From positions 1 through 34,637 of the forward strand of contig JAKSRM010000016.1 of NCBI GenBank assembly GCA_024403615.1: 34,637 bases of DNA, given 5' to 3'. The notes below the pieces were generated by a model that was not told the DNA's origin, searched no databases, and worked only from the letters and a program-made list of their open reading frames with translations. Source of the DNA: Lachnospiraceae bacterium (GTDB taxonomy: Bacteria > Bacillota > Clostridia > Lachnospirales > Lachnospiraceae). Positions 1-34,637 of the stretch are shown here, piece by piece. Positions within the stretch are counted from its first letter, which is position 1. Each line of letters starts with the position of its first letter. A program made the translations under genes and the position numbers.

Positions 1-31
1 GTGGAGAAATTGACGTCTCTGCTGTTGAAGT

Positions 32-502
32 CTAAGCCGCTAAATTATCGTTTATCTTCGTATTGGTTACAATTTTCTCTTCAATCGGAAGTAAGTACGA
101 TAATATCTCTTTCTGATTTGCTATTGATGGAATATCAAATTCTATACGGTTCAATGTTTCTGTTCTTAAACTCGGAATTGTCGTTCCCTCGTTATACTGA
201 TTAAGGTCTATTTGAGACATTACATAATAGAGATATTTAGGGATAACGATTTCCTCGTTTACTATCGTATAAAAGAGCGTATCAACTGTCCAAAACGGAT
301 GATCTACATATTTGACTTTTCCTATAGTTCCTTTCCGTCCAATTAAGATAGACGGCTTATCATAAAGGGGTTCTTTGGCATACCCCATAAGTCCACCCGT
401 TCCGTAAATAGGAACTGCTCCTTCGTCAGACAGAACTTTCTTTTGATTTTTTCCATATTTTATCGTAACAAGCTGATTGAGTGTATAATGATCAAATTTC
501 AT
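32..502 (-). CDS. hsdS: Type I restriction-modification specificity subunit HsdS, half-length (one target-recognition domain)
   Basis: This is the DNA-recognition subunit of a type I restriction-modification enzyme; it directs HsdM and HsdR to a split target site. The chosen start gives MKFDHYTLNQLV; its ATG lies inside the end of hsdM, so the two genes overlap by 11 bp (ATGAAATTTGA), the usual translational coupling. The product is about 156 residues: one target-recognition domain (PIYGTGGLMGYA near residue 30, ILIGRKGTIGKV near 52, IPSLRTETLNRIEF near 105-120) and the start of the helical spacer (QKEILSYLLPIEEKI). It stops at TAG just after KINDNLAA, where family members normally continue into the rest of the conserved helix and a second domain; full HsdS is near 400 residues. 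It could be a functional half-subunit, a partner in a shuffled locus, or a pseudogene. Domain identity is firm, functionality is not. Confidence 0.8.
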   Translation of the reverse strand: MKFDHYTLNQLVTIKYGKNQKKVLSDEGAVPIYGTGGLMGYAKEPLYDKPSILIGRKGTIGKVKYVDHPFWTVDTLFYTIVNEEIVIPKYLYYVMSQIDLNQYNEGTTIPSLRTETLNRIEFDIPSIANQKEILSYLLPIEEKIVTNTKINDNLAA

Positions 503-2003
503 ATCCAATTGCCTCCAACTTGCTGCGGATTTCATTCTCCAGTTCATGTGATTTTACAAACAATTCGGACAATTCACTTGTAAGTTTACTCATCTTTTCC
601 TCAAAAGGTTCACCATCATCCTCCATTTCTTCGATGCCAACATATCGGCCAGGTGTGAGAACATAATTATTGGTTTCATTTCCTATTTTCTGCGTTGTAG
701 CTACAGCGCAGAAACCTTTAACATCTTCGAGATTTCCATTCTGGAACGCCTCAACTGTATCTGCTATTTTTTGAATGTCTTCTTCGGAAAAATCTCTGTG
801 TTTTCGATCAACCATATGGCCCATGTTTCGGGCATCAATGAAAACCGTCTTTCCTTTCTGTTTCTTATTTCTAGAAATAAACCATAACGTAACAGGAATC
901 GTAACGCTGTAGAAAAGCTGTGTTGGCATAGCAACAATAGCTTCCACTAAATCATCCTCTATAATTTTCTTTCGAATATCGCCCTCTCCACCAGACTGTG
1001 TGGAAAGTGCTCCATTTGCCAAAACTAATCCGATTTTTCCATTCGGTGCCAGATGATGAATCATATGCTGAATCCATGCGTAGTTCGCATTATTCGCTGG
1101 TGGAAGTCCATATTTCCACCGAACATCATCCGTTAATTTCTCCTGTCCCCATGGATGATAATTAAATGGTGGATTTGCCATAATGAAATCAGCCTTAAGG
1201 GTCGGATGTAAATCGTTTGTGAAGGTATCTGCCTGATGTGGTCCGAAATTTGCTTCAATGCCACGAATAGCCATGTTCATTTTTGCCATTTTCCATGTGT
1301 CTGGATTAGCCTCCTGACCATAGACAGAAATTGTTCCTCTATTGCCGGTATGTGCTTTTATGAATTTTGCACTTTGGACAAACATACCTCCAGATCCACA
1401 TGCCGGATCATATACGCGGCAGTTATCAAAAGGTTTTAAAATAGCTACTAAAGTTTTTACAACACTGGCTGGTGTATAGAATTCTCCACCGCCTTTGCCT
1501 TCTTTTTCTGCAAATTGGGCGATGCAATATTCATAAGTTCTTCCTAAAAGATCCTGACTTTCTTCAGCATCTCCCATATCCATGTTAGTAAAAATATCAA
1601 CAACATCTCCGAGAACTTGTTTATCAAGATCTGGATTTGCAAAATTTGTTGGAAGAACACCTTTCAGAGCTTTGTTTTCCGACTCAATAGCTCTCATGGC
1701 ATCGTCAATTACTTTGCCAATTTCGGGAGTATGAGCAGCTGAGGAAATAACATCCCAACGGGCATTCTTCGGAATGAAGAAAATGTTATCCATCGTGTAA
1801 GCATCACGATCGTCTTCAAAACCTTCTCCCTCTGCTACTAATTCCTGATATCTTTTTTCGAAGGCGGAAGATACATATCGGAGGAAAATCAATCCTATGA
1901 TTACTTTTCTATATTCAACTGTTGGGATATGTCCCCAAAGAACGCATGCTGCATCCCAAATCTGTTTTTCAAATCCAATGTTTGCCTGTGTTTTTCCTGC
2001 CAT
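492..2003 (-). CDS. hsdM: Type I restriction-modification DNA methyltransferase subunit HsdM
   Basis: This is the N6-adenine methyltransferase subunit of a type I system; it uses S-adenosylmethionine and acts with HsdS. The 503-residue product has the usual length and order: a helical HsdM N-terminal domain (residues about 10-150), GEFYTP (173-178), the SAM-binding motif I DPACGSGGM (199-207) and the catalytic motif IV NPPF (277-280). The start is supported by GAAAGGA about six bases upstream. It overlaps hsdS by 11 bp downstream. An extended -10 promoter lies in the gap upstream, so it probably does not depend only on the HNH gene's transcript. No hsdR is visible; it would be expected beyond the left edge. 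Confidence 0.96.
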   Translation of the reverse strand: MAGKTQANIGFEKQIWDAACVLWGHIPTVEYRKVIIGLIFLRYVSSAFEKRYQELVAEGEGFEDDRDAYTMDNIFFIPKNARWDVISSAAHTPEIGKVIDDAMRAIESENKALKGVLPTNFANPDLDKQVLGDVVDIFTNMDMGDAEESQDLLGRTYEYCIAQFAEKEGKGGGEFYTPASVVKTLVAILKPFDNCRVYDPACGSGGMFVQSAKFIKAHTGNRGTISVYGQEANPDTWKMAKMNMAIRGIEANFGPHQADTFTNDLHPTLKADFIMANPPFNYHPWGQEKLTDDVRWKYGLPPANNANYAWIQHMIHHLAPNGKIGLVLANGALSTQSGGEGDIRKKIIEDDLVEAIVAMPTQLFYSVTIPVTLWFISRNKKQKGKTVFIDARNMGHMVDRKHRDFSEEDIQKIADTVEAFQNGNLEDVKGFCAVATTQKIGNETNNYVLTPGRYVGIEEMEDDGEPFEEKMSKLTSELSELFVKSHELENEIRSKLEAIGYEI

Positions 2004-2062
2004 GTTATATCCTTTCTTTCATACACAGATAAGTGATATTTTTATATTTTATGTCTATTGTT

Positions 2063-2071
2063 AGTATACCA
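2063..2071 (-). promoter_or_regulatory. Extended -10 promoter for hsdM-hsdS
   Basis: On the minus strand the gap upstream of hsdM reads TTTTTTGGTATACT, containing the extended -10 form TGGTATACT. No good -35 hexamer is seen, which fits an extended -10 promoter. The same 14-base string occurs upstream of miaA. Confidence 0.5.
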
Positions 2072-2109
2072 AAAAACTACATTATTATCCCTATTATGGG
2101 TATGTTTTT

Positions 2110-2859
2110 CTATTTCTCTTTCGCCCGTTCTCTCAATTTTGCAATATCTTCTGCATACTTAAGTATATGCATTTTCCTGTGACAATTTGGGCAAAGTGCT
2201 ACTGTATTTTCTATCGTATCCGAACCACCATTAGCGAGCCAATCAATATGATGAGATTCTAAATATGGTCTTCCTTTCTCGTCTTTAAAAGGAGCTGGCT
2301 GGCCACATAACTGGCAAATTCCGTTCGCTCTTCGTTTTGCATACTCGGCGATTTTTGAATCTCTGCTCTTTTGTTCTGTTACTACTTCTTTTGTTTTTAT
2401 TTGCGATGTTTCATGCGCTTTTGCTTGCTGTCTTAATTTTTCATCCGCCAATAATGATGTTTCTTGAGGCCCAGATGTTTCATTCACTTCTGAATTCTTT
2501 TCTGGATTTTCTACCGAAATGTACATCTCCAGATATAAAGTGTCCTCGTTAATTTTTGTATATTCCGCGCATATATTTGAATTTAATCCTTTGTAAAGAG
2601 ATAGCTCGCTTTGCAGATCCACGTACCAGAACATTCTGGTCCGTCCAGTAGGCTCATAAGCAAAATAGCCTGAATATTCATTGCCTTCATAAACAATTGT
2701 TACATCTTTCCGTCTAGTCTTTTCTAAGTCTTCGATTCCCCAAAACGCTCTTGTTTCTTTTGGAATTCCGGTTCCATGGTGCTCAAAGAATGACTTATCA
2801 CAATGCTTTATGGCCGTTCGATCATCAACTATTTCCCATGAAAAACTTCTAAAACTCAT
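2110..2859 (-). CDS. HNH endonuclease domain protein
   Basis: A 249-residue protein with a C-terminal zinc-supported HNH nuclease domain. Two CxxC pairs (C182/C185 and C223/C226) would hold the structural zinc. The catalytic strand carries H203-H204 (SHHIDW), followed by GGSDTIENTVALCPNCHRKMH with N218 and H227/H231. The N-terminal part (residues 1-120) is an unrecognised beta-rich-looking region joined by a polar linker (about 120-165) to the nuclease. Such architectures occur in McrA-like and other modification-dependent or stand-alone restriction enzymes, and the position directly upstream of hsdM supports a role in defence. This is inference; the N-terminal specificity is unknown. Start support: TAGGAGAA nine bases upstream. 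The DUF1653 gene ends 12 bp upstream, so the two are likely co-transcribed. Confidence 0.9.
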   Translation of the reverse strand: MSFRSFSWEIVDDRTAIKHCDKSFFEHHGTGIPKETRAFWGIEDLEKTRRKDVTIVYEGNEYSGYFAYEPTGRTRMFWYVDLQSELSLYKGLNSNICAEYTKINEDTLYLEMYISVENPEKNSEVNETSGPQETSLLADEKLRQQAKAHETSQIKTKEVVTEQKSRDSKIAEYAKRRANGICQLCGQPAPFKDEKGRPYLESHHIDWLANGGSDTIENTVALCPNCHRKMHILKYAEDIAKLRERAKEK

Positions 2860-2871
2860 CCGTTTTTTCTC

Positions 2872-3084
2872 CTACTCTACCCTCTCAAACCTCTTGTATA
2901 CTTTTCCATCTCTCTCCACGGTTTCGTTCCACATGGAAGCTGGGCGCACCCATACGCCACCTTCGCCGTAAAGGGCGCGGTACACGACCATGTCCTCCAA
3001 GGTCTCGGAGTGCTTGGCGATGTACAATACTTCGTATTCGTTTCCTTTAAAGTGACGGTATTTTCCCGGTTTTATTTCGTCCAT
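2872..3084 (-). CDS. DUF1653 domain protein
   Basis: A 70-residue protein that matches the small DUF1653 family throughout: IKPGKYRHFKGNEYEVLYIAKHSETLE at the N-terminus, VVYRALYG in the middle and VWVRPASMW towards the end. The family has no settled function. The start used here (MDEIKPG) is preceded by TTAGGAGAG seven bases upstream; the longer in-frame start would put this site inside the gene. The binding site overlaps the stop region of the acidic ORF upstream, and the HNH gene follows after 12 bp, so the three probably form one transcript. The first 12 codons recur as a broken copy near 4800-4838. Confidence 0.88.
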   Translation of the reverse strand: MDEIKPGKYRHFKGNEYEVLYIAKHSETLEDMVVYRALYGEGGVWVRPASMWNETVERDGKVYKRFERVE

Positions 3085-3130
3085 GTTCTCTCCTAATCGT
3101 CCCAATCGTCGTCATCGTCTTCTTCGTCCC
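3049..3130 (-). repeat. 82-bp direct repeat, copy 1 (within functional genes)
   Basis: This stretch covers the last codons of the acidic ORF, its stop, the ribosome binding site and the first 12 codons of the DUF1653 gene. It matches 4800-4881 at 81 of 82 positions, the mismatch being at 3073 (T) against 4824 (A). The two copies are 1751 bp apart and bracket the ATPase gene. Confidence 0.95.
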
Positions 3131-3254
3131 AAAAGTCGTCTTCTTCCTCTTCTTCCTCGTCTTCTGCTTCTTCAATCAGAATCAGGTCCACCATCAGATC
3201 TTCGTCATCGATGATTCCATCGCCATTCCAATCAATATCAAAAAAACTTTTCAT
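3093..3254 (-). CDS. Small acidic protein with EF-hand/dockerin-like loop
   Basis: A 53-residue ORF starting MKSFFDIDWNGDGIIDDEDL. The segment DWNGDGIIDDED has the spacing of an EF-hand calcium loop (acidic or Asn residues at positions 1, 3, 5, 9 and 12, Gly at 6, Ile at 7). Beyond it the chain is almost entirely Glu/Asp with a few Trp/Phe, ending in DDDDDWDD. The start is set by an excellent ribosome binding site (AAGGAGG) about seven bases upstream; a longer in-frame ATG at 3356 overlaps the ATPase end and has no such site. It lies between the ATPase (86 bp upstream) and the DUF1653 gene (RBS overlaps the stop). The function is unknown; calcium binding is suggested by the loop only. Confidence 0.7.
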   Translation of the reverse strand: MKSFFDIDWNGDGIIDDEDLMVDLILIEEAEDEEEEEEDDFWDEEDDDDDWDD

Positions 3255-3340
3255 AAGTTGCCTCCTTACCCATTTTGACAACATCTTACTTTTTCGGTCT
3301 GTCAAAAGGAGGGACTCGTAAACGAATGTATGTTCTATAT

Positions 3341-4648
3341 TTAATCCTTCAGGCAACCAATCGGAATAACTTTCACCCCTTTGTCGGTTGTATATGCCAT
3401 CTGGGCATTTGCGCAGATGACAATAAGCAAGCTCGGCTCTCGGTATACAGCTTTTGGATGTTTCTTATCTTTCAGCGCTTTCTCATTGTAATTGCGAATC
3501 AATTCTTGAAATTTCAGCAAGTTTTTCTCCGCCTGAGGAATTGCATTCATTCCAGTTTTTATTTCTATCAAAGCATACCGGCCATCGGCCAACTGATAAA
3601 CTGCATCGGCCTCTACTCCGGCGTCATCGGTATAATGAAGTACCTTTGCGTCATGTGCTTCGGCATATGCTAATAAGTCTCTAAGCACCATATTTTCAAA
3701 AACATGGCCAAACAAATCTAAATCGTTATTAAAATATTCCGGAGAGATTCCTAATGCTGCTAAACCGATCGACGGATCCACAAAAATGTGTTTCTTCGCA
3801 GAACGAATTGCTGTTTTCGACCGAATCAATGGAGTCCATGCATCAATATCTTTTATTACAAATAGTTTTTCCAATACTTCGATATAGGAAGACAATGTCA
3901 TTTCGGATACTTCGCTGTTCGCTTTCACATCTGCATATATTCCGGTCTTTTTTGCTGTTGTTGCCATATTTCTGGCATAAGACCAAAGCAGCTGTCTTGT
4001 CCATTCCGGATTTCTTTTTATCCCATCAAGCGAACTGACATCTTTTTGATAAATCTGGCGATAATAATCTTTTGCAATTTCCAGCTGCGCTTTTTGATTT
4101 TTGAGAGCCAGACATCGAGGCCAGCCACCCCTACATGCAGCAAAAAACAAGTCCTCTAATTTTAAGCTCGTCATCCTTCCGTCAATTTCATATTCCGGAT
4201 TATCGAATAATTCCATCAGTGATATGGAACCATTGGATTCTCCGGTTTCCCAAAGCGTCATAGGATACATTCGTATTTCCGTAATTCTTCCGGTCCCTGT
4301 ATGAGGGGTCTCTACATCCTTGCTGGTAGAACCAGTTAAATAATATTCACCAACGGATTCTGGATTGTCATCGCAGTTTTTTCTCACTGCGCCCCATACC
4401 TCCGGGGCGTCCTGCCATTCATCAAACAATATTGGTTTTTCATTCTTAAGCAAAAGACCCGGCGCCGTTTTTGCAACAGCAATATATCCGGATCTTCTAT
4501 CTTCATCTTGAAATTCAATAATTGTTTTGCAACGTTCTTTTGCAGTTCTTGTTTTTCCACAACCTTTCGGGCCAACAATGTTTACTGCATTAAACGCTTC
4601 TTTTCGTTTATTGATTTCCTGATCTATGATTCTTGTTATATATTCCAT
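3341..4648 (-). CDS. AAA ATPase with C-terminal DUF4143 domain
   Basis: A 435-residue ATPase of the AAA_14/DUF4143 type. The N-terminal domain has a Walker A (GPKGCGKT, residues 26-33), a Walker B (PILFDEWQD, 72-80) and a sensor-like LTGST shortly after residue 100. The C-terminal half matches DUF4143: VSEMTLSSYIEVLEKLFVI, then FGHVFENMVLRDL and EADAVYQLADGRYALIEIKTG, which has the D...ExK spacing of a PD-(D/E)XK-like fold. These ATPases are common and mobile in anaerobes and have no agreed function. Start support: AAAGGAG eight bases upstream. The gene sits between two copies of an 82-bp direct repeat and is preceded by an extremely T-rich non-coding stretch, which suggests late insertion at this site. 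Confidence 0.9.
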   Translation of the reverse strand: MEYITRIIDQEINKRKEAFNAVNIVGPKGCGKTRTAKERCKTIIEFQDEDRRSGYIAVAKTAPGLLLKNEKPILFDEWQDAPEVWGAVRKNCDDNPESVGEYYLTGSTSKDVETPHTGTGRITEIRMYPMTLWETGESNGSISLMELFDNPEYEIDGRMTSLKLEDLFFAACRGGWPRCLALKNQKAQLEIAKDYYRQIYQKDVSSLDGIKRNPEWTRQLLWSYARNMATTAKKTGIYADVKANSEVSEMTLSSYIEVLEKLFVIKDIDAWTPLIRSKTAIRSAKKHIFVDPSIGLAALGISPEYFNNDLDLFGHVFENMVLRDLLAYAEAHDAKVLHYTDDAGVEADAVYQLADGRYALIEIKTGMNAIPQAEKNLLKFQELIRNYNEKALKDKKHPKAVYREPSLLIVICANAQMAYTTDKGVKVIPIGCLKD

Positions 4649-4799
4649 GGCAATGTTCTCCTTTATCGGAATTATGCCATCGTTTTATATTTTTCGCAAG
4701 TTTTATTTTGATTTTTTCGTTTGTTTTGTTTTGTTTTTTTCGTCTATTTTGTTTTAACTTTTTCGTTGTTTAATTTCGTCATTTGAAGTCACAATGACG
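4649..4799. other. T-rich non-coding stretch upstream of the ATPase gene
   Basis: About 150 bp made largely of TTTTG, TTTTCG and TTTAATTTCGTC words (A-rich on the coding strand). No ORF or hairpin is apparent. It probably contains the ATPase promoter but no convincing -35/-10 pair could be chosen. Its composition differs sharply from the flanking genes. Confidence 0.5.
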
Positions 4800-4881
4800 A
4801 AAGTGACGGTATTTTCCCGGTTTAATTTCGTCCATGTTCTCTCCTAATCGTCCCAATCGTCGTCATCGTCTTCTTCGTCCC
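4800..4881 (-). repeat. 82-bp direct repeat, copy 2 (gene remnant)
   Basis: This copy carries the last codons of an acidic ORF, its stop, a ribosome binding site and codons 1-12 of a DUF1653 gene, then breaks off into unrelated T-rich sequence. It is therefore a non-functional junction fragment. It begins immediately downstream of the terminator of the DUF937 gene. Confidence 0.9.
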
Positions 4882-4885
4882 TAAG

Positions 4886-4918
4886 GCAAAAACCGGAAGC
4901 GTCCTTTGACACTTCCGG
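4886..4918 (-). terminator. Rho-independent terminator after the DUF937 gene
   Basis: The arms CCGGAAG (4893-4899) and CTTCCGG (4912-4918) form a 7-bp stem with a 12-nt loop. On the minus strand the stem is followed by TTTTTG. It lies 24 bp beyond the DUF937 stop. Confidence 0.85.
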
Positions 4919-4941
4919 CTGTGTTTCGTTTCTTTTGTTAT

Positions 4942-5913
4942 TTATCTTCCGCCGAAGAGCTGGCTTAAAATGTCCATTCCGCCGAAGCCACCGTTGCTGT
5001 TTCCGGTGTTGAAGGCATCGGTTACGTTATCGCCTTCTACTTCGTTGCCGCCCATAAGTCCGCCGAAGAGGTCTGCGAATGGGTTTGCCTGCTGCTGTTG
5101 CTGTGCCTGCTGCTGTGCTTGCTGCTGGCTATTTACGAAGTTGCTGAAGAAGTCCATCGGATTCTGCTGCTGTTGCTGTGCCTGTACGTTTCCGCCCATT
5201 AATGCGCTGAACAGGTCTTCCATTCCGTTGTTCTGCTGTACCTGTTGTTGCTGGCCGCCGAACATAGCGCTGAAGAAGTCTGGCATTGCCTGCTGCTGGG
5301 TCTGCTGCTGTGGCTGCATGCCGCCCATCATAGCGTTGAAGAAATCTTCCATCGGGTTCTGCTGTACTTGCTGCTGTGGCATGCCACCCATCATAGCGCC
5401 AAATAAATCGCCCAAAGATGGCTGCTGCTGTACTTGCTGTTGCTGCTGGCCCATTCCGAAGAGGGAGTCCATCAGGCTGCCTACGCCGGCGCTGGTGGTC
5501 TGCTGGGTCGTTGCCTGCTGTCCTAAGGAGCTCATGAAAAGAGGTGCCATCAGGGACAGGATGTTGCCGGTGTTTGCTTTGCTTACGCCGGTTTTTTTGG
5601 AAATTTTTTCTGCCTGGCTTAAGGTGTTCTGGCCGAACAGATGGCCAAGGATTTTCGCGCCGTCTTCGATGTCAATGTCTTTCAGAAACGCGCCGATGTT
5701 GGAGGTGTCGTTCTTTGCATGCTGGGTCAAAGCTTCTGCAAAGCTCTGGGCGGTTTCTTTATTTTTTGACTGTGCGGTAGCTCCGCCTAAGAGGCTTGGC
5801 AGCGCGGATGTGATGACTTTTTTAACGTCTGCGATGTCTACGCCGGCCTTTTTCGCTACGCCTGCAACGCTCTCGTTGGAAAGCAATGTTTTCATAATTT
5901 TGTTTAAGTCCAT
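4942..5913 (-). CDS. DUF937 domain protein with Gln-rich repetitive tail
   Basis: A 323-residue protein. Residues 1 to about 130 match the all-helical DUF937 family (NKIMKTLLSNESVAGVAKKAG, ALPSLLGGATAQ, GAKILGHLFG), whose role is unknown. From about residue 145 the chain consists of Gln runs alternating with short hydrophobic modules of the type (D/E)xFxAxMGG, seen at 169-177, 190-198, 212-220, 233-241, 254-260 and 281-289. This tail is low-complexity and probably disordered or self-associating. No signal peptide is present. Start support: AAAGGGG eight bases upstream. It ends at a clear terminator. Slippage in the CAG/CTG-type codon runs could change the tail length between strains. Confidence 0.88.
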   Translation of the reverse strand: MDLNKIMKTLLSNESVAGVAKKAGVDIADVKKVITSALPSLLGGATAQSKNKETAQSFAEALTQHAKNDTSNIGAFLKDIDIEDGAKILGHLFGQNTLSQAEKISKKTGVSKANTGNILSLMAPLFMSSLGQQATTQQTTSAGVGSLMDSLFGMGQQQQQVQQQPSLGDLFGAMMGGMPQQQVQQNPMEDFFNAMMGGMQPQQQTQQQAMPDFFSAMFGGQQQQVQQNNGMEDLFSALMGGNVQAQQQQQNPMDFFSNFVNSQQQAQQQAQQQQQANPFADLFGGLMGGNEVEGDNVTDAFNTGNSNGGFGGMDILSQLFGGR

Positions 5914-5975
5914 AAGTTACCCCTTTCTATGTGTATGGTTTCTTCTCCTATTTGGTTGCTTAGTTAGCGCGCCGG

Positions 5976-6084
5976 TTTACGCTGGCGCGGGTTTTGTGTT
6001 TACGCTGGCGCTGGTTTTATGTTTACGCTGGCGCTGGCTTTGTGTTTACGCTGGCGCGGGTTTTATGTTTACGCTGGCGCTGGC
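5976..6084. repeat. 23-bp tandem repeat array between miaA and the DUF937 gene
   Basis: There are four complete 23-bp units (5976-5998, 5999-6021, 6022-6044, 6045-6067) and a partial fifth from 6068 to the miaA stop. Each begins TTTACGCTGGCGC and varies only at a few positions (GCGGG/GCTGG, TTTTGTG/TTTTATG). The array fills most of the gap between the two genes; no ORF in it is credible. Confidence 0.95.
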
Positions 6085-6978
6085 TCAGCCCGCGTAAAAT
6101 TCGTCGATTAATTTTTCTGCTTCGCCCATGGCGTCCTTCGTCATGTCAATCCATCGGATGTCCTTCCGCTTCCGGAACCAGGTCATCTGCTCTTTCGCCA
6201 GGTGGCGGATTTCCATGAACAGTTTGTTGTAGAAGGCGTCGAAGCTGTCGAACTCGCCCCGCAGGTACATGAGAATGTAGCGGTACTCCAGCCCCAGGCC
6301 ATAAAGGAATTCGTCGGTGGCGCCTTGTTCTCTTAAGCCGCGGACTTCGTCGATCATGCCTTCTTCCAGGCGCTTGTCCAGGCGGATACGGATGCGCTCA
6401 TAGAGCTCGGCTCTCGGCCAGGTCACGCCCAAAACTAAGGTTTCGTAGCGCGGTTGGTTTACGCGCTCGGCGGTGTCGCCTTTGATGGCTCGCTCGGCCG
6501 CCCGTTCCAGCCGCTGGGTGTTGTTCAAGTCCAGTTTTTCCAGGGCCTGCGGATGGTGCTGGCGGATGATTTCGATGAGCTCCTCGTTGGTTTTCGCGGT
6601 CAGCTCGGCACGCAGCTGCATGTCCGGGGTCTCCCGCTTGATTTGGTAACCGTCCACCACGGCGTTGATGTACAGTCCGGTGCCGCCTACCAGAAAGGCT
6701 TTGCGGCCGCGGCTCAGGATGTCGTCGATGGCGGCGTAGGCTTGCTCCTGGAAGTCCACCAGGGAGAAGAAGTCGTTGGGTTTCGCCACGTCCAGCAAGT
6801 GATGGCGCACGCCCTGCATTTCTTCCGGGGTCACTTTGCCGGAGCCCAGGTCCAGCCCTTCGAACACCTGCCGCGAATCGGCGGACACGATTTCCGCGCC
6901 GTACTTTTTCGCCAGCTCGATGCCCAGCCCGCTTTTTCCAGATGCATTTGTCCCCGTGATGACTAGTAGTTTGTTCAT
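6085..6978 (-). CDS. miaA: tRNA dimethylallyltransferase MiaA
   Basis: This enzyme transfers a dimethylallyl group from dimethylallyl diphosphate to N6 of A37 in tRNAs reading UNN codons, the first step of ms2i6A formation. The 297-residue product has the normal family length. Visible family motifs are the P-loop GTNASGKS (9-16), SADSRQVFEGLDLGSGKV (34-37 and following), VGGTGLYINAVVDG near 100, and the C-terminal AKEQMTWFRKRKDIRWID. The middle NNTQRLERAAERAIKG replaces the commoner NPRRVIRALE-type helix but keeps the same role. There is no strong ribosome binding site ahead of the ATG. It is not next to mutL or hfq, its usual partners. Confidence 0.88.
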   Translation of the reverse strand: MNKLLVITGTNASGKSGLGIELAKKYGAEIVSADSRQVFEGLDLGSGKVTPEEMQGVRHHLLDVAKPNDFFSLVDFQEQAYAAIDDILSRGRKAFLVGGTGLYINAVVDGYQIKRETPDMQLRAELTAKTNEELIEIIRQHHPQALEKLDLNNTQRLERAAERAIKGDTAERVNQPRYETLVLGVTWPRAELYERIRIRLDKRLEEGMIDEVRGLREQGATDEFLYGLGLEYRYILMYLRGEFDSFDAFYNKLFMEIRHLAKEQMTWFRKRKDIRWIDMTKDAMGEAEKLIDEFYAG

Positions 6979-7082
6979 AATTTGTTTGGCCGCGCGTGTT
7001 GGCGCGTTTACGTTGTTGGCGACGCTGCAATTTGCGGCGTTGCAGTTTACGGCGCGCGGCGCGTTTACTTTTTTCCACTATA

Positions 7083-7091
7083 AGTATACCA
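7083..7091 (-). promoter_or_regulatory. Extended -10 promoter for miaA
   Basis: The minus strand reads TTTTTTGGTATACT, with TGGTATACT as an extended -10. The same 14 bases precede hsdM. The -35 is weak. The predicted transcript leader to the miaA start is about 100 nt. Confidence 0.5.
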
Positions 7092-7147
7092 AAAAATCGC
7101 GTTGTTGCGGGATTTTTTACAGTTTTATTAAATATTTTTTTCGCGGC

Positions 7148-7170
7148 GTAAACGTCTTGTGTCTACATTT
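7148..7170 (+). promoter_or_regulatory. 5' motif shared by the two orphan plus-strand genes, copy 1
   Basis: GTAAACGT followed by TGTGTCTACATTT. The same words occur at 16024-16044 upstream of the paralogous gene, with a 2-bp length difference between the halves. The distances to the start codons are about 116 and 153 bp. The function is not known; a promoter, an operator or the edge of a mobile unit are all possible. Confidence 0.45.
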
Positions 7171-7286
7171 TTGCTGCCGTAAAATGGCCCATGTCCCAGC
7201 ACCAGATCGCGGTGCGAAAAATCTGCATGACGTCTCAGCGCCAGGTTCGCGGCGAGGAAATTCACATCTTTTAGAAAGGAATTTCT

Positions 7287-8090
7287 ATGGTCAATATCGA
7301 AAACTATACCTATCTTCTCAATAATCTAATATTGGAAAAGGCAAGACTTCAAGAAGCGATTAACGACGCTCCCGATGCTTCTTTGACTTGCAAAACTCGA
7401 AAGAACGGCAAGCAGGAACTGTACATACGATGGCACGCTGGCTCTCCTCAGTTTTCTTCGAAAAGCATCTATGTCAATCAGTCGCTGGTGCCTTTGGCTC
7501 GCCAAATTGCGGAAGGCATGTACGCTCGCGCGAAAATTGGAAAGGTCAATAAGGTGATCAAGGGTCTATCTTATCTGATTGATGTTTATGGAAATACGGC
7601 GCCGGAAGATTTGCTTTTGCAAAAACGTCCCTGGCTTTATTCGGTGATGCCAAACGCCCTGGACAATAATGAGAAAATGCGTGAATGGAAGTTAGCAGAA
7701 TATGAACGCACTTTTGAACATCCGGAAAACATAATACATGAAACTTGTGTGCCTGGGTTACTCGTTCGAAGCAAATCCGAAGCGGACATCGTTTCGCGAC
7801 TGGAGCATTTCGGCGTTCCTTATCATTACGACGAGTTTCAAACGTTTAACGGAGTCCGAATCAGCATAGATTTTGTCTGCATCAATGTCCGGACCGGAAA
7901 AAAGTGGTGCTGGGATCACAGAGGTATGTTGGACAATCCGTCCTATATCGAGAAAACCCTGTTCCGCGAACGGTTATTCCTAAATGCTGGCATCATTCAC
8001 GGCATCAACCTGATTATCACGTCCGAAACGTCTGCCCATCCCCTCAGCATTCCGACGATTGACGAGGAAATCCGCCGGTATTTGCTTTAG
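7287..8090 (+). CDS. Orphan protein family member 1, PD-(D/E)XK-like C-terminal domain
   Basis: A 267-residue protein I cannot name. Its C-terminal half (residues 145-267) is strongly conserved with the second copy at 16198-17001: 83 of 125 aligned positions are identical by hand alignment. Conserved motifs are RSKSE (161-165), HFGxPYHYDE, IDFVCIN (D195) and WDHRGMLD (209-216), then GINLI and ETSAHPL. The order Glu, Asp-Phe, Trp-Asp-His resembles the active-site layout of PD-(D/E)XK nuclease folds, but this is inference. The N-terminal half is more diverged and carries a Lys/Arg-rich NGKQELYIRW strand and YVNQSL. No signal peptide or membrane segment is seen. Start support: AGAAAGGA six bases upstream. 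It stands alone on the plus strand with opposite-strand genes on both sides and a non-coding repeat field downstream. Confidence 0.85.
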   Translation: MVNIENYTYLLNNLILEKARLQEAINDAPDASLTCKTRKNGKQELYIRWHAGSPQFSSKSIYVNQSLVPLARQIAEGMYARAKIGKVNKVIKGLSYLIDVYGNTAPEDLLLQKRPWLYSVMPNALDNNEKMREWKLAEYERTFEHPENIIHETCVPGLLVRSKSEADIVSRLEHFGVPYHYDEFQTFNGVRISIDFVCINVRTGKKWCWDHRGMLDNPSYIEKTLFRERLFLNAGIIHGINLIITSETSAHPLSIPTIDEEIRRYLL

Positions 8091-8196
8091 AAAGTGAAGT
8101 GAGCTACAAAAGTCCCAGGTGTAAACAGCTTGCTGCTGCAAAATGGATTCTTGACTGCATTAATGTGTTGATGCTGCCATTGATTCACTGCTAACC

Positions 8197-8261
8197 TTGA
8201 TGTGGAGCTCTGTTTCCCTTAATGTAGAGCTCCTTTCCCTTAATGTAGAGTGCCTTTTACC
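8197..8261. repeat. Short tandem repeat, three units of 21-22 bp
   Basis: Units start at 8197, 8219 and 8240. The shared core is TT(G/A)ATGT(G/A)GAG followed by CTTTCCC-like ends. They lie about 105 bp after orphan gene 1. Confidence 0.8.
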
Positions 8262-8523
8262 TTGACTTCTTGCGATGTAGTGGTGGTTTGTCCACCTATG
8301 TCGAATGAATGCAAAAATTGGTGGATGGTTTTCGGTCATTTACCTTTATTTTTTTCTGTTTTAAGGATTTTGCCCCCCCTAGGCAAAGGATGCGTGAATT
8401 TTGGTGGACGATTTATGAAAAAAATGCCCACTAATTTTATTTATTTCATTCTATTGGTGGATAGTTCAATACTTTTTATTTTTTTGAAGGCAAAAACGTC
8501 CACCAAAATGATAGACAATGGGC

Positions 8524-8646
8524 ATTTGGTGGATGCTCATCCACAAAAAATAAAAGACATTGGCATTTGGTGGATGTTCATTCACTAAAAATAAAAAACA
8601 TTGGCATCTTAGTGGATGCTCATCCACTAAAAATAAAAAAGTTTCC
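8524..8646. repeat. 41-bp tandem repeat array with palindromic core
   Basis: Three contiguous 41-bp units (8524-8564, 8565-8605, 8606-8646). Units 1 and 3 contain GTGGATGCTCATCCAC, an inverted repeat of 7 bp arms with a 2-bp centre; unit 2 has GTGGATGTTCATTCAC. Each is followed by an A-rich tract (AAAAATAAAA) and, in the first two, ACATTGGC. There are no variable spacers, so it is not a CRISPR. Confidence 0.9.
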
Positions 8647-8677
8647 ACACAGGTGGACGCAATTGCTTTTCCCTCAC

Positions 8678-8709
8678 AAAAATAGCCCCGGGACTTCGGT
8701 CTCGGGGCT
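8678..8709 (-). terminator. Terminator after the aminotransferase gene
   Basis: AGCCCCG (8684-8690) pairs with CGGGGCT (8703-8709) around a loop containing CTTCGG. The minus strand continues ATTTTTG; the plus strand continues TTGTTTG, so it may also stop transcription from orphan gene 1. Confidence 0.85.
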
Positions 8710-8836
8710 TTGTTTGCTGTATGGTTATGTTTTCTGGTCAGGTTTACGCGGGCCTGGCACAGGTTTACGCCCTACACGCCATGTTCTGGCACACGTCATG
8801 ACGCTCGCACGGCGCATGCTATGCACACGCATTCTC
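8710..8836. other. GC-rich gap with short direct repeats
   Basis: CAGGTTTACGC occurs twice about 21 bp apart (near 8740 and 8760), followed by GC-rich sequence rich in CACGC words. No gene is seen. The words match the GTTTACG motif in other gaps of this window. Confidence 0.5.
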
Positions 8837-10039
8837 TTAATTCAACCCATAGGCGTGACCAACGGCGATGATGTGCGGGGTAGCGCGGACGATCATGTCG
8901 TAGTCTACGCAGAAGGCGAAGCGTACCCAGCCTGGGCAGTCGAAAGCTGCGCCGGAGGAGCAAAGTACGTGGAACTCGTCTTTGGCCTTGGTTACGAATT
9001 CTTTGTCGTCCTCGATTGGTGTCTTCACGAACATGTAGAAGGTGCCCTTCGGAACCACGTATTCGAAGCCGGCGGCGTCCATGGCATCCATCAGCGCTTT
9101 GCGGTTCTTTGCGTAGGCGTCCACGTCGCTCAGTACGTTCAGCACTTTGATGATGGCCAACTGCTGCAGGGACGGAGCGTTTACGCAGCCAAGTACACGT
9201 ACGCCGATGGCGGAGGCTGCGATGATGCGGTCGCTTTCTTCAGCCTCATCCGGAATCAGCAGGTAGCCGACGCGCTCGCCTGGGATGCTTAAGGATTTGC
9301 TGTAGGAGTAGCAAACCAGCGTGTTCTTGTAATATTTGGTCAGGAATGGAACTTCCACTCCGTCGTATACGATCTCGCGGTATGGCTCGTCGGAAATCAG
9401 GAAGATTGGACGGCCATATTTTTCTTCCGCGCGTTCCATAACGGCTGCCAGAGCCTTGATGGTTTCCTCATCGTAAACAGCGCCGGTCGGATTGTTCGGG
9501 TTGTTGATGATGACTGCGCGAGTCTTTTCGTTGATGGCTGCCTCGAAAGCGGCCATGTCCGGCATGAATGTCGGTGGGTTTGGAGGAACAACTTTCGTTA
9601 CCGCACCGAAGTCGGAAATGTAGTTGCGGTACTCCAGAAAAAATGGCGCGAAGACAATAACTTCGTCGCCCGGGTTCACCAGAATTTTCATGGCTACTAC
9701 CAGCGCGTTTGCTGCGCCGACGGTCATGGTCACGTTCTCCATGCGGAAGTTCGTGCCGAAGCGCTCGTTCAGGTTGAACGCGATGGCTTCGCGGGAAACT
9801 TCGTAGCCGGAGTTGCTCATGTAGCCGTGGAGCGTCATGGAGTCGGTCTCTTCGATGACCTGCTTCATGGCCTCGTTGAATTCCTTTGGAGCAGGAACAC
9901 TTGGATTTCCTAAGCTGAAATCGAAAACATTTTCTGCGCCGAACTGTTTACGCATCTTTTTGCCTTCTTCGAACATAGCTCTTAAAGTGGAGCCGGTCGC
10001 CAGAAGACGTTCCATTTCGGTAGAAATAACTTTGCTCAT
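8837..10039 (-). CDS. Pyridoxal-phosphate-dependent aminotransferase, class I/II
   Basis: A 400-residue fold-type I aminotransferase that moves an amino group between an amino acid and a 2-oxo acid using pyridoxal phosphate. Visible elements are the substrate-binding FSLGNPSVPAP (41-51), INNPNNPTG (178-186), SDEPYREI with Asp217 and Tyr220 for the cofactor ring, the Schiff-base Lys248 in SYSKSLSIPGERVG with Arg256 for the phosphate, and a C-terminal WVRFAF that should hold the carboxylate-binding Arg. The length is typical. The substrate cannot be assigned; the family includes aspartate, alanine and aromatic enzymes. Start support: AGGAGG eight bases upstream. It follows cysK by 84 bp in the same direction and ends at a strong terminator, so a cysK-aminotransferase operon is likely. 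Confidence 0.93.
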   Translation of the reverse strand: MSKVISTEMERLLATGSTLRAMFEEGKKMRKQFGAENVFDFSLGNPSVPAPKEFNEAMKQVIEETDSMTLHGYMSNSGYEVSREAIAFNLNERFGTNFRMENVTMTVGAANALVVAMKILVNPGDEVIVFAPFFLEYRNYISDFGAVTKVVPPNPPTFMPDMAAFEAAINEKTRAVIINNPNNPTGAVYDEETIKALAAVMERAEEKYGRPIFLISDEPYREIVYDGVEVPFLTKYYKNTLVCYSYSKSLSIPGERVGYLLIPDEAEESDRIIAASAIGVRVLGCVNAPSLQQLAIIKVLNVLSDVDAYAKNRKALMDAMDAAGFEYVVPKGTFYMFVKTPIEDDKEFVTKAKDEFHVLCSSGAAFDCPGWVRFAFCVDYDMIVRATPHIIAVGHAYGLN

Positions 10040-10057
10040 AAGTGCCTCCTATGATTT

Positions 10058-10071
10058 CCGGGCGCGCCCGG
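10058..10071. repeat. Perfect 14-bp GC palindrome between cysK and the aminotransferase gene
   Basis: CCGGGCGCGCCCGG is self-complementary and lies 18 bp ahead of the aminotransferase start on the transcript. No T-run follows, so it is not a typical terminator. It could form a leader hairpin or be a chance result of the GC-rich gap. Confidence 0.5.
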
Positions 10072-10123
10072 TGTTCTTTCTTGTTTACACGCGCCTGGGG
10101 CGCGCTCGCGGCACCCGCGAATC

Positions 10124-11026
10124 TTACAGTAAGCCCTGGCTGAAGTATCTTTCCATACGGTCTGGGAGGACGGTTGCGATGGCAACGTCTTTGCCGTATT
10201 TCTCAGCCATTAATTTTGCAGCCCATACATTGGCGCCGGAGGATGTTCCGCAAAGAAGCCCCTGTACTCTTGCCAGCTCGCGGGTGGTGTCGTAAGCGTC
10301 CTCGTCGGTAACTTCTACAACTTCGTCGATCAGGTTGGTGTCCAGAACTGCTGGTACGAAGCCGTCGCCGATGCCCTGGATTTTGTGCAGGCCAGGCTCA
10401 TGTCCTAAGAGCGCGGAAACGCCCTTTGGCTCTACTGCTACAACCTTCAGGTTCGGGTTCTGTTCTTTCAGATACTGGCCGATGCCCTGGAGAGTTCCGC
10501 CGCTGCCGAGGCCGGAAACGAACACGTCAACTTTGCCCTCTAACTGCTGCCAGATTTCTGGGCCAGTGGTCAGGTAATGGATTTCCGGATTGTCTGGGTT
10601 CTCGAACTGCTGTGGCATAAAGTAGTCTGGTCCCTGGGAAGCGATTTCTTCGGCTTTCGCTACGGTGCCAGGCAGGGAAAGAGCTGGGTCTGTCAGAACC
10701 AGTTCTGCGCCTAAGGCTTTGATGATTTTCTTTCTTTCTTCGCTCATGTTTTCCGGCATTACGATGATAACTTTGTATCCCATTCTTACGCCGCAAAGAG
10801 CGAGGCCGATGCCGGTGTTGCCACTAGTAGGCTCAACGATGGTCATGCCTGGTTTCAGGATGCCCTTTTCTTCTGCGCGCTTAATCATGTTCAGCGCTAC
10901 TCTATCTTTAATACTTCCGCCTGGGTTTAAGAATTCTGCCTTGGCGAAAATGTTTAAACCGGTGGTTGCTTTTAAACTAACGATTGGGGTGTTGCCGATT
11001 AAGTCCAGCAAATTTTCTGTATACAT
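10124..11026 (-). CDS. cysK: Cysteine synthase (O-acetylserine sulfhydrylase)
   Basis: This pyridoxal-phosphate enzyme makes cysteine from O-acetylserine and sulfide in the cytoplasm. The 300-residue product has the family's compact fold-type II layout: IGNTPIV (10-16), the cofactor Lys40 in NPGGSIKDR, the substrate loop TSGNTG (67-72), a glycine-rich phosphate loop GLGSGGT near 172-178, and the late LLCGTSSGAN. The final LPDRMERY replaces the common LPDSGERY, a small departure in the ring-nitrogen region. Start support: AAAGGAGA eight bases upstream. It is followed by the aminotransferase gene, suggesting a linked amino-acid function. No cysE is next to it. Confidence 0.94.
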   Translation of the reverse strand: MYTENLLDLIGNTPIVSLKATTGLNIFAKAEFLNPGGSIKDRVALNMIKRAEEKGILKPGMTIVEPTSGNTGIGLALCGVRMGYKVIIVMPENMSEERKKIIKALGAELVLTDPALSLPGTVAKAEEIASQGPDYFMPQQFENPDNPEIHYLTTGPEIWQQLEGKVDVFVSGLGSGGTLQGIGQYLKEQNPNLKVVAVEPKGVSALLGHEPGLHKIQGIGDGFVPAVLDTNLIDEVVEVTDEDAYDTTRELARVQGLLCGTSSGANVWAAKLMAEKYGKDVAIATVLPDRMERYFSQGLL

Positions 11027-11137
11027 ATTGTTCTCCTTTATGTTTGTCGTCCCGCGAGGCTCGCTTGCTGCGAAAGGTTTTCGTTTGTCCTACGACTCTC
11101 GCTTGCTGCGAGAAGTTTCGCGCGCGGCCGCGGCCGA

Positions 11138-13015
11138 CTATTTCTTCACTTTTATCACAAACCAGTCGGCTTCAATGGCTGCTGTCAATTCCCCATTTGT
11201 GTAAAACTCCAATGCGCCTGTGGTTTCATTTTTTCGAAATCCGTCGCTTAAGAACGAATTGTTCAGGGTCTCCGGCATTTTCAGCACTTCGCCATTTTCC
11301 AGGCGGAACTCAATTTCCGACACCACGTTACAGTAAGACAGCTCCGGATAGGTGACCATGATTTTGCTGGCCTCGTCGTCCTTATCCCGCATGCCTTCCG
11401 GCAACTCGCCGAAAACTTTAAAGGTGCTTAACACATCCGAAAACCGGAATCGGCTTAGTTTCAGGACGTAGTCCTTACTGCCGCGCTTTTTGGTAATGGA
11501 AACCTTTACCGGGAAGCGGTCCTCGTACATCTGGTTGATGAAAATCGGGTAGTCGGCTTTCAGCTCGCTGCGTTCGTAATCAATCTTCAGCTCTTCCCTC
11601 ATTTCTTCCAGCTTGCGGTCCACTTCCGCCAAAATCGCGTCGTCGCCGAAATATTTGAACGGTCTTCTCTTGCCCAATGCAAATTTCGATTCCAGATAGA
11701 ACCGGTATGCATCTCTGTTTCCAAGGCCATAGATCAGACCGTTTCTACAGGCATCGCCCATTCGCATGGCGTACTCTGCGAAACGACTTTCGAACACGCT
11801 GCGACACATGTCCTCTGAAGTCTGGCGGTAACCGTTGACCAGCATCTCCATGCCCATGTCCACGTTCTTCCGGACCCCTTGTCCGTAGATCAGCATGTCT
11901 GCAACCATGAAAATACTTTCGTCGATTCCGTCTAAGGCCGCATAGGAGAAGTACTTAAAGGCTTCTTCGTACTGCGGCACGCCGTCGTTACATCGTCCAT
12001 AGTAGTAGATGTAGCCTAAGCTGTTGGCTGCGGCCGGGTCGCCGACCTTTTCGAACAGCTCTAGCAAATACTTTTTGGATTTATTCCAATTCTGCCGATA
12101 GCAGATGTTTCCTTCGTAATGACTCCAAGCTAAAATACGAATGGCCTGGGGGTCGCCTAAGCGATACAGCTTCTTCACGAAATCTTTGAACAAAGCTCTG
12201 GATTCCGGCGTTGCCTGTTTCAGGTCCTCGTCTTTTTCATAAGCTGCAATGACATGGCGCATCTGGCTCGGGCTGTAAATCCAAGCGCCCTGCGGCTTGC
12301 CTTTGCAGAAATTGTAGGAGTCGATTCGCTCGATAATGTCACCGCATACGGCTAAGTACGCGCTGACTTCCAGCCCCTGCTTCTCCTCGTTCGGAAGGTC
12401 CCATACGGGTTCGTCCTCGAACTGAACCAGGTACTGCTCGTCCTCTTCTCTCCGGCCGAAGCGCTCTTCCAGTCTCCAGTAGAGCTTCTCCGTAATGCCG
12501 AAGGCGGTGGAGAAAATTTCTTTTTCGTCTTTTGGGAAATCCGAGAACACGTTTTCGTCGAACTTGGACGCGATGTTCAGGTCTTCGTAAAAGACGTTCA
12601 GAATCATCCAGAACCACTGTTTGAACAGCGGCAGTGGCTGTTTGTTTTTATTAATCCGGACCAGCGCCGACTTAATGTCGTTGACGGTCATGGTGTATTT
12701 CTTTTCAGCCTTAATGTTGAACTGAGGGAAGACTTTTTCTGCGTAGTCTTCGTAGGTTTTCTCAGCTCGGGCCATTTCTTTCAGCTGTTTTTGGCTGATA
12801 ACGAAAGGCTCGATTAAGTCCATGGCAGCTTCGCTGAGCATCACCAACGGGCTCTTTTCTTCCATGCTTTCGCTCATCTCCGGCGCCTTTAAAGCATTAA
12901 AATCGTCATAGAGAATCACGCCGTAGCTACCGTCCATGCGGTGCACAGCAACCTTTCCGGTCTTGCCGGCGTACTCTCCGTATTTGATTTTAATCCAGTC
13001 GCCAGATTGGAACAT
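11138..13015 (-). CDS. KOW-like / Sel1-like repeat protein
   Basis: A 625-residue protein of no recognised name. The first 40 residues (DWIKIKYGEYAGKTGKVAVHRMDGSYGVIL) look like a KOW/SH3-type small barrel. Residues about 290-400 contain helical pairs of Sel1/TPR type (ADMLIYGQGVRKNVDMGMEML, AAANSLGYIYYYG, EAFKYFSYAALDG). The C-terminal 130 residues look beta-rich. No signal peptide or membrane segment is present, so it is probably cytoplasmic and protein-binding. Start support: AAAGGATA six bases upstream. It lies between typA (89 bp upstream) and cysK (111 bp downstream), all in the same direction; no terminator is seen between typA and this gene. Confidence 0.82.
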   Translation of the reverse strand: MFQSGDWIKIKYGEYAGKTGKVAVHRMDGSYGVILYDDFNALKAPEMSESMEEKSPLVMLSEAAMDLIEPFVISQKQLKEMARAEKTYEDYAEKVFPQFNIKAEKKYTMTVNDIKSALVRINKNKQPLPLFKQWFWMILNVFYEDLNIASKFDENVFSDFPKDEKEIFSTAFGITEKLYWRLEERFGRREEDEQYLVQFEDEPVWDLPNEEKQGLEVSAYLAVCGDIIERIDSYNFCKGKPQGAWIYSPSQMRHVIAAYEKDEDLKQATPESRALFKDFVKKLYRLGDPQAIRILAWSHYEGNICYRQNWNKSKKYLLELFEKVGDPAAANSLGYIYYYGRCNDGVPQYEEAFKYFSYAALDGIDESIFMVADMLIYGQGVRKNVDMGMEMLVNGYRQTSEDMCRSVFESRFAEYAMRMGDACRNGLIYGLGNRDAYRFYLESKFALGKRRPFKYFGDDAILAEVDRKLEEMREELKIDYERSELKADYPIFINQMYEDRFPVKVSITKKRGSKDYVLKLSRFRFSDVLSTFKVFGELPEGMRDKDDEASKIMVTYPELSYCNVVSEIEFRLENGEVLKMPETLNNSFLSDGFRKNETTGALEFYTNGELTAAIEADWFVIKVKK

Positions 13016-13104
13016 GTAGTATCCTTTCGGTTTGGGCCTGATTTTCGGTTCGCGCTCGGTCTTGCTTTCGCGCTTCGCCCGCGCCCCGAAGTCAGCCGTA
13101 AACT

Positions 13105-14928
13105 TTAATGGAAGTTGGATCTCTTACGAAGTCTGGAATCTAAGATTCTCTTACGGATACGTAAAGACTTCGGAGTTACTTCCAGTAACTCGTCGGTGTC
13201 GATGAACTCCAGAGCCTGCTCCAGGGAAAGAACTTTCGGAGGAGTCAGTTTCAGAGCTTCATCTGCACTGCTGGAACGAGTGTTGGTCAGATGTTTTGTC
13301 TTGCAAACGTTTACTTCAACGTCTTCTGTTTTTCCGTTTTCACCGATAACCATGCCGGCGTAAACTTTTGTGCCAGGTCCGATGAACAGAGCGCCACGCT
13401 CCTGAGCTGCGAACAGTCCGTAAGTTACGGCGTCGCCGGATTCGTAAGCGATTAAGGAGCCCTGGTTACGATAAGCAATGTCGCCCTTGTAGGACTCATA
13501 GCCATCGAAGATGGTGTTCAGAACGCCGGTGCCCTTGGTGCTTGTCAGGAATTTTCCATGGAAGCCGATGAGGCCTCTAGCCGGAATGCTGAACTCTAAA
13601 CGAACGGAGCCGTCGGACAAAGTAGACATGCTGAGCAGGTTACCTTTTCTTTCGGACAGCATGCTGATGATGGAGCCGGAGAATTCTTCCGGAACGTCAA
13701 CAACTGCGATTTCCATCGGCTCTAATTTCTTGCCGTTTTCGTCTTTTTTGTAAATTACTTCGGCCTTGCTTACTGCGAATTCATAGCCTTCCCGGCGCAT
13801 GTTTTCGATCAATACGGAAAGGTGAAGCTCGCCACGGCCGGATACCTTAAAGGTATCAGTGTTTTCTGTGTCTTCTACTCGTAAGGAAACGTCGGTGTTC
13901 AGTTCTCTGTAAAGACGCTCACGAATCTGTCGGGAGGTACACCATTTTCCTTCCTGGCCTGCTAATGGGCTGTCGTTTACGATGAAGTTCATGGAAATGG
14001 TTGGCTCGGAAATTTTCTGGAACGGAATAGCCTGTGCATCGCCGCCGCAGATGGTGTCGCCAATCTGGAGGTCTGCGATACCGGAAAGAGCTACGATATG
14101 GCCTACACCAGCTTCTTTCACGTCTACTTTATCTAAGCCGTTGAACTCATAGAGTTTTGTGATTTTTACTTTCTCATGAGTGTTCGGGTTGTTTGCATTT
14201 AATTTAATGAGCTCCTGGCCTACAGCGATGGTTCCGTTGTCTACTTTGCCGACGCCGATACGTCCTACATACTCGTTGTAGTCGATGGTGGAAATCATGA
14301 CCTGGGTTCCTTTTTCCGGATCACCTTCCGGTGCAGGAATGTTTTCTAAGATGCAGTCAAAGAGCGGCTTTAAGTCTACCTTTTCGTCGCCTAAGTCTTT
14401 AATGGCGTAGCCCTGTTTTGCAGATGCGAAAATTACAGGAGCGTCCAGCTGTTTGTCGCTGGCATCCAGGTCCATCATGAGCTCTAATACTTCGTCGATG
14501 ACCTTTTCCGGTCTAGCTTCCGGACGGTCGATTTTGTTGATACAGATGATGACATCCAGGTCTAAGTCTAACGCTTTTCTTAATACGAATTTGGTCTGAG
14601 GCATGGTGCCTTCGAAAGCGTCAACCAAAAGGATTACGCCGTTTACCATCTTCAGTACACGCTCAACTTCGCCGCCGAAGTCTGCATGGCCCGGAGTGTC
14701 TACGATGTTTATTTTTACGCCGTTGTAATCGATAGCTGTGTTCTTGGAGAGGATGGTGATTCCACGTTCTCTTTCCAGGTCGTTAGAGTCCATAACTCGT
14801 TCCTGAACTTCCTGGCCAGCGCGGAATACGCCGCTTTGTGCCAGCATGGCATCTACCATAGTCGTTTTGCCATGATCAACATGGGCGATAATTGCAATAT
14901 TTCTGATTTTTTCTTCTTTAACGTTCAT
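13105..14928 (-). CDS. typA: Ribosome-associated GTPase TypA/BipA
   Basis: A translational GTPase that binds the 70S ribosome and supports 50S assembly and stress growth. The 607-residue product shows the G1 motif AHVDHGKT (15-22), switch region RERGITIL, G3 DTPGHAD (77-83) and G4 NKID (131-134). Beyond the G domain it has the BipA order: EF-Tu-like domain 2, then EF-G-like domains and the BipA-specific C-terminal region ([15 protein letters not shown] [35 protein letters not shown] near the end). The length is typical. A strong promoter lies upstream and AAAGGAC sits about nine bases before the ATG. Confidence 0.96.
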
Positions 14929-14967
14929 AGATAACAGTCCTTTTCCTTATAGAAACTTAACTGAAAA

Positions 14968-14996
14968 ATTATAAATCTTTTTGTGCAAGATGTAAA
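14968..14996 (-). promoter_or_regulatory. Sigma-A-type promoter of typA
   Basis: The minus strand reads TTTACA, a 17-bp spacer, then TATAAT. The -10 is at 14968-14973 and the -35 at 14991-14996. The transcript leader would be about 30 nt. Confidence 0.75.
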
Positions 14997-15141
14997 TATC
15001 GGCGCGGAAAAAATGTTGATTTTGCTAGACTTTTTGGCGGGTCGGCGGCGCTTGCGTTGCTTTCGAGTTTCGGCGGCGCGGGCGCGCTCACCTGAGCGCT
15101 GAAGCCTTCAGGTTTCGAGCGCTGCCGCTCTCTTGCAAAAA

Positions 15142-15170
15142 CAAAAGCCGGATTTTGCAATCCGGCTTTT
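15142..15170 (-). terminator. Terminator downstream of ribU
   Basis: AGCCGGATT (15146-15154) and AATCCGGCT (15159-15167) form a perfect 9-bp stem with a 4-nt loop. The minus strand continues TTTTGTTTTTG. The plus strand also continues with Ts, so it could work both ways. Confidence 0.9.
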
Positions 15171-15182
15171 TCTGTCTCGTTG

Positions 15183-15749
15183 TTATTTCGTTGTCTTTGG
15201 TGCCGTCTGGTCCTTGTGCAGGAACGGTGAAATTTTCTTGTAAAGTACGAAAGTTACTGCGGAGTTTACAACTGCCTTAATCAGGTTGAACAGCAGGATG
15301 AAAATCATGAGCTTCATCAGTTCTGGAAGAGGAACGCCCATGAATGCCGGTGTGATCCACATGTTTGCGAAGAACATTAAAACTACCATGGCGCCGCAAC
15401 CACAAGCTAAACCGATGATGGCGCGTTTTTTGTTCTTTTTGTTGTTGTAGATGATGCTGGAAGTCAGTACCAATGCCAGGGTCGCGATGATGTGCATGAT
15501 GATGCCATAGACGCCGCTGCCAGCGCTGACGGTTACGCCCTGGATAACTGCGGTAACGATGGTCAGGATGCCGCCGACTACCGGGCCGAAAGCCAGACCG
15601 CCGATGAGAATCGGAATGTCCGCTGGGTCATACTCCAGGAATGGTACCATCGGGAAGATCGGGAAGTGAATCAGCAGTACCAGTACGATGGAAACTGCTA
15701 CCAACATGGCCATTTTTGCGATTTTTAATGCGTTTGATTTAAAGTTCAT
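15183..15749 (-). CDS. ribU: Riboflavin ECF transporter S component RibU
   Basis: This is the substrate-binding membrane subunit of an energy-coupling-factor transporter for riboflavin; it works with the shared EcfA/A'/T module, which is not in the window. The 188-residue product has about six hydrophobic segments and the RibU-type sequence FPMVPFLEYDPADIPILIGGLAFGPVVG, which holds ligand-contact residues in the family, and later FANMWITP. The start MNFKSN is chosen because AAGGAG lies six bases upstream; the ATG five codons earlier overlaps that site. Expression is clearly under the FMN riboswitch and terminator just upstream, consistent with the function. Confidence 0.93.
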   Translation of the reverse strand: MNFKSNALKIAKMAMLVAVSIVLVLLIHFPIFPMVPFLEYDPADIPILIGGLAFGPVVGGILTIVTAVIQGVTVSAGSGVYGIIMHIIATLALVLTSSIIYNNKKNKKRAIIGLACGCGAMVVLMFFANMWITPAFMGVPLPELMKLMIFILLFNLIKAVVNSAVTFVLYKKISPFLHKDQTAPKTTK

Positions 15750-15800
15750 TTTTTCTCCTTCCATCTGTCAGTTCTGAGTTCTGGAAGCCTGCTTTCTTTA

Positions 15801-15833
15801 TGAAAAAAAGAGCCTTGACAAAAATCAAGGCTC
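15801..15833 (-). terminator. Riboswitch-controlled terminator upstream of ribU
   Basis: GAGCCTTGA (15810-15818) pairs with TCAAGGCTC (15825-15833); on the minus strand the stem is followed by seven Ts. It lies between the FMN aptamer and the ribU start, the usual place for the expression platform that stops transcription when FMN is bound. Confidence 0.92.
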
Positions 15834-15847
15834 AAAAAAGCTGTGCT

Positions 15848-15956
15848 TTCGTTTCTCTCATCCGGACTATACCGTCGGTTCAGGAATCGCACCTGATCGG
15901 CCCAAAGGGTTCGCAGACTTTACTGCCGGTGGGGACTTGCACCCCGCCCTGAAACA
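15848..15956 (-). promoter_or_regulatory. FMN riboswitch (RFN element) of ribU
   Basis: The minus strand carries the conserved RFN blocks in order: CAGGGCGGGGTG, AAGTCCCCACCGGCAGTA, AAGTCTGCGA, then GATCAGGTGCGATTCCTGA, CCGACGGTATAGTCCGGATG and AGAGAAA. The spacing matches the six-helix FMN aptamer. It is followed by a terminator and ribU. Confidence 0.97.
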
Positions 15957-16197
15957 GATATTAATTTTGTTGGTGTCATTATAGCCTTATGCTCTGCTGA
16001 TGTAAAGCCCTAAAGAGAAAAAAGTAAACGTTGTGTCTACATTTCGCAAGCTTTAGAATGCATGTAGTCTGATTCTGGTGCTCTTCTTTTCAAGCGGAGA
16101 CTTTCTCAGTTTTCCATCGAGGGAATTCCACCCAAAACTATTTTCACCTGCCTTGGGGTGATTTTCACCCAAAACATATTTCAAGAAAGGACATCCC
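15957..16197. other. Divergent intergenic region between ribU riboswitch and orphan gene 2
   Basis: It must contain the ribU promoter (minus) and the orphan gene 2 promoter (plus). The shared 5' motif is at 16024-16044. Near 16129-16180 a pair of CACCCAAAAC(T/A)AT words flanks GGGGTGATTTTCACC, which can fold as a small hairpin. No ORF is supported. Confidence 0.55.
16024..16044 (+). promoter_or_regulatory. 5' motif shared by the two orphan plus-strand genes, copy 2
   Basis: GTAAACGT followed directly by TGTGTCTACATTT; it matches 7148-7170 apart from a 2-bp shorter middle. A looser relative (GTAAACATGTGTCTACGCC) lies in the repeat region near 17569. Confidence 0.45.
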
Positions 16198-17001
16198 ATG
16201 CTCAATCTAAAAAATCTCACCTATTACTGCAACTCGCTCAAATCCGAGCGGGAACAGCTGTTGCAAACCCCTGGCCTCGATTCCGACGACTACCTGGTCT
16301 CCCGAAAGCGAGCCAATGGGAAGACCAGTATTTTTATCCGTAAAAAGAATCCGAAAGATATTTCTTTGAAAAAAGATACTTATGTCAACAAAGAACTTCT
16401 TCCCGAAGCAAGAATAATTGCTCGGGTCATGCTAGCCAAAAAGCAGCTTGCCGACATTGACATGAAAATCAAAGTTCTCGATAACCTCATTCGTTTGCTT
16501 CATCGTCCCTCTTCTGCCGATTCATATTTGCAATGCCATCCATGGCTTCAGGAGCTACTTCCACAAGCTTTATCCAACGGTGAAAAACTGCTGACATGGA
16601 AAAATGAGCCCTACGAACGAAACATGAAGTATTCAGAAAACATAATATGCCCCACTGTGGTCCCAAATCTGTTTACCCGCAGTAAATCAGAAGCGGCCAT
16701 TATTTCCCGCTTCGAGCACTTCGGAATTCCTTACCATTACGATGAAATCCGGTATTTTAACGGCACTCCCCTGGCAATAGATTTTGTCTGCATCAATGTC
16801 AGCACTGGAAAGCAATGGTACTGGGATCACCGGGGCATGCTCGACGACAAATCTTACATCGAAAAAACGCTTTATTGCGAAGGGGTGCTCTTAAATGCAG
16901 GCATCATTTCAGGAATCAACCTAATCGTTACTGCAGAAACATCCGCGCATCCCCTCGACATGCAGGAAGTTGATGAAATGATTCATTATTACCTGCTATA
17001 A
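16198..17001 (+). CDS. Orphan protein family member 2, PD-(D/E)XK-like C-terminal domain
   Basis: A 267-residue paralogue of the protein at 7287-8090, with the conserved motifs at exactly the same residue numbers: RSKSE (161-165), HFGIPYHYDE, IDFVCIN (D195), WDHRGMLDD (209-217), GINLI and ETSAHPLD. The N-terminal half has diverged more but keeps NGKxxIFIR and YVN. The spacing of Glu, Asp and Asp-x-His suggests a PD-(D/E)XK-like nuclease fold; no activity is proven. Start support: GAAAGGA seven bases upstream. Like its paralogue it stands alone on the plus strand between minus-strand genes and is followed by an AT-rich repeat field without ORFs. The high identity confined to the C-terminal half suggests that domain carries the shared function. 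Confidence 0.85.
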   Translation: MLNLKNLTYYCNSLKSEREQLLQTPGLDSDDYLVSRKRANGKTSIFIRKKNPKDISLKKDTYVNKELLPEARIIARVMLAKKQLADIDMKIKVLDNLIRLLHRPSSADSYLQCHPWLQELLPQALSNGEKLLTWKNEPYERNMKYSENIICPTVVPNLFTRSKSEAAIISRFEHFGIPYHYDEIRYFNGTPLAIDFVCINVSTGKQWYWDHRGMLDDKSYIEKTLYCEGVLLNAGIISGINLIVTAETSAHPLDMQEVDEMIHYYLL

Positions 17002-17493
17002 GGGCTCGTTTTTGTTTATGTGCAGACAAATTTCCTCCCTCATGCCTCACTTTTATCTATGTACAAAACAAATTTCCTCCCTCATGCCTCACTTTTGTAC
17101 ATGTACATACAAGTTTAAAAAACAGTGAATATGAAATCCGTGTTTTACCCTGATAAATTTCTAAAAAAACCCAATTATTGTACATGGAGAGCTCATTTCT
17201 AATATAGTGAACATGTTTTATCGCATTTTATATACACTATTTTTCTGAACGGCCTCATGTGTACAAAAAACGGCGTTTTTTATTGTTTTTTGCCAAAATG
17301 ACGGCATTTTCATATGCACTATTTTCTATTCTGCCAGTATATGTACAAAAATTCAAAAAACGGCCCAAATTTTGCGGTTAAGTGCTGATAATCGTTAAAT
17401 TTCTGCTATTCACCATCCACACATGCACATATCTTTCATGCACACGCATCACTGACTTATTTCTCGTAGCCACGATTCACTTTCGTCGCTAAT
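17002..17493. other. Non-coding repeat field downstream of orphan gene 2
   Basis: About 490 bp, AT-rich, without a credible ORF. It holds a two-unit 42-bp repeat (17027-17110) and repeated TGTACA words (near 17060, 17097, 17103, 17177, 17258 and 17341), several followed by AAAAA and ACGGC. The TGTACA core is shared with the array at the right edge of the window. Confidence 0.7.
17027..17110. repeat. 42-bp tandem repeat, two units
   Basis: Units at 17027-17068 and 17069-17110. Both begin with the 28-bp identical block running from CAAATTTCCTCC to CCTCACTTTT and end with a TGTACA-containing tail. Confidence 0.9.
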
Positions 17494-17522
17494 ACAAAAA
17501 GACCGGAGCCAAAGCCCCGGTC
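17494..17522 (-). terminator. Terminator downstream of the secreted repeat-protein gene
   Basis: GACCGG (17501-17506) and CCGGTC (17517-17522) form the stem base, with GGGGC/GCTCC-type partial pairing inside. On the minus strand TTTTTG follows. It lies about 215 bp beyond the stop of the repeat-protein gene, after the degenerate repeats at 17530-17715. Confidence 0.8.
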
Positions 17523-17529
17523 TTTGTCA

Positions 17530-17715
17530 TATCAATATGTTATTTTGCGTCACTCCTCGCGATTTCACGTAAACATGTGTCTACGCCACGCGATTTCATG
17601 CCAACTTGTGCCTTGCGTCACTCCTCGCGCTTTCCGGCAACATGGGCCTTGCATCACGCCTCGCAATTTCATGTCAACATGTGTCTTGTGCCTCACGTCA
17701 GCATGCGTCGGTGTC
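17530..17715. repeat. Degenerate GC-rich repeats in the 3' region of the secreted protein gene
   Basis: The word TTGC(G/A)TCAC(T/G)CCTCGC occurs three times (near 17534, 17623 and 17649), each followed by (A/C)TTTC and a CAACATG(T/G)G-type word. Between the first two is an extra half-unit. No ORF is credible across it. Confidence 0.7.
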
Positions 17716-17736
17716 AGCGTCCGCCACCCCACAAAC

Positions 17737-20700
17737 TTAGTGGCAAACTTTGCATGCGCCATAGCCATGTGAAATGGCTTCATCATAGGTAATCATTCTT
17801 GCGGTGCTTGTCAGCGTTGGGCACCATTCTTCATGGTATTTGGATCCAGTTGCTGTAACGTAAACTACGCGCTGCCACTGTGCATACAGGTATACGGATG
17901 CGCCATCGGTCTTGCTCAAGTTCTTAACAGTTGCACCATTTGCGTAAGATTTGCCACTTCCGTCCTTCTTGGTATTCCATCCAATGAACTGATAGCCTTT
18001 TCTTGTGTAAGTATTGGACTTCAGGGTGTAGGATGTTCCATACTTTCTGGAGGTCATGCTTGCCATCGCCTTGAAGTTCGGATCACCGCTGTAATCATAG
18101 TTCGGGCTGAATACGATCTTGTAAGTATTTACTCTCCACTGTGCATACAGGTATACGGAACCACCGTTGGTAGAAGTCAGGTTCTTGAACTCTGCTGCAT
18201 TTGCATAAGATGTTCCGCTTCCGTCTCTCTTTGTATTCCATCCGGTAAAGGTGTATCCAGTTCTTGTATAGGTGTTAGCTGACAGATTATAAGTCTCGCC
18301 ATATACACGGCCAGTCATGCTTGGCATAGCCTTGAAACCAGATACATTGCTGTAATCGTAGTTTGGGCTAAATACAACTTTGTAAGTATTTAATGCCCAC
18401 TGTGCATACAGGTATACAGATGCACCATTGGTTGCGGTCAGGTTCTTAACGCTTGCACCATCTTTATAAGATTTGCCGCTTCCGTCTTTCTTTGTGTTCC
18501 ATCCAACGAAATGATAGCCTTTTCTAGCATAAATATTGGCTGTCAAAGTATACGCAACATCATACTTTCTGCCCGTCATGCTAGCCATGGCCTTGAAGTT
18601 CGTATCTTTGCTGTAATCATAGTTCGGGCTGAATACGATCTTGTAAGTATTTACTTTCCACTGAGCGTACAGATAAACAGTTCCGTTATTTGTAGAGGTC
18701 AGGTTCTTGATTGCTGCACCCTCTGCATAAGCTGTTCCGCTTCCGTCTCTCTTTGTGTTCCATCCAGTAAAGGTATATCCGGTTCTTGCATAAGTATTTG
18801 CAGACAGATTATAGCTTGTGTCATATGCTACATCCGTCATGCTAGGCATTACTACAAAGTTCGGATCGTTTTTGTATTCATAGTTCGGGCTGAATGCTAC
18901 ACGATAGGTATTTGGAGCCCACTGTGCATACAGGTAAGCTGTCGCACCATTGGTTGCTGTCAGATTCTGAACAGATGCCTTATCTGCATAAGATTCTCCG
19001 CTGCCGTCTCTCTTTGTATTCCATCCAGTGAAATGGTAGCCTTTTCTAGCATATGTATTAGCAGTCAAAGTATAAGCTGTGTCATACTTTCTGGAGGTCA
19101 TGCTAGCCATTGCCTTGAAGTTCGCATCCTTGCTGTAATCATAGTTTGGGCTGAATGCGATCTTATAAGTATTTGGTGTCCATTTTGCATAGAAGGTAAC
19201 ATTGCTATTTGTATTTGCAGCAATGGTTGTTACTTTCGTTTTGAAAGAAGCATCCTTGTACCAACCAGCGAAAGTGCAGCCTTCACGTGTAGGATTCTGC
19301 AATGTAATTTCAAGATTATTCTTGATAAGTCCCGTTGGGTTGCCTGGATCATTTGTTCCGCCATTTAATACGTAAGTAACCTTATAATCAATTGCAGGAA
19401 GTGTTACCTCATCCAGTGTAGCTACCGCTGTTGCTTCACGATCAAAGAACAAGTTTCCACATTCATTGCAGATATAGTAAGTAATATGTCCTGGTCTATA
19501 ACCAGTAGCCTCTAAAGCACTGATCTCTACAATATGGTTGTGCTGGCATTCCGGCGCATAAGTTAAATAAATATCCAGTGTATCCGAAGCCTCTTTTTCT
19601 GTAAACTGAGCGCCCCAATAATAGGTTTCTCCAGCTTCTACATCGGCGCAAGCATACAAAATTCCATCGTCACTAGCAAATTTGTTCTTCCACTGTGATT
19701 CCGTTCCAAAATATCCATATAATTTTTGTCCACAGTTATTGGAGGAAAGAATATATCCACCAGATTTTTCCGGTACAAATTTGATATAAGTAATATCTTC
19801 ACCGGAAACGTATACCGACAGAGGCTCATTTACAAAGATTTCTAATTCAATGGCTGATCCACACTCGTCGCAGATTCCATTTTCATCCGCATCCGTATGT
19901 GGTAATCTTGGAATGATTTCGTGACCATCTAAATATTCTCCACAGTCATTGCAATATAAACCTGCTGTATAGCCTGGAGTGCTGCAAGATGGGCTTACTG
20001 CTTCGGTATCAATAAGGTCTTTATGTTTGCAGTATGCTGGATCTTCTACGACTTCCATATCAACGGAAGCTGTAGCGCCCATATATTTTACTGTTAATGG
20101 ATAGGTCCAGCCAGCATTTAACTCCCAAAAATCTGGATCCACGCCGATATGATACTCAATAGAATGTCTGGCTCTCGCATAGACATCGTAGTTATTTGAA
20201 AGGCTGTCTCCGTAGATATATGGATCCAGGAAGAATTTTGTAAAGGACTCGCCATTGAATTCCATTACGGAATCATTAAATCGAGGGTCGCACTCTAAAG
20301 CTTTTGTTGTACCGTCGGAATAGGTTACGTATACTGGTATACTTTGTGCGATTGCCATATCAATTGCAGGATCTTCTAAGTAAGCATTTGAATCAAGTAC
20401 GGTAATAGGGTCCTCCACGCTGATACTTAATACAGGATTTTCAACAACATTAATATTTATAGAAGAATTATAGGTAACTGGAGAATGCTCTTCTTCGTTA
20501 AAATCTAATTGAATTTCATGAGCATTATTTCCAATTTCTTCTGCAACATAAGCGCCATCGTAAATAGGAAAGCCATCTAAAGAAAGACCGTACTCACTAA
20601 AGAGAACTTCGCCTAATTGAGCATAAGAATTGTTATAGATATATGGTTCATAACCAAAGTCGTAATAAACAACGGTTCCATCGGCCAGAGTTACATTTGC

Positions 20701-21426
20701 GCCGATACCGGTCCAATAAGTATCAATTCCACAAATAACATCGTGGGCATTGAAAAACTCAATGGCTACAATTTCATCCCTAAAAGGATCAAACTCCTGC
20801 ATCAATGTTTTGCATACATCGCAGAAGTTGTCTTCATTTTCATCGGTATGTGGTAACTGAGCGATTTCTTCATGACCAGAAATAAATGTGTCACAGTCTA
20901 AGCAGTAAACGCCCTCTGTGTAACCTGGAGCCTGACAAGTCGGCTCTATAACGGCATCCTCTATTACCTGGCTGTGCAGACAATTGGCTGGATTAATCAG
21001 AGAGACTGTGATTTCTTGTGGCCCATTGTCTCCATATGAGCCGACGGCATAATAGTAAGTCTGTCCGGCTTCTAATTCCGCGGTCAGCTTGAAACCCAAA
21101 TCATATCCACCGTCATCATCAAAAGCAAGTTCCTGCTTCTCTTCATCAAGAAGGAATGCATACGGATCACAATTCAAATCAAAATCTGTTTCTGATTTAA
21201 AAGTGTAGGTTGCTGTTTCCTCAGGGATGAATTTGAAATAAGCATGTTCTTCTCCTTCAACCTGAATCGTCAAAGAGTCCCCTACGAAAATCTCAGTAGC
21301 AGATACTTCGAGACTCTCTCCCAATTCAACTTCATCCGCAAATACTGTCGTGCCCATGGTTGGCAATAACGTCAAAGCCATGAAGAATGTCAGTATCCAA
21401 GCTGATAATTTCTTGAATCGTTTCAT
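17737..21426 (-). CDS. Secreted multi-domain protein with InlB-type (Listeria-Bacteroides) repeats
   Basis: A 1229-residue exported protein. It starts with a signal peptide (MKRFKKLSAWILTFFMALTL, cleavage near VFADE). The middle alternates beta-sandwich-like segments with three Cys-rich modules beginning CLHS, CKHK and CQHN, the first two containing CxxC pairs and an LPHTDxxEDNxCDxC signature that may bind zinc. Residues about 680-750 hold one classical InlB repeat (FAGWYKD, FYAKW). Residues 751-1184 hold five 87-residue repeats (FSPNY, GYxFxGWNTKxDGSG, YLYAQW). The end matches a common Lachnospiraceae module (VYVTATGSKYHxxxC, ACKVCH). No LPxTG motif or C-terminal anchor is seen, so it is probably released or held by non-covalent contacts. 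Start support: AAGGAGAG eleven bases upstream. A surface or adhesion role is inference. Confidence 0.92.
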   Translation of the reverse strand: MKRFKKLSAWILTFFMALTLLPTMGTTVFADEVELGESLEVSATEIFVGDSLTIQVEGEEHAYFKFIPEETATYTFKSETDFDLNCDPYAFLLDEEKQELAFDDDGGYDLGFKLTAELEAGQTYYYAVGSYGDNGPQEITVSLINPANCLHSQVIEDAVIEPTCQAPGYTEGVYCLDCDTFISGHEEIAQLPHTDENEDNFCDVCKTLMQEFDPFRDEIVAIEFFNAHDVICGIDTYWTGIGANVTLADGTVVYYDFGYEPYIYNNSYAQLGEVLFSEYGLSLDGFPIYDGAYVAEEIGNNAHEIQLDFNEEEHSPVTYNSSININVVENPVLSISVEDPITVLDSNAYLEDPAIDMAIAQSIPVYVTYSDGTTKALECDPRFNDSVMEFNGESFTKFFLDPYIYGDSLSNNYDVYARARHSIEYHIGVDPDFWELNAGWTYPLTVKYMGATASVDMEVVEDPAYCKHKDLIDTEAVSPSCSTPGYTAGLYCNDCGEYLDGHEIIPRLPHTDADENGICDECGSAIELEIFVNEPLSVYVSGEDITYIKFVPEKSGGYILSSNNCGQKLYGYFGTESQWKNKFASDDGILYACADVEAGETYYWGAQFTEKEASDTLDIYLTYAPECQHNHIVEISALEATGYRPGHITYYICNECGNLFFDREATAVATLDEVTLPAIDYKVTYVLNGGTNDPGNPTGLIKNNLEITLQNPTREGCTFAGWYKDASFKTKVTTIAANTNSNVTFYAKWTPNTYKIAFSPNYDYSKDANFKAMASMTSRKYDTAYTLTANTYARKGYHFTGWNTKRDGSGESYADKASVQNLTATNGATAYLYAQWAPNTYRVAFSPNYEYKNDPNFVVMPSMTDVAYDTSYNLSANTYARTGYTFTGWNTKRDGSGTAYAEGAAIKNLTSTNNGTVYLYAQWKVNTYKIVFSPNYDYSKDTNFKAMASMTGRKYDVAYTLTANIYARKGYHFVGWNTKKDGSGKSYKDGASVKNLTATNGASVYLYAQWALNTYKVVFSPNYDYSNVSGFKAMPSMTGRVYGETYNLSANTYTRTGYTFTGWNTKRDGSGTSYANAAEFKNLTSTNGGSVYLYAQWRVNTYKIVFSPNYDYSGDPNFKAMASMTSRKYGTSYTLKSNTYTRKGYQFIGWNTKKDGSGKSYANGATVKNLSKTDGASVYLYAQWQRVVYVTATGSKYHEEWCPTLTSTARMITYDEAISHGYGACKVCH
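17875..19176 (-). repeat. Five 261-bp in-gene repeats in A-B-A-B-A order
   Basis: Five 87-codon units, contiguous. Units 1, 3 and 5 share AMASMTxRKY and RKGYxF; units 2 and 4 share MPSMT and RTGYTFTGW. The alternation implies that a two-unit block of 522 bp was duplicated. Confidence 0.9.
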
Positions 21427-21514
21427 TTGTTTGTTCTCTCCTTGTTTATTTATTGACTATATAGATTATTTAGTCGTTATTTTATACGAAAGTACGTATT
21501 TTTTCACTTATTTA

Positions 21515-22186
21515 TTAATGGTGGCAGCATGAGTGGAAATCATCGATGTCCGCTGCCATCCAGCGGCCTTCATTGGCAGAAGCATCGCCAGCTGACTGTT
21601 CTGACAGCCCCGTCTGTGCAGCTTGGCCGTCCTGTCCTTCCGCGTCTTCCTCATAGGCTTCAAACTTGAAGTGCATGCCTGTGAAGAACTTCAGCGCCCG
21701 TTCTTTCGCTTCTTCGCTGGCCCATTGCTCCGGCAATTTCAGCCAAACTTTCTGGGCGCCACATAAATTGGCCTTGTCCACTAGCATACGGAGGGCAAAT
21801 TCGCCAAATCCATGATTCCGCAGACCCGGGAGGATGCCTACCTGATCAATATAGAAGCGGAAACGGTCGATATCGCAGAGAATGCGGCCGCAGCCCATAC
21901 ACAGGACTTGTTTACCGTATTCGTTGATTTTTGCCGTTTCCAGAGCTTTGTTTACAGGTCCATCCGTGCTCGCGCCAACACCAACACCAGTCACGCCAGT
22001 TCCACCTGCCGCGTCAGCCGCGCCAGCATCTTCTAACGGAAGGTCCACCAGAATATTTACTGCCAGCCCGTCCAGTTCATCGGCTTCGCCGCTGATATTT
22101 TCGATTGCATCACATAAAGATAACTGACGTACCTTAAGTACGTCAGTTAATTCTTCACCTTGATTTATGTATTTACCATGAATCAT
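21515..22186 (-). CDS. GNAT-family N-acetyltransferase-like protein with low-complexity insertions
   Basis: A 223-residue protein. The segment YIDQVGILPGLRNHGFGEFALRMLVDKA (about 110-138) is the GNAT motif A, whose Arg-x-x-Gly-x-Gly type loop (R121-N-H-G-F-G) binds acetyl-CoA; ALKFFTGMHFKFEA fits the last GNAT strand and helix. Two parts are unusual: a Gly/Ala/Thr/Val-rich insertion at residues 53-75 and a Gln/Ser/Ala-rich segment before the end DIDDFHSCCHH. A CxxC (MGCGRIL, then C) precedes motif A. The substrate is unknown. Start support: AAAGGT about eight bases upstream. It follows rpoC by 72 bp without a terminator and may be co-transcribed with it. Confidence 0.78.
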   Translation of the reverse strand: MIHGKYINQGEELTDVLKVRQLSLCDAIENISGEADELDGLAVNILVDLPLEDAGAADAAGGTGVTGVGVGASTDGPVNKALETAKINEYGKQVLCMGCGRILCDIDRFRFYIDQVGILPGLRNHGFGEFALRMLVDKANLCGAQKVWLKLPEQWASEEAKERALKFFTGMHFKFEAYEEDAEGQDGQAAQTGLSEQSAGDASANEGRWMAADIDDFHSCCHH

Positions 22187-22258
22187 AGTTTTTACCTTTT
22201 ACTCGGCGGCCGCTGGCGCAGCGTTTACCGTTTGCCATTCGTCCGCCGTTTCAGTTAT

Positions 22259-25200
22259 TTATTCTTCGTCTTCAATGTCCGCTGCATCTACTGCTACGAA
22301 TTCTTCTGCAATAAGATCTGCAATGTCAGCGTCAAGAGCTGCGTCTGCTGGGCTTACAGTAGCTTCGCCTGCTGCTGCAACAGCTTCCTGATATTTATTC
22401 TCAGCTGCTTCTGCGATCATATCATCAGTGTTCAGATGTACGTTGCGGTAACGTTTCATACCAGTTCCTGCTGGGATCAGCTTACCAATGATAACGTTCT
22501 CTTTCAGACCGATCAATGGGTCAACCTTACCGTTAATAGCAGCTTCGGTCAGAACCTTTGTGGTCTCCTGGAAGGAAGCAGCACTCAGGAAGGAGTTGGT
22601 TGCCAGAGAAGCCTTGGTAATACCAAGAATAATCTGTTTGCCTTCTGCTGGAGCTTTGCCTTCTGCGATCAGAGCCTTGTTAGTCTTGTTGAATTCAACT
22701 AAGTTAACAGTCGTTCCAGCTAAGAAGTTAGAATCACCAGCTTCGTCAATACGAACCTTCTTCAGCATCTGACGAACGATTACTTCGATGTGCTTATCGT
22801 TAATTTCTACACCCTGAAGTCTGTATACTCTCTGTACTTCCTTCATGATATAGTCCTGAACGTCCTTAACATCTTTAACTTTCATGATGTCATGAGGGTT
22901 AATAGAACCTTCGGTCAGTTTCTCACCAACGTCAACTTTAACTTTCTGGCCTTCCTGGATTCTCATGGTTGAGCCGTAAGGAATCAGGTAAGCTTTCTCT
23001 TTGCCGTCTTCGTCAGTTACAACGATTTCACGTTTGTTCTTGTTCATGCGTACTTCTGCAGTTCCTGCGAACTCAGAAATAATAGCAACACCTTTAGGTT
23101 TACGAGCTTCGAACAGCTCCTCAACACGAGGAAGACCCTGGGTAATATCATCACCTGCAACACCGCCGGTATGGAAGGTTCTCATGGTCAACTGAGTACC
23201 AGGCTCACCGATGGACTGAGCAGCGATAATACCAACAGCTTCACCAACCTGAACTGCCTGGCCGGTAGCCATGTTGGCACCGTAGCACTTAGAGCAGATA
23301 CCAGTCTCGCTCTGGCAGGTAAGGGCGGTACGGATCTTAACAGCCTTTGCACCACTCTTCATAACAGCATCCGCACGGGATGGAGTGATCATATGGTTCT
23401 TAGCAACAATAACGTTGCCCTTCTTGTCAAGGATATCTTCTGCAGCATATCTGCCTAAGATACGCTCGCGTAAGTCTTCAATTTCTTCTTTGCCATCCAT
23501 GAAGGACTGTACTTCCATGTATGGGATTTCGTCTTCGCCTTCGCAGCAATCAAGCTGATTGATAATCAGTTCCTGAGCAACGTCAACCAGACGACGGGTC
23601 AGGTAACCAGAGTCGGCGGTACGAAGAGCGGTATCGGACAAACCTTTACGTGCGCCATGGGCGGAAATGAAGTACTCCAATACGTCCAGACCTTCACGGA
23701 AGTTTGACTTGATAGGGAGCTCGATGGTACGACCGGTTGTATCAGCCATCAGACCACGCATGCCGGCCAGCTGTTTAATCTGCTGGTCAGAACCACGGGC
23801 ACCAGAGTCTGCCATCATATAAATGTTATTGTATTTGTCCAGAGTGTTCATCAGAGCGGATGTAACTTCACGGTCAGCCTCTTCCCAAATATCAATAACG
23901 CTGTTGTAACGCTCTTCTTCCGTTAACATACCCATACGGTAGTCCTGCTGAATGTTTTCAACTGTTTCCTCAGCTCTCTTAACGATATCCTTCTTCTCAT
24001 CTGGAACGGTCATATCGGAAATAGATACTGTGAAAGCAGCTCTGGTTGCGTACTTGTAACCCATGCTCTTGATGTTATCGAGAACTTCTGCAGTTACCGT
24101 AGCACCATGAATATTAATAACTTTTTCAAGGATCTTCTTTAAAGTCTTCTTATCAACAAGTTTGTCGATTTCCAGTTTCAGGTAATCGTTGTCTTTCTTT
24201 CTCTCTACGAAGCCTAAATCCTGAGGAATGATTTCGTTGAACAGGAGACGGCCGAGGGAAGTATCGATAACGCCGGTAATGGTTTTACCCTTTGCGTTCT
24301 TAGCTTCTACTCTAACTTTAATCTTGCTGTGGAGAGTGATGACATGGTTCTCATATGCAAGGATAGCTTCGTTAATGTTCTTGAAAGCTTTTCCTTCGCC
24401 TGGTTCGCCATCACGCTGCTGGGTCAGGTAGTAAATACCTAAAACCATATCCTGGCTAGGAACAGCTACAGGAGCGCCATCGGAAGGTTTCAGCAGGTTG
24501 TTTGGTGAAAGCAGAAGGAATCTGCACTCAGCCTGAGCCTCTGCGGAAAGTGGAAGATGAGCTGCCATCTGGTCACCGTCGAAGTCAGCGTTGTATGCGG
24601 TACAAACTAATGGATGAAGTCGGATAGCACGGCCTTCTACAAGGATTGGCTCGAAAGCCTGGATACCTAATCTATGAAGGGTAGGCGCACGGTTTAACAT
24701 AACCGGATGTTCTCTGATAACTTCCTCTAAAACATCCCAAACTTCTGGCTGAAGTTTTTCAACCATCTTCTTAGCCTGTTTAATGTTGTTTGCTTTTTCA
24801 TAATCGCAGAGCTTCTTCATAACGAAAGGCTTGAATAATTCTACTGCCATTTCCTTAGGAAGACCGCACTGGTAAATCTTAAGTTCCGGACCAACAACGA
24901 TAACGGAACGTCCTGAGTAGTCAACACGTTTTCCTAACAGGTTCTGACGGAAACGTCCCTGTTTACCTTTCAGCATGTCAGAAAGGGATTTCAGAGAACG
25001 GTTGCCAGGGCCAGTTACTGGACGGCCTCTTCTGCCGTTGTCGATTAATGCGTCAACTGCTTCCTGAAGCATTCTCTTCTCATTGCGAACAATGATTTCC
25101 GGAGCGCCTAATTCAAGAAGTCTCTTCAGACGGTTGTTACGGTTGATGATTCTTCTGTATAAATCGTTCAGGTCAGAGGTTGCGAAACGGCCACCGTCTA

Positions 25201-25951
25201 ACTGAACCATAGGACGAAGATCTGGAGGGATTACAGGGATAACCTTTAATACCATCCATTCTGGTCTGTTGCCGCTCTTACGGAAAGCTTCTACAACTTC
25301 CAGTCTCTTGATGAGTTTTGCTTTCTTCTGGCCAGTTGCACCTTCTAATGCAGCCAGAAGCTCTTCATTTAATTCGTCCAGATCGATTGCTGTTAAGATT
25401 TCATCGATAGCTTCAGCGCCCATGCCTACTCTTAAGGTAGCAGCTTTTTCGCCGTTGCGCTCTAAAGCATCATTGTAATCTTTCTCAGAAAGAACGTCTT
25501 TGTACTTCAGGTCTGTCTCGCCTGGATCCAGAACGATATAGCTTGCAAAGTACAGAACTTTCTCTAAGGTCTTAGGTGAAAGGTCTAAGATCAGTCCCAT
25601 TCTGGAAGGGATGCCCTTGAAGTACCAGATGTGGGATACAGGAGCTGCCAATTCGATAGAGCCCATACGCTCACGACGTACAGAAGCTTTGGTTACTTCA
25701 ACGCCGCAACGATCACAGATAACACCTTTATATCTAACTTTCTTATATTTACCACAGTGACATTCCCAGTCCTTGGAAGGTCCGAAAATCTTTTCGCAGA
25801 ACAGACCGTCTTTTTCCGGTTTGAGGGTTCTGTAGTTAATTGTCTCTGGCTTTGTTACTTCGCCGTGAGACCATTCTCTGATTTTATCAGGTGAGGCGAG
25901 ACCAATTTTGATCTTGTCGAATGCCAAATTTGAATTTGCTGTTTGTGTCAT
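22259..25951 (-). CDS. rpoC: DNA-directed RNA polymerase subunit beta'
   Basis: This is the catalytic largest subunit of RNA polymerase. The 1230-residue product has the N-terminal zinc ribbon with Cys64, Cys66, Cys79 and Cys82, the catalytic loop NADFDGD (454-460) whose three Asp residues hold the active-site magnesium, the bridge-helix and trigger-loop region around [21 protein letters not shown], and the second zinc site ([13 protein letters not shown]). The length is normal for Firmicutes. The C-terminal end is Ala/Asp/Glu-rich. Start support: AGGAGG ten bases upstream, overlapping the end of rpoB; the two genes are 12 bp apart. Confidence 0.99.
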
Positions 25952-25963
25952 TCTTTAACCCTC

Positions 25964-28900
25964 CTATTCTTCGTCTGCGTCGTCAAAGTCCGCATCATAA
26001 TCGTCCAATAAGTCGTCTGTTTCTTCTGGTTCGTCTTCTGCGTAAACATAACCGTTGGAAGCTACATCATATTCCTGGATGGTGTAGCCACGACGAGCTG
26101 CATCGTCTTTATTCTTTGGATAGTTGTTGCTGGAGAGCATTGCATTAAAGTTTGTCTCACCATAATCAACAGATTCCAGAAGTTTGATTTCTTCATCGTC
26201 TTCGTCCAGAACTTTAATATCCAGAGCTAAGGACTGAAGTTCTTTTACGAGAACCTTGAAGGATTCCGGAGTTCCTGCCTCAGGAATGTTGTCGCCCTTG
26301 ATGATAGCTTCATAAGTCTTAACACGTCCAACAACGTCGTCAGACTTAACAGTCAGGATTTCCTGAAGGGTGTAAGATGCACCGTATGCTTCCAAAGCCC
26401 AAACTTCCATTTCACCGAAACGCTGTCCACCGAACTGAGCTTTACCACCTAAAGGCTGCTGAGTTACTAAGGAGTAAGGACCGGTAGAACGAGCATGAAT
26501 CTTATCGTCAACCAGATGGTGGAGTTTCAGGTAGTGCATGTGACCAATGGTTACCGGTGCATCGAAGAATTCACCAGTACGTCCGTCACGAAGCTGTACC
26601 TTACCGTCACGGCTGATTGGAACGCCTTTCCATTCTGCTCTATGTGCAAGGTTCTTCTCTAAGTATTTAATGATGTCTGGGGCAACAGTTCCTTCATATT
26701 TCTTCTTGAAGTCTTCCCATTCACCGTTTACATAATCATTTGCCATGTCCAGAGTATCCATGATGTCGAACTCGTTCGCGCCATCAAATACAGGAGTAGC
26801 AATGTCGAAACCTAAAGCCTTAGCTGCTAAGGAAAGGTGGGTCTCTAATACCTGTCCGATATTCATACGGCTAGGTACGCCTAATGGGTTCAGAACGATG
26901 TCCAGAGGACGTCCGTTTGGAAGGAATGGCATGTCTTCAATAGGAAGAACACGGCTTACAACACCCTTATTTCCATGACGACCAGCCATCTTATCACCTA
27001 CAGAAATCTTACGTTTCTGAGCAATATATACACGAACGGTCTGGTTTACGCCTGGGCTTAATTCATCGCCAGCTTCTCTTGTAAATACTTTGGCATCTAC
27101 TACGATACCGTATGCACCATGAGGTACTTTCAGGGAAGTATCACGTACTTCTCTTGCCTTCTCACCGAAGATTGCACGAAGCAGTCTTTCTTCTGGAGTC
27201 AGCTCTGTTTCTCCCTTAGGAGTAACTTTACCAACCAGAATATCACCGGCACGAACTTCTGCGCCGATACGGATGATGCCGCGCTCGTCAAGGTCTTTTA
27301 AAGCTTCCTCGCCAACGCCAGGAACATCACGGGTAATTTCTTCTGGTCCTAATTTTGTATCACGAGCTTCTGTCTCATATCTTTCAATATGAATAGAAGT
27401 GTAAACGTCGTCACGCACCAGTCTTTCGCTGATCAGAACAGCATCCTCGTAGTTGTAGCCTTCCCATGTCATGAATCCGATCAGAGGGTTCTTGCCAAGA
27501 GCGATTTCACCCTGAGAGGTGCTAGCGCCGTCTGCGATAATCTGTCCAGCTTTAACCTTTTCGCCTTTGGAAACGATAGGTCTCTGGTTGTAGCAGTTGG
27601 ACTGGTTGCTTCGTACGAATTTTGCAACTTTGTAATTTCTGTAGATTCCGTCTTTGCCACGGATTCCGATTTCGGTTGCGGTAACATGCTCTACTACGCC
27701 GTCTTCTTTTGCAAGAATACATACGCCAGAGTCTTTTGCAGTCTTAGCTTCCATTCCGGTTCCAACAACAGGAGCTTCTGTGGTAAGAAGAGGAACTGCC
27801 TGACGCTGCATGTTCGATCCCATCAGAGCACGGTTCGCATCGTCGTTCTCCAGGAAAGGAATCATAGAGGTAGCTGCAGAGAATACCATCTTAGGAGATA
27901 CGTCCATCAGATCTACTTCGGTCTTGTCGTATTCACTGGTCTCATCCTGGAAACGTCCTGCAACGTTGTTACGGATGAAGTGGCCTTCTTCGTCTAAGGC
28001 TTCGTTAGCCTGTGCTACTTTATATTTATCTTCTTCGTCTGCTGTTAAGTAAACAACGCGGTCGGTAACCTTTGGATTATCTGGATCGGTCTTATCGATT
28101 ACACGGTAAGGAGCTTCGATAAATCCATATTTGTTTACGCGGGCGTAGCTTGCCAGAGAGTTGATAAGTCCGATGTTAGGACCTTCAGGAGTCTCGATAG
28201 GGCACATACGTCCATAATGTGTATAGTGAACGTCTCGAACTTCGAATCCGGCACGGTCTCTGGAAAGACCACCAGGTCCTAATGCGGAAAGACGTCTCTT
28301 ATGAGTTAACTCGCCCAGTGGGTTACACTGATCCATGAACTGGGACAGCTGGGAAGATCCGAAGAACTCACGAACTGCTGCAGTAACCGGTTTAATGTTG
28401 ATCAGGGATTGTGGAGTGATGGTGTCAATGTCCTGAGTCTGCATTCTTTCATGAACAACTCTTTCCATTCTGGAAAGACCTACTCTGTACTGGTTCTGAA
28501 GAAGTTCACCTACGCTACGGATACGACGATTGCCTAAGTGGTCGATGTCGTCGAAGTTGCCCAGACCGGAGTCTAAGTTCAGTCCATAGGAAATGCTTGC
28601 GAAAATGTCTTCTTTTGTAATATGTTTTGGAATCAGCTTATGTACGTTCTTACGGATAGCTTCCTTAAGGTCCGCTTTCTTTGTGTACTGTTCCATAAGT
28701 TCAGCAAGAGCTGGGTAATATACTCTTTCGGTAATTCCCATTTCTTCCATTTCTTTATCAGAAATGTTTACGTATTCCTGAAGGTCTACAACCAAGTTGG
28801 ATAATACTTTAACTACTCTGCCGTCGCCCTGTACTAATACCGTAGGAACTGCACCGTTCTGGATTCTCTCTGCTAATTCTTCGTCAACTACAGTACCAGC

Positions 28901-29827
28901 TTCTGCTAAAACTTCGCCGGTGCCTCTGTGGATAACGTCTTCTGCAAGAGTAGCGCCTACCAGACGGTTCTTGTAAGCTAATTTCTTGTTGAATTTATAA
29001 CGTCCAACTTTAGCAAGGTCATAACGTTTTGCATCAAAGAACATAGAGGTGATCAGGTTCTCTGCGTTTTCTAACTGCAGAGGCTCGCCTGGACGGAGCT
29101 TTTTGTAGAGCTCTAAGATACCATCTTTATAGTTCTTGGAAACGTCTTTTTCTAAGCATGCTAAAATCTTTGGCTCTTCGCCAAATACTTCTAAGATTTC
29201 TTCATCTGTGCCACAGCCTAAAGCACGAATCAGAACGGTTACAGGAACCTTTCTTGCTTTATCTGCGTGAACATAGTAAACATCGTTGGAATCTGTTTCA
29301 TATTCAAACCATGCACCTCTGTTAGGAATAACGTTGCAAGCGTAGAGCTCTTTACCTAATTTGTCATGGCTAAGAGTGAAATAGATACCAGGGGAACGAA
29401 CCAACTGTGAAACGATAACACGCTCAGCACCGTTGATTACGAATGTACCAGTTTCTGTCATCAGAGGCATATCTCCCATGAAGAGTTCATGCTCACTGAT
29501 TTCACCTGTTTCTTTATTGCTAAGGCGAACCTTAACTTTTAAAGGAGCGGCATAGGTTGCATCCCGTTCTTTACATTCTTCAATGGTATATTTGATTTCA
29601 TCATAAGCAATGCGGAAATCAACAAACTCCAGGCTAAGGGACTGATTGAAATCCTCGATTGGGGAAATGTCTGCAAATACCTCTTTCAAACCACTGGTGA
29701 TAAACCAGTCGTAGGAAGCCTTCTGAATCTCAATCAGATTCGGCATTTCCAGAACTTCTTCCTGCTTGGAATAACTCATTCTGATTCCCTTGCCGTATTT
29801 TACGGAACGAATTCTGTTCTTCTCCAT
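25964..29827 (-). CDS. rpoB: DNA-directed RNA polymerase subunit beta
   Basis: This is the second-largest RNA polymerase subunit and the target of rifampicin. The start [14 protein letters not shown] is chosen for the AAAGGAGTGATC ribosome binding site nine bases upstream and for the family's usual N-terminus; the in-frame extension to 29998 is transcript leader. The 1287-residue product carries the rifampicin region ([41 protein letters not shown] sequence, wild-type in appearance), GRHGNKGV and the C-terminal [26 protein letters not shown]. It ends in a very acidic tail. It has its own promoter and is not preceded by rplJL. Confidence 0.99.
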
Positions 29828-30011
29828 TAAATTGATCACTCCTTTTGATATTTTTGTGGGTCTAATTGCGCTTTTCACAGAAATTTCAAACTTTTGCTGA
29901 TTTTTCAAGCTTTTTTCGGGCTCAAAACCTGTGAAAAAACGCTCATTTTCGTTGATTTTCCGAAAAATTGCGCGCAGAAAAAGACCACTTTTCCACAATA
30001 GTGCAACGTAT
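29828..30011 (-). promoter_or_regulatory. rpoB transcript leader
   Basis: An A-rich leader of about 180 nt lies between the promoter and rpoB. It is free of stop codons in the rpoB frame but its translation (many Lys/Phe/Asn) has no family resemblance. No riboswitch or L10 binding site is recognised. Confidence 0.5.
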
Positions 30012-30040
30012 ACTTTAACACAACGTCAATAAGGCGTCAA
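30012..30040 (-). promoter_or_regulatory. Promoter of rpoBC
   Basis: Minus strand: -35 TTGACG (30035-30040), 17-bp spacer, -10 TAAAGT (30012-30017). A second TTGACG lies inside the spacer. A TATAC word is just downstream and may be an alternative -10. Confidence 0.6.
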
Positions 30041-30069
30041 GGAGTTTTTTTTAATGATTTTCCTAATGT

Positions 30070-30106
30070 AAAAATATAAAAATAGGCGGGAACTTTCGTT
30101 CCCGCC
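30070..30106 (-). terminator. Terminator after the PNPOx-like gene
   Basis: GGCGGGAAC (30085-30093) and GTTCCCGCC (30098-30106) form a 9-bp stem with a TTTC loop. On the minus strand the stem is followed by TATTTTTATATTTTT. It isolates rpoB from the upstream gene. Confidence 0.92.
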
Positions 30107-30138
30107 TTAAACTTTTTATCCGATTTCGTTATTCCGAA

Positions 30139-30531
30139 TTAGAAGGTGATAACCTTTGGCTCAGAAGTGAAGGATGAGAAAGTAGCTGTTGCATTCTGGA
30201 AATAGAATACGATGCAGTTGTCATCGTTCTCGTTATACATGCTTCTAAGGTTCGGGCTCTTGTCCAGCATATCCTTCTTAGCTTCTACTCTCTCGTCAGG
30301 AATAAGTTCGCCAGCAAGTCTTAACCATGTACCATCTTTGAAGCAGCAAAGTTCTGCCTTTGGATTAGCAATGAGTTGTTTGTAAGTAGGTTTAATCTTA
30401 CCTGTCTGGATGTATAATTTGTCTTCGAAAATGTTGATTGTGCCGAAAGGACGCAGACGTGGCTGGTCACCTTCAACAGTTGCTAAATAATAAGTTCCAC
30501 AAGCTTTAATAAAATCATGAACTTCCTGCAT
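30139..30531 (-). CDS. Pyridoxamine 5'-phosphate oxidase-like flavin-binding protein
   Basis: A 130-residue split-barrel protein of the PNPOx-like family. Family traits are the N-terminal TYYLATVEGDQPRLRPFGTINIFEDKLYIQTG, with the LATV and RPFG positions that contact FMN in relatives, and NPKAELCCFKDGTWLRLAGE in the middle. Small members like this one usually bind FMN or another flavin and their substrates are mostly unknown; a vitamin B6 role should not be assumed. Start support: AGGAGG nine bases upstream. It lies 98 bp downstream of hydA with its own likely -10, and ends at a strong terminator. Confidence 0.88.
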   Translation of the reverse strand: MQEVHDFIKACGTYYLATVEGDQPRLRPFGTINIFEDKLYIQTGKIKPTYKQLIANPKAELCCFKDGTWLRLAGELIPDERVEAKKDMLDKSPNLRSMYNENDDNCIVFYFQNATATFSSFTSEPKVITF

Positions 30532-30598
30532 TGTAAATCCTCCTAAATATATTGTTATTTTTTTGTTTTTTCTTTACGCCGGCTCTCACCGGTACTTA

Positions 30599-30610
30599 TT
30601 TATTATAGCA
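30599..30610 (-). promoter_or_regulatory. Possible extended -10 promoter of the PNPOx-like gene
   Basis: The minus strand reads TGCTATAAT, an extended -10 with a consensus hexamer, in the gap after hydA. No good -35 is present. Read-through from hydA is also possible because no terminator is seen there. Confidence 0.45.
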
Positions 30611-30629
30611 CTCTTAGGTGCATAATACA

Positions 30630-32402
30630 TTAGTTTTCGCTTTTTGCTTCCCACTTAGCTTCCCAGCCAAAATGGTCCGTATGAAGCAGGTGATGTGACA
30701 GTTCGGAACATGGTGCTTTCAAGAAGTCTGCATACAGGGTCTGAACTTCTGGGTTCTCATGAGAGAATCGTAACACGTTCTTTGCGTCGTAATTATAAAC
30801 AACCTTTGCACGATCTGCTGCCCGCTCCTCGTTATAGTGGATTGGCTGTCCGCCGCCACCTACGCAACCGCCTGGGCAAGCCATAACTTCTACAAAGTCA
30901 TATTCTACTTCGCCATCTTTAATAGCGTTCAAAAGCTTTCTGGTATTTCCAAGGCTGTTAACAACTGCTGCCTTCACGATGTTTCCGGCTACATTGTACT
31001 CTGCCTCAACCCATGGTTTGTCGGAGTCGGAAGCTCTTACGGCCTTGAAGGTTTCGTCTGCATTTGGATTCTCGCCAGTCAGGATGTAATAGCAGGTTCT
31101 TAAAGCTGCTTCCATAACACCGCCAGTAGCTCCGAAAATAACGGCTGCACCAGAGCCGGTTCCTAATGGAGAATCAAACTCTTCTTCCTCAATAGCTGCT
31201 ACGTTAATATTTTTCGCCTTGATCAGTCTGCATAATTCTCTTGTTGTAAGAACGCAGTCCACATCTTTTACTCCTTCTGCAGCATCGTTAATGTTTGGAA
31301 TATCGATTTCTGCCTTCTTCGCAGAACATGGCATAATAGATACGCAATAAATGTTCTCCGGAGCAACGCCGATTTTCTCTGCAAAGTAGGTCTTGGTTAC
31401 AGCGCCAAACATCTGCTGTGGAGACTTCGCAGTGGAAAGATTTCCTGTGAATTCTGGAAACTGGGTCTTTACGAATCTTACCCAGCCAGGACAGCAGGAA
31501 GTGAACATTGGCCACTGGTACTGATCTTTATGAGTAAATCTCTCCAGGAATTCTGTTCCCTCTTCCATAATGGTCAGATCCGCTGTAAAGTTTGTATCAA
31601 ATACATAATCAAAGCCGATTCTTCTTAATACCGCTGCCAGAACTTTTTCGTTTGCCTGTTCTGGGGAAAGTCCGAATTCCTCGCCCCATGCAGTTCTTAC
31701 TGCAGGCGCAATTTGTACAACGGTTACTTTTTCCGGATTATTTAAAGCTCCGTTAAATCCGCCAACTTTGGAAATATCGTTGCGGACAGAAAGAGCGTTG
31801 GTTGGGCAATGAGTTACGCACTGACCGCAGAAAACGCATCCAGACTCAGAAATCTTTACATGATTCTTTACGCCAACGGAAGTATGAGTACCGGAACCGA
31901 TCATATCCCAGATATTTACGGTCTGTACTTTTTCACACTCGGATACGCAACGGTAGCACTTAATACATTTGCTTTCGTCACGGATAATCGGAACATTCTT
32001 CTCCCATTCGATCAGAATGTAATCGTTTTTATAAGAATCGGTGCTTCTAGCGCCCATGTCATAGGCAACTTTTTTCAGCTGGCAGGTTTCATTTCTTTCG
32101 CAGGAAGGACATTCTACCCGGTGCTGGCTTAACAGCAGCTCTACGTTGGTTCTTCTTGCTTCGAAAACTCTTGCTGTGTTGGTATGGACAACCATGCCCT
32201 CGGTACATACGTTGTCGCAGGATGCAACCAGACGATCGATCCCTTCAATTTCTACCAGACAAGCTCTGCAGGCACCAATTTCATTGACACCTTTCAGATA
32301 ACATAAAGTTGGGATTTTAACGCCAACCAGTTTTGCTGCTTCTAAGATGGAGGTTCCTTCTTCGACCTGGACATTTTTACCGTCGATAATTAAATTTACC
32401 AT
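30630..32402 (-). CDS. hydA: [FeFe] hydrogenase catalytic subunit (HydA type)
   Basis: This cytoplasmic enzyme interconverts protons and H2. The 590-residue product has the domain order of multi-cluster [FeFe] hydrogenases: an N-terminal 2Fe-2S domain (Cys34, 45, 48, 62), a His-ligated 4Fe-4S site (His94, Cys98, 101, 107), two 4Fe-4S sites (Cys146/149/152/156 and Cys189/192/195/199) and the H-cluster domain with TSCCPGW (Cys303-304), MPCSAKKAE (Cys359) and MACPGGCVGGGGQP (Cys509, Cys513). All H-cluster ligands are intact. Its start overlaps the end of the upstream flavoprotein gene by 7 bp, and GGAGG lies within that gene. The pairing suggests electrons pass between NAD(P)H and H2 through the flavoprotein. 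No hydEFG maturase genes are in the window. Confidence 0.96.
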   Translation of the reverse strand: MVNLIIDGKNVQVEEGTSILEAAKLVGVKIPTLCYLKGVNEIGACRACLVEIEGIDRLVASCDNVCTEGMVVHTNTARVFEARRTNVELLLSQHRVECPSCERNETCQLKKVAYDMGARSTDSYKNDYILIEWEKNVPIIRDESKCIKCYRCVSECEKVQTVNIWDMIGSGTHTSVGVKNHVKISESGCVFCGQCVTHCPTNALSVRNDISKVGGFNGALNNPEKVTVVQIAPAVRTAWGEEFGLSPEQANEKVLAAVLRRIGFDYVFDTNFTADLTIMEEGTEFLERFTHKDQYQWPMFTSCCPGWVRFVKTQFPEFTGNLSTAKSPQQMFGAVTKTYFAEKIGVAPENIYCVSIMPCSAKKAEIDIPNINDAAEGVKDVDCVLTTRELCRLIKAKNINVAAIEEEEFDSPLGTGSGAAVIFGATGGVMEAALRTCYYILTGENPNADETFKAVRASDSDKPWVEAEYNVAGNIVKAAVVNSLGNTRKLLNAIKDGEVEYDFVEVMACPGGCVGGGGQPIHYNEERAADRAKVVYNYDAKNVLRFSHENPEVQTLYADFLKAPCSELSHHLLHTDHFGWEAKWEAKSEN

Positions 32403-34228
32403 GCTTTACGACCTCCTTTGATTATTCCACAGTTAAAGTGGTCACACCGTAAGCATCTGCCGGCTTCCTGTTTTGCTTCCTTATCGGTCATGGCTTTTTC
32501 CATGAGCAGGAAGTCATGTTTTCTTTCTTCTGGCAGTCTTTCGGACATTTCGACTCTTCCGCAGTATTCTCTGTTCTTCAGTTCTACTTCCGGAATTTCG
32601 ATATCTCTTTGAACTACGTGATGGTAGCCTAAATATTCATCAATATTTGCTGCTGCAACTTTTCCGGCTGCAATGGCTAAGATTGCGGTTTTTGGTCCAG
32701 TTACACAGTCGCCGCCGGCGAATACGCCAGGGATTTCGTCGATGGACGTTACGTTATCGGCCTTGATCAGTCCTCTCTCCAGAGGAATACCGGTCTCGTC
32801 AAAGCCGGAAGTATCGGTTCCCTGACCGATGGCCTTAATAACAACATCGCATTCAAAACGTACATCATCCATACCAGAATCTACCGGATTCATACGGCCG
32901 TGTTTAATCTTGCTAACCATGTTTGGTCTAGCCCAGAAGGCAACAACTTTGTTATTTTCGTCGGTTTCAATTTTCAGAGGAGCATGAAGGTCGATTAAGT
33001 GAGCGCCTTCCGCGATAGCTCCCTCGATTTCTTCTGGAAGAGCGGTCATATCTTCCCGTCTTCTTCTATAAATAATAGATACGGATTTTGCTCCACAGCG
33101 GATTGCGGAACGAGTGCAGTCCATAGCAACGTTTCCGCCGCCAACAACGCATACGTTCTTTCCGGTGAAGTCTACCATTTCCTCATCACCAATTTTTCCA
33201 AGGAAATCAACTGCAGAGATGACACCCTCTGCGTCTTCTCCTTCAATGCCAATATCTTTTGCCTGATGCGCACCGATGGAAACGTAAACAGCATCATACT
33301 GTTTTCTTAAGTTGTCGATAGAATATTCGCCAACGCCTACGTTGGTGTTCAGCTTCGCTTCCACGCCGGTGGAAAGAATGGCTTCAATATCTCTCTTCAG
33401 ATAATTTCTAGGAAGTCGGTAAGCTGGAATACCGTAAACCAGCATTCCGCCTAACTGTTTATGTCTTTCGAATACCGTTACCTGATGACCCATGAGTTGC
33501 AAATAGAACGCAACCGTAAGTCCGGAAGGTCCACCACCAACTACGGCGATCTTCTTTCCAGTTTCTGGAAGACGCTCCGGAGGAATAACTCTGGTAGCCT
33601 TTTCAATGGCGGTACGTTTTAAGCCGCGGATGTTTACTGGCGCATCTAACAGGCTTCTTCTGCATCGAGCCTCGCATGGATGCTCACAGATTAAAGCACA
33701 TACAACTGGGAATGGATTATCGTTGGTGATTAATTTAACAGCGTCTTCATAACGTTCGTCATTTACTAATGCGATATATCCCGGAATATTTACATGAGCT
33801 GGGCAATGGGCAACGCAAGGAATGCTGTCCGTACGCTCAGCCAGACATACATGATTTTCAATATGTGAAACAAAATCGTCGCGGAATCCTTTAATTGCTT
33901 TCGCAACCATTTTCGCAGCTTCGGAACCGATAACGCAATCGGCGGACTCTGTAATAATGTCTGCCAGGCGTTCGATTTCATCAACAGTTTCTAAAGTAGC
34001 TTTCTCCTGAAGAACAGAGTCTAACAGGTAGCTCAGTTGTGGAAGTCCGGAACGGCAGGAAGTACATTTGCCACAGCTCTGGGTCATATATAATCTTAAA
34101 AAAGCTCCCGTTATATCAATGGGGCATGTGTCCTGAGGGCTGAATTTCAAATGGTGTTCCATGTAGTTATAAATGCCTTCAAGGGTGGATTCTACTTGAT
34201 TTTGTGTAGACAATGTTAGTCTGCTCAT
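32396..34228 (-). CDS. NuoF-like/GltD-like iron-sulfur flavoprotein oxidoreductase
   Basis: A 610-residue fusion. Residues 1-115 match the 4Fe-4S end of NuoF/HydB proteins (SCGKCTSCRSGL with Cys52, 55, 58 and Cys98), without the FMN domain. Residues about 125-580 match the small subunit of glutamate synthase (GltD) and related NAD(P)H:acceptor oxidoreductases: Cys clusters CVAHCP (138, 142) and CALICEHPCEARC (177, 181, 185, 189), an FAD site GGGPSG (231-236), a nucleotide site VVGGGNVAMD (361-370) and the late FAGGDCVTGP. The end has a further CLRCDHFNC. In databases such GltD-like proteins accompany one group of [FeFe] hydrogenases. Here it is translationally coupled to hydA, so it is likely its NAD(P)H-linked partner. 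A glutamate synthase role is unlikely since no gltB is present. Start support: GGAGGGG nine bases upstream. Confidence 0.92.
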   Translation of the reverse strand: MSRLTLSTQNQVESTLEGIYNYMEHHLKFSPQDTCPIDITGAFLRLYMTQSCGKCTSCRSGLPQLSYLLDSVLQEKATLETVDEIERLADIITESADCVIGSEAAKMVAKAIKGFRDDFVSHIENHVCLAERTDSIPCVAHCPAHVNIPGYIALVNDERYEDAVKLITNDNPFPVVCALICEHPCEARCRRSLLDAPVNIRGLKRTAIEKATRVIPPERLPETGKKIAVVGGGPSGLTVAFYLQLMGHQVTVFERHKQLGGMLVYGIPAYRLPRNYLKRDIEAILSTGVEAKLNTNVGVGEYSIDNLRKQYDAVYVSIGAHQAKDIGIEGEDAEGVISAVDFLGKIGDEEMVDFTGKNVCVVGGGNVAMDCTRSAIRCGAKSVSIIYRRRREDMTALPEEIEGAIAEGAHLIDLHAPLKIETDENNKVVAFWARPNMVSKIKHGRMNPVDSGMDDVRFECDVVIKAIGQGTDTSGFDETGIPLERGLIKADNVTSIDEIPGVFAGGDCVTGPKTAILAIAAGKVAAANIDEYLGYHHVVQRDIEIPEVELKNREYCGRVEMSERLPEERKHDFLLMEKAMTDKEAKQEAGRCLRCDHFNCGIIKGGRKAW

Positions 34229-34267
34229 ATCTTTGTCCCCTCCATGAATAATTTTATAGTACCTTGT

Positions 34268-34296
34268 ATTGTAATTTTTTCTACGGATTTATTCAA
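34268..34296 (-). promoter_or_regulatory. Promoter of the hydrogenase operon
   Basis: Minus strand: -35 TTGAAT (34291-34296), 17-bp spacer, -10 TACAAT (34268-34273). The leader to the flavoprotein start is about 33 nt. Confidence 0.65.
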
Positions 34297-34374
34297 TCAT
34301 TTTTTTATTCTAGATTATATTTTTGTGCATTCCGTGATTTCGATTGCTTCCCTCCCTTATTTATCTCCAGCTTG

Positions 34375-34637
34375 GCGAAAACATTGAGATGTGTACAGCC
34401 CCTCTTGCCCCTTTCTGCGAAATTGTTGAGATATGTACACCTCTTCTTTCCCATTTCCGCAAAATAGTTGAGATATGTACAAAAAGGCATGTACATATCT
34501 CAACTATTTGTGCAGCGGCCAATAACTTGCCTGTACATATCTCAACTTTTTGCGCAGTAGCCAATAACCTGCCCGTACATATCTCAACTTTTTGCGCAGC
34601 AGCCAATAACCTGCCCGTACATATCTCAACTTTTTGC
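34375..34637. repeat. Inverted array of 42-bp repeats at the right edge
   Basis: Left half: units at 34375, 34417 and 34459 with core GTTGAGATATGTACA. Right half: the same core reversed, TGTACATATCTCAACT, in units at 34490, 34532, 34574 and 34616, where the window ends. The period is 42 bp in both halves. The two halves meet in a 19-bp perfect inverted repeat (34463-34481 and 34490-34508) around an 8-nt loop. The right-hand units also share GCCAATAACCTGCC; the left-hand intervening bases are pyrimidine-rich and more varied. No real gene is seen. Confidence 0.93.

What the first reader, a model, noticed from the sequence alone, without database searches (positions are those of the whole stretch)
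34375..34637. Head-to-head array of 42-bp repeats with a TGTACATATCTCAACT core, open at the window edge
Seen directly: at least seven units at a strict 42-bp period, in opposite orientation on the two sides of a 19-bp perfect hairpin. Only the 23-bp core is conserved in the left half, while nearly the whole 42 bp is conserved in the right half. This is unlike a CRISPR (no unique spacers), an IS end or a terminator. A strict 42-bp period is close to four helical turns, which would place each site on the same face of the DNA. It may be a binding array, a structured RNA source or a recombination substrate.
Basis: partly seen in the sequence, partly recalled or inferred. Interest (0 to 1): 0.72.

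Follow-up and report, generated by a model that had tools for sequence, protein, structure and literature searches.

The report
Nuclease-linked head-to-head repeat elements
These repeats are one of 16 copies, scattered through one bacterial genome, of an array whose repeat sequence also sits directly beside a gene predicted to encode a DNA-cutting enzyme; the same pairing, with quite different repeat sequences, recurs in other bacteria, and the enzyme likely binds and spreads its arrays, which would make them an undescribed kind of mobile DNA.

Summary
In detail: three left and at least four right units, period 42 bp, head-to-head. It is not local: the core has 90 matches in this genome against 0 for the reversed control, forming 16 dispersed arrays. 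One directly follows a 341-aa gene of a family predicted to combine an AbiEi-like domain with a Vsr/I-Bth0305I-type nuclease. Head-to-head arrays, with various cores, lie beside 22 of 34 Lachnospiraceae-type loci of this family, against 1 of 29 control loci. Their periods are 31, 40-42, 50.5-51.7 and 62 bp: 3, 4, 5 and 6 helical turns. Two predictions held: a core read beside a nuclease gene recurs in dispersed arrays of the same genome, in a genus relative and in three Coriobacteria. Of 16 window-type arrays, 12 are absent from the closest genome, 2 present, 2 not comparable. I read the window array as a solitary, likely non-autonomous copy of a nuclease-linked element, analogous to REPIN/RAYT with an unrelated enzyme. 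Binding, cutting and mobilisation are inferred.

The parts
34382..34396 (-). outer left site (GTACACATCTCAATG, 3 mismatches), T-tract outward
34424..34438 (-). middle left site (GTACATATCTCAACA)
34466..34480 (-). inner left site (GTACATATCTCAACT)
34481..34490 (.). central spacer, 10 bp between the two GTAC tips (one helical turn)
34491..34505 (+). inner right site
34533..34547 (+). second right site
34575..34589 (+). third right site
34617..34631 (+). fourth right site; the array appears to run on over the contig edge into contig C4 (right end, reversed)
34375..34637 (.). whole visible part of the solitary head-to-head array
32396..34228 (-). neighbour, not part of the element: NuoF-like hydrogenase subunit; start codon 147 bp from the array; no array upstream of its orthologue (98% identical) in genome G004

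Best explanation
The window array is a gene-free copy of a head-to-head, helically phased repeat array that in the same genome also sits directly behind a gene predicted to encode a Vsr/I-Bth0305I-type nuclease, and it is likely the binding site of that nuclease and likely a non-autonomous mobile element spread by it. Shown: 16 arrays with this core in the genome (three pairs of contig ends counted as one array each), one of them beside the gene; the same gene-array pairing with other cores in related and distant bacteria; gene-side core equal to dispersed core within a genome in four separate core families (window type, G008, G002, Coriobacteria); presence or absence differing between this genome and its closest relative G004. 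Inferred: several nuclease molecules bind the array on one face of the helix, symmetrically about the centre; the Vsr-like domain nicks or cuts; and repair or replication copies the array, with or without the gene, into new intergenic places. Arrays then change by gaining and losing whole units and by drift of the core together with the enzyme's specificity.
For: Dispersed arrays. Gene beside an array in the own genome, 3 of 3 homologues, each with its own core and period (42.0, 41.2, 51.7 bp). Gene-adjacent arrays at 22 of 34 Lachnospiraceae-type loci versus 1 of 29 control loci (that one a real solitary array) and 1 of 340 shuffled flanks. Predictions: G008 core, 41 sites in 9 loci of G008 (gene-side array included) versus 0-3 single sites in each of the 13 other genomes; coriobacterial core, read from three genomes, 21, 22 and 51 sites in those three and 0 in five others, in 31 arrays of 2+2 units at 39-41 bp, 3 of them gene-side; G002 solitary array L124 has the core of the G002 gene-side array. 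Helical phasing. Orthologous nucleases of G004 (87 and 91% identical) keep the same core, while the window-type nuclease has no homologue above 53% there and the window core pair (up to 2 mismatches) is absent there. Copying as units: L038/L047 79% over 287 bp, and the shared centre of solitary L042b and gene-side L043. Presence/absence. Fold.
Confidence: 0.6

Rival explanations
1. The nuclease is a host defence or DNA-processing enzyme and the arrays are host sites that hold or direct it (self-marking, sequestration or loading sites), kept by selection rather than selfish spread.
For: Genes not found in phages or viral contigs; up to 51 core sites per genome; helical phasing implies a structured nucleoprotein complex.
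Against: Turnover between close genomes (12 of 16 arrays absent from G004) and copied units fit spread better; no PADLOC match.
Confidence: 0.17
2. The arrays are operators or terminators: an AbiEi-like regulator binds them, or they end transcription (hairpin plus T-tract), and they sit where they do for that reason.
For: None of 17 arrays of the own genome lies between divergent genes (crude ORF and tRNA calls); in G004 an array stands where the own genome has what looks like an ordinary terminator; AbiEi binds inverted repeats in its promoter (PMC7319586, passages).
Against: The neighbour genes scanned are mostly unrelated housekeeping genes; other arrays lie beside an apparent terminator; RNA hairpins do not need helical-turn periods.
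Confidence: 0.1
3. The arrays organise the chromosome (bridging or segregation sites) and the nuclease-like protein is an architectural protein.
For: Symmetry and helical phasing; 16 arrays over 1.67 Mb.
Against: Most positions are not conserved in the closest genome; candidate catalytic residues are invariant in 21 homologues.
Confidence: 0.07
4. The arrays are inside-out ends of an IS21, Tn7 or Mu type transposon (TGTACA tips, multiple terminal repeats).
For: TGTACA tips and multiple repeats recall such ends (resemblance recalled; IS21 ends with two repeats each: PMC10122671, passages).
Against: No rve (PF00665) domain in the own genome, 0 hits at 87% completeness; the ten rve loci fetched from relatives lack the motif in tandem; tips face the centre, not a gene body; other families have unrelated cores.
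Confidence: 0.03
5. The array is a source of structured RNA.
For: Perfect central inverted repeat.
Against: No Rfam family at the arrays in the 20 loci scanned; helical-turn quantisation and core-only conservation point to DNA binding.
Confidence: 0.03

Closest known systems
REPIN/RAYT (REP doublets and their tyrosine transposase)
   Same: Short repeats as inverted pairs, dispersed in extragenic space, close to a specific gene; proposed non-autonomous copies (PMC3116915, abstract and outline)
   Different: The linked gene encodes a predicted Vsr-type nuclease, not a tyrosine transposase; several long asymmetric sites per side with periods of 3-6 helical turns instead of two REPs
I-Bth0305I and the EDxHD homing endonucleases; Vsr
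   Different: Attached to an AbiEi-like domain and linked to dispersed arrays of its presumed site
AbiEi antitoxins
   Different: Match is to the C-terminal domain; here fused to a nuclease; arrays are genome-wide, not one promoter
Tn7 TnsA / IS21 / Mu ends
   Different: No rve-type DDE partner seen in the own genome; sites face inward to an empty centre

Membership tests
REPIN/RAYT | inverted short repeats dispersed in extragenic space, with a copy beside the linked gene | tested here: met
REPIN/RAYT | linked gene is a tyrosine (Y1, HUH) transposase | tested here: not met
   gene beside the array has a Vsr-type nuclease fold; whether a RAYT exists elsewhere in the genome was not tested
EDxHD homing endonuclease (I-Bth0305I) | catalytic-domain fold | tested here: met
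EDxHD homing endonuclease (I-Bth0305I) | E, D, H, D active-site residues | tested here: inconclusive
   E196, D241, E252, H259, D268 invariant in 21 homologues; mapping on the motif is my inference, the structure paper was not held
EDxHD homing endonuclease (I-Bth0305I) | homing of the gene into its own cut site | not testable with these tools
   needs cleavage mapping
IS21/Tn7/Mu | rve-type DDE transposase | tested here: not met
   PF00665: 0 hits in own genome (87% complete); 6 of 14 genus genomes have a match
AbiE toxin-antitoxin | antitoxin with winged helix beside an AbiEii toxin gene | tested here: inconclusive
   only the C-terminal-type domain matched; toxin gene not searched for
CRISPR | identical repeats with unique spacers | tested here: not met
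   linkers of the right half are alike and units are inverted across the centre

The most novel reading that the evidence does not exclude
A categorically new class of bacterial mobile element, present in two phyla: a Vsr/I-Bth0305I-type nuclease fused to an AbiEi-like domain acts as the mobility enzyme for head-to-head arrays whose site spacing is locked to 3, 4, 5 or 6 turns of the helix; each lineage of the enzyme carries its own site sequence and its own population of gene-free arrays.
Probability: 0.5. Interest if true: 0.88.

Novelty: categorically new. Interest (0 to 1): 0.82.

Why it matters
If true, mobile repeats in bacteria have a second, independent invention besides REPIN/RAYT, built on a nuclease related to DNA repair and homing enzymes. 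It gives some 25 gene-array pairs, in Lachnospiraceae and Coriobacteriia (Bacillota and Actinomycetota; phyla recalled), in which a protein and its presumed DNA site differ together, which makes the recognition code testable. The 31/41/51/62-bp ladder is genomic evidence that whole-turn spacing is preserved while sequence and spacing class change. Such elements also sit at several contig breaks of this assembly, so they may be hidden in other metagenome assemblies.

Tried and rejected
IS21/Tn7/Mu ends: no rve domain in the own genome and no tandem motif at the ten rve loci fetched from relatives. Rfam on 20 loci: only tRNAs and an L10 leader. PADLOC: no match. The exact core pair gave nothing in genome contigs or viral contigs, nor did a degenerate pair in viral contigs. 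A relaxed 42-bp pattern over 397 family genomes hit 9: the own genome and 8 genomes with a single match each, which I take as chance. A second ORF of the same length beside a G005 array (L093) is unrelated. The ten paper searches brought IS21, REPIN, EDxHD and AbiEi papers and no account of this pairing in the listings I saw; the library is open-access only, so absence from print is not shown. Left out of the 34 loci: a contig-end fragment (L228) and a few homologues that were not fetched. The tRNA neighbourhood of several arrays was not pursued.

Full report
WHAT IS IN THE WINDOW. At 34375-34637 three sites on the minus strand and four on the plus strand share the core GTACATATCTC (the outermost left one is GTACACATCTC), followed by a T-tract, at 42-bp spacing within each half; the GTAC tips face a 10-bp centre. 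The window ends at its contig end; its last 97 bp recur in reverse at the right end of contig C4, so I take the array to continue there, near a terminator behind the gene after rplJ. The left neighbour is the NuoF-like subunit next to an [FeFe] hydrogenase gene.

IT IS DISPERSED. In the same genome (1.67 Mb, 29 contigs, 87% complete) the core has 90 matches with up to two mismatches and the reversed pattern has none. They form 16 head-to-head arrays (window/C4 end; C1 at 47, 151 and 170 kb; C3/C16; C4 at 0.3, 7.4 and 17.5 kb; C5; C9/C10; C12; C15; C23 at 101 and 116 kb; C24; C28), where three pairs of overlapping contig ends are counted as one array each, plus an array with a related core (GTACACAAGTG and the like) on C23 at 17.9 kb and a few single sites. 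The neighbouring genes scanned are mostly ordinary. With crude ORF and tRNA calls none of these 17 arrays lies between divergent genes.

HELICAL PHASING. In the 16 arrays the distance between the two central tips is 10 (3 arrays), 20 (4), 30 (1), 40 (3) or 41 bp (5). After removing centres that look homologous, 11 remain and 0 of 200,000 random draws reach their concentration on one helical phase; which centres to remove was my judgement.

GENE AND ARRAY GO TOGETHER, WITH DIFFERENT CORES. A core-blind finder (13-mers with up to three mismatches, at least 2+2 sites, halves at most 200 bp apart, any period from 28 to 64) on 750-bp flanks found arrays at 22 of 34 Lachnospiraceae-type loci (25 arrays: 15 on the 3' side, 10 on the 5' side) and 4 of 21 coriobacterial loci; Markov resamples gave 1 of 340 and 8 of 210. 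Other gene loci of the same genus gave 1 of 29, and that one is a real solitary array; some control flanks are cut by contig ends. Two pairs among the 34 are orthologues in two close genomes. An earlier run with a fixed 41-43 lattice gave 11 of 25 loci with score 4 or more, one of them (L172) a self-overlapping palindrome, versus 1 of 25 controls. All three homologues of the window's genome have an adjacent array, each with its own core, at 42.0, 41.2 and 51.7 bp. The 25 periods are 31 (2), 40-42 (15), 50.5-51.7 (7) and 62 (1), that is 3 to 6 turns of 10.2-10.4 bp; 0 of 200,000 uniform draws match. Shared ancestry of the four-turn arrays makes that number optimistic; that nothing falls between the rungs is the stronger point.

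PREDICTIONS TESTED. If gene-side cores mark dispersed families, a core read next to a gene should recur in arrays of that genome. Core of G008: 41 sites in 9 loci of G008 (the gene-side array among them), all nine with the same centre length; 9 single sites in 6 of the other 13 genomes, with 4 for the reversed pattern. Core of Olsenella, Tractidigestivibacter and a rumen relative, read from these three: 21, 22 and 51 sites there and 0 in five other coriobacterial genomes (1 control hit); the 31 regions that I fetched each hold 2+2 sites at 39-41 bp, with a 115-117-bp centre in the 17 where the scan was unambiguous. Unprompted, a control locus in G002 held an array with the core of the G002 gene-side array.

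TURNOVER. Against G004, 12 of the 16 window-type arrays are absent at the syntenic place: 9 with at most about 130 bp there (at L043 and L045 neighbouring coding DNA is missing too), and 3 (window, L051, L054) with other DNA instead. Two are present with a changed core (L042a; L041, seen from its left flank only), and 2 could not be compared (L056, L057). G004 has an array where this genome has what looks like a terminator. Gain and loss cannot be told apart. Two arrays are 79% alike over 287 bp, and the solitary array L042b shares its centre with the gene-side array L043. Orthologous nucleases in the two genomes (87% and 91% identical) keep the same core; the window-type nuclease has only 53% relatives in G004, which lacks the window core pair (G004 is 87% complete). 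One aligned empty site in Olsenella shows no target duplication by eye; most other edges are fuzzy.

MECHANISM, WITH STATUS. Shown: anatomy, dispersal, pairing, phasing, turnover. Inferred: the protein binds the array (AbiEi is reported to bind two 23-bp inverted repeats cooperatively, its relative Rv2827c with negative cooperativity; PMC7319586, passages), cuts or nicks, and causes copying. How a copy enters a new place is unknown. I hold the pairing of gene and array as near certain and mobilisation by the nuclease as more likely than not.

NOVELTY. The nearest system in logic is REPIN/RAYT (PMC3116915, abstract and outline), whose enzyme is unrelated. My ten paper searches (open-access library only; listings) showed no account of this pairing.

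Noticed in passing
L038:2755, L040:2859, L042:7230 (own genome); L114:1240, L149:573 (genome G004): A second dispersed repeat (AGCGACGAGGAAAGTGCA, then often TGACGACYGC) behind apparent terminators, in the own genome next to an array; no Rfam match at gathering threshold in the four of these five loci that were scanned (L149 was not).
   Followed up: partly
L257-L287 (coriobacterial arrays), about 116-bp centres: Many centres share inner motifs such as ACAACATATTGTG and they seem to fall into at least two types; a possible second binding site or function inside the element.
   Followed up: partly
window 8505-8640: Three tandem 41-bp units, each with a palindrome like TGGTGGATG-CTCATCCACTA; unlike the head-to-head arrays.
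   Followed up: no
window 17026-17107: Two 42-bp direct repeats with TACATGTACA at the end, same period as the array.
   Followed up: no
window 17737-21426 (minus): 1229-aa ORF with about five 261-bp tandem repeats at 17875-19174, possibly a repetitive surface protein.
   Followed up: no
contig ends of G000 C3, C4, C8, C9, C10, C16: Six contig ends of this assembly fall inside arrays, so such elements likely break metagenome assemblies.
   Followed up: partly
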